Assembly (NCBI RefSeq): GCF_016623585.1
Contig: NZ_JAEHFY010000011.1
Span: forward strand, 62,001-126,000
DNA length: 64,000 nt
Direction: 5' to 3'
Source: Pedobacter segetis
Lineage (GTDB): Bacteria > Bacteroidota > Bacteroidia > Sphingobacteriales > Sphingobacteriaceae
This document shows positions 1 through 64,000 of the stretch, in pieces. Each line of letters opens with the position of its first letter. The stretch's first letter is position 1. The notes under the pieces are model-generated. The model did no database searches. It saw nothing but the letters and a program-made list of their open reading frames with translations, and was not told where the DNA came from. The translations under genes were made by a program, and so were the position numbers.

Positions 1-1294
1 TTTCTGGTTTGCCTGTAATATCTTTTCTGGTTTCGTTATTAAAATAGTTGTCTAATAAAACAGTTTTGTTTTGCCCTACTTGTGGGATATTTCTCAATTC
101 CATTTCATTACTTGCCAACAAGAAAGCACCAACCCCTTTAGGATCATCTTGCACTACTTTTTCGCTCAAATAATATTCATAACTACCATCGCGATAAGGT
201 TTACCCCCCAAACCTGCAACGCTTACCGTTCCGTTTAGGTGAAGTAATCCTTGGGCATCTCTAACTAAAAACTGTTTTTGAATGCCTACATAACCTTTTT
301 TTGCTACCGCTTCATATTTAGCGGGTAAATAGCCTAACCTTACTCCTTTTGCTAAAGCGTAAACAAACATATTTGAAGCTGAGGCTTCCAAATAATTCCC
401 CTTACCATTTGGTTGATCTAAAACTTCATACCATAAGCCAGATTTTTTATCTTGAACTTTAGTTGCTGCATCAGCAAAACGATTTAAAATGGCTAGCAAT
501 TCTTGTCGTTTGGGATTATCTGATGGGAAGTTTTCCAAAACATCAACCAACGCCATGCCATACCAGCCCATAGCTCGTCCCCAAAAATTTGGAGAATTAC
601 CGGTTTCTTTATTTGCCCATGTTTGTTCTTTAGATTCGTCCCAGCCATGATAAAGCAAACCAGTTTTAGGGTCTCTAGCATGCTTCTCCATGTAAATAAA
701 CTGATTAGCTATATCATCGAAAGCTGCATTCTGATGAAAATCTTTAGCATATTGAGCGTAAAAAGGTTCTCCCATATACAAGCCATCTAACCACATTTGA
801 TAGGGATAGGCTTTTTTATGCCAAAACCCGCCCTCTTTTGTTCTTGGTTGCTCTTGTAGTTGTTTTCTTAATAATGAAGCAGCTTTGTAGTATTTATCTT
901 TTCCGGTTACGTTATATAAAAACAATAATGATCTTCCGTTTTTAATATTATCGATATTATAATCAGATAATTTATAACGATTGATTGAACCGTCGTTTTT
1001 AACAAAAAAGTCCATACTCTTTTGTATATAAGTAAAGTATTTATCTTGGCCGGTACGTTTCCAAATATTGGCGATGCCTTCTAAAACCACACCTTGATCG
1101 TACGCCCATTTTACCGGTTTGCCCTCTTCCATTAAAAGTGAATCAGCCCATTTTGTCATAACGGTTTTTGCCATATCTTCGGAAAGGCTTAAATGAGAAT
1201 TTTGATTTATTATACTTTTTTTTGATGCACATGATGAAACCACCATCAAAAGAAAAACAAAAAGGAAACCGTATTTTTTAAATGTTTGGATCAT
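1..1294 (-). CDS. GH105-type unsaturated rhamnogalacturonyl/glucuronyl hydrolase lipoprotein (partial, C-terminus beyond window)
   Basis: The reading frame opens with an ATG at 1294 and is still open at position 1, so about 431 residues are visible and the C-terminal end is missing. The N-terminus is a short lipoprotein signal ending in VVSSCAS, so the product is probably membrane anchored. The body matches the GH88/GH105 (YteR-like) alpha6/alpha6 barrel, with the motifs QMWLDGLYMGEPF, LLYHGWDESKEQTW and NFWGRAMGWYGMALVDVL. The family removes the terminal 4,5-unsaturated uronic acid from lyase products by hydration of the double bond. The start lies 1 bp after the stop of the upstream polygalacturonase gene, so the two are co-transcribed. 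It would finish oligomers made by the PL1 lyases of the same locus. GH105 is favoured over GH88 from context and motif pattern only. Confidence 0.88.
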   Translation of the reverse strand, partial: MIQTFKKYGFLFVFLLMVVSSCASKKSIINQNSHLSLSEDMAKTVMTKWADSLLMEEGKPVKWAYDQGVVLEGIANIWKRTGQDKYFTYIQKSMDFFVKNDGSINRYKLSDYNIDNIKNGRSLLFLYNVTGKDKYYKAASLLRKQLQEQPRTKEGGFWHKKAYPYQMWLDGLYMGEPFYAQYAKDFHQNAAFDDIANQFIYMEKHARDPKTGLLYHGWDESKEQTWANKETGNSPNFWGRAMGWYGMALVDVLENFPSDNPKRQELLAILNRFADAATKVQDKKSGLWYEVLDQPNGKGNYLEASASNMFVYALAKGVRLGYLPAKYEAVAKKGYVGIQKQFLVRDAQGLLHLNGTVSVAGLGGKPYRDGSYEYYLSEKVVQDDPKGVGAFLLASNEMELRNIPQVGQNKTVLLDNYFNNETRKDITGKPE

Positions 1295-1295
1295 T

Positions 1296-3011
1296 TTATT
1301 TTATGGTTAATGCTTTTGAAGATGCTCCAAGAGTATATGTGATTTTATCTTTTGATGTAGAAATTGAGGAATTGGAAATTTTTACTCCCGTTGTTTTTAC
1401 TCCTGAAATATTCATTAAAAAACCTACGTCTGTAAATGATTTTAACCCTTCAAAACTGATGTTTTTGCTGTTATCTACGTTTATTAAAGGATTGCTGTTG
1501 CCAACCATTAAGTTTAAATTTTTAATGCTGATATTACTTGCTTCTGTTAATTCTACACCTTCTTTAGCTTGGATGGTTAGGTTTTCTAAATAAATATCAT
1601 GGATGTTCATTTCTGGCAAACCCCTCATAAAAATTGCTTTAGCAGCTCCATCACAGTTGATATTCCTAATATGGAAATCTTTAAATTGTGGCGTTTCATC
1701 TGTTACCGGAAATAACTCAACCTTTGGGGCTTCCCTAACCTCATCTGCTAATGGAACTGGGTCTTTTGCTGCATAATACATATCAAAACGAATAGCTTCG
1801 CCAGCGATGTCTTTCATATTGATATCAGAAATATAAATCTTTTCAACTACTCCACCACGACCTCTTGTGGTCTTAAAACGCAAGCCAATATCGGTTCCGA
1901 TGAATGAATTATTATAAACGAATAGGTTTTTAGCCCCGCCAGACATTTCACTACCAATTACAAAACCGCCGTGTGCATGATAAACCACATTATTACGAGC
2001 TATCAAATTTTCTGTAGGCATTCCACGTTTTCTGCCATCTTCATCTCTTCCAGATTTGATACAGATACCATCATCGCCAACATCAAAAGTTGAGTTTTCA
2101 ATCATTACATTTTTACAAGATTCTACATCAACACCATCGCCATTTTGAGCATAAAATGGGTTTTTTGCATAAACTCCTTTAAGCGTTAAATCTTCGCACA
2201 TTAATGGGTGCAGACACCAAGCTGGTGAATTTTGGAAAGTAACGCCTTCTAGCAATACCGTTTTGCACTTTGTTAAAACCAACAAGTTTGGGCGAAAGAA
2301 ATCTTTCATATCTTGATAATCGGCCAAAGATTTTCCTTCTTGAATAACACTCGCATCCTTAGTTTGGTCTCCTTTTAAATAGCTTTTTGATGGATACCAA
2401 GTTTTTTTATCCTCACCTACCAAACCGCCAGACTTAACTAAATTTTTCCATTGAGATTCTGTTAGTTTATCCTTTTTTACCGCCCTCCAAACATCTCCAT
2501 TACCATCAATTATTCCAGTACCGCTAATGGCAATATTTTCTAAATTGTTTCCAGAAATTGGTGATTCGTTTCTAACAGAGGGCTTACCTTCCCAATTTCC
2601 TTCTACTAACTTGTATTGATTTTTATCTTTAGTGAATTGTAAGATTGCATCTCTTTTAATATGAAGATTTACATTGCTCTTCATGTATATAGGCCCTGTT
2701 AGCCATATTCCTCCCGGAATTAAAACAACACCACCACCTTTATTACTACATGCCGTAATTGTAGCATTAATGATTTGAGTATTTAAGAAAATGCCATCTC
2801 CTTTAGCTCCAGATTTACTGATATCAAATGTATCTTTCTTAAAAACGGGTGTTTTAATAATTGGCATTTTAACCTTAAAATAGTTTGTAAATTCTAAGGA
2901 ATCTGTAATACCAGATTGATCAGGATTTATCTTAGAAATTGTATTTGCGCTACATGATTGTAAACAAGCTTGTATGATGATACCTAAAAAAAGTATTTTG
3001 AAAATCCTCAT
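1296..3011 (-). CDS. GH28 polygalacturonase, lipoprotein
   Basis: This 571-residue glycoside hydrolase family 28 enzyme should hydrolyse alpha-1,4-galacturonosyl bonds of homogalacturonan or rhamnogalacturonan. I chose the ATG at 3011 rather than the one at 3083 because it begins a clear lipoprotein signal (MRIFKILFLG...LQSC) and the upstream stretch looks like leader. Catalytic signatures of the family are visible in order: NGDGVD, GDDGICIKSG (paired aspartates), HGGFVIGSE and RFKT. The right-handed beta-helix repeats run through the C-terminal half. It is the first gene of a two-gene unit with the GH105 gene. A LacI-type operator-like element lies about 200 bp upstream (3209-3234). Whether it acts in endo or exo fashion cannot be told from the sequence. 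Confidence 0.93.
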   Translation of the reverse strand: MRIFKILFLGIIIQACLQSCSANTISKINPDQSGITDSLEFTNYFKVKMPIIKTPVFKKDTFDISKSGAKGDGIFLNTQIINATITACSNKGGGVVLIPGGIWLTGPIYMKSNVNLHIKRDAILQFTKDKNQYKLVEGNWEGKPSVRNESPISGNNLENIAISGTGIIDGNGDVWRAVKKDKLTESQWKNLVKSGGLVGEDKKTWYPSKSYLKGDQTKDASVIQEGKSLADYQDMKDFFRPNLLVLTKCKTVLLEGVTFQNSPAWCLHPLMCEDLTLKGVYAKNPFYAQNGDGVDVESCKNVMIENSTFDVGDDGICIKSGRDEDGRKRGMPTENLIARNNVVYHAHGGFVIGSEMSGGAKNLFVYNNSFIGTDIGLRFKTTRGRGGVVEKIYISDINMKDIAGEAIRFDMYYAAKDPVPLADEVREAPKVELFPVTDETPQFKDFHIRNINCDGAAKAIFMRGLPEMNIHDIYLENLTIQAKEGVELTEASNISIKNLNLMVGNSNPLINVDNSKNISFEGLKSFTDVGFLMNISGVKTTGVKISNSSISTSKDKITYTLGASSKALTIK

Positions 3012-3208
3012 TTGTTTAATTTTATTTAAATGTGTCGAATTTGTTTGCTGTACTTGATGTATGTGCAGTTCAAATAAATTCATTTTAACTTTTAAAATAT
3101 ACTCTCGGTTTATAACTAAATGACTTTTAGTTAGTGTAGAAAACTTTGTTTCTGAACAATTTTAAGAATTTTAAGCTTGGTTCTGAACCATTATTGCCTA
3201 TTTATTTG

Positions 3209-3234
3209 TGCAATCGTTACCGGCAAGGATTGCA
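3209..3234 (-). promoter_or_regulatory. Putative LacI-type operator, copy C
   Basis: The 14-bp core TGCAATCGTTACCG is followed by CGGCAAGGATTGCA sharing the central CCGG, giving a long inverted repeat whose outer arms are TGCAATC and GATTGCA. The same core occurs at 7893, 13736 and 24657, each upstream of a transcription unit of the pectin locus and in the same orientation. This copy lies 198 bp upstream of the polygalacturonase start. Binding by the LacI protein encoded at 24779 is inferred. Confidence 0.6.
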
Positions 3235-3284
3235 TAAAAAATTCAAGAAATTATGCCTGTTAAAATCGCATAGTTTTCAAAAAT

Positions 3285-4232
3285 CTAATCCTCCTTAAAT
3301 ACTTTATCTAAGAATTTTAACGTGAAATTATTGGTCTCGTTAAACCATGGATTAAATAACCAAAATGGATGTGGGGTATTGGGAATTTCATGAACTTCTG
3401 AATAAATATTAAGCTCATTCAGTTTTTTAATCATATCGTCTCTGCCAGCGTGAAACCTTGGGTTAGAGCTATTGATAAATAATATTGGTGGAGTTTGGCT
3501 GCTTACATTATTTAATGCAGAAGCTTGATCCCAAACAGCTGGCTTTTCTTGATATGTGCCGCCCAACCACTCAGAAGCAGCTTCCCCCTCTAAAGATTCT
3601 GGGTGATGGAAAGCTAAAATACCGTCAATATCTACAACTGCCTGTACATCATCAGAAAGAAAAAGATTTTGCCCGCTTTGGTATTTTTTATCGCCACCGG
3701 TACTGCCAATTAAAGCCGCTAATTGCCCACCGGCAGACCTGCCTAAAACAGCAATGTGATAAGGATCAATATTGTATTCTTTAGCATGTAATCTTACCCA
3801 TCTGATAGCTTCTTTAACATCTAAAACGGCAGCGGGATATTTAGATTCTGGAGATAAACGATATTCTACCGAAACTGCAACGTAACCGTTATCGGCCAAA
3901 AAGCGAGCTTGCGGATTACACATAGATTTATCTCCCGATTTCCATCCTCCACCAAACAAAAGAATCACTACAGGATAACCGCCTTTCTTTTCTTTTTTAG
4001 GATAAGTAATATCCAAATTAAGTTTTCTGTAACCTAAATTCTTATACGGAATATTTAGCTTCTCTAACGTATTTTTTGCTAAGGGTAATTTGGCTATTTC
4101 AATTTCTGGATAATGTTTTTTTTCTTTGGTAAATGCACTGTAAGTAGTAAAACTAGTGTCTCTTTTAAATTGTGAATGTGCCTGAAAAACATCAACAAAT
4201 AATAAAATCAACAATAATATTTTATAACGCAT
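3285..4232 (-). CDS. Secreted alpha/beta-hydrolase esterase (BD-FAE/acetyl-xylan-esterase-like)
   Basis: This 315-residue protein has a signal peptide (MRYKILLLILLFVDVFQAHSQ) and an alpha/beta-hydrolase fold. The oxyanion segment reads LLFGGGW (residues 92-97, in place of the usual HGGGW) and the nucleophile elbow is GRSAGG with Ser166. A likely catalytic His lies in NTPHPFW near the C-terminus. The family contains carbohydrate acetyl and feruloyl esterases. In this locus it probably removes acetyl or feruloyl groups from pectin side chains or backbone; the exact ester is not determined. It is the last gene of the unit GH43-CE8-CE8-esterase, with a 39-bp gap to the preceding CE8 gene. Confidence 0.82.
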   Translation of the reverse strand: MRYKILLLILLFVDVFQAHSQFKRDTSFTTYSAFTKEKKHYPEIEIAKLPLAKNTLEKLNIPYKNLGYRKLNLDITYPKKEKKGGYPVVILLFGGGWKSGDKSMCNPQARFLADNGYVAVSVEYRLSPESKYPAAVLDVKEAIRWVRLHAKEYNIDPYHIAVLGRSAGGQLAALIGSTGGDKKYQSGQNLFLSDDVQAVVDIDGILAFHHPESLEGEAASEWLGGTYQEKPAVWDQASALNNVSSQTPPILFINSSNPRFHAGRDDMIKKLNELNIYSEVHEIPNTPHPFWLFNPWFNETNNFTLKFLDKVFKED

Positions 4233-4271
4233 ACCCTTTTATATTTTAATGTTTGCTTTTTAAATCCTAAT

Positions 4272-5216
4272 TTATTCTGGTTTCCAACCTCTTAAAACAT
4301 TTTCTAAATTATAATTTTTGGCTTCCGCCGATGTTAATTGACGAGACCAAGAAACTCTGGTATTTGGGTTGGCGCCTGGTCCATAATTCTCATATTCAGA
4401 AAATCTAGATAATGTGTAAGTATCTAGTTTATTCCAAACAGACCAGCCTTCTGGCTTAACCTGCTCGGGCAGATAACAATGTAGATAAGCCACGTTTGCA
4501 TAAGGTCTCCATGGCCTTCCTAAAGAAACTTTATTTAATGAAGTATCCGCAGTTACTACACAATTATAAAAAACAAGCCCAAAAGCATGCTCTTTTGGAG
4601 TAGATGCCGCAGTAATGTGAGAATTCTTTTTGCTATGTATATGACAGTTTTGAAACCAAGCCGTGGCTGCACCGAAGATAAAATCTGTAGTTCCTTCCAA
4701 ATAACAATCTTCGTAATATTGGCGGCTGTTTACCGAGTTTAAAAACAGAATATCTTGGTTTCCCACAACTCTACAATTCTTAAAAACAGCTTTATCGCCA
4801 CGCACTTCTAAAGCTACGGCTTGCCCGGCCGTAAAACCAGCATCGTTTTGAAAAGTAATATTATTTGCACTAAAATCATCCGCGGCAATTAAAAAACTAT
4901 AAGAAGATTGAGTATTAATAGATTTACCATTTCCATCAACCTTACCAGGATGATCATCAAAAGTTAAAATAGTTTTAAACTGATCCTCGCCAATTAAAGT
5001 CACCTTATTTTTAGTAGAATCTAACTGTAATTTCTCTTTATAAATCCCATTTTTAATATAAATGATAATTGTCTTTGTGTTATTTATAGGGACGGCATCC
5101 AACGCTTTTTGAACAGTTTTAAAATTACCATCACCGCTTTGTGAAACCAATAATTTGGTTTGAGAAAAAGCCGAAAAGCTAACCCCTAAGAACAATAAAA
5201 TCAATGTTTTTTTCAT
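4272..5216 (-). CDS. CE8 pectin methylesterase
   Basis: Carbohydrate esterase family 8 pectinesterase of 314 residues. I placed the start at 5216 because that Met begins a good signal peptide (MKKTLILLFLGVSFSAFSQ) and lies 5 bp after the stop of the upstream CE8 gene; a longer in-frame version from 5297 would overlap that gene by 76 bp. Family signatures are present: GQAVAL (Gln132), GNQD (Asp155), EGTTDFIFG (Asp178) and LGRPW (Arg234, Trp236). The enzyme removes methyl groups from homogalacturonan, creating sites for the lyases and the polygalacturonase. It is a tandem paralogue of the next upstream gene and both end in a similar TSAEAK-YNL segment. Confidence 0.94.
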   Translation of the reverse strand: MKKTLILLFLGVSFSAFSQTKLLVSQSGDGNFKTVQKALDAVPINNTKTIIIYIKNGIYKEKLQLDSTKNKVTLIGEDQFKTILTFDDHPGKVDGNGKSINTQSSYSFLIAADDFSANNITFQNDAGFTAGQAVALEVRGDKAVFKNCRVVGNQDILFLNSVNSRQYYEDCYLEGTTDFIFGAATAWFQNCHIHSKKNSHITAASTPKEHAFGLVFYNCVVTADTSLNKVSLGRPWRPYANVAYLHCYLPEQVKPEGWSVWNKLDTYTLSRFSEYENYGPGANPNTRVSWSRQLTSAEAKNYNLENVLRGWKPE

Positions 5217-5221
5217 GGGCT

Positions 5222-6196
5222 TTATGGCTTCCAGTTGCAGAATATGTTTTTTAAATTGTATTCTTTGGCTTCCGCCGATGTTAACTGATGAGACCAATTT
5301 ACTCGATTTTGGGTTTTTGATCCCGCTCCAGTATTTTGATATTCAGCATAAAAAACCGTCTTTTCTTTATCAGGGAACATTGCATCACCTTTCCAAGGAT
5401 CCCAACCTTCTGGTAAAATTTGAGTCCCTAAATTGCAATGAATAAAAACGGTTTTTGCATACGGCCGCCAAGGGCGACCGAGAAAAGCCTTATCAACACC
5501 ACTATCAGCTATCAGTTTACAATCAAAAAAAACAAAGCCAAATTGTTGATTGCAAGAAGTAGACGCGGCAGTAATAAAAGAATTTGTTAAGCTTTTAATG
5601 GTGCAATTTTGAAAAACTGCCGTGGCCTCGCCAAAAATAAAATCTGTTGTCCCCTCTATGTAGCAATTTTCTAAATAATTACGCCCGTCTTTAGCCAAGT
5701 ATAAAGTATCTTGATTGCCTAAAATATTACAATTCTTTATGCTTACTCTATCTGCCTCCACATTTAAAGCTACAGCTTGCCCAACTCTTCCGGCAGTATT
5801 TTGGATGGTTAAATTCTCCAGAACACAATCATTAGCCTGTACATAAACTGTGTAAGAAGTATAAGTACTGTATTTAGGATTGCCGGTAAAATCTGTTGCA
5901 ATTGGAAAGGGTTTTCCAGAAAAATCATCATTGGTAATAATGGTTTTTTCTTTGCTTTCGCCAATAAGTTTAATGTTTTTTTTCCACGATGGAATCACTA
6001 GTTTTTCGTTGTAAATACCTTCTTTTATTTCAATAGTTACTTCTTGTTGAGAATGATCTCTTACTGCATTAACCGCTTCTTGTATAGTTTTAAAATCTCC
6101 ACTTCCATCTTGCGCTACTACAAATTTGAATTTTTGCGCTTGTGCAGATACCGTAACAGAACTCAAAAAAAGAAAGAAGAAAACCAATTGTTTCAT
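5222..6196 (-). CDS. CE8 pectin methylesterase
   Basis: Second CE8 pectinesterase of 324 residues with a Sec signal peptide (MKQLVFFFLFLSSVTVSAQA). The catalytic set is complete: Gln140 in GQAVAL, Asp163 in GNQDTL, Asp185 in EGTTDFIFG, and Arg241/Trp243 in LGRPW. It lies 11 bp downstream of the GH43 gene and 5 bp upstream of the other CE8 gene, so the block is one operon. The paralogue pair plus the large T9SS CE8 protein gives three methylesterases in the locus, suggesting different methylation patterns or cellular locations. Confidence 0.94.
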   Translation of the reverse strand: MKQLVFFFLFLSSVTVSAQAQKFKFVVAQDGSGDFKTIQEAVNAVRDHSQQEVTIEIKEGIYNEKLVIPSWKKNIKLIGESKEKTIITNDDFSGKPFPIATDFTGNPKYSTYTSYTVYVQANDCVLENLTIQNTAGRVGQAVALNVEADRVSIKNCNILGNQDTLYLAKDGRNYLENCYIEGTTDFIFGEATAVFQNCTIKSLTNSFITAASTSCNQQFGFVFFDCKLIADSGVDKAFLGRPWRPYAKTVFIHCNLGTQILPEGWDPWKGDAMFPDKEKTVFYAEYQNTGAGSKTQNRVNWSHQLTSAEAKEYNLKNIFCNWKP

Positions 6197-6207
6197 GTTA
6201 AACTATT

Positions 6208-7812
6208 TTAAAGAGTAATCCTAAACCAGTCAAAATCAGCATAACCAGAATCATTACTTTTTTGATTGCCTATACTATAAATCCCAACTTTTGCTCCCGT
6301 CCATTTACCGGCTTCGGCAGAAAATTCATCTTCAATTTCTTTATATTTTTTATCATCAAAACTGTAGTAGAAATTACATTTAGCACCCGCCGTCACTTTT
6401 ACCCTTAGATAAACCTCAGATGATGATAGTTTTAATAGTTCTTCATCTTTCTCTGGATTTCCTTTATCGGCTTTTTCGCAAATCCCTTTCATCAAATACA
6501 AACCATCTTCTTTGTTTTGTATAAAAACGTTGGCATAACTCAAACCTAAAATAACCAACCCTGCTTTTTCATTCTTTAATTTTGGGTTTGGTATCAGTTT
6601 TAGTTTAGTTGTTACTGTAAAATTATCTGCCGGAAATTTTTGTGCTAGAATGTTTGGAACATCCCATAGGTTTTTGGTACTATCCGTAAAAACTGAGTAA
6701 AGCCGTAAATTCCCATCATGATTAGGCATATACCAATTGCCATTATAGTTTGCTTCCCATTGCCATTGTAAACCTAATTTTTGGTTATTAAACTCATCAG
6801 ATTCTTGTGGTGTTTGTATTGGATAAATTTTTCCAACATCAGGTTTTTTATAAACCGAAACTGGTTCGCCTATTCCATCTCCATCTTTATCTAAACCAAT
6901 AACCGGCCAATCGTTTATCCATTTCATGGGTTCTAAATGGACAACTCTTCCGTAAGCCCCTTTATCCTGAAAGTGTAAAAACCAATCTTCGCCTGTTTGT
7001 GTTTTTACCCAAGCCCCTTGATGCGGGCCATTTACGACGCTTTTACCTTGGCCCATCATTACTTTCCGCTCATAAGGTCCCAATATATTTTTTGACCTTA
7101 AAACCAGTTGCCAGCCTGTTGGTACTCCGCCGGCAGGCGCAAAAATGTAATAATAATTGTTTCTCTTGTAAATTTTTGGGCCTTCAATAGTTGGGTCGGT
7201 CTCATGCCCGTCATAAATAATCTGGCTTTCGCCGATGACTTTTGTGCCTTCCAAATTCATTGGTGCAATGGCAATTAAACTTTTAATACCTGCTCTGCTA
7301 CCGGCATAAGCATGTACTAACCAAGTTTTGCCATCTTCATCCCAAAAGGGACATGGATCAATAATTCCTTTGCCGGGATAAACCAAAATTGGCTGAGACC
7401 AATCCTTAGCGGGATTAGCTGTTTTTATCCTATAAATCCCATAATCGGGATCTGGATAATAGATATAAAATTCTTTGTTATGATAGCGTATTGCGGGTGC
7501 CCAAACTCCGTTACCGTGTTGAGGCTTGTTGTAAGCATCATAAGGAGGTTGCTTTTTTAAAGCATGATTAATGATTGTCCAGTTTACTAAATCCTTAGAA
7601 TGCAGAATTGGCAAACCCGGAATATGTTCAAAGCTAGAAGATGTTAAATAAAAATCTTCTCCTACTCTTATCGCATCAGGATCAGAATAGTCTGCATTTA
7701 AAATCGGGTTTTTATATGTCCCGTTACCTTGGTCGGCTATCCAAACTTTAGAAGCTTCCTGAGCGGATAAAAACTGAGAAATAAACAAAAAAACAAATAG
7801 GAAGTTTTTCAT
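6208..7812 (-). CDS. GH43 glycosidase with C-terminal beta-sandwich domain
   Basis: This 534-residue secreted enzyme has a signal peptide ending at FLSAQ and an N-terminal GH43 five-bladed propeller. Likely catalytic residues are Asp44 (ADYSDPDAI), Asp152 (IIDPCPFWDEDG) and Glu210 (PTIEGPKIYKRN). From about residue 335 there is a concanavalin-like C-terminal domain of the kind attached to beta-xylosidases and arabinofuranosidases (NQKLGLQWQWEANYNGNWYMP onward). In a pectin locus the likely substrates are arabinan, xylosyl or galactan side chains; the sequence does not decide among them. It heads the operon GH43-CE8-CE8-esterase and has an operator-like half-site 81 bp upstream. Confidence 0.92.
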   Translation of the reverse strand: MKNFLFVFLFISQFLSAQEASKVWIADQGNGTYKNPILNADYSDPDAIRVGEDFYLTSSSFEHIPGLPILHSKDLVNWTIINHALKKQPPYDAYNKPQHGNGVWAPAIRYHNKEFYIYYPDPDYGIYRIKTANPAKDWSQPILVYPGKGIIDPCPFWDEDGKTWLVHAYAGSRAGIKSLIAIAPMNLEGTKVIGESQIIYDGHETDPTIEGPKIYKRNNYYYIFAPAGGVPTGWQLVLRSKNILGPYERKVMMGQGKSVVNGPHQGAWVKTQTGEDWFLHFQDKGAYGRVVHLEPMKWINDWPVIGLDKDGDGIGEPVSVYKKPDVGKIYPIQTPQESDEFNNQKLGLQWQWEANYNGNWYMPNHDGNLRLYSVFTDSTKNLWDVPNILAQKFPADNFTVTTKLKLIPNPKLKNEKAGLVILGLSYANVFIQNKEDGLYLMKGICEKADKGNPEKDEELLKLSSSEVYLRVKVTAGAKCNFYYSFDDKKYKEIEDEFSAEAGKWTGAKVGIYSIGNQKSNDSGYADFDWFRITL

Positions 7813-7892
7813 TTCTTGGTTATGAAATAACTGGTATTTTCAATTTTACAAAGAAAATATGCAGATTAAAAGCATTTAAGCATATAATTCTA

Positions 7893-7918
7893 TGCAATCG
7901 ATGCCGTTTACAGAAATG
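7893..7918 (-). promoter_or_regulatory. Putative LacI-type operator, copy D (one good half)
   Basis: The core TGCAATCGATGCCG at 7893-7906 is identical to that of copy A upstream of susC. The second half (7907-7918) has diverged and shows no good dyad. It lies 81 bp upstream of the GH43 start, closer than the other copies. Confidence 0.5.
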
Positions 7919-7977
7919 AAAAAGGATGCACCAACCAAAAGTACACCCTAACTCTAATTATCAACCAAAAGACGATA

Positions 7978-10900
7978 TTAGTTTTTAATAAACTTTAATG
8001 CAGATTGTTGGCTACCATTATCGAACATCATAAAATAAGCTCCTGAACTTAGCTTAGAAATATCAGTGCTTGTTTTTGTATTATCCTTATTAACACCAAT
8101 TGTAAATAATTTTTGCCCATTTAAAGAAACAATACTTAAAGACGCACCATCATTTGCTTTTGGATGAATGATATTTAAAATGTTTGAAACAGGGTTTGGA
8201 TAAACGCTCAAGCTGATATAGCTTTCCAAATTTACAGCTTCAATTGGGCTATATTTATTTGCACCATTCAAATCTATTTGGTTTAAACGATAATATGCAG
8301 TTCCCGTAAGCGGATTATCATCTACAAAAGCATAATCATGAATTCCCGGTGTATTCATAGCGTTAACTAATCCAATATTAGAAAAAGATTTCCCATCAAA
8401 ACTTCTTTCTACATCAAATTTTAAGGTATTTACTTCATTTGTAGTTTTCCAACTCAAATTTACCTTTGGACTTAAACCCTTATTTACAGATGCTGTAAAT
8501 GAAATCAAATCGAGTGGTAAAACGGTAGAATTACCAACACCAAAAGGACTAAATGAATTGAAGCCAGATGCAGTTGCTAAATAAGGATCTGCAACTGTTC
8601 CACTTCCAGAAATTGAAGCCAATGTTCCCGCCCAATTACCACTTGTGTAATGCAAAAGAGAAATTGGGTTAGAAGGGTTAAAACCCACAGCTTGATCCGC
8701 ACCTGACCACCCCAAAGTTAAAGTGGCGTTGCTGCCGCCAGCAATATCTTCTTCTATGTTCCATTGTTTATTTACAGTTTGGTTATTATTTGGGGTAGCG
8801 TTATCAAAGGTGTTTTGTACGCTCATAGAAAAATTATCAACAATGCCAGCATTATTTATAGTAACTGGATTATAAGATGTTGCAGATGTACCTATAGGAA
8901 AGGTAACATTAGTTGTCCCAATATTATTTATTTTTAATTTCCCAACGCCATTAGTAATTACATACGCCGATGAAGAACCACCAGTTAGCAAAGTTGTTGT
9001 TAAAGTATTAGCTCCTAATGTTATTTTTCCATTACCTGTTAAAGCTAAATTATTCAAGTTTAATGAAGACTGTAAGGTGTAATTTCCGCTTATGTTTGTA
9101 TTAAGGTTTGTAAGTACATGGGTGGCATCATCGTAATTGTATTTGCTACTTGCACCAGTTAGATTAAGGATTACAGAAGCTGCGGAATTAGACTCAAAAG
9201 TACCACCAGTAACTGCAAAATCTTTACCGATATTAAAAATGGCATTTACAGTTCCGCTTTCTCTTACTAAAACTTTACCACCCGTTTGCTCATAGCCACT
9301 GGGTAAAGTTGTAGTTCCATCTGCATTAAATAATGAAATATAAGTTGCGCCTGTACTTTTTACCGTCAACTTGCCTAAAACATTTGTTGCTGTTAGATTG
9401 CCACGTACTGCATAATATTTTCCTGAAGCCTCGTTCTGATTATCCCAAATGATATTATAGTAATTTATCGTGTTTTTGAAAATACTAGTTTGGCTAGTTG
9501 TGAGTCCTGTAATCAAGAAATTTGAACCAGTCTTCCATACTGCTGTTGGTGCATTTGGACTATTTGCATTGTGCTGATAAGTTGCTAATGAATCTATAGT
9601 AAGTATATCAGTTCCATTTAAGCTAATTGAGTTTGAATTCACTAATTTTCCTCCAACTTCAATAGTACAAGCTCCGTTAGTGCTTAATGTACCGTTAATG
9701 TTCATATTGCCATTAACTAATAAATCAACTGTATTTGCATCTCCATCATTAGATAATTTTAAATCAGCACCAGAACTTACAACTAATTGTCCTCCTAGTT
9801 TAACAGTAGTTAAATGAATATAACCGCTTCCATTTGCAAGAGAAGAAGAAACAGTAATAGTATGCCCATTTTGTATAGTAGATTTACCAGAATTATTATA
9901 AACAGGATAATCTGGTGCCGGAGTTACCCAAGCTGTACCATCATATCTTTCCCAAGTGCTTAGGGCTGTCCAATCACCAGATTGGTGCGACTGGTAATCT
10001 CCTAAAACTGGGGCTAAAGAAGATTCTCCTTTTACCAAAAAGTCTTTAACTTTTACATATCTATTTGTACTGCTGCTACTTCCCGTTTTAAAGTAGATCC
10101 TAATTTTTAAGGTTTGCCCATTTTGGATATTTAGATTACTAACAGGGAATTTAAACTTAGAAATATTTGCAGCATCTTCCCTTATCATTGCAATTGCTGT
10201 GGTAGGGAAAACTCCATTTGAGGTAAACATGATTGAATTTCCATCAGGTGCAATACCAGTATTCAAATCAACTTTGTTTGTAAAATCATCTAAAGAATAA
10301 CTTACTGCAAAATTACCGGTTGTAAGCTCTACTGAAGTATTAAAACTTATCGTATCTACTCTTATCTGATAATTAGCACTCGGCTGAACGGTAAATTGCT
10401 CATAGAAATTAGTATTCAAATTTCCAGGACCGGCGGGTGTTGAGCTTGATGACCATCCTCCACCTGCCGCATTTACGGCAAAAGATTGTCCCTGAACACT
10501 TGAATAAGGTGGAAAAGAAGTATTTGTTGTTCCGTCTGAAGGTACAAACCCGTTTAAAGTTGGGGTTGTAGCCGTTACGCCAGTTGCCCTAACTAAAGAG
10601 TTATCTACATTATCAGCAGTTAATGGCCAATTGATTAATGTTGCAGAAACGGTAAGAGAACCACTTTGAACTGTTCCAGAAACAGCCTGATTAACATCAA
10701 TTGCGCCAGTGCTGGTTTGTGTAATATTACCCGAATAAGTTGCTGCCGTACTGACATTTAACCTTACAGAAATACTTGTGTTGGCAACAGCACCACTAGT
10801 AGGTACCAAATGAATAGGGTTGGTTAAATCATACCAATTTGTACCCCCATTTGATGAAATTTCATACCCCACAGGAGGAGTAATGATGATATCGTTTGTT

Positions 10901-12330
10901 AAATCTAGACCAGAAACAGTATAAGATTGTGATGTTGATGGTGTACCTAAACCTTGTAAAAACACTCCTAAAGAACCTGTTACCGTAACCGTAGGTACAC
11001 TAGAAATAGTAACTATATCAGATGAATTATCAGCATAACTACTTTTAGTTGCTTTCACATAATATTGATAGCTAGAGCCTGGAGGCGGATTTGGTGCCGT
11101 ATAATTAAAATTTACATTTGCATCTGAAGATGTTTGTGTATTCACTATTGAATAATTCATACCGTTATCTGTACTTCTATAAACATCATATTGTACACCG
11201 GTAATTGGCCAGCTAATATTCCATTTAAACGGGGTTGTAGTTGCACCTTTTGTTCCCTGAAAATTTGAAACTACCAAAGGAGCTGTATAAGTTGCTGCAT
11301 CTATAAAAACGGCTGTGGGATCCCATCCTGCAAATAAATTAGCATCAGAATAAACAGCGGCGTCAGTAGTGGTAAATTGTTTAGACCATGAAACCCTGGA
11401 GCTAACATCATAAGGAGAACCATCGGTATTTTGGCTATTGTATTCTCCATAGATAATTAAGTTTGTATCTGTACCAGAATCCCAAGTAGACCAACCTGCA
11501 GGGCTAACAGAAGCTCCCATTTTTGTGTTTAAATACACGGTTCTATTTTCTGATTTGTTGACTGTAGTAGCCGCATCATTTTGCCACGGCCTACCTAAAA
11601 CATATTTTGTTATCCCTGTATTTTCTGTTATTTGCGAGTTTCTGAAAACAAAGCCATAAGGTTCTGGATTTTTTGTATTTGCAGCCGTGATATAACTAGA
11701 ATTACCATCTTTTCTATCTTTAGGATAAATCACACAATTATCAAAAACCGCCCTAGCGTTGCCGAAGATAAAATCAACAACGCCGTCTATATAACAATTG
11801 AGATAATACTGTCTTAAACCGTTATTATTTGCCAATAAAGTATCTTGTCCGCCTAAAAACCTACAATTTTTAAATGAAGCTCTATCATTATTTACATTAA
11901 TTGCCAATGCCTGAGGAGCGTCGCCGGTTGTGTTTTGAAATGTAATATTAACCGCACTAAAATCTGTTGCGCTAATTGTTACGGTTGCCGAAGTGCTTGT
12001 ACCATAAACTCCGCCGCCTGGTATTGCTTTTCCAGAATAGTTATCATAAGTAATAATGGTACCGGCAACGCTTTCTCCAACCAATTGTATAAAAGGTTTA
12101 TTTGATGGCACTGTTACTATTTCTTTATAAATACCGTTTTTGATAAAAATTCTGTATGGTGCAATTAAACCTGTTGGTGCTGCATCAATGGCCGCCTGAA
12201 CTGTAGTGTAATCACCCGTTCCGGTTTTATCAACGGTTTTGTCATATTGTGCAAATGCACTTTGCATTAAAAAAAGCAATAAAAAACTCAAGAGATAATT
12301 CCATCTCACTTTGGTAATAATTGGTTTCAT
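7978..12330 (-). CDS. Multidomain T9SS-secreted CE8 pectin methylesterase
   Basis: This 1450-residue protein begins with a signal peptide (about residues 1-27) and a full CE8 domain (about 28-335) with Gln140, Asp163 (GGQDTL), Asp186 (DGVVDFIFG), Arg247 and Trp249 (LGRPW). It continues with a fibronectin-like module (about 350-445), Ig-like beta-sandwich segments (about 445-560), a beta-sandwich region with conserved WxxTADN and FxSxxTP-type turns (about 560-790), and a long Asn/Thr/Ser-rich beta-repeat region. A second fibronectin-like module (about 1270-1365) precedes a C-terminal type A T9SS sorting domain (SVYPNPVSNILNI ... ALKFIKN). It should be exported by the type IX system and attached to or released from the surface. 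A terminator-like hairpin separates it from the upstream T9SS gene. Confidence 0.9.
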   Translation of the reverse strand: MKPIITKVRWNYLLSFLLLFLMQSAFAQYDKTVDKTGTGDYTTVQAAIDAAPTGLIAPYRIFIKNGIYKEIVTVPSNKPFIQLVGESVAGTIITYDNYSGKAIPGGGVYGTSTSATVTISATDFSAVNITFQNTTGDAPQALAINVNNDRASFKNCRFLGGQDTLLANNNGLRQYYLNCYIDGVVDFIFGNARAVFDNCVIYPKDRKDGNSSYITAANTKNPEPYGFVFRNSQITENTGITKYVLGRPWQNDAATTVNKSENRTVYLNTKMGASVSPAGWSTWDSGTDTNLIIYGEYNSQNTDGSPYDVSSRVSWSKQFTTTDAAVYSDANLFAGWDPTAVFIDAATYTAPLVVSNFQGTKGATTTPFKWNISWPITGVQYDVYRSTDNGMNYSIVNTQTSSDANVNFNYTAPNPPPGSSYQYYVKATKSSYADNSSDIVTISSVPTVTVTGSLGVFLQGLGTPSTSQSYTVSGLDLTNDIIITPPVGYEISSNGGTNWYDLTNPIHLVPTSGAVANTSISVRLNVSTAATYSGNITQTSTGAIDVNQAVSGTVQSGSLTVSATLINWPLTADNVDNSLVRATGVTATTPTLNGFVPSDGTTNTSFPPYSSVQGQSFAVNAAGGGWSSSSTPAGPGNLNTNFYEQFTVQPSANYQIRVDTISFNTSVELTTGNFAVSYSLDDFTNKVDLNTGIAPDGNSIMFTSNGVFPTTAIAMIREDAANISKFKFPVSNLNIQNGQTLKIRIYFKTGSSSSTNRYVKVKDFLVKGESSLAPVLGDYQSHQSGDWTALSTWERYDGTAWVTPAPDYPVYNNSGKSTIQNGHTITVSSSLANGSGYIHLTTVKLGGQLVVSSGADLKLSNDGDANTVDLLVNGNMNINGTLSTNGACTIEVGGKLVNSNSISLNGTDILTIDSLATYQHNANSPNAPTAVWKTGSNFLITGLTTSQTSIFKNTINYYNIIWDNQNEASGKYYAVRGNLTATNVLGKLTVKSTGATYISLFNADGTTTLPSGYEQTGGKVLVRESGTVNAIFNIGKDFAVTGGTFESNSAASVILNLTGASSKYNYDDATHVLTNLNTNISGNYTLQSSLNLNNLALTGNGKITLGANTLTTTLLTGGSSSAYVITNGVGKLKINNIGTTNVTFPIGTSATSYNPVTINNAGIVDNFSMSVQNTFDNATPNNNQTVNKQWNIEEDIAGGSNATLTLGWSGADQAVGFNPSNPISLLHYTSGNWAGTLASISGSGTVADPYLATASGFNSFSPFGVGNSTVLPLDLISFTASVNKGLSPKVNLSWKTTNEVNTLKFDVERSFDGKSFSNIGLVNAMNTPGIHDYAFVDDNPLTGTAYYRLNQIDLNGANKYSPIEAVNLESYISLSVYPNPVSNILNIIHPKANDGASLSIVSLNGQKLFTIGVNKDNTKTSTDISKLSSGAYFMMFDNGSQQSALKFIKN

Positions 12331-12480
12331 AATTTTTGATTTATATTTAATAGACCTTAAATTTTCTAGAGGAAAATCAGATTTAATCAGTTTAATTATT
12401 ATGCCTTTGAAAGGCTTAATAAAAAGCGTTTTGAAGAATTTTTAGGGCAATACACAGTTAATACGCCTTAAAAGGCGTTA

Positions 12481-12510
12481 AAAAAAAGAGGGATTAACCT
12501 TTTTAACCCC
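12481..12510 (-). terminator. Intrinsic terminator after the 343-residue T9SS gene
   Basis: Read on the minus strand, GGGGTTAA and TTAATCCC form a hairpin with a 5-nt loop, followed by TCTTTTTTTT. A second perfect dyad (ACGCCTT/AAGGCGT) and a third (AAGCCTT/AAGGCAT) follow within 110 bp. The 193-bp gap is therefore rich in hairpins and may attenuate read-through into the large CE8 gene. Confidence 0.6.
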
Positions 12511-12523
12511 TTTCTTTTATACT

Positions 12524-13555
12524 TTATTTTTTAATAAATTTTAATGTTGATTTTTCGTTATTGTTATCTAAAACAATGAGGTAAGAACCGCTTGCTAATT
12601 GTGAAACATCTAATTGTGTTGATGTTGAATTTTCATCCACCTTTTTTTGAATGATGGTTTTGCCGTCTAAACTCAAAATTTTGATAAAGGCATTTGATGC
12701 TAAAGCATGAGTAATGCCTAAAGAATTTTCTACCGGATTTGGGTAAATAGATAGTGCTGTTGCCGATTTAATATTTACGGGTACTATTACACTTGGTTTT
12801 GAGGCGCCATCATTATCAAATTGTAAAATTTGATAGTAAGAACTTCCTTGTGATACATTACCATCAGTAAATGAATAGTTATGAATTCCAGCAGTGTTTT
12901 TGCTAATTACTTTACCAATAGTTTTAAATTCTGTAACATCTGTTCTTCTTTGAATCTCGAAGTTTTTGGTGTTTATTTCATTGGTAGTACTCCAATTTAA
13001 AGCAACTGTTTTACCCAATGCATCGGCTTTAGCTGTAAATGAAAGGAAATCGAGAGGCAAGGTAAAGGATGATGGTCCTGCAGCGATGCGAAACACCCTA
13101 ACCGTAGCAATTCTAACCATTTTAACATATCTGGTCCCCATTGGAAAAATGTATGTCAATGGGGCTCCTGGGGCTGCGCTTGTTGCGCTTTGAGCAGTAG
13201 ATGTAACCATTGCAGGATCAGAAGAAGAGACGCCATAAGTTACAACAGGTGTTGCCGCAGTAGAAGTTCCTGCGCCTCTTACATAATAAATCACTTGCCT
13301 AATATCTGATGTTGTTGATGATAAAGTAACATCGTAACTGTTTGAACTGATATTTAACATTTTATAAACAGGCGATGAACCATCCGTAGCTACCGGCGCA
13401 GTGGTGGTTAGTGATATTCCGCCTTGGGTACTTGTTGGAAAACTTGCTGTTGCAGGATCAGCAGCCGTAACATCATAATCAAAAGATTGCGCTTTTGCTT
13501 CAAAAACAAAAAGAACAGCAAAAATAAATGTAAAATAAAGTAAAGATTTTTTCAT
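12524..13555 (-). CDS. Secreted protein with T9SS sorting domain, unknown N-terminal domain
   Basis: This 343-residue protein has a signal peptide (MKKSLLYFTFIFAVLFVFEAKAQ), an N-terminal beta-rich region of about 145 residues that I do not recognise, a fibronectin-like module (about 170-265, FLSFTAKADALGKTVALNW onward) and a type A T9SS sorting domain (ALSIYPNPVENSLGI ... STLKFIKK). The last two modules closely resemble those of the neighbouring 1450-residue CE8 protein. No catalytic motif is visible. The N-terminal domain may bind carbohydrate, but that is a guess from context. It has its own operator-like element 181 bp upstream and a terminator downstream. Confidence 0.82.
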   Translation of the reverse strand: MKKSLLYFTFIFAVLFVFEAKAQSFDYDVTAADPATASFPTSTQGGISLTTTAPVATDGSSPVYKMLNISSNSYDVTLSSTTSDIRQVIYYVRGAGTSTAATPVVTYGVSSSDPAMVTSTAQSATSAAPGAPLTYIFPMGTRYVKMVRIATVRVFRIAAGPSSFTLPLDFLSFTAKADALGKTVALNWSTTNEINTKNFEIQRRTDVTEFKTIGKVISKNTAGIHNYSFTDGNVSQGSSYYQILQFDNDGASKPSVIVPVNIKSATALSIYPNPVENSLGITHALASNAFIKILSLDGKTIIQKKVDENSTSTQLDVSQLASGSYLIVLDNNNEKSTLKFIKK

Positions 13556-14066
13556 AATTGAATTTTAATTAGTTAAAAATTACCCTTATAAATTAAATCA
13601 ATAATAGATTGTACGATCAAAAATCAGTAAGATTAGAAACAACTAAAAATCAGTAAGATTGCTTTTATTTATAATTGGTTAAATAAACTTAACTAGTTTA
13701 TCGCTGTATTTTAAGCATTTAACCAATTAAAAATGTGCAATCGTTGCCGGCATCGATACCGAAAATTTATTTTAGAAACGCCGTGTTCTTTTTCAAAATA
13801 AAATGCCCTGAAGATTGATTATTATTGGTAGGCTGAATTTACTAATGAACATACAATCTTGGATTTTGAGAACTCTTAGAGATCAAATTTTCAAGGATAA
13901 TCTTTTTATATTGATGGTTAAACGCTTTGGCATTATCCAAGAATTTGGATCTGCAATATTTACAAATGATAGCGGAAGAGATAAAAGGTCTGTAATATTT
14001 ATTTTTTAAACTTAGTGGGTTACTTGCCCGTTAATTTAAAATCCCTTTAACATAGTATTATGCTAA
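13556..14066. other. Intergenic region, 511 bp
   Basis: This gap separates the end of the long susC operon from the T9SS gene. It contains the operator-like copy B (13736-13761) and two exact 16-bp direct repeats, AAAAATCAGTAAGATT at 13619-13634 and 13645-13660, 26 bp apart, in the leader or promoter of the T9SS gene. The part from 13800 to 14010 shows no convincing gene on either strand; a 64-codon frame there has no homology I can recognise. Confidence 0.5.
13736..13761 (-). promoter_or_regulatory. Putative LacI-type operator, copy B
   Basis: The core TGCAATCGTTGCCG is followed by CGGCATCGATACCG (sharing CCGG). It matches copy A at 24 of 26 positions, differing only at the two W positions. 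The second half is itself a near palindrome centred on CG. It lies 181 bp upstream of the T9SS gene start. Confidence 0.65.
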
Positions 14067-14825
14067 TTATTTCTTTAAAAAATTGCTTTTTACAATGTGG
14101 GCAACCAATGGAAGATTTAATTCCTTAATGCCATCTAATACCAATTGAGCTATTTTTCTTGCTCCTAACTCGTTAAAATGAGTGTCATCCTTTTTACCAT
14201 CTGGGTAGTTTGGGTTTTCTCCGGGCTGTAAATGATTGTATATCAGCGTAGATTTATCAGGGCCTAAATCTTGAACAAGGGCCATACTTTTCTGTGAAAG
14301 ATCTATTAATGGAACATTTAATTCTTTAGCTACATTTCTGACCAATTGTGCATAAACTTTATGGGTATCTTCCACTTTACCTTGCTCATCAAAAGAACGG
14401 CGGGCAACAGGTGTAATCAATACCGGCAAAGCTCCTTTTTCTCTTGTTTCATTCACATATTTGGTAAGATACATCACATAATCTGAGGGTGTAGTATAGG
14501 TTTTTTTGGTAGAAACTTCATCATTATGCCCAAACTGAATTAAAACATAATCTCCTGCTTTTAATGAATCTAAAATAGGTTGCCATCTGTTTTCTTCAAA
14601 AAAACTTCGGGTACTTCTACCATTTTTAGCCCTATCATCTACTTTTATATCTTTATCAAAAAACCAAGCAAATGGCATCCCCCAACCAGTTTCTGGATAA
14701 GCTTTTACCTCTTTAATTGATAGCGTAGAATCGCCGATCAAAAAAACTGTTATTGGCTCTTTCTGCTTAAATGCAAAACAAAAAACCGTTAGTATAAATA
14801 GAGCTATCCATTTTAATTTTCTCAT
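14067..14825 (-). CDS. CE12 rhamnogalacturonan acetylesterase (SGNH hydrolase)
   Basis: This 252-residue secreted SGNH/GDSL hydrolase belongs to the YesT/RhgT-like CE12 group. Block I is GDST with nucleophile Ser33, block II is AKNGRST (Asn68, Gly69), block III is FGHND with Asn101, and block V is DDTHFNELGA with Asp213/His216. The N-terminus has a hydrophobic signal (WIALFILTVFCFAF). The family removes acetyl groups from rhamnogalacturonan I, exposing the backbone to lyases. It is the last gene of the susC operon, 7 bp after a PL1 gene. Confidence 0.92.
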   Translation of the reverse strand: MRKLKWIALFILTVFCFAFKQKEPITVFLIGDSTLSIKEVKAYPETGWGMPFAWFFDKDIKVDDRAKNGRSTRSFFEENRWQPILDSLKAGDYVLIQFGHNDEVSTKKTYTTPSDYVMYLTKYVNETREKGALPVLITPVARRSFDEQGKVEDTHKVYAQLVRNVAKELNVPLIDLSQKSMALVQDLGPDKSTLIYNHLQPGENPNYPDGKKDDTHFNELGARKIAQLVLDGIKELNLPLVAHIVKSNFLKK

Positions 14826-14832
14826 TTTAAAA

Positions 14833-16245
14833 CTATTTAGTTATTAAACTATTGATATAAATTTCTATGTTGGTGTATTGCTTATTTATACCAAATGATG
14901 CAGAATCATTAATCTTTGGGTTAAGATTATTCTTAATCTCCCAATCATCAGGCATTCCATCTTTATCCGAATCTTTTAGAGCTGGATTACTTTTTAAAAC
15001 TGGCCAAGCAATTTTAGAGATTTCATAAGGTGTTCCATGTTTAAAACCTCCTTGTACATCTATCATGCGGCCGGTTCTTGTTTTTACTTCATTAATTATC
15101 CTTTGATCCAAGGTGTCTCTTTTGGGTAAGGTTGCGCCTACATTTTTTAATACTTCGCCATAAGCTTTTATAGCAGTGGTGGTAAAAATTGGCATAACAT
15201 CCATTGGAGAATTGACGATGGTTTTTTCCATATCTGCTTCGCCAAAACCCTTGTCTAATTGTACGCCTAATTTATTATCTTTAGTTACATCAGGAAAACC
15301 ATCGACATAATTATCTGCTACATAAAACTGACCGAATCCAACTTCTTTAAGATAACTTGGGTTAACAATGCGGTTCTTAACGCTTTTGTGGGTTGACGGG
15401 CCATATTTATAATAATTAGCTACCATATTATATTTACCGCCCTCACCTCCGTAAGCACTATTATGTCCCCAGTCATAAATTACATTATTTCTAAAATCGG
15501 CAAGTTCTTCGGTTGCCCCTAATCTAGCACCATTCCATCTAGGGTTTCTACTTCCGCAATGTGCAAATAAATTATGGTGTGCAGTAAAGTGTTCGCCACC
15601 CCAAATGCCTCCATAGCCATGATGTTCAAAATCTTTATCACCATCTTCAAAATGGTAGCTATAATTTAACGGCTCTTCAATTAAATTCCATTGTAGTGTT
15701 GTACTATCACCACGATAAACTGAAAATGCCTCATCGGTACTCCAGCTCATACTACAATGATCAATTATAATATTTTTCTTCTTTGATCCTCCAAAAGCAT
15801 CATCAGCACCAGTTTTATCTATCATTCCTTTGTTCTGATACCTATCTCCCATTCTAAATCTCATAAACCTAACGATGATATTATCACCGCCCAAAAGAAC
15901 TGGTTCATCTGCTAAACAAATTCCATCTCCAGGGGCTGTTTGCCCAGCAATAGTAGCATTTTTACTTATCGATAATTCTGATTTTAAATGAATGGTTCCC
16001 GAAACTGCAAATACAATAATCCTTGGATGTTTAGCTGTTGCGGCTTCTCTAAAACTGCCCGTACCGCTATCTTCTAAATTATCAACTATAAATACTTCAC
16101 CCCCTCTGCCCCCAGTTGTATATTTACCATAACCTTCTGCACTTGGAAAAGCAAGAGGTTTATCGTTTATAGCTACTGTAGGTTTTTTTGCAGAACATGA
16201 AAGAAAAATGATAGTAATAGCGGCTAAATTTAAATTTCTAAACAT
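14833..16245 (-). CDS. PL1 pectate lyase, lipoprotein
   Basis: This 470-residue polysaccharide lyase family 1 protein has a lipoprotein signal ending at FLSC (Cys17), so it is probably membrane anchored. Parallel beta-helix signatures are present: FPSAEGYGKYTTGGRGG, ATIAGQTAPGDGI, IIIDHCSMSWSTDE, HGYGGIWGG and GSRNPRWNG (Arg in NPRW near residue 236 is the likely catalytic base of the family). Near the C-terminus DSDKDGMPDDWE is a calcium-type aspartate-rich loop. It would cleave de-esterified homogalacturonan by beta-elimination. It is 9 bp from its upstream paralogue. Confidence 0.93.
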   Translation of the reverse strand: MFRNLNLAAITIIFLSCSAKKPTVAINDKPLAFPSAEGYGKYTTGGRGGEVFIVDNLEDSGTGSFREAATAKHPRIIVFAVSGTIHLKSELSISKNATIAGQTAPGDGICLADEPVLLGGDNIIVRFMRFRMGDRYQNKGMIDKTGADDAFGGSKKKNIIIDHCSMSWSTDEAFSVYRGDSTTLQWNLIEEPLNYSYHFEDGDKDFEHHGYGGIWGGEHFTAHHNLFAHCGSRNPRWNGARLGATEELADFRNNVIYDWGHNSAYGGEGGKYNMVANYYKYGPSTHKSVKNRIVNPSYLKEVGFGQFYVADNYVDGFPDVTKDNKLGVQLDKGFGEADMEKTIVNSPMDVMPIFTTTAIKAYGEVLKNVGATLPKRDTLDQRIINEVKTRTGRMIDVQGGFKHGTPYEISKIAWPVLKSNPALKDSDKDGMPDDWEIKNNLNPKINDSASFGINKQYTNIEIYINSLITK

Positions 16246-16254
16246 AATTAAGGT

Positions 16255-17763
16255 TTATTGTGCTTGCTTTTCTGTGATTTCTTTTACCAATGAATTTAAA
16301 TAGACTTCAATATTTTCATATCCAGAACTTAAATCATGCCCGTTTGCATTTGCTTGTTTTGGATCTAACTTATTGGCAATCTCCCAAGCATCTGGCATTC
16401 CGTCTCCATCTGTATCTAAAGGAACATCCGTTTGCATCAGTGCAGGCCATCCTCCAACATCGGTTTGTGTATCTATAATTCCTTTTAATCCTGTTTTAGA
16501 ACCAACAAAAGTGGTTGTTCCATCTTTTACTTCTTTGGTAATTCTGGTATCAATAGGATCTCTTTTTAAACTTGCCCCCACATATAACAATACTGCATTA
16601 TAGGCTTGTTCTGCTGTTTGTACAGGGATTTCTACTGATTGAAAAGGATTGATGTTTTGAACTAATACCTGGCTTGTACCAGATTGATAATCTACACCTC
16701 CATTCCAATTATTAGCAGTAATAGTCGCATTACCATCAACATAATTTCCATTGATATAAAAAGTACCATATCCAACGCCATACACACTTGGGTTGCTTGC
16801 TCCGGTAGTAACATCTTTATAAACCTGCATGATACGCCTGTTTATACTTGCAGGAGTTGCAGGCCCTGCTTTATAATAATTGTTTACAATATTATATTCG
16901 CCATTCTCGCCTCCATAAGCACTATTAGAACTCCAATTATAAATTACGTTATTACGAAAATCTACTTTATCTATTCCGTATTTACCTACCATTGTACCAC
17001 TGCCTGCACTATATCTTAGGCCTCCATCAAACCTTGGGTTTCTGCTGGCGTGATGTGCTAAAAGGTTGTGATGAAAAGAAGCAGGACTACCGCCCCAAAT
17101 ACCTCCATAACCATGCTTTCCCTTCGCATGACCAGAATCATTCATACTTTCTGAAATGATGCACCACTGCATGGTAAAGTTTTTATTGTGATAAAATGAT
17201 GCGGTTTCATCTATAGACCAACTCATAGAACAATGATCTATCATGATATTTTCTGCATCTCTTCCGCCAAAAGCATCACTTTCTATGGTTGCTACATTGG
17301 TGTCTCCTAATCTAAAACGCATATATCTTACAATAACATTGCTCGCAGATATATACATATCATAATCTTGAATACAAATTCCGTCGCCGGGTGCGGTTTG
17401 GCCGGCAATAGTAACATTGGAATTTCTTAACTGTAAACTACTTTTCAATTTTATATTTCCAGAAACATCAAATACAATTATTCTAGCACCTGTTGATTCT
17501 ATTGCCGCTCTTAAACTTCCATTACCAGAATCATTTAGGTTTGTTACTTTAATAACTTTACCTCCACGCCCACCAGTAGTGTTTTTACCAGCACCTTCTG
17601 CGCCTGCAAAAGCATAAGCACTTTCAACAACTTTAACCGGTGTTTCCAAAACCGGAGGTTCAGGAATAACCTCCCCACCGCTTTTATTTGCTTTTTTGCA
17701 AGAGCAGGCTAAAAATATAAAGGCTAATATTATTATACGCCTTGAGTTAAAACTTCTTATCAT
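16255..17763 (-). CDS. PL1 pectate lyase, lipoprotein
   Basis: Second PL1-type lyase, 502 residues, with lipobox FLAC in the N-terminal 21 residues and a short proline/valine linker. It carries the same signatures as its neighbour: FAGAEGAGKNTTGGRGG, VTIAGQTAPGDGI, IMIDHCSMSWSIDE, HGYGGIWGG and ASRNPRFDGG. The C-terminal DTDGDGMPDAWE loop is again aspartate rich. The two lyases are clearly paralogous but diverged, suggesting different preferences for methylation or oligomer length. A hairpin at 17779-17806 lies between it and the upstream lipoprotein gene. Confidence 0.93.
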   Translation of the reverse strand: MIRSFNSRRIIILAFIFLACSCKKANKSGGEVIPEPPVLETPVKVVESAYAFAGAEGAGKNTTGGRGGKVIKVTNLNDSGNGSLRAAIESTGARIIVFDVSGNIKLKSSLQLRNSNVTIAGQTAPGDGICIQDYDMYISASNVIVRYMRFRLGDTNVATIESDAFGGRDAENIMIDHCSMSWSIDETASFYHNKNFTMQWCIISESMNDSGHAKGKHGYGGIWGGSPASFHHNLLAHHASRNPRFDGGLRYSAGSGTMVGKYGIDKVDFRNNVIYNWSSNSAYGGENGEYNIVNNYYKAGPATPASINRRIMQVYKDVTTGASNPSVYGVGYGTFYINGNYVDGNATITANNWNGGVDYQSGTSQVLVQNINPFQSVEIPVQTAEQAYNAVLLYVGASLKRDPIDTRITKEVKDGTTTFVGSKTGLKGIIDTQTDVGGWPALMQTDVPLDTDGDGMPDAWEIANKLDPKQANANGHDLSSGYENIEVYLNSLVKEITEKQAQ

Positions 17764-17778
17764 TTTGATATAATTAAA

Positions 17779-17806
17779 AATGGGCAGTTAAAATATACTG
17801 CCCATT
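17779..17806 (-). terminator. Intra-operon hairpin (possible attenuator)
   Basis: AATGGGCAGT and ACTGCCCATT form a perfect 10-bp stem with an 8-nt loop. On the minus strand it is followed by TTTAATTA. It lies between the beta-helix lipoprotein gene and the first PL1 gene, so it could partly terminate transcription after the uptake genes or stabilise the 3' end of their mRNA. Confidence 0.55.
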
Positions 17807-17830
17807 AACCAGATTTTATTTATCAATTAC

Positions 17831-19465
17831 TTAATGCCATCTTGGATCACCTATTGCATCACTTAGTGTTCCAGCGGTTCTTAACTCAGAATTTGCAGGT
17901 AGTGCAAATGTTGTGGTACTTGCGTTCCAACCTAAATCTACCGTTTTATTGCTGATTAGTGTGACATTAGAACCAAAGGTAACCTGATTACCATCGCCGG
18001 TATTTAAATTGAAATAATCATTATTATTAAATTTAATATTTCCGGCGGCTTTAATTGCATTTGTGCCAACTGTTTCGCCTGCTTTAGGAGTATTGGCAAT
18101 TATAGAATTTTGCATAGTGAAAGTAACCGTGTTTGTATTAGCATCTAATACAATGTTATTTCTTACACCAGAGCCAAATCCATTTATAGTAACGTGATCA
18201 ATAGTTATCACAGGAGTTTGAGCGGGAGTGATATTTGTTCCCCAACTGATAATTGCCCTAGCTGAATTGTAAATAGTAGTATTTGTGATGCTAATTGTTT
18301 TAAATTCTGATTTATCCATCATGAAATAACTATAAGATGATGCGTTATTATCATAAAGAATACAATTATCAAATTTAATGTCATCTAATTTTTGACCATT
18401 GTTTGAGCCTCTGTTTGCTCTTATCAAACAATTTCTTGTAAAATGGATTTTACAGTTTTCTACCACTATAGATTTAAAAGTAGCTGCTTCCCCATCACTA
18501 TTTAAGCCAACAACATTAATAAAATAATCTGCGGGTGCTATAGATCCATCAAACTCGATTCCCGAGAATTTTATCCCCGCTCCTGAACCTTTCAAATTAA
18601 ATTGCTTGAAATTAATTTTAGTGTTATTTGGATTTTTAGATACCGATTGCAAAGTGATATTTTTACCTATTATATCTGTAGTTACCACCGTAAGATCATA
18701 GGTCCCTGGCTGAATTGCAATTACTGCATTGTTTGATGCCGCTGCTATTGCCGCTGCTAAATCATCAGTTGGTGCTAAGGTTTGTGTTGCAACAGAAGCA
18801 CCAGGTGTACCAAAAGAAACCTTTCCTTTAGATACATTTCCAGCAAAAAGTTCAGCTTCGTAATTTGTGTTTGGTTGTAAACCTGTAACCGTTATCTGTC
18901 CGGCATTTCTTTCAGTTGTTCCAATGTTTGCTGTAACAGCTGTACCACCAGCTACTGGAGTAAGCACCACTTTAGAAATATTTGGTTTTACTCTCCATTT
19001 TAATAAAACTGTTGTTTCTGTTACTTGTGAAGAATAAACAGGTAAAAACAACTGCTCGCCAGTAATGGTAAAACTCTTACTTGTTATAAATTTAGACTCA
19101 ACAGATTTTGCGGTTGCATTAGCCTTTATCCTGGCATAATGTTTTTGTTTAATCGCCAATTCTTCATCTTGTACGGTTAAAGTTAAGCTGTCTGTTACTT
19201 TAGTTAATTCTATACCCGTGGTAAACAAAGAATCTTTAGCAAACTCTACCGTATAAGTTGTTGCAGTATCAGAGAATAAAGATTTACTCCATGTAATTAA
19301 AGCACTGGTCTCTTTGCCAGAAACAGTAATAGTTGCTGGGGTAAACTGTCTTGTAGGAACAAAATTTAAATCAACATTGTCTTTTTTACATGCTGATATT
19401 AATCCAATGACCAATGAAATAAGACCGAGTACTATAAATAATTTATTTGAATTTCTATTTTTCAT
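17831..19465 (-). CDS. Beta-helix surface lipoprotein with DUF4957/DUF5123-like domains
   Basis: This 544-residue lipoprotein (lipobox LISAC at about residue 26) lies directly after susC-susD, the position of SusE/SusF-like glycan-binding lipoproteins. It has two fibronectin-like modules (about 40-130 and 135-220), then a right-handed beta-helix region (about 230-530) of the type annotated as DUF4957 and DUF5123, ending in AIGDPRW. I see no catalytic signature of GH28, CE8 or PL1. A binding or presentation role for pectin at the cell surface is inferred from position and fold; a lyase or esterase activity cannot be excluded. Gap to susD is 14 bp. Confidence 0.8.
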   Translation of the reverse strand: MKNRNSNKLFIVLGLISLVIGLISACKKDNVDLNFVPTRQFTPATITVSGKETSALITWSKSLFSDTATTYTVEFAKDSLFTTGIELTKVTDSLTLTVQDEELAIKQKHYARIKANATAKSVESKFITSKSFTITGEQLFLPVYSSQVTETTVLLKWRVKPNISKVVLTPVAGGTAVTANIGTTERNAGQITVTGLQPNTNYEAELFAGNVSKGKVSFGTPGASVATQTLAPTDDLAAAIAAASNNAVIAIQPGTYDLTVVTTDIIGKNITLQSVSKNPNNTKINFKQFNLKGSGAGIKFSGIEFDGSIAPADYFINVVGLNSDGEAATFKSIVVENCKIHFTRNCLIRANRGSNNGQKLDDIKFDNCILYDNNASSYSYFMMDKSEFKTISITNTTIYNSARAIISWGTNITPAQTPVITIDHVTINGFGSGVRNNIVLDANTNTVTFTMQNSIIANTPKAGETVGTNAIKAAGNIKFNNNDYFNLNTGDGNQVTFGSNVTLISNKTVDLGWNASTTTFALPANSELRTAGTLSDAIGDPRWH

Positions 19466-19479
19466 ATTTTCAATTTTAC

Positions 19480-21252
19480 TTAATAACCGTAGTCTTGTGT
19501 TAATAGTGGGTTTGCATCTATAGCTGATTGTGGGATAGGCAACAGCTCGCTCTTATTTGCTGTAAAATTTACAGCGTAATAGGTTGAAATAGTACTTGTT
19601 ATCCCAGACCCTATCCATGTTACACCAACAGAATTTGCAGGTGCTGTAGTTGGAGCAGGGTTATACAAAGAGTTAAGATAAATTACTGAGGTGGAATTAT
19701 CTTGAAAATACATCATCTTGGGTAACATATCATAAGGAGCAGCACTTACCGCCATTTTAGCTAATTCAGCTTTTGTATCAGCTAGTTTTTGCCCTAAAAG
19801 GTTCCATCTTATTAAATCATATTTTCTTATCCCTTCACCACCAAATTCCATTTTTCTTTCCTTAACAATTGCATCAAAGAAACTTAAATATGCTGTTGGC
19901 GTAGTACCAATTAAGCCCGCATTTTGATTGAAAGCTCTTAAACGTACTTTTTCAAACGCAGCTATTCCAGCAGGAGTTGGCCCATTATTTAATTCATTAT
20001 CAGCCTCGGCAAACATCAATAATACATCAGAGTATCTCAAAACCGGCCAATTAACTCCCAAATATTGTGCTGTTGATGTTAAAGCGCCTGTTATCCAATT
20101 TCTCCTGAATTTACCATCAACCATGGTTTGTAAAGTACGGGGTTGAATGACACCTGTTGCGCTTACATTAAATGGAGCACAGGTTACGTCTCTTCTGGTA
20201 TCATTTGCATCAAAAGAATAGAAGTAAGTTGGTAAAATGGTTAAAGCACCGTTTCCGGTAGATCCATTTAATCTTGGGCCATTATAATAACCCAATTTGC
20301 TATCTCCATAAGAACTAGCCCCTCCAGACATTCCAATTTCCCAGATAATTTCTCCATAAGGACCTTGTACGTGAGCGTCTAAACCATCTTTAAAAATAGA
20401 TTGAAAACTTGGATTCAAGTTATGCTCTCTGCTCTGAATAATTTTATTACACTCATCATAGGCTATTTGATAATACTTTTTAAAATCAGAACCTCTCTCC
20501 ATTTGCCTGCTAACTCTTAAAGAGTATCCTCCTCTAAATAAAGCAATCCTAGCCCTAAGCCCTCTTACTGCACCTTGAGTTATTCGCTCATTTGTAGTGC
20601 CTGCCTGTGATTTCCAGGGCACAATATCTTCTGCTGTTGCCAAATCATCCAATAGATGGTCATATATTTCATCTCTATCAGATTTTGCTTTGTATAATTC
20701 TGTTTCAAAACTTGCCGGTAGATATCTAGCTGGCAAGTCTCCCCAATTACGAATCAATTCAAAATAATATTGAGCTCTTAATGTTAAAGCTTCTCCATAG
20801 AGCTTTTTTAATTGTTTTTTTTGTGCATCTGTACCAGAATTGTACATATTCATTTTAGGGATATTATAAATGCAAATGTTGGACATTTCTACCCCTTTAA
20901 ATAATTGCGAAAATGGATTTGATAATTGTGTATTACCTGCATTTACATTATAATGAGCAATATCACGACGTTCATTATCTGGATATGGAGTTGCACCTTG
21001 ACCCATCATCTCGTCATTATCATAAGGGTAATACATACTCAGTCGGATTCCATATCCGTTATCACCACCTAAATAAGAATAGGCTCCCAAAACTGCTTTA
21101 TCCGCATTTCCTACATTACTGAAAACATATTCAGGGCCAAATGATGAAATAGGGGCTACCTCCAAATAATTTTTACAAGAAGGTATGAAAATGATAGAAA
21201 CCAATAAAGTAACTGTTCCTATTACTAATTTATTTAACTTTAAAGTCATCAT
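19480..21252 (-). CDS. SusD/RagB-family outer-membrane glycan-binding lipoprotein
   Basis: This 590-residue SusD-like protein has a lipobox IPSC with Cys26 and the N-terminal NYLEVAPIS segment typical of the family. The SusD TPR-like regions and the conserved C-terminal RWNLLGQ / RKMEFGGEGIRKYDLIRW motif are clear. SusD proteins form the lid on the SusC transporter and bind the incoming oligosaccharide at the cell surface. The gene starts 10 bp after susC and is transcribed with it. The ligand is inferred to be pectin-derived oligomers from the surrounding enzymes. Confidence 0.95.
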   Translation of the reverse strand: MMTLKLNKLVIGTVTLLVSIIFIPSCKNYLEVAPISSFGPEYVFSNVGNADKAVLGAYSYLGGDNGYGIRLSMYYPYDNDEMMGQGATPYPDNERRDIAHYNVNAGNTQLSNPFSQLFKGVEMSNICIYNIPKMNMYNSGTDAQKKQLKKLYGEALTLRAQYYFELIRNWGDLPARYLPASFETELYKAKSDRDEIYDHLLDDLATAEDIVPWKSQAGTTNERITQGAVRGLRARIALFRGGYSLRVSRQMERGSDFKKYYQIAYDECNKIIQSREHNLNPSFQSIFKDGLDAHVQGPYGEIIWEIGMSGGASSYGDSKLGYYNGPRLNGSTGNGALTILPTYFYSFDANDTRRDVTCAPFNVSATGVIQPRTLQTMVDGKFRRNWITGALTSTAQYLGVNWPVLRYSDVLLMFAEADNELNNGPTPAGIAAFEKVRLRAFNQNAGLIGTTPTAYLSFFDAIVKERKMEFGGEGIRKYDLIRWNLLGQKLADTKAELAKMAVSAAPYDMLPKMMYFQDNSTSVIYLNSLYNPAPTTAPANSVGVTWIGSGITSTISTYYAVNFTANKSELLPIPQSAIDANPLLTQDYGY

Positions 21253-21262
21253 GCTTAATATT

Positions 21263-24200
21263 TTATAACGTTAAGTTTAATCCAAAAATAAATGCTGAAC
21301 TTCTAGGGTAGGCCGAATAATCGACACCGGAAGTAATAGGTGTTGACCTTCTAGTGTTCACTTCAGGATCATATCCAGAATAATTGGTTAATACCGCTAA
21401 ATTGTTTACTGTGGCGTAAAATCTTAACCTTTCCATTCTTAATTTTTTCAAGGTCTTATCAGGCAAAGTATAACCTATAGTAATGTTATTTAACCTTAAA
21501 AAAGAGCCGTCTTCAATTGCCCAAGAATTCACATAGAATGAACTTGCGGTTGTTAAAGGAGTCCATAGGGTTGCATTTTTGTTTAAATCTGCTAATTGAA
21601 CTGGATCTGTAACAGTTTGACCTTGAGCATTTACGTTTCTCCATCTATTTGTTTCAATGGCTAGTAGATTTGAATTAACCGTGTAACCACTAGTGAATTC
21701 TAATTTGTTTGCATTGTACACATCATTACCTGTTTGGAAGTTCACAAAAACACTTAAATCAAAGTTTTTATAAGTAAATTGTTGATTTAAACCTCCAAAG
21801 AATTTTGGTTGAGTGTTACCGATAACAGTTCTATCATTAATATCCACCACATTGTCATTGTTGATATCTTTAAATTTTATCCCTCCAGGGTAAGGATCTG
21901 CTGCAGTTATACTTTTATTGCTCGCTACGGTTGATTTTAAAGTGTACTTACCATTAGCACTGTTATAATCAAAGTCATCAATCTTATAAAAACCATCACT
22001 AACCAAGCCCCAAATAGTTCCTACGGGCTCGCCAACTCTCACTATATAATCTGATGGTTGATTACTTCCGCCCCATCCAGAAGAATAAAGAGCTGAATTG
22101 GATATACTACCAATACTTTCTACATTGTTTTTGTTGTGGGATAAATTGAAATTGGCATTCCAACTAAAATTCTTTTTGTTTATGATGTTCCCACTAATTT
22201 GAAGTTCAAGACCTTTATTTGATGTTGAAGCTGCATTACGTAATTGAGTGCTATATCCTGAAGTTGGATCCACTGGCACCGGAAATAATAAATCTTTGGT
22301 AGTGTTGTAATAAGCATCTGCAGTAATTTGAATTCTATCGTTAAATAATCCAATATCTAAACCCGCATTTCTTGAAATTGTGGTTTCCCATTTTAAATCA
22401 TTAAAGGCAAGTGCGCTTGGATTATATGTAGTATTAAGTTGATTATTAGTAGTATAATACCCACTAGGTGAAAATTGGGTTAGATATAAAAAGTTATCAA
22501 TCCTATTATTCCCACTTTCTCCATAACTTAATCTCAATTTTAATTCAGAAACCTTAATTTTCTCTTTTAAATCCTTAAAAAAATCTTCTTCAGAAATTCT
22601 CCAAGCTAAAGAAGCCGATGGGAAATAACCCCATTTGTTACCGTCAGAAAATTTTGAAGACCCATCTGCCCTCATCGTTGCCGTTAGCAAATACTTATCT
22701 TTAAAAGTGTAATTCACTCTACCAAATAAAGAGAATAACCTTTCTGTATATTGATTTGAGGTAGGAATATTTGGTGTCCCTAAACTGAAATTTCCTAGTG
22801 CTGTTATAGGTGAAATACCTACCGGAAAGAACTTACTAGAATAATCATCCTCTCTATATTTATTTTGATAAAGCTCTTCACCTAAAAGCGCATCAATTCT
22901 ATTGTTCTTTGCAAACTTCGATTTTGACTTACTAAAATCAAAAGTTAGCACATTAGAGTTTGTTAAAGAATTTCTTCCGCTAGTGGTAATGCCCGCGGTT
23001 GGCATATTAGAGTTTTGTTTTGCAACACTGGTAATGGTATCGTTAAAGAAAGTATTTCTTCTGTCTTGCATATCAACACCAACAGTTGTTTTAAAGGCTA
23101 AATATTTATTGAATTTGTAAGTTACATTACCACTTAAATTAGTGGTATTAGTAATATTTTTACGATATTCTGCCTGATTTAATAAAAGAGGGTTTATTAA
23201 TGCTAAACTATTAGAGTTGGTTTCTAAAGCATAGTCAGGATCGTAATCTAATAAATCTTGACCCGCACCTAAAATTGGCTTATATTTAATAGCATGTCTC
23301 AATCTGTTAGTAGAAGATGAGCCTTCGCTAGAAGTTCCCGCTCCATTAACATTAGTATTATTATACCTTACAGAAAAACTAGCAGATAGCTTATCATTTA
23401 CTTTTTGATCAAGTTTAAGGTTGATCAAGTTTCTATTAAAATCAGACCCTAACTGAACCCCTTGTTCAGAATTATTAGTATAGCTTACATTGTATTTTGT
23501 AGTAGCTGTTCCACCTGTTAAACTTACATTCTGAGTTTGTTGTAAAGCTGTTCTTCCAAATAATTCGTCTTGCCAATCTACAAAAGGTGCATCTTTATAA
23601 AGTTCTAGATCTGCAAAATTACCGTATGTACTTTGGAAGGTGTTTTCTTGAGTAGTGCTACCTCTGCTTCTATCATACTGATAAAGCACAAAATCATAAG
23701 GCTTTAAAACATCTAATGTTCTTAATAACTTCCTAGCACCAACAAGCCCACTATAAGAAATTTTTGGTGCTTGCTCTTTTCCTCCTTTAGTAGTAATGAT
23801 TACTACTCCATTTGCACCGCGAGAACCATAAATAGCAGTTGCCGACGCATCTTTTAAAACATCAATTGAAGCAATGTCTTGTGGTGCTAAACTTGAAAGG
23901 GCATCCTCAACCTGAACACCATCTACAATATATAAGGGTGAGTTATCTTGGGTAATAGAACCCCCGCCTCTAACCTTTATTTGTGCAGATGCGCCAGGAG
24001 TTCCCTCTGAAGAAATTATTTGAACACCCGCTAATCTTCCGGCAAGTGCTTCTGCGGTAGAGTTTATTGGAGTATCTTTTAATTGTTTTGCACCAATCGA
24101 TGATACAGAACCTGTTAAATCTCTTCTATTAACCGTTTGGTAACCAATGGCAACAACCTCGTTTAAAAGTTGAGAGTCGTTTTCTAGTATAACGTTTAAT

Positions 24201-24472
24201 GTCTTTTGCTCTGATATTTTAACACTTTTAACCTTAAAACCTATATAGGTAAATGTAAGGGTAGAACCACTAGCCGCTTTAATGCTGTAATTTCCATTTA
24301 CATCTGTTTGGGTTCCTGTTTTTGTTCCAACAACTGTAACTGATACACCTATTAAGGTTTCTCCTGTTGTTGAATCTGTAACCTTACCGGTAATTAGTCT
24401 AGTTTGTGCAAATGCGGCACTTAACGTAAACCCAATTACTAATAAAAAAAGTAGAATTTTTTTTCTCATCAT
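21263..24472 (-). CDS. SusC/RagA-family TonB-dependent outer-membrane transporter
   Basis: This 1069-residue transporter has a signal peptide (ending near AAFAQ), a CarboxypepD_reg-like beta-sandwich (about residues 27-105, ITGKVTDSTTGETLIGVSV onward), a plug domain (about 110-235, with the family hallmark AIYGSRGANGVVIITTK) and a 22-strand beta-barrel ending in FGLNLTL. It would import large pectic oligosaccharides with energy from TonB. It is the first gene of a six-gene operon running to 14067. The 306-bp divergent region toward lacI holds operator copy A. Confidence 0.97.
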   Translation of the reverse strand: MMRKKILLFLLVIGFTLSAAFAQTRLITGKVTDSTTGETLIGVSVTVVGTKTGTQTDVNGNYSIKAASGSTLTFTYIGFKVKSVKISEQKTLNVILENDSQLLNEVVAIGYQTVNRRDLTGSVSSIGAKQLKDTPINSTAEALAGRLAGVQIISSEGTPGASAQIKVRGGGSITQDNSPLYIVDGVQVEDALSSLAPQDIASIDVLKDASATAIYGSRGANGVVIITTKGGKEQAPKISYSGLVGARKLLRTLDVLKPYDFVLYQYDRSRGSTTQENTFQSTYGNFADLELYKDAPFVDWQDELFGRTALQQTQNVSLTGGTATTKYNVSYTNNSEQGVQLGSDFNRNLINLKLDQKVNDKLSASFSVRYNNTNVNGAGTSSEGSSSTNRLRHAIKYKPILGAGQDLLDYDPDYALETNSNSLALINPLLLNQAEYRKNITNTTNLSGNVTYKFNKYLAFKTTVGVDMQDRRNTFFNDTITSVAKQNSNMPTAGITTSGRNSLTNSNVLTFDFSKSKSKFAKNNRIDALLGEELYQNKYREDDYSSKFFPVGISPITALGNFSLGTPNIPTSNQYTERLFSLFGRVNYTFKDKYLLTATMRADGSSKFSDGNKWGYFPSASLAWRISEEDFFKDLKEKIKVSELKLRLSYGESGNNRIDNFLYLTQFSPSGYYTTNNQLNTTYNPSALAFNDLKWETTISRNAGLDIGLFNDRIQITADAYYNTTKDLLFPVPVDPTSGYSTQLRNAASTSNKGLELQISGNIINKKNFSWNANFNLSHNKNNVESIGSISNSALYSSGWGGSNQPSDYIVRVGEPVGTIWGLVSDGFYKIDDFDYNSANGKYTLKSTVASNKSITAADPYPGGIKFKDINNDNVVDINDRTVIGNTQPKFFGGLNQQFTYKNFDLSVFVNFQTGNDVYNANKLEFTSGYTVNSNLLAIETNRWRNVNAQGQTVTDPVQLADLNKNATLWTPLTTASSFYVNSWAIEDGSFLRLNNITIGYTLPDKTLKKLRMERLRFYATVNNLAVLTNYSGYDPEVNTRRSTPITSGVDYSAYPRSSAFIFGLNLTL

Positions 24473-24778
24473 AAGAATGTTTGTTAAAATTTGAATCTTT
24501 TTTAAGAATAGGATTTAAGAAAAGATTGAAAGTTTTTTCCCATATAATGGAGATTTTCTCACTTTTCAAAAAAGAATATGCTTAATTATTTTAATTGGTT
24601 TAGACAATGTTAACGAGATTTATACCAATAAAAAAGCTTATTAAGCTAAATAAGTGTGCAATCGATGCCGGCATCGTTACCGAGTGAGGGTTAATTTTTC
24701 TCAATAGGATAAACTGTTCTAAAATTGCATTTAATTGTGTATTTTAGCTGGTAACATCACATCAATTAAGAATAGAGA
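24473..24778. promoter_or_regulatory. Divergent promoter region between susC and lacI, 306 bp
   Basis: This region must contain both the susC operon promoter (minus) and the lacI promoter (plus). It holds operator copy A at 24657-24682 and, just beside it, the 13-bp inverted repeat AGCTTATTAAGCT near 24634. I could not find a convincing TAnnTTTG box for either promoter. Confidence 0.6.
24657..24682. promoter_or_regulatory. Putative LacI-type operator, copy A
   Basis: The core TGCAATCGATGCCG is followed by CGGCATCGTTACCG (sharing CCGG), with a perfect 14-bp palindrome CGATGCCGGCATCG in the middle. It lies 185 bp upstream of susC and 97 bp upstream of lacI, so one bound protein could control both directions. 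LacI-family operators are usually palindromes centred on CG, as each half here is. Confidence 0.68.
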
Positions 24779-25786
24779 ATGTTTAAGCCAACAACTATTA
24801 AAGATATTGCCAAAGTCTTAAATCTTTCTACTTCCACAGTTTCCAGGGCATTGAGGGGCGGCTACGAAATTAGTGAGGAAACAAAAAAAATTGTTTTGGA
24901 ATATGCAGAAAAAATCAATTTTACTAGAAATCCAATTGCATTAAGTTTAAAAGAGAGACGGAGTTATTCTATTGGGATAATTGTTTGTGAAGTTGCCAAT
25001 GTTTTTTTCTCGCAAGCGATTGATGGAATTGAATCTATTGCTTATAACCGTGGGTATAATATCGTGATTTCACAAAGCCATGACCATTATGAACGCGAGG
25101 TTACCAATATCCAACATTTGGCCAATAGATCTGTAGATGGAATTATTATTTCTTTGGCTGCCGAAACTAAAGATTATTCTCATATAGAAAAATTGCATAA
25201 CCAAGGTTTGCCCATCGTTTTTTTTGATAGGATATTGGAAACAATGAACACACATAAAGTTACCAGTAACAATACACAAGGAGCATTTGAAGCAACGGAA
25301 TACTTAATTAGTAAAGGGATTAAAAAAATCGCCCATCTTGCTAATGCTAAACAATTATCAATTACAGAGCAAAGAAAAATTGGCTATCTAAATGCCTTAG
25401 AAAAACACGGGATAGTATTTGATGAAAATTATGTAAAATATTGTGAGCATGGGGGAAGCAAAAAAGGAGAGGTAGATACCGCAATTAAAGAATTACTTGA
25501 TTTGCCACAAAAGCCAGATGCCATCTTTGTTGCTAGTGACCGTTTAAGCATTGGCTGTTTAGAAGCCTTAAAAAAATATAATCCTAAAAACGATATTTTA
25601 ATTGCTGGTTTTAGTAATTCTGATGTAGTAAATTTATTAAAGCCATCTTTATCTTATGTGAGACAGCCAGCATTTGAAATGGGAAGAATTGCTACAGAAA
25701 TGTTAATTAACCTAATAGAAAGCAAATACCCCGTTGAAGAGTTTGAGACAAAAATCTTAGATACAACATTCCATATAAACGAATAG
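24779..25786 (+). CDS. LacI-family transcriptional regulator of the pectin locus
   Basis: This 335-residue protein has an N-terminal LacI helix-turn-helix (TTIKDIAKVLNLSTSTVSRALRG, about residues 5-27, plus hinge) and a periplasmic-binding-protein-like effector domain (about 60-330, with SIGIIV, DGIIISLA, PDAIFVASDRLSIG and ILIAGFSN). It is divergently transcribed from susC and has four candidate operators in the locus. Its effector is unknown; a galacturonate-derived or oligogalacturonide metabolite is plausible. Regulation of a PUL by a LacI protein instead of a hybrid two-component sensor or ECF sigma/anti-sigma pair is notable. Confidence 0.93.
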   Translation: MFKPTTIKDIAKVLNLSTSTVSRALRGGYEISEETKKIVLEYAEKINFTRNPIALSLKERRSYSIGIIVCEVANVFFSQAIDGIESIAYNRGYNIVISQSHDHYEREVTNIQHLANRSVDGIIISLAAETKDYSHIEKLHNQGLPIVFFDRILETMNTHKVTSNNTQGAFEATEYLISKGIKKIAHLANAKQLSITEQRKIGYLNALEKHGIVFDENYVKYCEHGGSKKGEVDTAIKELLDLPQKPDAIFVASDRLSIGCLEALKKYNPKNDILIAGFSNSDVVNLLKPSLSYVRQPAFEMGRIATEMLINLIESKYPVEEFETKILDTTFHINE

Positions 25787-25788
25787 AA

Positions 25789-26115
25789 TTAAACTGTTAA
25801 TGTAACTTTAATCTCACAAACTGTTCCTCCATCCAATTTTTAACTGATCTTAAAGTCATGGTCAATAGTTTTCGTCCTAGCACCCACGTTTGTTAACCCC
25901 GTATATTTTTTGACTTTATCAACACCCAACCTTAAACCATTGTCTGTAACCCTAATATTTAGTACTTGATTTTTTAATTGGCATAAAAAGCAATCTCAGT
26001 AGCTTGGGCATATTTTGATGATATTTTGAAACGCTTCTTGTACGCATCTTGAATAATGATTTCTTGAGCATTAGGCAATTGAATGTTTGAGATTTCTAAA
26101 CGATCATTGACGATA
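25789..26115 (-). pseudogene. Decayed C-terminal fragment of a sensor histidine kinase (HATPase)
   Basis: No intact gene lies in the 556-bp gap between lacI and the MaoC gene, but the minus strand carries a recognisable kinase tail in pieces. One frame reads VNDRLEISNIQLPNAQEIII...KYAQATEIAFYAN and stops. A second frame, shifted at an A-run near 25975, reads LKNQVLNIRVTDNG, then GLTNVGARTKTIDHDFKIS, an in-frame stop, and KLDGGTVCEIKVTLTV. These match the N, G1 and G2 boxes of HisKA_3/LytS-type ATPase domains. At least one frameshift and one stop make it a remnant. The stretch from about 26116 to 26342 shows nothing I recognise. Confidence 0.72.
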
Positions 26116-26342
26116 AAAATCCTGATTTTCCTAGTTTTTTAATCATCTTAGGGTTTAATTCTCCTACGCTTGACTAGAAATAAAAAGGAATTTGCCTTGT
26201 TTGCTAAAAAATTAAACTCTAAGCAATTTCACAACATACATTTAAACAGGCGTTAGGTTTTTTCTTTAAAAGTAAAAATAAAACAGAGATTTAAAGCACA
26301 CCAAATCTGGTGTTTACAAGTCAATTAACGTTTAAGATGCGT

Positions 26343-26801
26343 TTAAATAAAATGATATAAGAAAACAACCTCGCCGGTAAAGGCTGGCTTCTTCTCGTCT
26401 TTAATTTCTAACGTTAAACTGATATTTGCTTTTGTAACTCCTCTTAAATTAGCAATGGAGGCTAAGCTAACCTTCAATCTCACTTCGCTATCTACGGTTA
26501 CTGCCTGGGCAAACCTTAATTTCTCGATGCCGTAATTGATTTCCATTTTCAGGTTTTGGATGTTCACAATTTGTTTCCATAAGTACGGAATTAAAGAAAG
26601 CGTTAAATACCCGTGAGCTATCGTTTTCTTAAACGGGCTTTCAACCTCGGCCCTTTCTGGTTGGGTGTGTATCCATTGGTGATCTAAAGTGGCATCGGCA
26701 AAAAGATTGATTTGGGACTGTTCTATTTTATGCCACTGAGATAAGCCCATGTCTTTACCCAGATGACTTTCAAATTCTTCGTAGTTATTTATTACAACCA
26801 T
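26343..26801 (-). CDS. MaoC-like (hotdog-fold) dehydratase/hydratase protein
   Basis: This 152-residue single-domain hotdog protein resembles the NodN/MaoC group. The hydratase signature is visible: FADATLDHQWIHT (about residues 34-46) and PFKKTIAHGYLTLSLIPYL (about 56-74), with the catalytic Asp/His pattern. Family members hydrate enoyl-CoA or related thioesters; the substrate here is unknown. It is divergent from the tetR gene, and one of the two TetR operator-like sites (26885-26904) lies in its upstream region, so it may be under the same control. Confidence 0.85.
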   Translation of the reverse strand: MVVINNYEEFESHLGKDMGLSQWHKIEQSQINLFADATLDHQWIHTQPERAEVESPFKKTIAHGYLTLSLIPYLWKQIVNIQNLKMEINYGIEKLRFAQAVTVDSEVRLKVSLASIANLRGVTKANISLTLEIKDEKKPAFTGEVVFLYHFI

Positions 26802-26884
26802 AGCTTTTAATATTGATTAAAAATCCAAAGCTAAAAACAATTCTTTTAATAAAGGGGCAATTTACCTTTTCAAAAAGCCCTAAT

Positions 26885-26904
26885 AATTAATCAATCGATT
26901 AATT
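26885..26904. promoter_or_regulatory. Operator-like palindrome, copy 1 (TetR candidate)
   Basis: The 20-bp sequence AATTAATCAATCGATTAATT is an inverted repeat around ATCGAT with one mismatch in each 8-bp arm. An exact second copy begins 72 bp downstream. It is 84 bp upstream of the MaoC start. Confidence 0.6.
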
Positions 26905-26956
26905 TAATATATTTGAATATCAATAAGTTAGGTAAAGAATACATTTTCATGACAAT

Positions 26957-26976
26957 AATTAATCAATCGATTAATT
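26957..26976. promoter_or_regulatory. Operator-like palindrome, copy 2 (TetR candidate)
   Basis: Exact 20-bp copy of the site at 26885. It ends 15 bp before the tetR start codon, so a bound repressor would block its transcription. TetR repressors commonly autoregulate through such palindromes. Confidence 0.62.
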
Positions 26977-26991
26977 ATTTTTGTTGCCGTA

Positions 26992-27633
26992 ATGACAGAA
27001 GAAAGACAAGATAAAAAAGACCATATACTAGAAATTGCGGAAAAATTATTCGCAGACCTAGGCTATGATGGTGCTTCTACCCGTCATATTTCTCAAGCAG
27101 CGGGGGTTAATATGGCTATGCTCAATTATTATTTTGGAGGAAAAGAAGGATTGTATTTATCCATTTTCCAAAAACATGTTACTCAGCAAAAAATCAAACT
27201 CGAAAACCTAAATAATGAAGAGATTTCCTCAATAGAAAAGCTGGAGAAGTGCATTGATGATTATGCCGATAAAATGATGTCTAACTGTGCTTTCCAAAAA
27301 ATAATATATAGGGAGATGAGCCTTTCGCAAAGATCAGAATTGAACAAGAAAATAATTTCCCTAATTTCTTTAAATGCTTTAGAGGTAAAAAGAATAATTT
27401 CTGAGGGGATAAAAAACGGCAGCTTTAACCAAGATGCTGATGCCGATATGTTGGTAGCTTCTTTATTTGGTACTAAAAGTTATATCATTAATGCCGCAGA
27501 AATGTCGTCTTTGTTAATGGGTTATGATGTTACCAATCCTTCTGTTATAGAAACCGTTGTGAAACCACGTCTTAAAAACCATATAAAAAAAATGTTTAGA
27601 GCTTATTTAATAAACAACAATGAAAATAATTAA
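26992..27633 (+). CDS. TetR-family repressor of the adjacent efflux operon
   Basis: This 213-residue regulator has a TetR N-terminal helix-turn-helix (ILEIAEKLFADLGYDGASTRHISQAAGVNMAMLNYYFGGKEGLYLSIF, about residues 13-60) and a diverged ligand-binding C-terminal domain of helices. Its end overlaps the start of the tolC-like gene by 14 bp, so it is the first gene of the tetR-tolC-hlyD-MFS operon. Two identical palindromes upstream are its likely operators. The inducing ligand is probably a substrate of the pump, which is inference. Confidence 0.92.
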   Translation: MTEERQDKKDHILEIAEKLFADLGYDGASTRHISQAAGVNMAMLNYYFGGKEGLYLSIFQKHVTQQKIKLENLNNEEISSIEKLEKCIDDYADKMMSNCAFQKIIYREMSLSQRSELNKKIISLISLNALEVKRIISEGIKNGSFNQDADADMLVASLFGTKSYIINAAEMSSLLMGYDVTNPSVIETVVKPRLKNHIKKMFRAYLINNNENN

Positions 27634-28984
27634 CACAAAAAACCATAAAATTATTTCTGTGAAAATGGCGAAGTTACTCTGCGTTATTTTTACGTCATTT
27701 GCTTTTTTATCCCCGCTTATAAGCGTTGCGCAAGAAACTAAAACAATTACCTTAAATGATGCCATTTCATTAGGCTTAACAAACAGTAAAACTTTAAAAC
27801 TATCAAAGTCTAAAGTTGATAAAGCAATTTCTGTGTACAACCAAACACTAGATAAGGCTTTGCCTTCTGCAAAAGCAAGCGCAATTTATAACCATGCAGA
27901 AATACCCAATAATGTTTTACAACTAGGCCCTGGGGACCCTGTTAGGTTACCAAAAAGAGCAGATGCGTTTATAGGTACATTATCTATACAAGAGCTTATT
28001 TTTGCGGGGAATAAACTTAAATATGCAAAAGAAAGTACAGATCTATTAAAGAAAATTACTGAATTAGATGTTGATAAAAGCAAACAGGATGTCTCATTAG
28101 CAATTATAAACTCTTACCTAAACTTGTATAAGCTGGATCATAGCAAAGAGGTGATCAACCAAAACATAGCCGCAATTGATACGCAGCTTAAACAAACAAA
28201 CAGATTTTTTGATCAAGGTTTGGTAACAAAAAACGATGTTTTACGATTGCAACTACAACGTTCCAATATAGAGCTTACCGGTTTAGATCTTGATAAAAAC
28301 AGGAATATCGTAAATTATAACCTGGATATTTTATTGGGTTTACAGGAAAATACCATTATTAAAACCGCACCTTTCAATATTGCTGATAATCAAAAAATGG
28401 GTTTTGTTGATTATTTGGATAGCGCCATGTTAAACCGGGTAGAAATAAAACAAATGGATTTTAGAGCTGGTGTAAACGATAGAAATATCGCTTCTATAAA
28501 AGCCGATAAACTGCCAACTTTAGGTGCCGGTGTTAGTGCTTATTACCTAAACCCCAAAGGTTTTATCCCAAACCAAAATGAGTTTATAACGCCCTTAACC
28601 ATTGGCGCAACCTTGTCTTGGAATATCAGTAATTTATTTACCACAAAAAATAAAGTTGCAGAAGCCACCATTGATAAAAATGAAACTTTGATCAACAAAA
28701 ATATTTTAATGGATAATATTAAGCTTGATGTTAATAGAAATTATGAAACTTACTTACAGTCTTTAAAACGCATCGATGTGATCAGTGCTTCTATAGCTCA
28801 GGCGCAAGAAAACGATAAAATAGTTACTTCAAAATATCAAAACAACATTGCCTCTATTACTGATAGGATAGATGCAGATACCCAGCTTTTTCAAGCTAAA
28901 ATAAATTTAGAAATAGCTAAAGCTGATGCCCAAATAGCTTATTATAACTTATTGCGCTCGGCAGGAATTGAATTAAATCGTTAA
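27620..28984 (+). CDS. TolC-family outer-membrane efflux channel
   Basis: This protein of up to 454 residues belongs to the outer membrane efflux protein family. It may start at 27620, overlapping tetR by 14 bp, or at the internal Met at residue 16 (27665), which begins a cleaner signal peptide (MAKLLCVIFTSFAFLSPLISVAQ). Two OEP repeats with long alpha-helical coiled segments are visible (TITLNDAISLGLTNSKTLKLSKSKVDKA; LDVNRNYETYLQSLKRIDV). It would form the outer-membrane duct of the tripartite pump with the next two genes. Confidence 0.92.
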   Translation: MKIINTKNHKIISVKMAKLLCVIFTSFAFLSPLISVAQETKTITLNDAISLGLTNSKTLKLSKSKVDKAISVYNQTLDKALPSAKASAIYNHAEIPNNVLQLGPGDPVRLPKRADAFIGTLSIQELIFAGNKLKYAKESTDLLKKITELDVDKSKQDVSLAIINSYLNLYKLDHSKEVINQNIAAIDTQLKQTNRFFDQGLVTKNDVLRLQLQRSNIELTGLDLDKNRNIVNYNLDILLGLQENTIIKTAPFNIADNQKMGFVDYLDSAMLNRVEIKQMDFRAGVNDRNIASIKADKLPTLGAGVSAYYLNPKGFIPNQNEFITPLTIGATLSWNISNLFTTKNKVAEATIDKNETLINKNILMDNIKLDVNRNYETYLQSLKRIDVISASIAQAQENDKIVTSKYQNNIASITDRIDADTQLFQAKINLEIAKADAQIAYYNLLRSAGIELNR

Positions 28985-29003
28985 ACACAGACATATAAAA
29001 ACA

Positions 29004-30050
29004 ATGGAAAATAACAATAAACCAAAATCGAAATCAAAAAAAGTAATCCCATTTATATTGGGTGCAATTATCCTTATTGGCGGCTTTTTTGGAGTAAAGG
29101 AATATATTTACTTCAGCAACCATGTTGATACCGATGATGCACAAATTGATGGCGATATTAGCCCGGTTGTATCACGTGTGGGCGGGTATATAGATTCTAT
29201 CTATTTTGAGGAAAACCAACACGTAAACGCGGGGCAGCTTTTGGTTAAACTTGATGATAGGGACTATAAAATTAAGTTAGAACAGGCGCAGGCAGGTAAG
29301 CAATCTGCACTAGCCAATGTGAACGTGAGCGAAACGGTGGTTAGTTCAACCTCAGCCAATATCGCCACGGCAAGGGCCAATGTAAACGCTGCTAGTGCAA
29401 GGGCAGAAAAAGCATCAAAAGACTTTGTCCGCTACCAAAACCTAATTAAAGATGGCTCCATCACTCAACAACAATTTGACCAAGCCAAAGCAGAAAAAGA
29501 AACGGCTAGTGCACAATTAGAGGCCGCCAAAGCCCAATTTGCTGCTGCGCAAAAACAAGTGAACACTAGCGAGTCTCAGGTTAGTGCCGCAAATTCTAAT
29601 ATTTCATCAAGAACGGCAGATATAGACTTTGCCAAATTGCAACTATCGTACACAAAAATTACCGCCCCTTCATCTGGTATCGTATCTAATAAAAACATAC
29701 AAATTGGCCAGCTTATACAACCCGGGCAGTCTTTGTTTGCCGTTGTTAACGATAATAGCTTATACGTAAAAGCAAATTTTAAAGAGACACAATTAGAAAA
29801 ACTAAAAGAAGGGCAGTTGGTAGATGTGGTTGTTGATGCTTATCCTGATGTTGATCTAAAAGGGCACATTTATAATTTTGCCCCTGCAACGGGTGCTAAG
29901 TTCTCATTGCTCCCACCCGATAACGCTACGGGTAATTACGTAAAGGTTATTCAAAGAGTACCAGTTAAGATAAAATTAGAAAAGAACAAGATCTTGGACA
30001 AATTGCGCCCAGGCATGAGCGTAAAAGCTTCTGTACACATTTCAGAATAA
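29004..30050 (+). CDS. HlyD/EmrA-family membrane fusion protein
   Basis: This 348-residue periplasmic adaptor has one N-terminal membrane anchor (VIPFILGAIILIGGFFGV, about residues 14-31), a biotinyl-lipoyl half motif (VDTDDAQIDGDISPVVSRVGGYI), a long coiled coil rich in Ala/Gln/Ser (about 85-205) and the return barrel (LSYTKITAPSSGIVSNKNIQIGQLIQPGQSLFAVV). The pattern is that of EmrA-type adaptors that serve DHA2-family MFS pumps. It follows the TolC gene by 19 bp and precedes the MFS gene by 6 bp. Confidence 0.93.
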   Translation: MENNNKPKSKSKKVIPFILGAIILIGGFFGVKEYIYFSNHVDTDDAQIDGDISPVVSRVGGYIDSIYFEENQHVNAGQLLVKLDDRDYKIKLEQAQAGKQSALANVNVSETVVSSTSANIATARANVNAASARAEKASKDFVRYQNLIKDGSITQQQFDQAKAEKETASAQLEAAKAQFAAAQKQVNTSESQVSAANSNISSRTADIDFAKLQLSYTKITAPSSGIVSNKNIQIGQLIQPGQSLFAVVNDNSLYVKANFKETQLEKLKEGQLVDVVVDAYPDVDLKGHIYNFAPATGAKFSLLPPDNATGNYVKVIQRVPVKIKLEKNKILDKLRPGMSVKASVHISE

Positions 30051-30056
30051 TCAATC

Positions 30057-31604
30057 ATGGCAGAAAAAGGTTTAAGAAAGTGGGTTATTACCATTACCGT
30101 AATCACCGCATCACTTTTAGAGTTAATAGATACTACCATTGTAAATGTATCCTTGCCCCAAATACAAGGTAATTTAGGTGCCACCCTAGAAGATGTTGCC
30201 TGGATAACCACTGGCTATGCGATCGCCAATGTGATCATTTTGCCCATGTCTGGTTGGTTAGGCGAAACTTTTGGAAGAAAAAATTACTTCCTTTTTTCTA
30301 TCGTCATCTTTACCATTGCATCTTTTTTATGTGGTAATGCCACAAGTTTGGATGAGTTGATCGCTTTTAGGATATTACAAGGTTTAGCAGGAGGTGGATT
30401 GATATCTACCGGGCAAGCAATTCTTTTAGAAGCTTGGCCACCAGAAGAAGTAGGCGTGGCAACCGCCATGTTTGGTTTAGGTGCGGTTGTTGGGCCAACT
30501 TTAGGGCCTACCATTGGTGGTTACATCACCGATCATTTCTCTTGGCCTTGGATCTTTTATGTAAATATCCCGGTAGGTATTATTGCCGCTTTTGCTACTT
30601 TTCTGTTTATTAAAGAAACACCCAAAACGGCTAAAGGGAAACCAATTGATTGGTGGGGAATTGTACTTTTAGCCTTAACAGTTGGAAGTTTACAAACCGT
30701 ATTAGAAAAGGGCGAAAGTGAAGATTGGTTTGCAACTTCCTACATCTTGGTATTATCAATTATTTCATTGCTGGGTTTTCTATTGTTTATCTGGCGAGAA
30801 AAAAGCACCGAACATCCCATCGTAAATTTAGACATTCTCAAAAAACGTAGCTTTTCTGTGGGTATGTTCTTTAGTTTCATCTTGGGCTTTGGTTTGTATG
30901 GCTCGGTATTTATATTCCCCATATTTTGTCAGAATTTATTAGGCTTTACCGCCTTACAAACAGGGGAAATATTACTGCCTGGAGGTTTGGCCACCATTGT
31001 TTTGATGCCCGCTATTGGCATAATGTTAAAGAAGGGTGTGCCCGCACAACTGATGGCGGGTTTTGGTATGCTAATGTTCTTTTTATTTTCATTGATGTTG
31101 AGCAAATCTACGCTATCTTCTGGCACAGGCGATTTCTTTTGGCCTTTGATAATACGGGGTGTGGGCATGGCCTTTTTATTTGTGCCGCTCACAACACTGG
31201 CAATCCAAGATCTAAGGGGTAAAGAAATTGGACAGGGGACAGGTTTAAACAATATGGGAAGGCAATTGGGCGGTTCTTTTGGTATTGCCGCACTTACCAC
31301 TTTTATCCATATTAGAAACGGTTTGCACAGAAGCAATTTATTGAGCAATGTTAATGACTACAATACTGCTTTTACGCAAAAAATACAGATGATCACAAGA
31401 AGCTTTGAAGCAAAAGGCTATACTTTTTTAGATGCCCAACACGTAGCCTTAAAAGCCATAGAAGGAATGGTAACCAGACAGACTTTTTTATTGACCTATA
31501 CCGATGCTTATTGGTTGGTTGGTTATACTATGCTGTTCTCTATACCTTTATTATTACTTCAAAAATTTAAGAAAAACGTAGAAATCCCGGCAGACGTACA
31601 TTAA
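30057..31604 (+). CDS. DHA2-family MFS drug exporter (EmrB-like)
   Basis: This 515-residue major facilitator protein has about 14 membrane segments. Family motifs are visible: LELIDTTIVNVSLPQIQGNLG in helix 1, WLGETFGRKNYF (motif A), RILQGLAGGGLISTGQAI (motif B region) and AMFGLGAVVGPTLGPTIGGYI (motif C, diagnostic of exporters). It would use the proton gradient to expel drugs or toxic organics through the HlyD-TolC conduit encoded just upstream. An intrinsic terminator at 31611 closes the operon. Confidence 0.94.
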   Translation: MAEKGLRKWVITITVITASLLELIDTTIVNVSLPQIQGNLGATLEDVAWITTGYAIANVIILPMSGWLGETFGRKNYFLFSIVIFTIASFLCGNATSLDELIAFRILQGLAGGGLISTGQAILLEAWPPEEVGVATAMFGLGAVVGPTLGPTIGGYITDHFSWPWIFYVNIPVGIIAAFATFLFIKETPKTAKGKPIDWWGIVLLALTVGSLQTVLEKGESEDWFATSYILVLSIISLLGFLLFIWREKSTEHPIVNLDILKKRSFSVGMFFSFILGFGLYGSVFIFPIFCQNLLGFTALQTGEILLPGGLATIVLMPAIGIMLKKGVPAQLMAGFGMLMFFLFSLMLSKSTLSSGTGDFFWPLIIRGVGMAFLFVPLTTLAIQDLRGKEIGQGTGLNNMGRQLGGSFGIAALTTFIHIRNGLHRSNLLSNVNDYNTAFTQKIQMITRSFEAKGYTFLDAQHVALKAIEGMVTRQTFLLTYTDAYWLVGYTMLFSIPLLLLQKFKKNVEIPADVH

Positions 31605-31610
31605 AATAAA

Positions 31611-31640
31611 TAAGGCGGCTTTTATTAAAAAGCCGCCTTA
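31611..31640. terminator. Terminator after the efflux operon
   Basis: TAAGGCGGCTTTT and AAAAGCCGCCTTA form a 13-bp stem with a 4-nt loop, seven bases after the MFS stop codon. Confidence 0.8.
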
Positions 31641-31824
31641 AATTAACAATTAAAACCTATTAAATCCTAAAAGATCGGTTAAATGCTTTTAGGGTTGATT
31701 AACCTTATTACTAATTTAATAAATTTTAAGGTTAAAAAGCAAATTTTAATTCAATTTTATCAAAAAAATATTACTTCATAAATACCAAAAGCAAATATAT
31801 TAATTATAAATATTTTATTTTTCT

Positions 31825-32406
31825 TTAGTAAATAATATTTCCTGTTGCCGTTACCAACGATGCTATTCTTACCGCATCAAAAATCCTTTCTTCTTTGGTT
31901 GCTAATTTTATTAAAGAATCTTCGTGGGCGTTTACGCACATTTCGCAACCGTTAACCGCAGATATGGCTAAACTCATTAATTCAAAAAACTCTTTGCTGG
32001 TTACGGGTTTCATCATAATTTGCATCCTGACACGGGCCGGAATTTGGGTGTATTTTTCTTTTTGGGTAAAATGGCGAAATCTATAAAACACATTGTTTGA
32101 GGCCAATAACGAAGCGCATGAAACCGCCTCTGCTAATTCTTCTTCCGTTGCCCCAAATTTTGCCGCATAATTTTTATAAAAGCTGATCAAAACAGGGTTT
32201 CGGTTATTTACAGCCACAGACAATCCTAGCAAACCGCACTCTTTTTCACTAATATATTCTGACGTTAAGGTACTGTTGAAATTTAATTTTAGATCTCTAA
32301 GATATTTAAAATCTACGGCGTTTAATATTTCTAAAGCTTTATTGTTGATATTGTTTTCTCCAAAAATAGCTAATAGTTCTTGGGTGGTTTCTGATATAAT
32401 GCTCAT
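31825..32406 (-). CDS. ahpD: AhpD-like carboxymuconolactone-decarboxylase-family peroxidase partner
   Basis: This 193-residue all-alpha protein carries the AhpD active site CEMCVNAHE (Cys154, Cys157, His161) and an upstream conserved region EEELAEAVSCASLLASNN. In mycobacteria AhpD is the disulfide reductant of AhpC. Here it follows an AhpC gene with the mycobacterial-type C-terminal cysteine pair, so a similar electron path is likely. The gap between them is 84 bp and contains a terminator-like hairpin (32449-32482), so it may have its own promoter or be read through. Confidence 0.88.
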   Translation of the reverse strand: MSIISETTQELLAIFGENNINNKALEILNAVDFKYLRDLKLNFNSTLTSEYISEKECGLLGLSVAVNNRNPVLISFYKNYAAKFGATEEELAEAVSCASLLASNNVFYRFRHFTQKEKYTQIPARVRMQIMMKPVTSKEFFELMSLAISAVNGCEMCVNAHEDSLIKLATKEERIFDAVRIASLVTATGNIIY

Positions 32407-32448
32407 TGTATTTTATTTTAGATTTTTTGTTTTTTTATGGACACAAAA

Positions 32449-32482
32449 AACCCTTATCATTAAATTTATAACAATAAGGGTT
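32449..32482 (-). terminator. Terminator-like hairpin after ahpC
   Basis: AACCCTTATC and AATAAGGGTT form a near-perfect 10-bp stem with a 14-nt loop, followed on the minus strand by TTTTGTG. It lies 8 bp after the ahpC stop. Confidence 0.65.
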
Positions 32483-32490
32483 CTTTAATT

Positions 32491-33048
32491 TTAAGCTTCT
32501 AATGCAGCATTAAGGGTTTCTTCGCCTTTTTCCCAATTGCAAGGACACAATTCATCGGTTTGTAAACCATCCAAAACACGTAAAACCTCTTTAACGTTTC
32601 TACCCACATTAAGATCGTTTACACAAACCCATCTAATTACACCCTGCGGGTCAATAATAAATGTTGCCCTATAAGCTACCTTTTCGCCGGCAACCAAAAT
32701 ACCCAGATCCTCTGCTAAAGATTTTGAAGTATCGGCAATCATCGGAAATTTTAAACCTCTTAGATCATCGTGGTTATTTCTCCAAGCTAAATGAACAAAT
32801 TCAGAATCTGTTGAAGCGCCTAACAAAGTGGTATCCCTATCTCTAAACTCTCCGTAGTTATTATTAAATTCTGCAATTTCTGTAGGGCAAACAAACGTGA
32901 AATCTTTTGGCCACCAGAACATTACCGTCCAACGGTTATCATCGTTTACGAAAGATGAAGATGAGATATTATCAAATTCTTTTCCTTTTTCTAGACTTGC
33001 AACGGCTACTTTATCAAAATCCGGAAACTTTTCTCCTATACTTATCAT
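32491..33048 (-). CDS. ahpC: Peroxiredoxin AhpC
   Basis: This 185-residue peroxiredoxin has the peroxidatic cysteine in DFTFVCPTEI (Cys54) and the C-terminal pair LCPCNW (Cys168, Cys170). The C-terminal pair is the arrangement of actinobacterial AhpC, which works with AhpD and not AhpF. It would reduce hydrogen peroxide, alkyl hydroperoxides and perhaps peroxynitrite in the cytoplasm. The adjacent ahpD gene fits this reading, and an OxyR-type regulator lies about 29 kb away in the same window. Confidence 0.93.
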   Translation of the reverse strand: MISIGEKFPDFDKVAVASLEKGKEFDNISSSSFVNDDNRWTVMFWWPKDFTFVCPTEIAEFNNNYGEFRDRDTTLLGASTDSEFVHLAWRNNHDDLRGLKFPMIADTSKSLAEDLGILVAGEKVAYRATFIIDPQGVIRWVCVNDLNVGRNVKEVLRVLDGLQTDELCPCNWEKGEETLNAALEA

Positions 33049-33220
33049 GTTTACTGTGTTTAAATGAATATTTTAATATGCGGCAAATGTAAGATTATTA
33101 AAGTGCCTAAAAAAGCAAACAGAGGTTGTTTTAATCTATACATCAATAGATAAACACTATATAATTTTAAAAAAATATAGGCAATATTTTGATCTTAATT
33201 TTAGGCGTTTCTTAAATAGA

Positions 33221-34354
33221 TCAATCTAAAATAAAATCTAAATAATTCTCTTTATTGATGATGGTAAAAGGTGCTTCAGGATAATTTTTTGTAAAAAAAG
33301 CAGGGATTTTTTTTGTGCCGTTTCCATACTTAAACTCAAAAGCCTTAATTTCTTTTCCTGTTTTCTCGATCAAATCTATCTCTTGTTGATCGTACGTTCT
33401 CCAGAAATAATATTCAGAATTAATTTGCTGATGATTGTTAAGCTTTATCCTTTCATAAATGCAATAGTTTTCCCAAAGCAAGCCCAAATCTTGCCTTACA
33501 GGCACTAATCTAAAATCATTGATTATGGCATTCCTAATCCCGTTATCAAAGAAATACCATTTTGCAGATTTGATGATCTCTTTACGCAAATTTGTGCTAA
33601 AGCCCCCAAGTTTAAATAATATTTGCACTTTGCTTAAAAGATCTAAATATCTTTCTACGGTGTTTTTGCTAATGCCTAGTTTTTTGCCCAATTCATTTAA
33701 TGAAACCTCAGACCCAACCTGGTAGGCCATTAGTTTTAATAGATCAAATATTTTTGTGCTGTTCTGGATATTCTCGAAATGTAAAATATCTTTTAACAGG
33801 TAAGATTTTACCAGATTTTTTAGATACTCTTCTTTTTCTTTAGGGGTTTCTAATTGAAAAACCTCTGGATAAGAACCAAAAACCAACCTGTCGTCTAAAT
33901 TCTGTTTTGTTTCTAAATTGTTTTCTAAGGCAGATAACTCTTTTTGGGATACAGGATATAAATGATAAGTATAGCTTCTGCCCGTTAATGGTTCGCCGGT
34001 TTGGTTAGATAGGTCAAAAGCAGAGGATCCGGTTGCTATAATTGTTAAGTCTTCAAAACTATCGATCATTAACTTTAAGATCTTTCCAATTTCTGGAATC
34101 ACTTGGGCCTCATCTATGATCAATAGTTTTTTGCCCGCCAACAATCTTTGGTAATTGCTTACGCTCCTGTTTTCTAAAATAGAGGCCACATCCGCATCTT
34201 CTGCATTAAGGTGCAGAAAGGGTATGGTGTAATCTTTCTCTACAGATTTGATCAAGTAGGTTTTACCAACTCTCCTAGTGCCATAAAGCAGTAATACCTT
34301 GTTTTGATTAATGCGTTTTTGAATTAAATCTTGAACCTTTCTATAGATTTTCAT
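33221..34354 (-). CDS. AAA_14/DUF4143 ATPase
   Basis: This 377-residue protein has an N-terminal AAA domain with Walker A GTRRVGKT (residues 25-32), Walker B LLIIDEAQ (Asp81, Glu82) and a sensor region IIATGSSAF. The middle has a winged-helix segment (VSLNELGKKLGISKNTVERYLDLL, about 215-240). The C-terminal DUF4143 domain has a PD-(D/E)XK-like pattern (QEIDLIEKTGKEIKAFEFKYG). The biological role of this very common family is unresolved. It stands alone and is preceded by 32-bp tandem repeats. Confidence 0.88.
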   Translation of the reverse strand: MKIYRKVQDLIQKRINQNKVLLLYGTRRVGKTYLIKSVEKDYTIPFLHLNAEDADVASILENRSVSNYQRLLAGKKLLIIDEAQVIPEIGKILKLMIDSFEDLTIIATGSSAFDLSNQTGEPLTGRSYTYHLYPVSQKELSALENNLETKQNLDDRLVFGSYPEVFQLETPKEKEEYLKNLVKSYLLKDILHFENIQNSTKIFDLLKLMAYQVGSEVSLNELGKKLGISKNTVERYLDLLSKVQILFKLGGFSTNLRKEIIKSAKWYFFDNGIRNAIINDFRLVPVRQDLGLLWENYCIYERIKLNNHQQINSEYYFWRTYDQQEIDLIEKTGKEIKAFEFKYGNGTKKIPAFFTKNYPEAPFTIINKENYLDFILD

Positions 34355-34371
34355 AATTCAAATATAATAAA

Positions 34372-34446
34372 AACGTTAATTTCGTCAATTAACTGACTAA
34401 ATTAACGTTAATTGGGTCAATCAACTGACTAAATTAACGTTAATTG
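34372..34446. repeat. 32-bp tandem direct repeats upstream of the DUF4143 ATPase gene
   Basis: The segment AACGTTAATT recurs at 34372, 34404 and 34436, exactly 32 bp apart, each followed by related sequence that includes AACTGACTAAATT; about 2.4 units are present. TTAACGTTAA is itself a palindrome. The first unit starts 18 bp upstream of the ATPase start, so the array could be an operator or iteron-like element. Confidence 0.75.
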
Positions 34447-34462
34447 GGGGCAATAAAATCAT

Positions 34463-35212
34463 TTATTTTATTTCGATAGGTTCTAATTCAGAGATGTCTT
34501 CGAGTTTAGGATTCATTTGATACTTCATATAAGCCACTTTTATGTAATTGATCAAATCATAATTGCGGGCTTTGATTGCAAAGGCGTAAGAAGGGCGATA
34601 GTTGATCATAAAAATCAATAATCTGTCGCCTTTTAAGCCAGTAACCCTGGCCACCAAATCTTTATTGAAAATCTCATCAACAAAAGAGTTTTGATAATCG
34701 CGTTCCATAATTTCCATCAGCTTACGGGCGTTTCTTCCTTCTTTGCTAAATGCACTCCATATAGCTTCTATGCTTAGCCCTGCCCCCGCCGGGCCAGTGC
34801 TTATCAAATCTTTATCATTGCCCAATCTTATTGCCTTATTAAATTCTCTTTTTGTTTCTTCGTATTTGGCCTTAGCCGATAATACAGAATCTTTGAAAAC
34901 CACTTCGGGCAGTGGGATAGCAAGTCTTTTAAGATAAATGATCAAGGTTGTTTGTCCGGTATATCTCAAAGTGTCGGTTCTATAACCTTGTAATTTACTG
35001 GTTAAAATATCACCAACATTAATTTTGATAAAAAACTCTCCCTTATTATTATTGTAGATGGATTGTTGCGTATTTACGTTTGTTAGTAAAACCCTATTTA
35101 ACCTAAATTTGGTATTACTATCAAACACGATCCCACCTATTTCTCCTTTAGTTTGAGCATAAGCGGAAAGAGTAAAGATTACAAAGGAAAAAAAGCAAAG
35201 GATGTTTTTCAA
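34463..35212 (-). CDS. Secreted CarboxypepD_reg-like domain protein
   Basis: This 249-residue protein has a signal peptide (MKNILCFFSFVIFTLSAYAQ) and an N-terminal carboxypeptidase-regulatory-like beta-sandwich (GEIGGIVFDSNTKFRLNRVLLTNVNTQQS, about residues 23-95). The remaining helical half is unassigned. It lies 2 bp after the glucosaminidase-LysM lipoprotein gene, as the last gene of the cluster, so an envelope role is likely. I cannot name a function. Confidence 0.78.
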   Translation of the reverse strand: MKNILCFFSFVIFTLSAYAQTKGEIGGIVFDSNTKFRLNRVLLTNVNTQQSIYNNNKGEFFIKINVGDILTSKLQGYRTDTLRYTGQTTLIIYLKRLAIPLPEVVFKDSVLSAKAKYEETKREFNKAIRLGNDKDLISTGPAGAGLSIEAIWSAFSKEGRNARKLMEIMERDYQNSFVDEIFNKDLVARVTGLKGDRLLIFMINYRPSYAFAIKARNYDLINYIKVAYMKYQMNPKLEDISELEPIEIK

Positions 35213-35214
35213 AT

Positions 35215-36042
35215 TTATTTTTTGATGGTTATTTCTTGGCCTATCTTAATTGTGCTATCGTTCATGTTGTTTAGGGCTTTAAGCTGCTCAACGGTTAAGC
35301 CAAAACGTTTAGAAATGTTGTAAAGTGTATCGCCCTGTTGTACCAGGTATTTATCGCCGGCGATCACTGGTGGCGCATCTGTTTTACGGTCTTTTGATTG
35401 CTCTTTAGGAATGTTTTTATTGATGTCTGATAATACACGGTCTTCCCTTTTTATTTTATCAATTTCTCCTTCGCGTTTATCGTATTGATGTAGATCATAC
35501 TTTTCAATTATACTGATCAATAAAGTTGGGTATCTCGGGTTTGTTGCATACCCAGCTTGCTTTAAGCCTTTTGCCCATCCTTCATAATCGTTTTTATCTA
35601 ACTCAAATAAAAAGGCATATCGCTTTCTTTTTAAAAATTCTGAATGATCTTTAAAGCTTTCTTCGGGGTTATTGTAAACCCTAAAGCAATCGTCTTTTTT
35701 ATCATCATCTTTATAATATCCTTTACCACTCCAATCTGAGGTACATTTGATACCAAAATGATTATTGGCATATTTAGCCAAATCACTATTACCAGTTCCA
35801 GATTCTAAAAGTGCTTGTGCCAAAGTGATGCTAGCCGGGATACCATATTTGTTCATCTCGGTAACGGCAATGTTTTTAAATCTATCGATATAAGATTGGG
35901 TATCATAAGAAATGTAATTACCGCCAGATATTTTGTTGGCGGTTTTTTCAACTTGTTTATTTTCTTTTTGATAAACTTTTCTTTTAGAAGCACAAGAAGC
36001 CAATAAAATTATCAGCGAAAGCGATAACAATAGGTTTTTCAT
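35215..36042 (-). CDS. Glucosaminidase (GH73) lipoprotein with LysM
   Basis: This 275-residue lipoprotein (lipobox LASC, Cys17) has a GH73 N-acetylglucosaminidase domain (about residues 50-190; ASITLAQALLESGTGNSDLAK with catalytic Glu80, then NHFGIKC) and one C-terminal LysM (about 232-275, YLVQQGDTLYNISKRFGLTVEQLKALN). It would cut peptidoglycan glycan strands on the periplasmic side of the outer membrane. Its start overlaps the end of the upstream glucosaminidase gene by 4 bp, indicating translational coupling. Confidence 0.92.
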   Translation of the reverse strand: MKNLLLSLSLIILLASCASKRKVYQKENKQVEKTANKISGGNYISYDTQSYIDRFKNIAVTEMNKYGIPASITLAQALLESGTGNSDLAKYANNHFGIKCTSDWSGKGYYKDDDKKDDCFRVYNNPEESFKDHSEFLKRKRYAFLFELDKNDYEGWAKGLKQAGYATNPRYPTLLISIIEKYDLHQYDKREGEIDKIKREDRVLSDINKNIPKEQSKDRKTDAPPVIAGDKYLVQQGDTLYNISKRFGLTVEQLKALNNMNDSTIKIGQEITIKK

Positions 36043-36734
36043 TTAATTCTTAATTTTTGTCCTATTTGCAATATGGGAGATTTTAAATTATTTCTCTTCA
36101 TCAAGTTTTTAACAGTAGTATGGTATTTAAGTGCAATTTTACCCAAAGTATCACCAGGTTTTACTTTGTAATAAATGTTAACCTTTACCGCTTCCACGGG
36201 TTCTACATAATCTATGGGCCTGTTATCTAGCTCATAAAGTTTGTATTTTTTTATGATTGCTATTACCTGTGAGGCCCAAGTTCTACTTGCTGCGTAACCG
36301 CCCCTTTGAATGCCATAAGCCCAAGAACGATAATCGTAATCTGAGTATTTGTTAAACAGGATCTTAAATTTTGATCGGCTTTGCAGAATATCGATAAAGT
36401 TTAAATAAGAATCTTCTGCAACCTCAAAGCCTTTGTATGCAGACCTAATTTGAGTGCTGTTATTATAACCTTTAATGCCAAAATGATTGTTCAAATATCT
36501 GGCTATTTTACTTGTTCCGCTACCAGACTCGTGAATTGCAACACCCAAAATAATACTGGCCGGTAAATGGTATTTGTTCATTAGGTCAACAGAGAAGTCT
36601 TTATGTTCTTCGATATAATTTTGGGTTACGGATTGTGAAAAACATCTAGAATTGAGCGTAATAAAAAATAGGGTTAGCAAAACTATCTTTAGTAGGGTTT
36701 TTTTAAAAAAGTTATCATTTATTGAAAAGAGCAT
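36039..36734 (-). CDS. Glucosaminidase (GH73)-LysM protein
   Basis: This 231-residue paralogue has an N-terminal hydrophobic signal, the GH73 motif ASIILGVAIHESGSGTSKIAR (Glu69), NHFGIKG, and one C-terminal LysM (about 186-231, YYKVKPGDTLGKIALKYHTTVKNLMKRN). It overlaps the downstream glucosaminidase gene by 4 bp and follows the O-methyltransferase gene by 2 bp. The tandem pair suggests division of labour between a soluble or differently anchored form and the lipoprotein. Confidence 0.9.
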   Translation of the reverse strand: MLFSINDNFFKKTLLKIVLLTLFFITLNSRCFSQSVTQNYIEEHKDFSVDLMNKYHLPASIILGVAIHESGSGTSKIARYLNNHFGIKGYNNSTQIRSAYKGFEVAEDSYLNFIDILQSRSKFKILFNKYSDYDYRSWAYGIQRGGYAASRTWASQVIAIIKKYKLYELDNRPIDYVEPVEAVKVNIYYKVKPGDTLGKIALKYHTTVKNLMKRNNLKSPILQIGQKLRIK

Positions 36735-36736
36735 TT

Positions 36737-37372
36737 TTATTTTTTACGAATGATAAAAAGCCCATCTCTCACGGGTAAGATCAATTGCTCAACCCTAGTG
36801 TCGTTTTTTACCATTTGGTTAAATGTACTGATATTTATAGTGTCAGAATCGTTAATATTGGTTAAAACTTTCCCGCTCCATAAAACATTATCAACAATAA
36901 TGATCCCGCCGGGTTTCAGTTTATCAAAAACCAAATCATAATAAGCGCCGTTGTTTTTTTTATCGGCATCTATAAATACCAGATCAAAAACATCCTCAAT
37001 TTTCGGTATCAATTCAAGGGCGTTTCCGATCCTGTAATCTATTTGTTGTTTATAATCCGATGCCGAAAAGTAGCCCCTAACCCTGTCTTCTAATTCTTCG
37101 TTTATGTCTAAGGAGATGATCTTCCCATCTTTTGGTAAGCCTTCGGCCAAACATAAGGTAGCGTAACCGGTAAAAGTCCCCACTTCTAAAATAACCTTGG
37201 GTTTCAGCATCTTACTCAACATGCTTAAAACCCTTCCTTGAAAATGCCCAGAGAGCATCCTCGGCATTAGAACTTCTAATTGGGTTTCCCTATCGATTCT
37301 TTTTAATAGATGGCCCTCTGGTTCGCTGGTTTTAGAAAGATAATGGTTTAACTCTTCTGAGGTTGATAACAT
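36737..37372 (-). CDS. SAM-dependent O-methyltransferase (Methyltransf_3)
   Basis: This 211-residue class I methyltransferase belongs to the caffeoyl-CoA/catechol O-methyltransferase family. The SAM-binding motif is LEVGTFTGYATLCLAEGL (about residues 60-77), followed by ISLDINEE, the metal-binding region DLVFIDADKKNNGAYYD and IIVDNVLWSG. The substrate is unknown. It is the first gene of the four-gene unit with the glucosaminidases, although the functional link is not obvious. Confidence 0.88.
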   Translation of the reverse strand: MLSTSEELNHYLSKTSEPEGHLLKRIDRETQLEVLMPRMLSGHFQGRVLSMLSKMLKPKVILEVGTFTGYATLCLAEGLPKDGKIISLDINEELEDRVRGYFSASDYKQQIDYRIGNALELIPKIEDVFDLVFIDADKKNNGAYYDLVFDKLKPGGIIIVDNVLWSGKVLTNINDSDTINISTFNQMVKNDTRVEQLILPVRDGLFIIRKK

Positions 37373-37531
37373 TTGACAAAGATAATGATAGCAAATAAAT
37401 AAATAATGGAATGCCCTTAAGCCGTAATTTATTTAAGATTTGTAAAATAAACCATCTATTAAACTCAAACAACACTAACTTATTATTTGTCTTATCTTTG
37501 CACAAGAAAATAATCTCTTTGCAAATTTGAA

Positions 37532-38791
37532 ATGCGAAAAACGATCATTACCATAAACTATTTAAAACTCATTATTACATCTGCGGTTGTGAGTTTATTT
37601 GCCGTTTTGCTGGCGGTATCCTTAAAAAAAGCCACAGAACATTTTGAGCATTTGATATTTGGCAAGGCCAGTCTTTATCCGCTATTGTTCATTATTTTGC
37701 CTTCCGTTGGGATAACCTTGATTTATTTTCTGAGAAAGTACTTGTTTAAGGGCAAACAAAACAAGGGCATAAAAGAGATTTATCAAACCATTGATAACAG
37801 AAAGAATATGTTGCCAACCTTTAAGGTGCCATCACATTATTTTAACGGGTTTTTAACGGTAATTTTTGGTGGTTCTACGGGCGTAGAGGTATCTACGGTT
37901 GTTGCAACGGCCGCCATAGGTGCGGTGGCCCAAAGAAAAACCGCCATTGCGAACATTTATAAAACAGAATTGATCTGTGCAGGCGTAGCTTCTGGTATTG
38001 CGATGTTGTTTGTTAGCCCAATTGCCGGCTTTTTGTTTGCCATAGAAGTAATAGCCAGAAAAAAGTTGACTTTTTCGATCGTATTAAGTTGTGGTATCTC
38101 TGTTTTGGTAAGTTGGTTAAGCATTATTTTACTGGGCGGGGAAACCCTTTTCAAATTCTCGGTGATCAATTGGAATACAAGTGCTATTCCGTTTTTTATT
38201 ATCCTCAGTGTTTTGGTTGGGGCCTTGGCAGTTTACTTTACCAAAGCGGTAATTTATATCAAAGGCACTTTTGCTAAAATAGAGAACAATTTTATAAGGG
38301 TTAACAGCGGCGCAATTTTGGTTGGTATCGGTTTGCTATTTCTTCCACAGCTTTACGGCGATAGCTATCATGCCATACCGGGATTGATGGATAAAATTAA
38401 CCAGCAACCTTTTTCTTTAAGCTTGATGTTTTTGTTGTTGATTATAGCTTTGTTAAAACCTTTGGCCGCTTCTTTAACATTGGGTGCGGGTGGCGATGGG
38501 GGAGTTTTCGCACCAAGTATAGTTGCTGGCGCAGTTTTAGGAATGTTAACGGCAATGATGCTTAACCATTATTTAGGCACTCATTTGATCATTTTGAATT
38601 TTGCTTTATTAGGGGCGGCAGGTATGCTAAGTGCGGCTATTCATGCCCCTTTAACCTCTATATTTTTGATCTGCAGCATGGTTCCTGGAGGCTACTTGTT
38701 GTTTGTCCCTGTTTTGATCTGTAGTTTTATCGCAAAATACGCTGCTCAGTTTTTATGTAGCTACACGGTTTATAGTTATAATAAGCCTTAG
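37532..38791 (+). CDS. ClC-family chloride/anion channel or antiporter with atypical filter motif
   Basis: This 419-residue membrane protein has the ClC fold with about 10-12 hydrophobic helices. The external gate glutamate is kept in GVEVS (Glu119), but the canonical GREGP is replaced. The segment normally reading GSGIP is NKGIKE here. The GxFxP motif is intact as GGVFAP (324-328), and an internal glutamate is visible at FAIEV (Glu172). It may exchange anions for protons or act as a channel; ion preference cannot be predicted. It is monocistronic and convergent with rplY, sharing a bidirectional terminator. Confidence 0.9.
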   Translation: MRKTIITINYLKLIITSAVVSLFAVLLAVSLKKATEHFEHLIFGKASLYPLLFIILPSVGITLIYFLRKYLFKGKQNKGIKEIYQTIDNRKNMLPTFKVPSHYFNGFLTVIFGGSTGVEVSTVVATAAIGAVAQRKTAIANIYKTELICAGVASGIAMLFVSPIAGFLFAIEVIARKKLTFSIVLSCGISVLVSWLSIILLGGETLFKFSVINWNTSAIPFFIILSVLVGALAVYFTKAVIYIKGTFAKIENNFIRVNSGAILVGIGLLFLPQLYGDSYHAIPGLMDKINQQPFSLSLMFLLLIIALLKPLAASLTLGAGGDGGVFAPSIVAGAVLGMLTAMMLNHYLGTHLIILNFALLGAAGMLSAAIHAPLTSIFLICSMVPGGYLLFVPVLICSFIAKYAAQFLCSYTVYSYNKP

Positions 38792-38824
38792 TAAAACTAT
38801 CAGAATCAATTTGAAATTCCATAA

Positions 38825-38860
38825 AAAATCCCCGTTGGTTAAAGCACCAACGGGGATTTT
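38825..38860. terminator. Bidirectional terminator between the ClC gene and rplY
   Basis: AAAATCCCCGTTGGT and ACCAACGGGGATTTT form a perfect 15-bp stem with a 6-nt loop and A/T tracts on both sides, placed between two convergent genes. Confidence 0.9.
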
Positions 38861-38875
38861 TTGATTAAAAAAATT

Positions 38876-39463
38876 TTACTTTTTGGTAGTGGCCGCTGCT
38901 TGCTGTTCTGCCTGTTTTAAAGCTCTAGACATAATTACAGAAACAACCGTATCTTCTGGTACGTTAGTAATCACAAAACCATCAGGTTTTAAATCACGCA
39001 CTCTTACAGATTTACCAACCGTTAAAGGTTCTAAAGAAACCTCTACATATTGTGGCATATCCTTAGGTAATGCTTTAACTTTTAATTTGCGCAATTTCTG
39101 GATTAATTTACCACCTTCTTTAACACCAGGAGAAGTTCCGGTTAATTTTACCGGTATTTCCATGGTAACTATTTTATCGTCAAACAACTGAAGAAAATCA
39201 ATATGTACTATTTTCTCTGTTAAAGGATGAAATTGTATATCCTGCATTATTGCATTAAACTTCTTGTTTCCCACGGTTATTTCGGCAAAGTTTACCTCCG
39301 GTGTGTAAACTAGGTCTCTCAATTCTGGGGCATCAATTGCAAAATGTATTTGTTCTTTACCACCGTATAGTACGGCTGGTACTTTACCTTCGTAACGCAG
39401 TTCCTTTGCGTCGCGTTTCCCTACGTTCTCTCTTAGAGAACCGCTAATAGCGATTGAATTCAT
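38876..39463 (-). CDS. rplY: Ribosomal protein L25 (Ctc/TL5 form)
   Basis: This 195-residue protein is the long form of bL25, with the N-terminal 5S rRNA-binding barrel (about residues 1-90; SGSLRENVGKRDAKELRYEGKVPAVLYGG) and the C-terminal CTC/TL5 domain (about 95-180; VKLTGTSPGVKEGGKLIQKLR). A Lys/Ala/Thr tail ends the protein. It follows prs by 20 bp and is transcribed with it, an arrangement common in bacteria. Confidence 0.95.
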   Translation of the reverse strand: MNSIAISGSLRENVGKRDAKELRYEGKVPAVLYGGKEQIHFAIDAPELRDLVYTPEVNFAEITVGNKKFNAIMQDIQFHPLTEKIVHIDFLQLFDDKIVTMEIPVKLTGTSPGVKEGGKLIQKLRKLKVKALPKDMPQYVEVSLEPLTVGKSVRVRDLKPDGFVITNVPEDTVVSVIMSRALKQAEQQAAATTKK

Positions 39464-39483
39464 GATTTGTATTTATTTTATTG

Positions 39484-40425
39484 TTAAATTTTAAAAAGTT
39501 CACTTATTGATGCGTGTTCATTTACGTTTGCGATTGCTTTTGAAAACAAATCTGCCGTTGATAATACTTTTATTTTATTGCTATGATGCTTTAAAGGGAT
39601 AGTATCGGTAACTATTAACTCGTCTAAAGCAGAGTTCTCTATGGTTTCATAGGCTTTGCCCGATAAAACAGCATGCGTACAAACGGCTCTAACACTTTTT
39701 GCGCCATTTTCCATAATCAAACCTGCTGCTTTTGAAAGCGTCCCTGCGGTGTCTATTATGTCATCTATCAAAACAATATCTTGGCCTGTTACATCACCAA
39801 TTATAGACATTGATTCTATTTCATTGGCTCTTTTTCTCCTCTTATCACAAATTACAACCTCTGCATTAAAATATTTTGCAAACGTTCTGGCCCTGTAAGA
39901 ACCACCCATATCTGGCGAGGCGATGGTTAAATTTTGTAATCCTAAACTTTTGATATAGGGAACAAATATTACCGATGCGTCTAAATGATCTACCGGGATG
40001 TCAAAAAAACCTTGGATTTGCGCTGCGTGTAAATCCATTGTCATGATGCGATGGATACCCGCCGCCACCAAAAGATTAGCGACCAGCTTTGCGCCGATAG
40101 CCACCCTGGGCTTGTCTTTTCTATCTTGCCTTGCTAAACCAAAATAAGGGATAACCGCAGTAATGTAATGCGCCGAAGCTCTTTTTGCTGCATCTATCAT
40201 CATCAAAAGCTCTACCAAATTATCATTGGGTTGGCAGGTAGATTGAATCAAGAAAACATCACAACCTCTTATAGACTCGTCATAATGTGGTTGAAACTCT
40301 CCATCAGAAAACCTAGAAAGAATTACCTTTCCCAAATCTTTACCATAACATTTAGCGATTTTTTCTGATAGCCCAGTTGTGCCAGATCCTGAAAAAAGTT
40401 TTACGGTATTAAAAGTTGAAGGCAT
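39484..40425 (-). CDS. prs: Ribose-phosphate pyrophosphokinase
   Basis: This 313-residue enzyme makes PRPP from ribose 5-phosphate and ATP for nucleotide, histidine and tryptophan synthesis. Visible motifs are LSRFSDGEFQPHYDESIRG, the catalytic flexible loop PYFGLARQDRKDKPR, MDLHAAQIQGFF, and the PRPP-binding loop DIVLIDDIIDTAGTL. The length is normal for the family. It is followed by rplY and preceded by the tRNA-Gln terminator. Confidence 0.97.
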   Translation of the reverse strand: MPSTFNTVKLFSGSGTTGLSEKIAKCYGKDLGKVILSRFSDGEFQPHYDESIRGCDVFLIQSTCQPNDNLVELLMMIDAAKRASAHYITAVIPYFGLARQDRKDKPRVAIGAKLVANLLVAAGIHRIMTMDLHAAQIQGFFDIPVDHLDASVIFVPYIKSLGLQNLTIASPDMGGSYRARTFAKYFNAEVVICDKRRKRANEIESMSIIGDVTGQDIVLIDDIIDTAGTLSKAAGLIMENGAKSVRAVCTHAVLSGKAYETIENSALDELIVTDTIPLKHHSNKIKVLSTADLFSKAIANVNEHASISELFKI

Positions 40426-40455
40426 GAGCTTTTACTTTTGGAGTAGTTTAAAATG

Positions 40456-40490
40456 AAAAATTCGGAAATTTATGCAACTTCCGAATTTTT
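40456..40490 (-). terminator. Terminator of tRNA-Gln
   Basis: AAAAATTCGGAA and TTCCGAATTTTT form a perfect 12-bp stem with an 11-nt loop, just downstream of the tRNA on the minus strand and before prs. Confidence 0.8.
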
Positions 40491-40496
40491 CTTAAG

Positions 40497-40567
40497 TTGC
40501 CCGACCAGGATTCGAACCTAGACAGACGGTACCAAAAACCGTTGTACTACCATTATACTATCGGGCA
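40497..40567 (-). tRNA. tRNA-Gln (anticodon TTG)
   Basis: The minus strand folds as a standard cloverleaf of 71 nt without an encoded CCA. The acceptor pairs TGCCCGA with TCGGGCA, the anticodon arm is ACGGT-TTTTGGT-ACCGT giving anticodon TTG, and the T arm contains GGTTCGAATCC. T1-A72 is normal for tRNA-Gln. Confidence 0.95.
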
Positions 40568-40606
40568 ATCTTGTCTTAAAAAACAATAGTCTTCCAAAAC
40601 GGAATG

Positions 40607-40638
40607 CAAATATAGGAGCATTAGATAAATGATGCAAA
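40607..40638 (-). promoter_or_regulatory. Bacteroidota-type promoter of tRNA-Gln
   Basis: On the minus strand TTTG (40638-40635), a 20-nt spacer and TATATTTG (40614-40607) match the Bacteroidota -33/-7 consensus TTTG/TAnnTTTG. It lies 40 bp upstream of the tRNA. Confidence 0.75.
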
Positions 40639-40752
40639 TTATTTTGATAATAAAGTTTTTAAGGATAAGATCGTATGCGCCATAAAATGTTTTTGATTAG
40701 AGGATTCCATAACGTTACCTAGCTCATCTACGAAGTTTTGTGCCTTTCAGCA

Positions 40753-40875
40753 GCATTAACGATAGGAACGGCATCCAAGCCTGTTTTTAGGGCAGGCTTT
40801 TTTTTGCGCTTGCCATTTAGCAAATAGCAAAAAAAGATGTATCCGCCAGCTGGCGAAGTGTTAAAACGCCCAAAT
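40753..40875 (+). repeat. Dispersed noncoding repeat, copy 1
   Basis: This element begins with ATTAACGATAGGAACGGCAT, contains the hairpin AAGCCTG...CAGGCTT followed by eight or more T residues (a good rightward terminator), then the palindrome TCCGCCAGCTGGCGA and ends GTTAAAACGCCCAAA. Related copies lie at 46559 and 62781 and a partial reversed one at 54241. The rest of the 433-bp gap 40568-41000 holds only the tRNA promoter and unassigned AT-rich sequence. Confidence 0.75.
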
Positions 40876-41000
40876 CATTAATTATCTTTTATTTTGAGCT
40901 ATTGTTGATCTTAAAAAACCATCTGTGGTTAATAAATGTTAAAATGCCTTTAATTTGAATACAATTAGTTATTTTCGGCGGTTAAAAGATTATTTTCGAA

Positions 41001-44000
41001 ATGACCTATACAAAAATCAACAACCTACTAGGTTGGCTAGCCTTTTTAATCGCATCAACGGTTTATATTTTAACCTTAGAGCCTACCGCAAGCTATTGGG
41101 ATTGTGGCGAGTTTATCTCTGCCGCTTATAAATTACAGATTGTACACCAGCCTGGCGCACCCTTGTTCTTAATGATAGGGAAAATCTTCAGCCTATTTGC
41201 CAGCGACCCCAAAAAGGTGGCTTATTGTGTAAATGTAAGTTCGGCTTTAGCTAGTGGTGCAACCATCATGTTTCTGTTTTGGTCCATCACGGCACTAGGG
41301 AAAAAAGTGGTTTTAAAGGCGGGCGTAATGCCTAGCACTTATCAATTAATTACGATAATGGGTGCTGGTTTAGTGGGTGCATTAGCTTATGCTTTTTCAG
41401 ATTCTTTCTGGTTTTCTGCTGTAGAGTCAGAAGTTTACGCCATGTCTTCATTATGTACGGCAGTTGTGTTTTGGGCAATTTTAAAATGGGATGCACATGC
41501 TGATGAGCCTTATGCAGATAAATGGTTGTTGTTTATAGCTTATGTAATGGGTTTATCCATTGGCATCCACTTATTAAATCTATTGGCCATACCCGCAATG
41601 GCTTTGGTGTACTATTTCAGAAGAAATAAATTGGCCACCACCAAAGGGGTTTTTGTTGCCCTGCTTGCTGGTATCCTCATTTTGGGTATCATCCAATATG
41701 GTATTATCCAATACATGATCAAGATTGCTGCAAATTTTGATCTGCTTTTTGTAAATACATTTGGTTTTGGCTTTGGGTCTGGGGTGCTTTTCTTCGCTTT
41801 ATTGATGATAGGTTTAACCATTTATTTAACCGTTTATTCTATAAAGAAAAACAAGCCTGTTTTGAATATGGCGATGCTTTCTTTTATCCTGATCATTTTT
41901 GGGTACAGCTCATTTGCCATGATCGTTATCAGGGCAAAAGCCAACCCAACTTTAAATAACAGCAATCCACAAGATGCTTTTTCTTTCTTAAGTTATTTAA
42001 ATAGAGAGCAATATGGCGATAGGCCTTTGGTTTATGGCCAGTATTTCGATTCTAAGCCCATTGATACCAAGCAAGGTGCAAATCAATACAGAAAAGGTGA
42101 AACAAAATATGAAGTAACCGGGCAAAAGCAATCTTATGAATACGATAGAAATACTTTGTTCCCTAGAATGTACAGTGATGATTCTAATCATCCGGCGGTG
42201 TATAGGGATTGGATGAATTTAGGCCCTCAAGAAAGCCCAACTTTTGCTACAAACATTGGTTTCTTCGCCACTTATCAGGTTGGTTTTATGTATATGCGAT
42301 ATTTACTGTGGGATTATGCCGGCCGCCAAAACGATAGCCAAGGAATTGGAAATTATACCGATGGGAATTGGATAAGCGGGATTAAATTTTTAGATGCTTT
42401 ACGCTTGGGAGACCAATCTGCTCTGCCCGAAAGCATCACCAAAAACAAAGCTTATAACAGGATGTTTTTCTTGCCTTTAATTTTAGGGCTTTTAGGTGCT
42501 TTTTGGCATTTTAAAAACAGCCAAAAAGATGCTGGGATCGTTGCGCTATTATTTTTCTTTACCGGCTTGGCCATTGTAATTTATCTAAACCAAACGCCAA
42601 GCCAACCGCGTGAGCGAGATTATGCCTACGTTGGTTCCTTTTATGCCTATGCCATTTGGATAGGTTTGGGCGTTTTTGCGGTAATGGATTGGCTCAAAAA
42701 AGTTGTCACGCCAAAAACGGCGGCAGTAATTGCAACCGTGGTATGTTTATTTGCAGCGCCAATATTAATGGCTAGCCAAGAGTGGAACGATCACGATCGT
42801 TCTGGAAAATCTACCGCAAGGGATTTTGCCAAGAATTATTTGGCCAGCTGTGCGCCAAATGCCATTTTGTTTACCTATGGAGATAATGACACCTACCCTT
42901 TATGGTTTGTACAAGAGGTAGAAAACTTTAGGCCAGATGTTAGGATTGTTAACCTAAGCTTATTTGATACAGATTGGTATATTGATCAATTGAGAAGGCC
43001 TTTTAACCAATCGGCCCCTTTACCAATGAGCATGAAGCCCGATATGTACAAAACCGGGACCAGGGATGTGCTTTTTTACCAAGACTTTAAACTGGAAGGA
43101 CCCCAAGAGCTAAAGGATGTATTTGAGTTTTTAACATCAGATAATCCGGAAGCAAAAGTGGCCTACCAAAGTGGTAAATCTGAAAACTTTTTACCTACAA
43201 AAAGTTTTAAAATGACCATTAACCCAGCAGAAGTTTTAGCCACCAAAACGGTTAAAACAGTAAATAAAAGCCAAATTGTACCAGAAATGGATTGGACTTT
43301 CAGTGGCAATTATTTAACAAAAGGGCAATTGGCAATTTTAGATATTTTAGTTCATAACCATTGGAAACGCCCTATCTATTTTGCTTTTACCGTACCTAAC
43401 AGCAACTTTTTGGGTTTAGATAATTATTTGTTTAACGAAGGTTTTGCTTTGAGGCTACAACCAAAGGTTAAAGGAAAAATCGCCTCAGATAGCCCTCTTG
43501 GAGAAACAGAAGTGGTTAACACCGATGTAATGTACAATAATTTGATGCATAATTTTGATTGGGGACCTATTAAAACCGCACCTTATTTAGATCCAGAATC
43601 TGAAAAGATGGTGTTCTTATCTGTAAACAAGTTTAATGAGCTGGCTAAAAACTTAATACACGAAGGCAAAGTAGATAGCGCAAGAAACGTGATGAAAGAA
43701 TGCTTAAGGGTTTTACCTATAACCACTACTTACGACCCTAATTTTGCATTAAGTAAATTTGAGATGATTTCTAATATGTACAGCTTGGGAATGAAACAAC
43801 AAGCCACAGATTTGTTAAAGCAAAGTGAAAAGCTGATCATTGAAGAGCTGGATTACCACGCAAGTATTATTGCCAGTAAAGAAAACTTGGCCAGCAGAGA
43901 TATACAACTCAATCTTTTTGTACTCTCCCAATTTGTAGATATGACCAACAAATATGGCGAACCAGCTTTACATAAAGAGCTAGAAAGTAAAATGAAAACC

Positions 44001-44030
44001 TACGAAGCCACTTTCGGGATGGCGAGATAA
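41001..44030 (+). CDS. DUF2723 membrane protein (putative protein O-glycosyltransferase)
   Basis: This 1009-residue protein has an N-terminal membrane region of about 11-13 helices with the DUF2723 hallmark LEPTASYWDCGEFISAAYKLQIVHQPGAPLF (acidic residues near the membrane face, as in GT-C glycosyltransferases), a second multi-helix block (about 490-600 with TPSQPRERDYAYVGSFYAYAIWIG) and a large soluble C-terminal half ending in helical repeats. DUF2723 proteins are thought to transfer a sugar from a lipid carrier to exported proteins in Bacteroidota; that role is from family knowledge, not shown here. It is monocistronic with a terminator at 44056. Confidence 0.87.
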   Translation: MTYTKINNLLGWLAFLIASTVYILTLEPTASYWDCGEFISAAYKLQIVHQPGAPLFLMIGKIFSLFASDPKKVAYCVNVSSALASGATIMFLFWSITALGKKVVLKAGVMPSTYQLITIMGAGLVGALAYAFSDSFWFSAVESEVYAMSSLCTAVVFWAILKWDAHADEPYADKWLLFIAYVMGLSIGIHLLNLLAIPAMALVYYFRRNKLATTKGVFVALLAGILILGIIQYGIIQYMIKIAANFDLLFVNTFGFGFGSGVLFFALLMIGLTIYLTVYSIKKNKPVLNMAMLSFILIIFGYSSFAMIVIRAKANPTLNNSNPQDAFSFLSYLNREQYGDRPLVYGQYFDSKPIDTKQGANQYRKGETKYEVTGQKQSYEYDRNTLFPRMYSDDSNHPAVYRDWMNLGPQESPTFATNIGFFATYQVGFMYMRYLLWDYAGRQNDSQGIGNYTDGNWISGIKFLDALRLGDQSALPESITKNKAYNRMFFLPLILGLLGAFWHFKNSQKDAGIVALLFFFTGLAIVIYLNQTPSQPRERDYAYVGSFYAYAIWIGLGVFAVMDWLKKVVTPKTAAVIATVVCLFAAPILMASQEWNDHDRSGKSTARDFAKNYLASCAPNAILFTYGDNDTYPLWFVQEVENFRPDVRIVNLSLFDTDWYIDQLRRPFNQSAPLPMSMKPDMYKTGTRDVLFYQDFKLEGPQELKDVFEFLTSDNPEAKVAYQSGKSENFLPTKSFKMTINPAEVLATKTVKTVNKSQIVPEMDWTFSGNYLTKGQLAILDILVHNHWKRPIYFAFTVPNSNFLGLDNYLFNEGFALRLQPKVKGKIASDSPLGETEVVNTDVMYNNLMHNFDWGPIKTAPYLDPESEKMVFLSVNKFNELAKNLIHEGKVDSARNVMKECLRVLPITTTYDPNFALSKFEMISNMYSLGMKQQATDLLKQSEKLIIEELDYHASIIASKENLASRDIQLNLFVLSQFVDMTNKYGEPALHKELESKMKTYEATFGMAR

Positions 44031-44055
44031 GATTTAGATTTTTTTAAGATTTTGG

Positions 44056-44081
44056 AGCACAGCGGTAATTATCGTTGTGCT
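44056..44081 (+). terminator. Terminator after the DUF2723 gene
   Basis: AGCACA-GCG and CGT-TGTGCT form a hairpin followed by TTTTTTT, 26 bp after the stop codon. It argues that the tex gene starts later than the longest reading frame. Confidence 0.75.
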
Positions 44082-44195
44082 TTTTTTGTTTTAGGGAAAT
44101 TATACATTACCCAAAAAATACTTTTCCATAAATGTGTACAAACCAATTCTAAAATAAGTTCTCAATTTCCCATCTTCGTACCACAAAAACAAAGC

Positions 44196-46487
44196 ATGGC
44201 ACAACAACATATATTTTTAATCGCACAAGAATTAAATATAGGCAGCAAACAGGTAGAAGCTACTTTGAGCTTATTAGATGAAGGCGCAACCATTCCGTTT
44301 ATTTCTAGGTATAGGAAAGAAATGACGGGCAGTTTGGACGAAGTACAAGTAGCCAACATCCGTGATAGGGCGCAGCAATTACGTGATCTGGATAAAAGAA
44401 AAGAAGCTATCCTAAAATCTATTGAAGAGCAAGGGAAATTAACCGACGAATTAAAAAAAGCAGTTTTGGATGCCGAAACCATGACTTTGTTGGAAGATAT
44501 TTATTTGCCCTATAAACCTAGGCGAAAAACAAAGGCTTCTATCGCCAAAGAAAAAGGATTAGAACCATTAGGATTAAGCTTGTTGCTTCAAGACGCTAAA
44601 AACCCAGAAGAGGAGGCGAAAGCTTTTATTGACATAGAAAAAGGGGTAAATACTATCGATGAAGCTTTGCAGGGCGCAAGGGATATTGTTGCAGAGATCA
44701 TATCTGAAAATGCCGATGCAAGGGCCAATTTGCGTTTGCTGTTTTTTGATAAAGGGATTTATAAAGCCGAGGTTTTAAAAGGCAAGGAAGAAGAGGGAAT
44801 AAAATATAAAGATTATTTTGATTGGAGCGAACCCGTTAAAACGGCACCATCTCACCGTGTTTTGGCCATGCGGCGTGGCGAGAAAGAACTGATTTTGAAA
44901 TTGGATGCTTTGCCAGAAGAAGAGGCTGCCATACAGATTTTAGAAAATCAATTCGTTACGACCAACAATAAAAAATCGCAACAAATAAAGTTGGCTTTAA
45001 ATGATTGCTATAAACGATTGTTAAAGCCATCCATGGAAACTGAAACCCGATTAAAATCTAAACAAATGGCTGATGAGGAAGCCATTAGGGTTTTTGCAGA
45101 GAATGCTCGTCAGCTTTTATTGGCAGCGCCCATTGGGCAGAAACGGGTTCTGGCCTTAGACCCAGGTTTTAGAACGGGCTGTAAATTGGTTTGTTTAGAT
45201 CAGCAGGGCAAACTATTGGAAAACACCACCATTTACCCGCATACTGGTGCTGGGGTTGCCAAAGAAGCTGCACAAACTTTAAAGTATTTATGCGAGAAAT
45301 ATAAAATAGAAGCCATTGCGATTGGCAACGGAACGGCGAGCAGAGAAACCGAGGATTTTGTGAAGACGCAAAACTTACAAAATGTTTTGGTGGTGATGGT
45401 AAACGAGAGCGGAGCTTCTATTTATTCGGCATCTGAAACGGCAAGGGAAGAATTGCCCGATCATGATGTTACGGTTAGGGGCGCAATTTCCATAGGTAGA
45501 AGGATGATGGATCCCTTGGCAGAACTGGTAAAAATAGACCCAAAATCTATTGGTGTTGGGCAGTACCAACATGATGTAGATCAAAATAAATTACAAACCT
45601 CTTTAGATGATACCGTGATTAGTTGTGTAAATGCCGTTGGTGTAGAATTAAATACGGCCTCCAAGCAAATTTTAGCTTATGTATCGGGTTTGGGGTCACA
45701 ATTGGCGCAAAATATTGTGGAGTATCGTAATTTACATGGTGCATTTAAAAACAGGAACTCTTTAAAAAAAGTTGCCCGTTTGGGCGATAAGGCCTTTGAA
45801 CAAGCCGCTGCTTTTTTACGTATCAGAAACAGCGACCATCCATTAGATGCCAGTGCAGTACACCCAGAACGTTATGCCTTGGTAGAGAAAATGGCAAAAG
45901 ATTTAAATTGTAAAGTGGCGGATTTACTGAATGATGAGGAGAAAAGAAAACAGATAGATTTAAAAAATTATGTTTCTGAAGAAGTTGGTTTGCCAACTTT
46001 AAAGGATATCATTGCCGAACTGGCAAAACCTGGGAGAGACCCCCGTGAAGCTTTTGAGGCTTTTGCCTTCGCCGATGGGATCAATAAAATAGAAGATCTG
46101 AAAGCAGGGATGAAACTGCCCGGCATTGTTACCAACATAACCAATTTTGGGGCTTTTGTTGATATTGGCGTACACCAAGATGGTTTGGTGCATTTAAGCC
46201 AGATGGCAGATAAATTTATCAGCAACCCAAATGAAGTGGTTAAAGTTTCGCAAAGGGTACAAGTTACCGTGGTTGAAGTGGATGTTGCTAGAAAGAGAAT
46301 TTCACTGACCATGAAATCTGGGGAGAAAAAAGAAATCGCCCAAAAACCCGTAGAGCGCAAACCGTTTCAAAAACACGCGAATAAAGTGGTTCAGCAAAAA
46401 GCTGTTGTTATGAAAAAAGAACAACCAAAAGTTGCAGAAGGTGATATGCAAGATAAATTGAAAGCTTTAATGGGGAAGTTTAAATAG
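44196..46487 (+). CDS. tex: Tex-family RNA-binding transcription accessory protein
   Basis: This protein has 763 residues from the ATG at 44196. I preferred this start because MAQQHIFLIAQELN aligns with the Tex N-terminus, and the extra 48 codons back to 44052 run through a terminator hairpin. Domains in order: Tex helical N-terminus, a YqgF/RNase H-like domain (RVLALDPGFRTGCKLV), helix-hairpin-helix (VEYRNLHGAFKNRNSLKKVARLG), and a C-terminal S1 domain (LPGIVTNITNFGAFVDIGVHQDGLVHLSQ). Tex binds nucleic acid and associates with transcription; its exact role is still debated. Confidence 0.95.
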   Translation: MAQQHIFLIAQELNIGSKQVEATLSLLDEGATIPFISRYRKEMTGSLDEVQVANIRDRAQQLRDLDKRKEAILKSIEEQGKLTDELKKAVLDAETMTLLEDIYLPYKPRRKTKASIAKEKGLEPLGLSLLLQDAKNPEEEAKAFIDIEKGVNTIDEALQGARDIVAEIISENADARANLRLLFFDKGIYKAEVLKGKEEEGIKYKDYFDWSEPVKTAPSHRVLAMRRGEKELILKLDALPEEEAAIQILENQFVTTNNKKSQQIKLALNDCYKRLLKPSMETETRLKSKQMADEEAIRVFAENARQLLLAAPIGQKRVLALDPGFRTGCKLVCLDQQGKLLENTTIYPHTGAGVAKEAAQTLKYLCEKYKIEAIAIGNGTASRETEDFVKTQNLQNVLVVMVNESGASIYSASETAREELPDHDVTVRGAISIGRRMMDPLAELVKIDPKSIGVGQYQHDVDQNKLQTSLDDTVISCVNAVGVELNTASKQILAYVSGLGSQLAQNIVEYRNLHGAFKNRNSLKKVARLGDKAFEQAAAFLRIRNSDHPLDASAVHPERYALVEKMAKDLNCKVADLLNDEEKRKQIDLKNYVSEEVGLPTLKDIIAELAKPGRDPREAFEAFAFADGINKIEDLKAGMKLPGIVTNITNFGAFVDIGVHQDGLVHLSQMADKFISNPNEVVKVSQRVQVTVVEVDVARKRISLTMKSGEKKEIAQKPVERKPFQKHANKVVQQKAVVMKKEQPKVAEGDMQDKLKALMGKFK

Positions 46488-46497
46488 GCTGATTATG

Positions 46498-46533
46498 TTT
46501 TATGGCCCATAGCTTAAGCCATGGGCCATAAAA
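46498..46533 (+). terminator. Terminator after tex
   Basis: TTTTATGGCCCAT and ATGGGCCATAAAA form a 13-bp stem; the loop itself contains GCTTAAGC. It starts 10 bp after the tex stop codon. Confidence 0.85.
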
Positions 46534-46558
46534 AGCATTTTGACCTTTAAAGGGATTT

Positions 46559-46655
46559 GCGTTAACGATAGGAACGGCATCCCCGCCTGTTTTCGGGCAG
46601 GCTTTTTTGTCTTTATGCGTAAAGCCAGTTGCAAAAAAAGAGTTAAAACGCCCAA
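46559..46655 (+). repeat. Dispersed noncoding repeat, copy 2
   Basis: This shorter copy begins GCGTTAACGATAGGAACGGC, has the hairpin CCGCCTG...CAGGC followed by TTTTTT, and ends GAGTTAAAACGCCCAAAA. It lacks the internal CCGCCAGCTGGCGG palindrome. The remainder of the 356-bp gap up to the Nudix gene contains the 14-bp palindrome TAGCCAGCTGGCTA at 46757-46770 and no gene I can support. Confidence 0.75.
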
Positions 46656-46843
46656 AATATTTAACAGGAAAGATTTATTGTTGGTTAGCAGATGGATTAG
46701 TGCCTCGCTTTTAGGATGGGGAAATATATTAAAACTGATTTTGATGAGATCCCGATTAGCCAGCTGGCTAACGGAATAACATCGACAATGGATTTCTTAA
46801 TTATATCGATAAAAAAAACCATTTAATTTTCTAATTTTAACAC

Positions 46844-47395
46844 ATGGCAATTTCTAAATGGAAAACACTTTCTTCTAAATATTTAGTGCAAAAACCTTGG
46901 GCAACTTTAAGGGTTGATGAATGTGAATTGCCCAATGGGAGGGTGGCGAGCGAATATTATGTGCTTGAATACCCAAATTGGGTAAACGTGGTTGCCGTAA
47001 CTGATGATGAAAAAGTGATCATGGTGAGGCAATATCGCCATAGCGGAGATATTGTTTCTATCGAAATACCTGGAGGTGTGATCGATGGTGATGAAAAGCC
47101 CGTTGATGCCGCAAAGCGTGAACTTTTAGAAGAAACAGGTTATTTGTTTGATGATTTTGAATTGGTTTCTACCATTTACCCCAACCCCGCAACTTCTAAT
47201 AATGTTACTTATTGCTATTTGGCCAAAGGCGGAAAAAAAGTGCAAGAGCAAGATCTAGATGAACATGAAGATATAGACATTGAACTTTATTCTGTTGCCG
47301 AAGTAAAGCAAATGCTGTTGCACAATGAGATCCCGCAAGCGTTGCATGTAACTGGTTTAACTTATGGGCTTTTGAAATTAGGTGTTTTGAAGTAA
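46844..47395 (+). CDS. Nudix hydrolase (ADP-sugar pyrophosphatase-like)
   Basis: This 183-residue protein has a complete Nudix box, Gly78-x5-Glu84-x7-Arg92-Glu93-Leu-Leu-Glu96-Glu97-Thr-Gly99. The upstream strand VMVRQYRHSGDIVSIEIPGG resembles ADP-ribose/ADP-sugar pyrophosphatases of the NudF type. It would hydrolyse a nucleoside diphosphate linked to another moiety; the substrate is inferred from the family. It is monocistronic and convergent with the disulfide reductase gene. Confidence 0.88.
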   Translation: MAISKWKTLSSKYLVQKPWATLRVDECELPNGRVASEYYVLEYPNWVNVVAVTDDEKVIMVRQYRHSGDIVSIEIPGGVIDGDEKPVDAAKRELLEETGYLFDDFELVSTIYPNPATSNNVTYCYLAKGGKKVQEQDLDEHEDIDIELYSVAEVKQMLLHNEIPQALHVTGLTYGLLKLGVLK

Positions 47396-47439
47396 GCTTT
47401 TGCTGTTTTCCTTATGCTTTAAACCCTTTCTCCTTTTAG

Positions 47440-48816
47440 CTATTCATCTAATGACATAAAAAGATTGTTCAGCGATTCTGAAAAGAGGGGGTGGGCAAAA
47501 ATATTGGACCTAATTTGCTCATAAGTGATATTCCCCATCATGGCCATTTGCAAAACCGACATGATTTCTCCACCTTGCTCGCCAATGATAGATGCACCTA
47601 AAATGAGTTTAGTACCCGCATCTACTATGGCTTTCATATAACCTTTGGTTTCGCCAGTTTCTAAAGCCCTAGCTACATATTTCATTTCTAACTTGGCCAC
47701 TTTGTAATTCAATTTTTGCTTTTTAGCCTCGCCTTCTGTAATGCCAATGCGCCCTAGTTGTGGGTCTGTAAACATACAATATGGTACAAGCCTTCCTTTG
47801 GTGGTTTTGCTGCCATTTTTTAATAGATTATCGGCCAAAATTACATAATCATTGTAGGCAATGTGCGTAAAAGCAGGGCCGCCTTTAACATCGCCCAAAG
47901 CATAAATATTTTTTTGTGTGGTTTTTAGATGTTCATCAACTTCAATAAAACCCCTATCATTAGTGTTTATGCCAGCAAATGATAATTTTAGATTTTTTGT
48001 TTGTGGAGAGCGCCCCGCAGCCACTAAAATATGGCTCCCGGTAAAGTCTCTCTTTTTACCTTTAATGGTGGTGCTTACCGTTTTTTCATTTTTTCCCGAA
48101 ACAGCAATTACTTCTGCAGAGGTGTGTATCTCTATGTTTTCACTTTTAAATATGTCTGTAATGGCAACACAAACATCATCATCTTCATGAGGCAGCAAAG
48201 TATCAGACTTTTCTAAAATGGTCACTTTCGCTCCAAAACGGCTCATCATCTGCCCAAATTCTAAGGCAATGTAGCCACCACCTATAATGATTAGATGTGT
48301 TGGAACTTCTTCTAATTCCATAATGGTGGTAGAAGTAAGGTAAGAAGTGGTTTTTATACCCTCTATGTTTGGGATGGTTGGCGAACAGCCCGTATTGATA
48401 AAAATAAGTTCTCCCTCTATGTCTATTGTTTCTTCTTTTGTATCGATTTTTATATGGTGCGCAGCTTCAAAATAGCCTTCGCCCATAAAAACCGTGATGT
48501 TTTTTTCTTTTTCTAAACCTTTGATCGCTCCGTTTCTAAAAGATTTAACGATTGCGTTTTTCCTTTCTAAAACGGTTGAATAATCAAGCTCGAAATTTTT
48601 TGGATTTGCGCCCCACTTTGCGCCGTTTTTTACCAAATATGCAACCCTTGCGCTGGCAACCATCGTTTTTGTTGGCGAGCAACCATCGTTTATACAGGTG
48701 CCACCGATCATTCTTTTTTCTATTAATGCTACTTTTTTACCTGCTTGGGCAAACTTTTTTGATAGTGGGATTCCTGCTTGGCCTGCGCCAATAACAATTA
48801 CATCGAATTTTTGCAT
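47440..48816 (-). CDS. Class I flavoprotein disulfide reductase (mercuric-reductase/dihydrolipoamide-dehydrogenase-like)
   Basis: This 458-residue FAD- and NAD(P)-dependent enzyme has an N-terminal FAD motif (VIVIGAGQAGIPLSKKFAQAG), the redox-active pair GGTCINDGCSPTK (Cys41, Cys46), a second dinucleotide fold (LIIIGGGYIALEFGQMMSRFGAKVTILE), the FAD motif NIYALGDVKGGPAFTH and the C-terminal dimerisation domain with FAHPLFSESLNNLF (the family usually has HPTxxE). There is no N-terminal metal-binding domain, and no mer genes lie nearby, so the substrate is unknown; true mercuric reductase activity is doubtful. Confidence 0.88.
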   Translation of the reverse strand: MQKFDVIVIGAGQAGIPLSKKFAQAGKKVALIEKRMIGGTCINDGCSPTKTMVASARVAYLVKNGAKWGANPKNFELDYSTVLERKNAIVKSFRNGAIKGLEKEKNITVFMGEGYFEAAHHIKIDTKEETIDIEGELIFINTGCSPTIPNIEGIKTTSYLTSTTIMELEEVPTHLIIIGGGYIALEFGQMMSRFGAKVTILEKSDTLLPHEDDDVCVAITDIFKSENIEIHTSAEVIAVSGKNEKTVSTTIKGKKRDFTGSHILVAAGRSPQTKNLKLSFAGINTNDRGFIEVDEHLKTTQKNIYALGDVKGGPAFTHIAYNDYVILADNLLKNGSKTTKGRLVPYCMFTDPQLGRIGITEGEAKKQKLNYKVAKLEMKYVARALETGETKGYMKAIVDAGTKLILGASIIGEQGGEIMSVLQMAMMGNITYEQIRSNIFAHPLFSESLNNLFMSLDE

Positions 48817-48888
48817 GATCTTAATTATGGAGTGAATGATAACCTACTAAAGCACATAAGATGCCATAATAGATTTGACAAGAAAACA

Positions 48889-48924
48889 AAACCCCTTTAA
48901 CCAAATTAATGGTTAAAGGGGTTT
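48889..48924 (-). terminator. Terminator after the 79-residue gene
   Basis: AAACCCCTTTAACC and GGTTAAAGGGGTTT form a perfect 14-bp stem with an 8-nt loop and T tracts on both sides. Confidence 0.85.
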
Positions 48925-48942
48925 TTAAAAGCTATCTTTAAA

Positions 48943-49182
48943 TTATCCGCCAGTTTGCGGATGGGTAGCTTTTTTATCTTGCTTGGGCTCGTTTCTTATA
49001 TCTGTAAATTGCCTTTTATGGTCTCCGTTTTTTTCTTTGTAACCGCCCTCGGGCTCCTCCTCGTCTAAATTCTCGTTTCTTCTTTGGGCCTCTTCTTTAG
49101 CCCTATTTATTTGCTCAATGGTTCTTTTATCGTCTGTTTCTTGCATGGGGCCAGATTCCCATTTTTTATCTTTTGCTTCCAT
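48943..49182 (-). CDS. Small hydrophilic protein, unknown function
   Basis: This 79-residue protein is very rich in Glu, Lys, Asp, Arg and Gln, with no hydrophobic segment, and is probably disordered or helical. I recognise no family. It lies upstream of the disulfide reductase gene on the same strand but is separated from it by a terminator. Its last codons (HPQTGG and stop) fall in a CCGCCAGTTTGCGG-type repeat (48945-48962), so the natural end of the protein may have been replaced or extended by repeat insertion. Confidence 0.6.
   Translation of the reverse strand: MEAKDKKWESGPMQETDDKRTIEQINRAKEEAQRRNENLDEEEPEGGYKEKNGDHKRQFTDIRNEPKQDKKATHPQTGG
48945..48962. repeat. Short palindromic repeat within a gene end
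   Basis: ATCCGCCAGTTTGCGGAT is an inverted repeat (ATCCGC/GCGGAT) of the same type as those at 40842, 54273, 55921 and 62906. It overlaps the last codons and the stop codon of the 79-residue gene. Confidence 0.7.
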
Positions 49183-49243
49183 GGTGTTTGAGTTTAATTC
49201 TTAGTATTAAATCAAACTTCTTGCCATTTAGCTTTTTAATAAT

Positions 49244-49720
49244 CTATTTCAAAGTAATCTGTCTTTTGATGCTCTCTTCTAAAGAAATAAATGTTTCTGT
49301 ACGCTGGATACCCGAAACCGCTTGTATTTCATCGTTTAAAACATATCTTAAATGGTTGGTGTCTCTACAAATAATTTTTGCAAACATAGAATAGCCACCC
49401 GTGGTATAATGTAGTTCTACTATCTCTTTGATTTTTTTTAGCTCATTAACGGCATCATGATAAATAGAACCTTTTTCTAAATAGATCCCTAAAAAAGCAC
49501 AAATATCATAACCCACTTTTTGGGCATCTACAATTAGGTTAGATCCTTTGATAATGCCCAAATCCTGCATCTTTTTCATCCTCACATGTATGGTGCCGCC
49601 AGAAACGATCAATTCTTTGGCTATTTCTGTATAGGCGGTGGTTGCATCGTTCATTAAAATAGATAAAATATCTATATCCAAATTATCAATTTCTAAATTA
49701 GGTCTTAATTTATCATTCAT
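49244..49720 (-). CDS. Lrp/AsnC-family transcriptional regulator
   Basis: This 158-residue regulator has an N-terminal AsnC helix-turn-helix (NLDIDILSILMNDATTAYTEIAKELIVSGGTIHVRMKKMQDLGII, about residues 13-58) and a C-terminal RAM ligand-binding domain (about 75-155; SMFAKIICRDTNHLRYVLNDEIQAVSGIQRTETFISL). Such proteins usually sense amino acids and act locally or globally. It is monocistronic; the target is not evident from neighbours. Confidence 0.92.
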   Translation of the reverse strand: MNDKLRPNLEIDNLDIDILSILMNDATTAYTEIAKELIVSGGTIHVRMKKMQDLGIIKGSNLIVDAQKVGYDICAFLGIYLEKGSIYHDAVNELKKIKEIVELHYTTGGYSMFAKIICRDTNHLRYVLNDEIQAVSGIQRTETFISLEESIKRQITLK

Positions 49721-49793
49721 GTTTTTATCGATTACTAATATTTAACAATTATAAATAAAAAATTAATAAAAATTAAAATATTTTGTTGAAATA

Positions 49794-49825
49794 TTTGCAA
49801 CGTATTACCAATAGCATTACATTTG
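49794..49825 (+). promoter_or_regulatory. Bacteroidota-type promoter of the unusual tRNA-like gene
   Basis: TTTG at 49794-49797, a 20-nt spacer and TACATTTG at 49818-49825 match the TTTG/TAnnTTTG consensus, with the same spacing as the tRNA-Gln promoter in this window. The tRNA-like gene begins 60 bp further. Confidence 0.72.
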
Positions 49826-49884
49826 TTCTATACAATAAGACAAACGGGCAAGCCGAATGTTAAAATTGAAAAAATAAAATACAC

Positions 49885-49996
49885 TGTAGGGTGGTGAAAT
49901 TGGCAGACACACCTCCTTGTCTCGGTGGCGAAGATTTGGGAAATAGCCGCAAGGTGAAATAACTGCTTCGTGTAGGTTCGACTCCTACCCCTACAG
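49885..49996 (+). tRNA. Unusual class-II tRNA-like gene, apparent anticodon GTC, 112 nt
   Basis: The sequence folds as a cloverleaf. The acceptor pairs TGTAGGG (49885-49891) with CCCTACA (49989-49995); C49884-G49996 would make it 8 bp. The D arm GTG/CAC encloses AAATTGGCAGA with the conserved GG. The T arm is GTAGG-TTCGACT-CCTAC. The anticodon arm is CCTCC-TTGTCTC-GGTGG with one T-T mismatch, giving anticodon GTC after a normal T33, but position 37 is a pyrimidine. The variable region is 43 nt (49929-49971), closed by CGAAG/CTTCG and containing a GCC-GCAA-GGT hairpin. GTC would read Asp codons, yet Asp tRNAs are class I. It has its own promoter and a terminator-like hairpin. It may be a functional odd tRNA, a tRNA-derived regulatory RNA or a decaying tRNA-Leu/Ser. 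Confidence 0.6.
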
Positions 49997-50031
49997 CCCT
50001 TTCGTTTAATTTAGGTTTATAATTGGTTAGT

Positions 50032-50062
50032 TTAAGCTCCACTCTCCCCGTTTGGAGCTTAA
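50032..50062 (+). terminator. Terminator-like hairpin after the tRNA-like gene
   Basis: TTAAGCTCCA and TGGAGCTTAA form a perfect 10-bp stem with an 11-nt loop, followed by a weak T-rich stretch (CTGTTTTATAAGCTTTTT). Confidence 0.6.
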
Positions 50063-50200
50063 CTGTTTTATAAGCTTTTTGAAATTGAAAAACTTAAATC
50101 TATAATTAAAACAGCTAGCATCTGAACATTTTAATATCTCCGTCAAAAAATTTCTATTTTCGGTAAAAGCATTTAAACTATAATGCTATAAATATCCAAT

Positions 50201-50625
50201 ATGAAAAAAAAATCGATACCACTTACTTAGAGCGTTGTATTGCAACATTAGACAAAGCCTACGGACTATTACTAAGCGCAGACCCAAACGAGATAGATGA
50301 TGATAGGTATCGTTAGGCCTGTGTTAAAGAGTTTGAGATTATTTTACCTATACAAGTTTGGGCTTATGGCAGCCGAGTAAACGGAGATGCACATGTAGGC
50401 AGCGATTTAGATTTAGTGATAAGAACCCCTGACTTAAAGAGATTATCACTCGATATATTTTTGAATGTTTAAGAAAAAATACGGGAGTGTAATGTGCTGA
50501 TTGTGGTACATCTTTTTGATTGGGCAAGGTTGCCAGAAAGTTTCCATAAAAACATAGAAGCGCAACATGAGGTGCTTTATGAAAATAAAGATATGATTTT
50601 TAAAGTGCCCAATGCAAAACCTTAA
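50201..50625 (+). pseudogene. Collapsed HEPN-MNT (minimal nucleotidyltransferase) toxin-antitoxin remnant
   Basis: A single frame reads TTYLERCIATLDKAYGLLLS...YR, a stop, ACVKEFEIIL, then VWAYGSRVNGDAHVGSDLDLVIRT, LSLDIFLNV, a stop, and VLIVVHLFDWARLP to the end at 50625. The first part resembles the N-terminus of a HEPN/nucleotidyltransferase-substrate-binding protein (HI0074 type). The second has the nucleotidyltransferase signature GSRxxGxxxxGSDLDL. The two genes normally lie side by side; here they are fused by loss of the HEPN C-terminus and MNT N-terminus, with two in-frame stops and a poly-A frameshift after the ATG at 50201. The flanking parts of the 1-kb gap hold nothing else I can name. 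Confidence 0.75.
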
Positions 50626-50724
50626 ACGGCCGATTAATTTTTGAGCCTTAACTTTATGAAGCACTAAGGTTTGATCTAATAGATCATTTATTTTGGCCTT
50701 GCATAACCAGCCGAAAATTGATGA

Positions 50725-51210
50725 CTACAATACCACCATACCGATCGCATCAAAAGAGATCATTCTTTTTGGGCCTTTTATTTTTGCTATTTCTTTTTCT
50801 GGGGCATCAATTTCTTGGGCGAGCTGCTTTTGTTGATCTTCGCTAAAAATATCGGTTTTGGCCATTCCTTTAATTACTACCGTTTTTCCTTTAGTGCTGT
50901 TGGGAATTTTAAATTTACCTTCTTCAAAATTTACCTTCATAAGGTCGTTATTGGGTAATTTAATGGTAACCCAATTACCGTCTTTATTGCAAACATTATT
51001 AACCACACCTTTAACGGTAACTTTTTCACGCTCGCCACCATGTACCAAATCTAATAAAGTACTTAATTCTCTAACGTTATTGTCAAGTATAGAGTCGCCG
51101 TAAACGGTTCCCTTAATGTTTTGGGCACCCCTTAAACGCACTTTTTCTCTATTAACGCATGAAGTAGCTAAAAGCGCAAGCAGCAATAGGGATAGAATAT
51201 TTATTTTCAT
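50725..51210 (-). CDS. DUF4920 lipoprotein
   Basis: This protein has 161 residues from the ATG at 51210, chosen because it begins the lipoprotein signal MKINILSLLLLALLATSC; a start at 51231 would add seven polar and aromatic residues before it. The body matches DUF4920, an OB-like small domain: VTVKGVVNNVCNKDGNWVTIKL, MKVNFEEGKFKIPNSTKGKTVVIKG and a C-terminal MISFDAIGMVV. No function is known for the family. It is monocistronic. Confidence 0.82.
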   Translation of the reverse strand: MKINILSLLLLALLATSCVNREKVRLRGAQNIKGTVYGDSILDNNVRELSTLLDLVHGGEREKVTVKGVVNNVCNKDGNWVTIKLPNNDLMKVNFEEGKFKIPNSTKGKTVVIKGMAKTDIFSEDQQKQLAQEIDAPEKEIAKIKGPKRMISFDAIGMVVL

Positions 51211-51347
51211 TTTTAATAACCAATGAGACAAATATCTATTTATTTATTAAAGCTTTACATTATTTCTTACTAATAAGACAATAAATTTACCAATGACTTA
51301 CAATAGGCAATAATTTTGATGCTTAAAATAACCGGTAAAACCTATTT

Positions 51348-52013
51348 TCATTTTGCCTTTCTTAATAATACCTCTAGTTTTTCTCTCCATTCTAAAGTGA
51401 GTTCTTTTAAATCAACCAAGCGTTCTAGAGCGGCTTTATTTTTAAAATCGTGGTAACGGATTTGGTTAACAAAAGCAACAGAGATCTTTTTTGGATGAGC
51501 TGATAAATGTACCAATCCATCGGTTTTTTTAACCTGCCCCTCTTTGATGGTGCGCAGATAGAAACCAGTAAAACCTGTATCTTGACAAAGTTTAGCGAAT
51601 GGTTTATAGTTATATCTTATCCCGATGATAAAACAAGGCCCACGGGGTTCTGAAACTTCTACTATTGCATCTCCTAATTGATATTTATCGCCAATAAAAA
51701 TATTTTCTTCTAAACTACTTTCTCCTTCTAGGGTTAGGTTTTCTCCAAAGGCGGCAAACCCTAAATCTAAATTTAATTCTTTTTCCCAATAGGCAAACCT
51801 ATTTGCACTATAACAGCAAATCGCCTTATCGTTGCCGCCATGGTGTTTTTTATCTGCAACCATATCGCCTTCAAAACCCGTCATGCGTAAAAATATGTTT
51901 CTATCACCAATGCTTTCTTTTTTAAAAGCGGTTTTTACCGATTGATGATCGGCCACCAACTGTTCTATATTCCCTTTTATATTGATTGATTGTATGGAAA
52001 TGTTTTTATTCAT
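51348..52013 (-). CDS. MOSC-domain protein (YiiM-like)
   Basis: This protein has 221 residues from the ATG at 52013; an alternative ATG at 52037 would add eight residues and place the start 6 bp after the upstream stop. The MOSC domain, which handles molybdenum-cofactor sulfur in the wider family, shows GFEGDMVADKKHHGGNDKAICCYSANRF, FGENLTLEGESSLEENIFIGD and the conserved cysteine in SEPRGPCFIIG. YiiM-type proteins detoxify N-hydroxylated bases in E. coli; whether that holds here is unknown. Confidence 0.88.
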   Translation of the reverse strand: MNKNISIQSINIKGNIEQLVADHQSVKTAFKKESIGDRNIFLRMTGFEGDMVADKKHHGGNDKAICCYSANRFAYWEKELNLDLGFAAFGENLTLEGESSLEENIFIGDKYQLGDAIVEVSEPRGPCFIIGIRYNYKPFAKLCQDTGFTGFYLRTIKEGQVKKTDGLVHLSAHPKKISVAFVNQIRYHDFKNKAALERLVDLKELTLEWREKLEVLLRKAK

Positions 52014-52043
52014 GATGAATGGTGATGAGGATTTCAAATTTAC

Positions 52044-52940
52044 TCAGGATATAAGATTAAAGAAAAGCAATACTACGTATTGTAAAATCAAGGTTCCGTC
52101 TAAGTAAAAAAAATAGTAGTATTCATTTTTTTCCCATTTAGATTTAAAAATGAGCCAAGCAGTTAGAATAATGGTTAAAGTGAGCGCAAAAAAATCGATA
52201 TTGAATCCGCCTGAGCGGAAGAAGAACAATAAAATCAGATAAACCACCAATAATATTTGGCAAAATAAATAGGCTTTTTTTTCGCCATAAACCGTTGCAA
52301 TTGTTTTTAGTTTATACTTGGTGTCTTGCAGCATATCCCTAATATCAAAAGGGATAGTAATTGCTGTTACAAACAGTAATCTCTTAAAAATTAGAATAAA
52401 TAAATCTGGTTTACTAAGGTTAATTTGTTGGTTAGCAGCAATTTCTAAATAGGGCAACCATACCGAACTTAAGGCCCAAACCAGAGCGATCAATAATAAT
52501 TTTAGCCCTGGTATGTTTCTTAAACCGTATTTTGCCCCACCGGTAGAAAATAAAGGGGTAGAGTATCCTATTGAAATAATCCCTAAGAATACCAACAGTA
52601 CTTGGGGCTTAAAACCCAATTCAAAAAAGCAAGGCATTAAAGCTAAAGCAGCCAAAACGGTAATGGCCAAATTAAGTTTATAATGGGCAAAGATCCATCG
52701 CACACGCCTATATTCTGAATTCTGTGGGTTTTTTGGTTTTTGGATGAGGATGCTAAAATTATAGGAAACAATGGTAGAAAAGAAGAGGCAACCTATGATG
52801 TACCAATTTATGGCAAAGCCTAACAGATGGTAGGTTACCAAACCTTGTGCTGCCGCACCCAAAGAAATAAAGATGTTGCTAAAGAGTAAAAAATCTAAAG
52901 GAAGCCGGAAATATCTAATCATTTTAAAGTGGAAAGCCAA
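52044..52940 (-). CDS. UbiA-like prenyltransferase-family membrane protein
   Basis: This 298-residue protein has about 8-9 hydrophobic helices. The second aspartate-rich motif of UbiA enzymes is visible as PFDIRDMLQDTKYKLKTIAT (about residues 195-214), while the first (usually NDxxD) is degenerate, NFSILIQKPKN. This suggests a diverged or inactive member. It may start at the second Met (52922). It lies upstream of the MOSC gene on the same strand, 30 bp from its likely start; substrate unknown. Confidence 0.75.
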   Translation of the reverse strand: MAFHFKMIRYFRLPLDFLLFSNIFISLGAAAQGLVTYHLLGFAINWYIIGCLFFSTIVSYNFSILIQKPKNPQNSEYRRVRWIFAHYKLNLAITVLAALALMPCFFELGFKPQVLLVFLGIISIGYSTPLFSTGGAKYGLRNIPGLKLLLIALVWALSSVWLPYLEIAANQQINLSKPDLFILIFKRLLFVTAITIPFDIRDMLQDTKYKLKTIATVYGEKKAYLFCQILLVVYLILLFFFRSGGFNIDFFALTLTIILTAWLIFKSKWEKNEYYYFFYLDGTLILQYVVLLFFNLIS

Positions 52941-52986
52941 CGGTTTAAAGCTAGCAAACAGATTTTATATTTCTCAATAGAAAAAA

Positions 52987-54225
52987 CTAACCTTTTTTTA
53001 ATTCAAAAATAGTGATCTCTGGCAAAATACCAACTCTCCCCGGATAACCTAAAAAGCCGTAACCCACGTTTACGTATAATTGTTGGTTGCCTTCTTTATA
53101 AAGCCCGTCCCATTCGTTATATACATATTGTACCGGGCTCCATTTAACATATTCGCTTTCGATACCAAATTGCGCACCATGTGTATGGCCGGCGAAACTT
53201 GCATCAACGGTGGGGTATTTTGGCAATACTTCTGCCCGCCAGTGCGAAGGATCATGAGAAAGCAGTAGTTTTATCGGCAGATCATCGGTGTTTTTAATGG
53301 CCTCTTCCATTTTACCAAACTTAGGGAAACGGCCGGTACCCCAATTTTCGATTCCCAAAATACCAATTTCTGCTCCGTTTACTTTCAACCTGCGGTTTTC
53401 GTTCATCAATAGATCCCAACCCATTAATTGATGTGCTTTTTTAACATCTTCCACATTTTTTAATCTAGCCGCTTCGCTAGCCCATTTTTCATAGGTGCCA
53501 TAATCATGGTTACCCAAGGTAGAATAAACGCCCAAAGGTGCTCTTACTTTAGAAAAAATATCTTGGTAATCTTTCATTTCGGTGGCTTTGCCATTTACCA
53601 GATCACCAGTAAAAAATATAAAATCGGGCTTTTGTTGCAATAGCATTTCTACACCGCCCAAAACCGCTTTTTTATTGTAGAAACTCCCAGAATGTATGTC
53701 GGATATCTGCCCCAACGTAATCCCGTCAAATTCTGATGGTAAATTTTTGAAATACAAAGTCTGCCTCCTTACCCTATAATCATAAGCACCATAGGCAATT
53801 CCCCAGGTTAACGATGCCAAAGGGATGGCCGCAACAGCTAAACCCGCTTTAACCAAAAACTCTGAACGCGGAATGGAATTTTCTTGCTTAACAACCTCTT
53901 TTTCAGGAAAAATTTTACCTTTTATCCATAAAAAAAAACGCCTTATATCATCTATAAACAAGAAAGGCATAAAAACCAGTTTGGTTACAAAGGTAATGAA
54001 GAAAGCCACCAAGAACACGGTTTTTATACTTAGGTATAGATTAAAAATCATGCTCAAATAAACCCCTAAGAGCAAGATCAAAGTATATCCCCACCAAATA
54101 GATTTTAAAATTTTTCGCTTTTTGATGTTCCAATCTCGGTAAACATTCATAATTGCTTTGAAGCTGTAAAAATCTATCAGCAAAAGCAAAAAGGTTATAA
54201 TTATGAGTGGTATAACTCTTCCCAT
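52987..54225 (-). CDS. Membrane-anchored metallophosphoesterase (YkuE-like)
   Basis: This 412-residue protein has an N-terminal membrane part with about four hydrophobic helices (residues 1-140) and a C-terminal calcineurin-like phosphoesterase. The metal-binding blocks are in order: LGQISDIHSGSF, FFTGDLVNGK, STLGNHDYG, LLLSHDPSHW and SFAGHTHGAQFGI. The active site probably faces the periplasm. Substrates of the family are phosphodiesters or pyrophosphates such as UDP-sugars or lipid A-type molecules; not resolved here. Confidence 0.9.
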   Translation of the reverse strand: MGRVIPLIIITFLLLLIDFYSFKAIMNVYRDWNIKKRKILKSIWWGYTLILLLGVYLSMIFNLYLSIKTVFLVAFFITFVTKLVFMPFLFIDDIRRFFLWIKGKIFPEKEVVKQENSIPRSEFLVKAGLAVAAIPLASLTWGIAYGAYDYRVRRQTLYFKNLPSEFDGITLGQISDIHSGSFYNKKAVLGGVEMLLQQKPDFIFFTGDLVNGKATEMKDYQDIFSKVRAPLGVYSTLGNHDYGTYEKWASEAARLKNVEDVKKAHQLMGWDLLMNENRRLKVNGAEIGILGIENWGTGRFPKFGKMEEAIKNTDDLPIKLLLSHDPSHWRAEVLPKYPTVDASFAGHTHGAQFGIESEYVKWSPVQYVYNEWDGLYKEGNQQLYVNVGYGFLGYPGRVGILPEITIFELKKG

Positions 54226-54240
54226 GTTCTTTTTAATATT

Positions 54241-54330
54241 TTTTGGCGTTTCCCGCAGAAAAAGAGTGTAGGTCCGCCAGCCGGAGGATAAATTTTTTTG
54301 TCCATTCTTCGACTTCGCTCAGAATAACAA
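54241..54330 (-). repeat. Dispersed noncoding repeat, partial copy in reverse orientation
   Basis: Read on the minus strand this has GTTATTCTGAGCGAAGTCGA, the palindrome TCCTCCGGCTGGCGGA and a tail ending AAACGCCAAAA, matching the 3' half of the repeat copy at 62781. It lies upstream of the metallophosphoesterase gene. Confidence 0.6.
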
Positions 54331-54366
54331 AAAAAAGATTTTCACTGCAATCCCTAACCGCAAAAC

Positions 54367-54406
54367 AAACAAATAGCCCACTATTAAAACCGTGGGCTAT
54401 TTGTTT
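54367..54406 (-). terminator. Terminator after the AAA+ gene
   Basis: AAACAAATAGCCCAC and GTGGGCTATTTGTTT form a perfect 15-bp stem with a 10-nt loop, three bases beyond the gene end. Confidence 0.85.
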
Positions 54407-54408
54407 AT

Positions 54409-55899
54409 TTAATATCTATCGTTAAAATCGTCTTCGCCATCTTCATCTGCAAATTCTGAACTGAACAAGCTATTGAACATATCCTTAAATTCATAGCCTT
54501 TTTCTAAATAGCCTTTGCTTACCAAAGAGAATTCTGCCAAGCCATGTAACACAAATTCCATATAAAGCAGTTTTTGGCTTTCGCTGATGTCTTTATGGAA
54601 TTGTTTAACAACTTCCTTTAACCCCGGGACAGAGTTTAAAGCTTTTTTATATTCAACGTCGGTAATATCGTCTAATAAATTTAAGCTATTTCCACTTCCA
54701 AACCAGTTAATGATATCCGCATAAGGATTATCTTTTTTGGCTTTTTTCATTCTTTCTGGATCTGGGAAATAGGTTTGAAGTAATGTTTTTATCGCTTTTC
54801 CTATCAAAATATTGGCAACTTTTGCCGGTCCCTCTAGTTCTCCCTCATAAACCAACTCAATTTTGCCGGTTATTGCCGGGATCACGCCCAAGAAATCGCT
54901 AATTCTTACTACCGTACTTTTCTCGCCGTTGATCAACATCCTTCTTTCTGCATGTGAAATCAAATTTTCATAGGCAGAGATAGTCAGCCTTGCAGAAACC
55001 CCAGATTTTTTATCTATGTATTCAGAATTTCTAGCTTCAAAGGCTATTTGCTCTATTAAATCTTTAACCAAGCCATCTGCTTCAATCAGCTTTTGATTGG
55101 GTGTTATTAATGCTTCTTGTTGCGTAATTTTTCTAGAAATGGCAATAGATTTTGGGTAATGAGTTAAGATCTGGCTTTCGATCCTATCTTTCAAAGGTGT
55201 AACAATAGATCCACGGTTGGTATAATCTTCTGGGTTTGCCGTAAACACAAATTGTATATCTAAAGGCAACCTTAATTTAAAACCCCTAATTTGTATATCA
55301 TGCTCTTGCAAAATATTAAACAATGCAACCTGTATCCTGGCCTGTAAATCTGGCAGTTCATTGATTACAAAAATGCTCCTGTGTGCCCTTGGTATCAAAC
55401 CAAAATGGATTACCCTTTCGTCAGAATAGTTTAATTTTTGCGTTGCCGCTTTTATGGGGTCAATGTCTCCTATTAAATCTGCCACGGTAACATCCGGAGT
55501 AGCCAATTTTTCTGTATATCTATCGCTACGGTGCCACCAAGCAATTGGAGTTTCATCGCCATGTATTTCAATAGTGTTTTTACCCGCCCAACTTATCGGG
55601 TTTAAAGGATCATCGTATAATTCAGAACCTGCAATATAGGGGATATACTCATCTAACAGGTTTACCATTAAACGGGCAATCCTGGTTTTGGCTTGCCCAC
55701 GCAAACCCAATAACAAAATGTTATGGCGGCTTAAAATGGCCGTTTGCAGATCGGGCATAACGGTATCTTCAAAACCTATGATCCCCTCAAAACCCAAATT
55801 TTTATCTTTTAGCCTTGCAATTAGGTTTTCCCTTAATTCTTCTTTTATCGAACGGCTTTTATATCCCGATTTTTTTAATTCTCCTAGTGTCTTTATCAT
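54409..55899 (-). CDS. AAA+ ATPase of the MoxR/ChlI type, partner of the VWA protein
   Basis: This protein has 496 residues from the ATG at 55899 (three codons earlier is another ATG). The AAA+ core has a non-canonical Walker A, GLRGQAKT (65-72), and a Walker B reading IFVINEL with Asn180-Glu181 where Asp-Glu is usual. Other conserved parts are TPDVTVADLIGDIDPIKAA, LFNILQEHDIQIRG and VFTANPEDYTNRGSIVTPLKDRI (sensor and Arg finger region). The C-terminus is helical and acidic. Such ATPases work with VWA proteins in metal insertion or protein remodelling; the VWA partner is encoded 153 bp upstream on the same strand. Confidence 0.87.
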   Translation of the reverse strand: MIKTLGELKKSGYKSRSIKEELRENLIARLKDKNLGFEGIIGFEDTVMPDLQTAILSRHNILLLGLRGQAKTRIARLMVNLLDEYIPYIAGSELYDDPLNPISWAGKNTIEIHGDETPIAWWHRSDRYTEKLATPDVTVADLIGDIDPIKAATQKLNYSDERVIHFGLIPRAHRSIFVINELPDLQARIQVALFNILQEHDIQIRGFKLRLPLDIQFVFTANPEDYTNRGSIVTPLKDRIESQILTHYPKSIAISRKITQQEALITPNQKLIEADGLVKDLIEQIAFEARNSEYIDKKSGVSARLTISAYENLISHAERRMLINGEKSTVVRISDFLGVIPAITGKIELVYEGELEGPAKVANILIGKAIKTLLQTYFPDPERMKKAKKDNPYADIINWFGSGNSLNLLDDITDVEYKKALNSVPGLKEVVKQFHKDISESQKLLYMEFVLHGLAEFSLVSKGYLEKGYEFKDMFNSLFSSEFADEDGEDDFNDRY

Positions 55900-55920
55900 G
55901 TGCCTCATCCTAAATCCTTC

Positions 55921-55935
55921 TCCGCCAGCTGGCGT
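55921..55935. repeat. Short palindromic repeat
   Basis: TCCGCCAGCTGGCGT contains the 12-bp palindrome CGCCAGCTGGCG, same type as at 40842. It lies between the two genes of the AAA+/VWA pair. Confidence 0.65.
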
Positions 55936-56052
55936 AGGGGGGACTTTCTAATATTATGGTGTGAAATTTATTGTTTTGATGTTAGTATTTCCCGTTTTGA
56001 ATCTATTAAAAAAGTTCTTGTTTCTTGATACTTGGCTCTTAAATCTCATATC

Positions 56053-57150
56053 CTATCTCACCGTTTTTCTTCTATTCTTTATATAATCTTCAAAAATGTA
56101 TTCGCCTAAACCTTTTAACGAACTGTAAAATGCCCTGCCGCCATTTACTTCGGTAAATTTCCTCACAAATTGTTGTAAGTAAGGGTCGCGGGCAATCATG
56201 AAGGTAGTGATAGGGATATTCAACTTTTTACATTGGGCAGCCATTGTCAAAGTTTTATTGATGACTTTCTTGTCCAATCCAACGCTATTTTTATAATACT
56301 TTAAGCCCTCTTTTAAGCAAGTTGGCTTACCATCAGTAATCATAAAAATTTGCTTGTTGTGGGTTTTTCTACGTCTTAAAATATCAGTAGCCAGCTCTAA
56401 ACCAGCATAAGTATTGGTATGATATGGCCCAACTTGCAAATAGGGCAAATCTTTAACGGTTATCGGCCAAGCATCGTTACCAAAAACCACAATATCCAAG
56501 GTGTCTTTCGGGTATTTTGTTTTGATCAGTTCTGCCAAGGCCATGGCCACTTTTTTGGCAGGGGTAATCCTATCCTCGCCGTAAAGGATCATAGAATGGG
56601 AAATATCTATCATCAAAACGGTAGATGTTAGCGTTTTAAAATCTCGCTCTTCTACTTCCAGATCACGCTCCGTCATCATAAAATCACCGATGCCGTTATT
56701 GATCTGCGCATTTTGGATAGAGGCAGTCATATCTATCTGATCAGAACTATCGCCAAATTGATATTCTCTTCTATCTGCATTTTTTTCTTCCCCGGGGCCG
56801 CTTTTTGGGGTAGAATGGTTGCCTTTGCCAGATTTTTTTAATTTCCCAAAAATTTCTTCTAATGCCGATTTACGGATGGTTTGCTCCGTTTTGGCCGTGA
56901 TATTGAAACCTCCACCTTTATCATCATCGCCCAAATAGCCTTTGCTTTTCAAATCTTCTATAAAATCGCCCATGCCATAATCATCTTTAGTGATGTTATG
57001 CTGCTTATCCAGCTCGTTCATCCAAGCTAAAGCCTCATTGGCATCACCGGCTGTATAGTTTAAAAGTTCTAAAAATAATTTCAGTAACTCCTCAAACCCG
57101 CCATTTGGTAATTGTTTAGGGATATATTTTGAAAAACCGTAACCTCTCAT
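56053..57150 (-). CDS. VWA-domain protein, partner of the AAA+ ATPase
   Basis: This 365-residue cytoplasmic protein has a helical N-terminal half (1-170) and a C-terminal von Willebrand A domain with a complete metal-ion site: DISHS (Asp182, Ser184, Ser186), HTNTYAG (Thr245/Thr247) and ITDGKPT (Asp273). Together with the downstream AAA+ gene it forms a MoxR-VWA or ChlI-ChlD-like pair. The gap of 153 bp to the ATPase contains a palindromic repeat but no strong terminator. The client protein is unknown. Confidence 0.87.
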   Translation of the reverse strand: MRGYGFSKYIPKQLPNGGFEELLKLFLELLNYTAGDANEALAWMNELDKQHNITKDDYGMGDFIEDLKSKGYLGDDDKGGGFNITAKTEQTIRKSALEEIFGKLKKSGKGNHSTPKSGPGEEKNADRREYQFGDSSDQIDMTASIQNAQINNGIGDFMMTERDLEVEERDFKTLTSTVLMIDISHSMILYGEDRITPAKKVAMALAELIKTKYPKDTLDIVVFGNDAWPITVKDLPYLQVGPYHTNTYAGLELATDILRRRKTHNKQIFMITDGKPTCLKEGLKYYKNSVGLDKKVINKTLTMAAQCKKLNIPITTFMIARDPYLQQFVRKFTEVNGGRAFYSSLKGLGEYIFEDYIKNRRKTVR

Positions 57151-57366
57151 CTGCTATATTTCTGCCTTATTAACGTTTATGTAAAGTTAAAAGTTTGCGC
57201 CCTTAGACATATTATTTTTAGGTTATAGGGCTGTCATTTTATAAGGGTAAGGTTTGCCCCCAAATAGTGAAGACCTAAGAAATAAAGCAAAGCTTTTTAG
57301 AATAGCTACGAGAAAAAATATTTGTTTGTTTTAGTTCATTTAAGCGGTTCCTGTTTTTAGCATTAC

Positions 57367-57597
57367 TTAATGTGCGAGTTTAAGAATATCTTTGCCCGCA
57401 TGGTAAGCCCCGTATAAATCTACAAAAGGCACTTTACGAACTTCTTTTGATGCTATATAATTAGGGTTTATGGTTGGCAGGTATTTCTTCTCTACGTTGG
57501 TATCAAGCCAATCTATTAAATCAGCAAAGAGTTTTTTTGTTAAATTTGGTTTTTTAAATATCTCCTGCCTATTTGGTCTCGGGCTTTTCTCAAATTG
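57367..57597 (-). pseudogene. C-terminal gene fragment without start codon (sulfatase-like tail)
   Basis: An open frame of 76 codons ends at a TAA at 57369 and is bounded upstream by two TAA codons; it has no ATG. It reads QFEKSPRPNRQEIFKKPN..., LFADLIDWLDTNVEKKYLPT, NPNY and ends VPFVDLYGAYHAGKDILKLAH. The WL...YLPTxNPNY pattern resembles the C-terminus of sulfatases, which is a tentative assignment. The rest of the 478-bp gap (57151-57366, 57601-57628) shows nothing I recognise. Confidence 0.5.
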
Positions 57598-57628
57598 TTA
57601 TTACATTTGATTTTAAACAAAACCTTAA

Positions 57629-58972
57629 ATGGATTTCATCCCAATCATCATATCAGTTGTTGTTCTTTTAATTTCTATCGTTTTATTTCTTAAAAAGCCA
57701 AAAACCATAAACGGAGTTACGATTGAAGAATACCACCAACTTAAAACAGAATTGGCCGTTAACGAGCAGAAGTTTTTGAGTGCAAAATTAGAAAGACAAG
57801 AAGCGGAACAAGGTTTTTTACTGCGCATCAATCGTTTAGAAGAAGAAAAAACAGAATTAATCGATCTTTTATCCAAAGAAAAGCAACAAGTTTCTAAAAT
57901 TGAGGAGGCTTATAAAGCAGAGCAATATCGGTTGCAGCTTCAAGAAAAGTTCATAAACGATACGCAAACAAAATTCTCTAAAGATTTTGAACTGATCGCG
58001 GTACAAATACTCAAACAAAAAACAGCAGAGTTTACAGAAACCAACAGAACCAACCTTGATGTTTTATTAAATCCATTAAAAGAAAACATCAAAGCTTTTG
58101 AAGAAAAAGTAGAGAAAGTTTATAAATCAGAATCTGATGAGCGCAATGTTTTAAAAGGCGAGCTTTCTAAACTGATGGAGTTTAACAAGCAGATTAGTGA
58201 TGAAGCACATAACCTAACAAAAGCTTTAAAAGGCGATAATAAAAAGCAGGGAAATTGGGGCGAGATGGTTTTGGATAAACTGATGGAAGGCTCGGGATTG
58301 TTAGAGGGCATCAATTATACCAAACAGAGCAATTATGTTGCTGCCGATGGAAATAGATTGTTGCCAGATATGGTGGTTTTTTTACCCGATCAAAAGCATA
58401 TTGTTATAGATTCTAAAGTTTCTTTGATTGCTTATGAGAAACTGGTTTCCGCAGAAAGTGAAGATGATAGATCGACTTTTACCAAACAACATATTGCTTC
58501 TATCAAAGCACACATCACAGGTTTAAGCCTTAAAAATTATCAGGATCTCTATCAAATCAATTCGCCAGAATTTGTGCTTTTATTTATCCCGATAGAATCT
58601 TCCTTTGCCATTGCCGTTCAATATGATCAAGATCTTTTTGATTTTGCATGGAACAAAAAAGTGGTCATCGTAACTCCATCTACCCTTTTAGCTACTTTAA
58701 AAACCGTGGCCTCTATTTGGAAACAAGAACAGCAGACTAAAAACGCCATTGATATTGCCACAAAAGCTGGTCAGCTTTATGATAAATTTGTAGGCTTTGT
58801 TTCTGATCTACAAAAAATTGGCGACCATTTGGACAAATCTCAAAAAGTATATGGCGATGCCATGAGCAAACTAACTTTGGGAAGCGGAAATTTGGTAAAC
58901 CGAGTAGAGAACTTGAAAAAATTAGGTGCAAAAGCAACCAAAGAAATTGATAGCAGGTTGTTAGAAGAATAA
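57629..58972 (+). CDS. rmuC: DNA recombination protein RmuC
   Basis: This 447-residue protein has one N-terminal membrane helix (IPIIISVVVLLISIVLFL, about residues 4-21), a long coiled coil (about 35-200) and the RmuC nuclease-like domain (about 205-420; GNWGEMVLDKLMEGSGLLEGINY, LPDMVVFLPDQKHIVIDSKVSLIAYEKL, VLLFIPIESSFAIAVQYDQDLFDFAWNKKVVIVTPSTLLATL). RmuC limits recombination at inverted repeats. It is monocistronic. Confidence 0.95.
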   Translation: MDFIPIIISVVVLLISIVLFLKKPKTINGVTIEEYHQLKTELAVNEQKFLSAKLERQEAEQGFLLRINRLEEEKTELIDLLSKEKQQVSKIEEAYKAEQYRLQLQEKFINDTQTKFSKDFELIAVQILKQKTAEFTETNRTNLDVLLNPLKENIKAFEEKVEKVYKSESDERNVLKGELSKLMEFNKQISDEAHNLTKALKGDNKKQGNWGEMVLDKLMEGSGLLEGINYTKQSNYVAADGNRLLPDMVVFLPDQKHIVIDSKVSLIAYEKLVSAESEDDRSTFTKQHIASIKAHITGLSLKNYQDLYQINSPEFVLLFIPIESSFAIAVQYDQDLFDFAWNKKVVIVTPSTLLATLKTVASIWKQEQQTKNAIDIATKAGQLYDKFVGFVSDLQKIGDHLDKSQKVYGDAMSKLTLGSGNLVNRVENLKKLGAKATKEIDSRLLEE

Positions 58973-59160
58973 ATTGGGAATTTAATCTTGGGTAATCGGG
59001 TATTTTAATACGCTATACCTTTTTTTGAAATTTATAGATTGCCTAAAGCAAAATTTGAAATTGCTTCTATTTTTAACGGAGCTGTCCTGCAATAAAATAT
59101 CCTTTTAATATTTTGGCTTCTCCTTTGCAAACAATTAAAGCTAAATAGCATTTTTAATTC

Positions 59161-61740
59161 ATGGCAATCTCTAAGGGAGAAACACTTATCCAACAATGGT
59201 ATCTTTTAAAAGATTGGGAACAATTCCCGTTTCAGAAAGAGATGATGGATAGTTACTTAAATGGTTTTTCGGGATTGCTGAATGCCCCAACAGGTAGCGG
59301 AAAAACCTTTGCCATGTTTTTGCCTTTTCTGGCAGATTACATCAATGAAAACCCTGAAACTTACCGGCAAAAGCTAAATAGCGGCTTAATGTTATTATGG
59401 ATAACGCCACTTCGGGCCTTAACAAATGATATTCAAAAAGCCATGCAATCTGTGGTTGATGATTTAGGCATCCCATGGAAAATAGGCACAAGAACAGGAG
59501 ATACTTCTTCTTCAGATAAACAAGCCATCAAACGCAAACCCCCAGAAGTTTTATTAACAACACCAGAAAGTTTGCATTTAATGTTGGCGCAAAAAGAATA
59601 TCCAAAAACTTTCAAAAATTTGAGGGTTGTGGTAATTGACGAGTGGCATGAACTATTGGGCACAAAACGCGGCGTACAAGTAGAATTAGGTTTATCTAGG
59701 CTTAAAAGTCTTAGAAGTCGGCAGTCGATAGAAGACAGTCCGCTTATTGAAGAGCATAAAAACCAATCTATTTACACAAAAAAAGCAGCCAATCAAACTG
59801 CGAACAACGGAGTAAAAGCTACCGACTTTAAACAGTTAAAAATTTGGGGCATCAGCGCAACCATTGGTAATTTAGAGGAAGCCGCAGATGTTTTATTAGG
59901 GCCAAATTTTCCTTTAGAAAGAAAGAGAATGGTGCGGGCCAACATCACAAAAAAGCTTGCGATAAAATCCATTATCCCAGAAAACGTAGAAAAATATAGC
60001 TGGAGCGGGCATATTGGCCTAAAACTTTTACCACAAGTGATGCAGATCGTGGCCAATAGCAAAACCACTTTGATATTTACCAACACAAGGGCGCAATCAG
60101 AAATTTGGTACCATGCCATCTTGGATAATTATCCAGAATATGCTGGCGTTATGGCCATGCACCATGGTTCTTTAGATAACCAACTAAGAGCTTGGGTAGA
60201 GGAAGCGTTACATGCAGCAATTTTAAAATTGGTGGTTTGCACTTCAAGTTTAGATTTAGGCGTAGATTTTCGCCCGGTTGATACCGTTATACAAATAGGA
60301 AGCCCGAAGGGGGTTGCCCGGTTTATGCAAAGGGCGGGTAGAAGTGGGCATCATCCTGGCGCAACCTCTAAAGCATATTTTGTGCCTACGCATTCTTTAG
60401 AATTATTGGAAGGAGCTGCGTTAAAATACGGTATTGCCCATAAGATTTTTGAAAGCCGCGATCCAATTTTGTTGGCTTATGATGTGTTGATACAGTATTT
60501 GGTAACACTTGCGGTTTCTGATGGTTTTAGAGCAGAAGATACTTATCAGCAAATCATCAACACATTTGCTTACGCCGATTTAAGCCGAAACGAGTTCCAC
60601 GATATTTTACAGTTTATTACCCGAGGAGGGAAATCATTGAGTGCCTACGATGAGTTTCTAAAAGTAGAGATCCAGGATGGTATTTTTAAGGTTAACGATA
60701 AAAGAGTGGCCATGAGGCATCGTTTAAGCATGGGAACCATTACTGGGGATATAAACGTGAGGGTAAAATTTCAATCGGGCGGGAGTTTGGGAACAGTAGA
60801 AGAAGGATTTATTTCTAAACTAAAAGCAGGTGATACGTTTTGGTTTGCAGGTAGAAGCTTAGAGTTTATCCGCTTTAAGGATATGACCGCTTTTGTAAAA
60901 AAGAGCAATAAAAAGAAAGGACAGATTGCTAGTTGGGTTGGGAGCAGGATGCCCTTATCTTCCCAACTTTCTGCCGTATTTAGAGAAAAATTGGATGAAG
61001 TTGCCTTGGGCGTAGAAGAAGATGAAGAGGTAAAAGCTTTGCGCCCTTTATTTGATCGCCAAATTGCGCAATCTCACTTACCTTTTAAAGATGAATTTTT
61101 AATAGAGACCCTTCAAAGCAGGAGCGGATTTCATTATTTTTTCTATCCTTTTGAAGGCCGCTTGGTACATGAAGGTTTAGCATCACTTTTTGCCTACAGG
61201 ATCACAAAACTTAAAAGTGCTTCGTTTTCTATTGCGATGAACGATTATGGTTTTGAGTTGCTTACAGATGAAGAAATGCCCTTGGAGCAATCAATTTTGG
61301 ATGGTTTATTTAGCGATAGAAATTTATTGGATGATATTCAGCATAGTTTAAATGCCAATGAGATGGCAAGGAGAAAATTTAGGGACATTGCCCATATCGC
61401 CGGGTTGGTTTTTACGGGTTTCCCGGGCAAAAATATGTCTAACAAGAATCTGCAATCTAATACATCTTTATTGTTTGATGTTTTTAACGAGTATGAAAAG
61501 GATAATTTACTGATAAGGCAAGCCTACAACGAAGCGTTGGCTTTTCAATTGGAAGAGTTTAGGATGCGTGAAGCTTTGCAAAGGATACAATCGCAAAAAC
61601 ATATCATCAAACATACTAATGGGCCATCTCCTTTCGCTTTTCCCGTAATGGTTGATAGATTGAGCAGAGAAAAATTAAGTACCGAAACTTTGGAAGAACG
61701 TGTAGCAAAAATGATCGGTAAAATGGAAGCCGATTTTTAA
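59161..61740 (+). CDS. Ligase-associated DEXH-box DNA helicase (Lhr-like)
   Basis: This 859-residue SF2 helicase shows motif I APTGSGKT (Lys48), motif II VVIDEWHE (Asp160-His163), motif III GISATIG, and motifs V-VI VCTSSLDLGVDFRPVD and QRAGRSGHHPG. The C-terminal half matches the Lhr-type winged helix and helical domain. The family name comes from genes usually next to an ATP-dependent DNA ligase and a metallo-beta-lactamase-fold exonuclease; neither lies in this window, which ends downstream with OxyR. A role in DNA repair is inferred from the family. Confidence 0.93.
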   Translation: MAISKGETLIQQWYLLKDWEQFPFQKEMMDSYLNGFSGLLNAPTGSGKTFAMFLPFLADYINENPETYRQKLNSGLMLLWITPLRALTNDIQKAMQSVVDDLGIPWKIGTRTGDTSSSDKQAIKRKPPEVLLTTPESLHLMLAQKEYPKTFKNLRVVVIDEWHELLGTKRGVQVELGLSRLKSLRSRQSIEDSPLIEEHKNQSIYTKKAANQTANNGVKATDFKQLKIWGISATIGNLEEAADVLLGPNFPLERKRMVRANITKKLAIKSIIPENVEKYSWSGHIGLKLLPQVMQIVANSKTTLIFTNTRAQSEIWYHAILDNYPEYAGVMAMHHGSLDNQLRAWVEEALHAAILKLVVCTSSLDLGVDFRPVDTVIQIGSPKGVARFMQRAGRSGHHPGATSKAYFVPTHSLELLEGAALKYGIAHKIFESRDPILLAYDVLIQYLVTLAVSDGFRAEDTYQQIINTFAYADLSRNEFHDILQFITRGGKSLSAYDEFLKVEIQDGIFKVNDKRVAMRHRLSMGTITGDINVRVKFQSGGSLGTVEEGFISKLKAGDTFWFAGRSLEFIRFKDMTAFVKKSNKKKGQIASWVGSRMPLSSQLSAVFREKLDEVALGVEEDEEVKALRPLFDRQIAQSHLPFKDEFLIETLQSRSGFHYFFYPFEGRLVHEGLASLFAYRITKLKSASFSIAMNDYGFELLTDEEMPLEQSILDGLFSDRNLLDDIQHSLNANEMARRKFRDIAHIAGLVFTGFPGKNMSNKNLQSNTSLLFDVFNEYEKDNLLIRQAYNEALAFQLEEFRMREALQRIQSQKHIIKHTNGPSPFAFPVMVDRLSREKLSTETLEERVAKMIGKMEADF

Positions 61741-61744
61741 AGAT

Positions 61745-62674
61745 CTATATTCCGATGATCTCTTTTTTCTTTTTGGTTTTCATTCTTTTTGGCACAGCAT
61801 TTAAAATTTCGCTTTCCAAAGCATCGATCACTCTTTTTTTAACAAAGTTTTTGTTGGTAACAATGCTTACTTCTCTACTTGGCTCCGGGCTTTTAAAATA
61901 TCTAACCTTATCCAACTGCTTAACAGAAAAATCTTGAAGGGAGAGTTCTGGCAAAATGGTAATGCCATCATTCAAATCTACCATTTTTATAAGCGTTTCT
62001 ATACTGCCTGTATTGTATTCTAATTTTGCATCATTAGAGTTTTTATGTTTACAAATATTTAAAACCTGGTTTCTCATACAATGGCCCTCGTTTAAAAGCC
62101 AAAGATTATCCACATCCAAATCACTTGTGTTGATGGCTTTTTTCTTAAAAATGGGGCTGTGCTTAGAAATATAGCTCACAAAATTCTCATAAAAAACAGG
62201 GCGTTCTGTTAAGGCATTTTCATCTAAAGGGGTTGCCAAAATACCACAATCTAACAGGTTAACTTTTAATTGATGGATGATGTTTTCTGTTGTTAGTTCT
62301 GAAACGATAAGTTTTACCTTTGGGTATTTTTCAATAAAACCACCTATTACATGGGGCAGCAAATAGGGGGCAATAGTTGGTATCACACCAATCTTTAATT
62401 CCCCGGCCAATTCGCCTTTACGCTCTTCAATAATCTCTTTTATTTTATAACTTTCTTGTAATAAGATACGGGCTTGTTCTATAACCTCTATACCGATCTC
62501 GGTTGGTATTACCGGTTGTCTAGAGCGGTCAAAAAGCTTAACGCCCAAATGCTCTTCTAGTTTTTGTACCTGCATACTTAGCGTTGGCTGGGTAACAAAA
62601 CATTTTTCTGCCGCTAAAACAAAACTGCGATAGGTATCAACCGCAACTACGTATTCTAATTGAACAATGGTCAT
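61745..62674 (-). CDS. oxyR: OxyR, hydrogen-peroxide-sensing LysR regulator
   Basis: This 309-residue LysR protein has an N-terminal winged helix (VQLEYVVAVDTYRSFVLAAEKCFVTQPTLSMQVQKLEEHLGVKLFDR) and the OxyR redox loop GHCMRNQVLNIC, in which the cysteines fall at residues 199 and 208, the same numbers as in E. coli OxyR. It would sense peroxide by disulfide formation and activate peroxide-defence genes, plausibly including ahpC/ahpD at 31.8-33.0 kb. It ends with a Lys/Arg-rich tail. Convergent with the helicase gene, 4 bp apart. Confidence 0.93.
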   Translation of the reverse strand: MTIVQLEYVVAVDTYRSFVLAAEKCFVTQPTLSMQVQKLEEHLGVKLFDRSRQPVIPTEIGIEVIEQARILLQESYKIKEIIEERKGELAGELKIGVIPTIAPYLLPHVIGGFIEKYPKVKLIVSELTTENIIHQLKVNLLDCGILATPLDENALTERPVFYENFVSYISKHSPIFKKKAINTSDLDVDNLWLLNEGHCMRNQVLNICKHKNSNDAKLEYNTGSIETLIKMVDLNDGITILPELSLQDFSVKQLDKVRYFKSPEPSREVSIVTNKNFVKKRVIDALESEILNAVPKRMKTKKKKEIIGI

Positions 62675-62780
62675 AAAAGTAAATATAGATAAATTCTATT
62701 ACAATTAAATTGAAGATGTAAATCTAAAGACTTATAGAACAATCTTAAATAATTTAGTTTTAAATAGGTCAAACATTTTT

Positions 62781-62940
62781 GCGTTAATGATAGAAACAGC
62801 ATCCCCGCCTGTAATTTGGGCAAACTCTTTTTTGTCATCCTTAGCATTGTCATTCTGAGCAAATTCGAATAGGGGGGGTCGAAGGAAGACAAATAAAAAG
62901 ATATATACGCCAGTTTGCGGAGTGTAAAAACGCCCAAAAA
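62781..62940 (+). repeat. Dispersed noncoding repeat, copy 3 (longest)
   Basis: This copy begins GCGTTAATGATAGAAACAGC, has a decayed hairpin (CCGCCTGTAATTTGGGCAAA), then GTCATTCTGAGCAAATTCGA, the palindrome TACGCCAGTTTGCGGA and a tail GTAAAAACGCCCAAAAA. It fills half of the 330-bp gap between oxyR and the peptidase gene; the rest is promoter-length sequence and a terminator. Confidence 0.75.
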
Positions 62941-62957
62941 TAGCTCTAAAACAAAAA

Positions 62958-62982
62958 AAGGCAAACCATAAAGGCTTGCCTT
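62958..62982 (-). terminator. Terminator after the M1 peptidase gene
   Basis: AAGGCAA and TTGCCTT form a 7-bp stem, extended by partial pairing in the loop, and are followed on the minus strand by TTTTTG. Confidence 0.7.
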
Positions 62983-63004
62983 AATATTAGATCATAAGTT
63001 AAAA

Positions 63005-64000
63005 CTATTTATCTGCTGTCCAAACATCATTTGCAGAATTGCTGTCTGGCAGTACGTGTTGTGGATCAAAAGTTACCGATTCTATTTTTTCTGTAGAAGG
63101 ATATTGTAGTGTCCAAGTATTGTTTCTTTCCCAAATTTCTACTGGTAATTTGATGGTTTCTGTTTTACCACTTTCTGTTTTGATTTCTAAAATCACGGGG
63201 ATAGGCATTTTTTCTTTACACTCTACCGTGATCAATGCACCATTTTTAGCATCATCTTTAACATACTTTACGTCGTTAACAGCAATGTCTGCTTTCCAAT
63301 TGTTCGCAAACCAACCTCTCCAAAACCAGTTTAAGTTTTCGCCGGCAACGTTTTCTATTGTTCTAAAAAAATCGTTTGGGGTTGGGTGTTTAAATGCCCA
63401 TCTGTTAATATAAGTTTGAAAAGCCCTATCAAAACGCTCTGGTCCCAAAATTTGTTCTCGCAATAAAATCAATCCCGTACTTGGCTTAAAGTAGCATAAT
63501 ACGCCAATATGAGATTCTTTCATATTATCTGGGCTAACCATTATCGGCTCAAAAACGGGGTTTGTTAAGTATGGTGCCAATTTGTGCATATCTGTTGCTG
63601 CTTTTGGGGCATACTCTCCATTATTGAAATTCTGGGTAGATAAGGTGTTGATAAAAGTGTTAAAGCCTTCATCCATCCAACCGTATAAACGTTCGTTAGA
63701 ACCTACGATCATCGGGAACCAATTATGTCCAAATTCATGGTCTGTAACGCCCCACAAACTCGCTTTTTTAGATTTCCACCCACAAAAAACTATCCCTGGG
63801 TATTCCATCCCACCTTCGTTACCCGCTACGTTTGTTGCCGCAGGATAAGTAAAAGGGTACCATTTGCTAGAGTTATACTCGATGGATTTCTTAGTGTATT
63901 CTGTTGATCGGCTCCAAGCATCATTACCGGCACTTTCTACGGGGTAGGCAGATATCGCCATAGATTTTTTATCGTTTGGCAAATTCATCCTTGCGGCATC
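63005..64000 (-). CDS. M1-family metallopeptidase, C-terminal part (5' end beyond window)
   Basis: The frame is open to position 64000, so the N-terminal part is missing; about 331 residues are seen. The gluzincin site is complete: [26 protein letters not shown], giving HExxH and the third ligand Glu 18 residues after the second His. [13 protein letters not shown] precedes it, matching the GxMEN-like substrate loop of M1 peptidases (here GGMEYP). A C-terminal beta domain follows ([31 protein letters not shown]). It is probably an exported aminopeptidase, but the signal peptide is outside the window. Confidence 0.9.

Follow-up and report, generated by a model that had tools for sequence, protein, structure and literature searches.

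What is made from a gene that has the outline of a tRNA and an aspartate anticodon, together with a variable arm far longer than that of a tRNA-Leu? The question is raised by positions 49885–49996 (forward strand) of the 64,000-nucleotide stretch of the Pedobacter segetis genome analysed here, which we call the window. The initial annotation described a class-II-shaped tRNA-like gene of 112 nt, with a GUC anticodon, a 43-nt structured variable region containing a GCAA hairpin and a pyrimidine at position 37, and the sequence agrees with this. On the comparisons set out below, the product of the gene is probably a tRNA-like carrier that does not decode and serves tRNA-dependent asparagine synthesis; it would be charged by AspRS, amidated by GatCAB and placed under the control of AsnC.

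The RNA body, from position 1 to the discriminator G73, occupies 49885–49996, as indicated by the Rfam tRNA match, by our family models R1 and R2 and by covariation. C74 follows at 49997, and the CCA is not encoded. The acceptor stem is formed by UGUAGGG (49885–49891) and CCCUACA, the latter followed by G73 and C74 (49989–49997). An acceptor of 8 bp had been suggested, but it has 7 bp, since position −1 varies (C in 54, T in 15 and A in 13 of 82 members). The D arm (49894–49910) is tRNA-Leu-like, with 3 bp and a GGCAGA loop that lacks U20a, while the T arm (GUAGG-UUCGACU-CCUAC, 49972–49988) is canonical, as judged by the Rfam match and pair counts. The anticodon arm (CCUCC-UUGUCUC-GGUGG, 49912–49928) has the anticodon GUC at 49919–49921 in a TTGTCTC loop with a pyrimidine at position 37; its five stem positions include a U-U mismatch, which is fixed in the home family and is a pair in most other families. 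The variable region (49929–49971) consists of a base stem (49930–49933 with 49966–49969), a GAAA/UAA internal loop, a 3-bp stem (49937–49939 with 49963–49965) and a GNRA hairpin (GCC-GCAA-GGT, 49946–49955). Mimicry of an anti-Shine-Dalgarno sequence by the home-family anticodon arm (CACCTCCTT) was considered and dropped: other families have GCCCTCC or GCCCGC, with the stem re-paired.

Upstream on the same strand, TTG at 49795–49797 and TACATTTG at 49818–49825 form what we take to be a Bacteroidota-type promoter (49795–49825), and TAnnTTTG-type elements are similarly placed in many homologues. A conserved 3′ trailer box, AGGTTTATAATTGGTTAG, was recognized from the alignment of flanks and is matched exactly in the window (50013–50030). 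It runs into a hairpin, AGCTCCA/TGGAGCT followed by TTTT (50029–50069), which from its sequence and predicted fold is probably a terminator. The gene had been credited with its own promoter and a terminator-like hairpin; the promoter is borne out, and the hairpin with its short T run is present, although a simple terminator scan gave it no score. Many members (e.g., L171, L179, L130) have GTTCTTT(AA) or GTTCTTA directly upstream, resembling the boxA antitermination element of stable RNA leaders.

Standard searches pass over this gene. ARAGORN made no call at 49885–49996, and a scan of Rfam with fast filters did not report it. With permissive filters, the Rfam tRNA model RF00005 matched exactly 49885–49996 at 35.3 bits, above the gathering score of 29, so that the covariance-model check proposed in the initial annotation came out in favour of a tRNA-like RNA. 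Rfam 15 has no entry for the family itself, only the generic tRNA family and chance matches, and no description of it was found in the literature, for which open-licence papers were searched. The window copy folded alone is not unusually stable (z −0.72) and single-sequence folding did not yield a cloverleaf, so the evidence for the RNA is comparative.

A DNA search of 60 relatives found homologues in 30, but the weakest matches include a few ordinary tRNA-Leu genes. A first covariance model (R1), built from 11 members, detected the RNA throughout the home family apart from certain genera, and across the class; the second model (R2) added one genus outside the class. On R1, true members score at least 66 bits and are 109–196 nt long, whereas cross-matching tRNA-Leu genes score at most 65 bits and are 79–88 nt long. 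Within Bacteroidota, the RNA spans no fewer than 19 groups at family level. Named matches include Mucilaginibacter, Pedobacter, Chitinophaga, Algoriphagus, Cyclobacterium, Echinicola and Saprospiraceae, and all records that give a taxon in the title are Bacteroidota. No match was found in phage or plasmid collections, and a mobile-element role was set aside. P. segetis has a single copy, whereas multiple copies or tandem arrays are common among its relatives. Arrays of three to five copies with near-identical spacers were seen at L170 (7004–7722), L175 (5001–6621), L139 (5001–5372), L322 and L328, which suggests selection for dose.

The members form a conserved, covarying family. In an alignment that was itself fitted to the structure, 96.8% of paired cells are pairs and 20 of 30 base pairs have changed on both sides, a number reached in none of 500 shuffles. 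A MAFFT alignment of 11 members gave 8 pairs changed on both sides. Compensatory changes are present in every arm, including the helices of the variable arm, where they had been proposed as a test and where the base stem does covary among members. Across families, the variable arm keeps the covarying base stem, the 3-bp stem and a conserved internal loop (GAAA or AYAAA opposite UAA), while the length of the hairpin tip is highly variable. Several families (L134, L145, L150, L158, L165, L166 and others) have an extra domain at this tip, ATAATG ... GGGTTGACCACTAAA, in which an inner hairpin is optional; this domain has the look of a binding module in its own right. One member (L157, 5001–5135) has a hairpin inserted in the D loop (AAACCGGTCTGAATGACCATGGCAGA). 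A tRNA-Leu is the probable origin of the RNA, as both share the D-arm sequence and the class of variable arm. The RNA differs from tRNA-Leu in having G73 instead of A73, a U1-A72 pair, the GUC anticodon and a far longer variable arm with internal motifs. The covariation and the spread exclude a recently broken tRNA-Leu gene, and the earlier view that this is a real, maintained, class-II-shaped gene, not a product of random decay, is upheld.

The pattern of sequence constraint points to the likely partners of the RNA. Among 82 distinct members, U1-A72, G2-C71, U35, C36, G73 and C74 are invariant, and G34 (79) and C38 (80) nearly so. A second set of 115 members, found mostly via the anticodon arm, has U1 in 114 and A72, G73 and C74 in all 115. 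The determinants for aspartate in bacteria are G73, G34, U35, C36 and C38 (PMC9976931), the very positions that are held constant or nearly so. It is U1-A72 that allows GatCAB to amidate Asp-tRNA(Asn), whereas G1-C72 or U20a prevents it (PMC9976931); all 82 members have U1-A72 in place of G1-C72, and none of their D loops has U20a. In P. segetis itself, tRNA-Asn and tRNA-Gln have U1-A72 and tRNA-Asp has G1-C72. Some features fit aspartylation less well and count against the carrier proposed here. Bacterial tRNA-Asp retains G1-C72, which is said to aid AspRS and which the RNA lacks; G10, a minor AspRS feature, is kept in only about half of members; and three members have U34 or C34 (L141, L159 and L167; two with UUC, a Glu anticodon, and one with CUC), which might be charged otherwise than the GUC members.

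The positions that matter for decoding are relaxed. U33 is present in 72 of 82 members, the other 10 having G or C, and at position 37 the purine expected of an elongator tRNA is found in only four members, against a pyrimidine in 78. The doubt already voiced about a decoding role was therefore justified, and there is probably none. Taken together, the constraints fit an RNA kept for aspartate charging and amidation and not for decoding.

The neighbouring gene provides a link to asparagine, and neither gene nor link featured in the initial annotation. Divergent from the RNA, across a gap of 164 nt, lies a gene for a 158-residue regulator of the Lrp/AsnC family (49244–49720, reverse strand). 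Among solved structures, this regulator is closest to E. coli AsnC (2cg4, E = 9.5e-37), ahead of Lrp (2gqq, E = 4.7e-12). The NCBIfam AsnC model NF008384 is its best match at 173.6 bits, and is also matched by 39 of 39 relatives; as the score is below the cut-off of 227, we call the gene asnC-type and not a proven equivalog. Orthologues are 49–90% identical. Of 58 fetched loci, 38 have an asnC-type gene divergent from the RNA, as do 61 of the 77 named loci that could be assessed, where the median gap is 152 nt; the pairing recurs in the genus outside the class. In E. coli, asnC is divergent from asnA across a gap of 151 nt. The RNA is thus found where E. coli has its gene for asparagine synthetase A, and asnC is paired with an RNA gene in the one case and a protein gene in the other. 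In G002, a degenerate 96-nt copy lies beside asnC (L186, 5002–5097), which ARAGORN labels tRNA-Tyr(ata), and an intact copy lies elsewhere without asnC.

If the RNA serves asparagine synthesis, its distribution should follow the relevant genes. We searched 80 genomes, half of which have the RNA. Metabolic AsnB was defined as a match to NF006949 above cut-off, because TIGR01536 is misleading in that amidotransferases of polysaccharide clusters also score. By this measure, AsnB is present in none of the 40 genomes with the RNA and in 18 of the 40 without. GatB shows the opposite, with 40 of 40 against 17 of 40. Fisher values were about 1e-7 to 1e-9, and 0.001 and 0.0002 with the genera of the home family collapsed, the genomes not being independent samples. 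AsnRS was found in every one of the 49 genomes checked, a few having a divergent form; of 30 genomes with the RNA, 25 have GlnRS. Where GlnRS is present GatCAB is not required for Gln-tRNA, yet among such genomes GatB was found in 25 of 25 with the RNA and 3 of 16 without (Fisher 3e-8, uncorrected). In one of the three exceptions the asnC gene abuts a contig end (G007) and another is a 95%-complete draft (G016). In the third, G029 (L187, 4952–5063), the 3′ half of the RNA is deleted and the remainder fused to the trailer and terminator beside an intact asnC, which is either a real loss or an assembly artefact.

Gain and loss can also be followed within lineages. Genus g44 has both states: G079 and G091 have the RNA and GatB but not AsnB, whereas G060 and G107 have AsnB and neither of the others. 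When mapped on a 30-genome AspRS tree, the joint switch from RNA and GatB to AsnB takes about five changes, of which at least two are forced by well-supported branches. The idea that the RNA and GatCAB are merely ancestral and AsnB unrelated was weighed against these switches and rejected. The asnC gene is retained in genomes that have AsnB and not the RNA, and several of these still have the trailer box and terminator upstream of asnC, having lost the tRNA-like body. In G022, which has neither GatB nor AsnB, a decayed remnant of the RNA is present. In home-family genomes (L350, L351, L353, L356) the trailer box AGGTTTATAATTGGTTAG and terminator outlive the body, and may have a function of their own.

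The match is not exact, and three observations count against the RNA being the proposed carrier. AsnA occurs in 2 of 40 genomes with the RNA (and 6 of 40 without); several genomes without the RNA have GatB and neither AsnB nor AsnA, although in some of them GatCAB may serve Gln; and most genomes with the RNA encode AsnB-like proteins of 600–650 residues, which might yield some asparagine.

P. segetis follows the general pattern. Its genome encodes AspRS, AsnRS, GlnRS and GatB, and neither AsnA nor metabolic AsnB; the sole AsnB-like gene sits in an exopolysaccharide cluster. Near this cluster is a patatin-like protein (L394, 862–1881) related to the cGAMP-activated phospholipases of CBASS. The P. 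segetis AspRS has the motif RDLGG, as in discriminating enzymes, where the non-discriminating AspRS of P. aeruginosa has RDHGG, a difference that we presume, from mutational work, to matter for discrimination. If this AspRS is discriminating, it would not aspartylate tRNA-Asn, and the pathway would need just such an RNA, with an Asp anticodon and U1-A72.

We know of tRNA-dependent asparagine synthesis only on translational tRNA-Asn, with a non-discriminating AspRS. In that pathway, found for example in Bdellovibrio and Deinococcus, a non-discriminating AspRS acts with GatCAB on tRNA-Asn, and Bacteroidetes are among a puzzling group of genera that have AsnRS, GlnRS and GatCAB but not AsnA or AsnB (PMC4206432). 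AspRS, GatCAB, an RNA with U1-A72 and G73 and the AsnRS- and GlnRS-containing genomes that lack AsnA and AsnB are common to both systems. What differs is that here the RNA would be separate and non-decoding, with an Asp anticodon, a structured variable arm and asnC as its partner; for such an RNA, a discriminating AspRS would be enough.

In the pathway that we infer, the RNA would be transcribed and its 3′ end finished by the ordinary CCA-adding enzyme. AspRS, reading G34-U35-C36, C38 and G73, would attach aspartate, and GatCAB, which would accept the RNA through U1-A72 and reject G1-C72 tRNA-Asp, would convert the aspartate to asparagine. The asparagine would then be freed or passed on, supplying AsnRS and the cell; this release is the weakest step of the scheme and may involve a putative hydrolase or acceptor. 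The Asn-charged RNA would be barred from Asp codons by its changed anticodon loop and its large variable arm, and we guess that this arm may bind AspRS or GatCAB, or exclude the RNA from the ribosome. E. coli AsnC regulates asnA, and in the same way an asparagine-sensing AsnC would set transcription of the RNA.

Several other explanations need to be considered. The best of them, though unlikely, is that the RNA is regulatory: it would mimic a tRNA and, by binding AspRS, GatCAB or AsnC, sense the state of charging or of asparagine, and would not be the RNA on which asparagine forms. This would suit the linkage to asnC, and also the conserved 3′ trailer and large structured variable arm, which exceed the needs of a carrier, as well as the trailer box that persists in AsnB-containing genomes once the body is lost. 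A pure regulator, however, would have no need to stand in for AsnB, nor would it be expected to track GatCAB even where GatCAB has no Gln duty. The RNA also keeps the determinants for charging and amidation, with C74, as a substrate would, and asnC is retained where the RNA is lost.

It is distinctly improbable that the RNA is a minor translational tRNA, an isoacceptor with an unusual variable arm that inserts Asp or Asn at GAC and GAU. The near-canonical acceptor, D and T arms and the GUC anticodon would be expected of one, but P. segetis already has an ordinary tRNA-Asp(GUC), and the relaxation of positions 33 and 37 and the U-U mismatch fixed in the home-family anticodon stem are out of keeping with decoding; if amidated, such a tRNA would place Asn at Asp codons. 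Hardly more plausible, and if anything a little less so, is a role in delivering Asp or Asn to a non-ribosomal transferase, such as one that helps to make cell wall, lipids or peptides. Non-decoding tRNAs that act as amino acid donors do exist, such as the cell-wall tRNA-Gly of Staphylococcus, which is similarly freed from the constraint of decoding, and the tandem arrays suggest a high dose. The product in Staphylococcus is a wall cross-bridge, though, while a free amino acid is proposed here. No constant transferase neighbour was noticed, the recurrent divergent neighbour being asnC (the one neighbour scanned against protein families), and the exchange with AsnB would be left unexplained.

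The initial annotation also raised the possibility of charging by SerRS or LeuRS, with misreading of Asp codons, and of a new allo-tRNA. Allo-tRNAs are likewise bacterial, with long variable arms, non-canonical shapes and odd anticodon use that in some includes GUC, and their defining feature is an acceptor branch of 12 bp, divided 8/4 or 9/3 (PMC7609411). They have Ser identity and come from other phyla, whereas the branch here is 7/5 and the identity that of the Asp/Asn pathway. G73 is common to serine tRNAs, but Leu identity requires A73, and Ser elements are C72 and C11-G24 (PMC9976931); G73 and A72 are invariant here and U11-A24 is found in 75 of 82 members. The 7/5 branch also sets the RNA apart from tRNA-Sec, whose acceptor branch has 12–13 bp. 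As SerRS does not read the anticodon, the constraint on GUC would be unexplained, and both suggestions are to be rejected as extremely improbable. Equally improbable is a decayed tRNA-Leu gene, despite a D arm like that of tRNA-Leu(GAG) and weak tRNA-Leu homology in distant genomes, in view of the compensatory changes in every arm, the invariant loop and acceptor letters and the phylum-wide spread.

The AspRS and GatCAB pathway is known on tRNA-Asn; a dedicated non-decoding RNA for it appears to be an undescribed class of RNA, and one that gene finders overlook: in the loci checked, ARAGORN missed every intact member. On balance we favour the view that the RNA is a dedicated metabolic cofactor for free asparagine that replaces asparagine synthetase in much of Bacteroidota, in which the variable arm would be an element for assembly or release and AsnC would set the dose. 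If this is true, a metabolite would be the product of a tRNA that has kept its signals for synthetase and amidotransferase and dropped those for decoding, and the RNA would offer a natural case for testing how charged tRNAs are excluded from the ribosome. An RNA would have replaced a protein enzyme gene at one genomic spot, asnC-RNA in place of asnC-asnA. It would also explain why many Bacteroidota with AsnRS and GlnRS keep GatCAB without a metabolic asparagine synthetase, and predictions of asparagine auxotrophy based on AsnA and AsnB would change.
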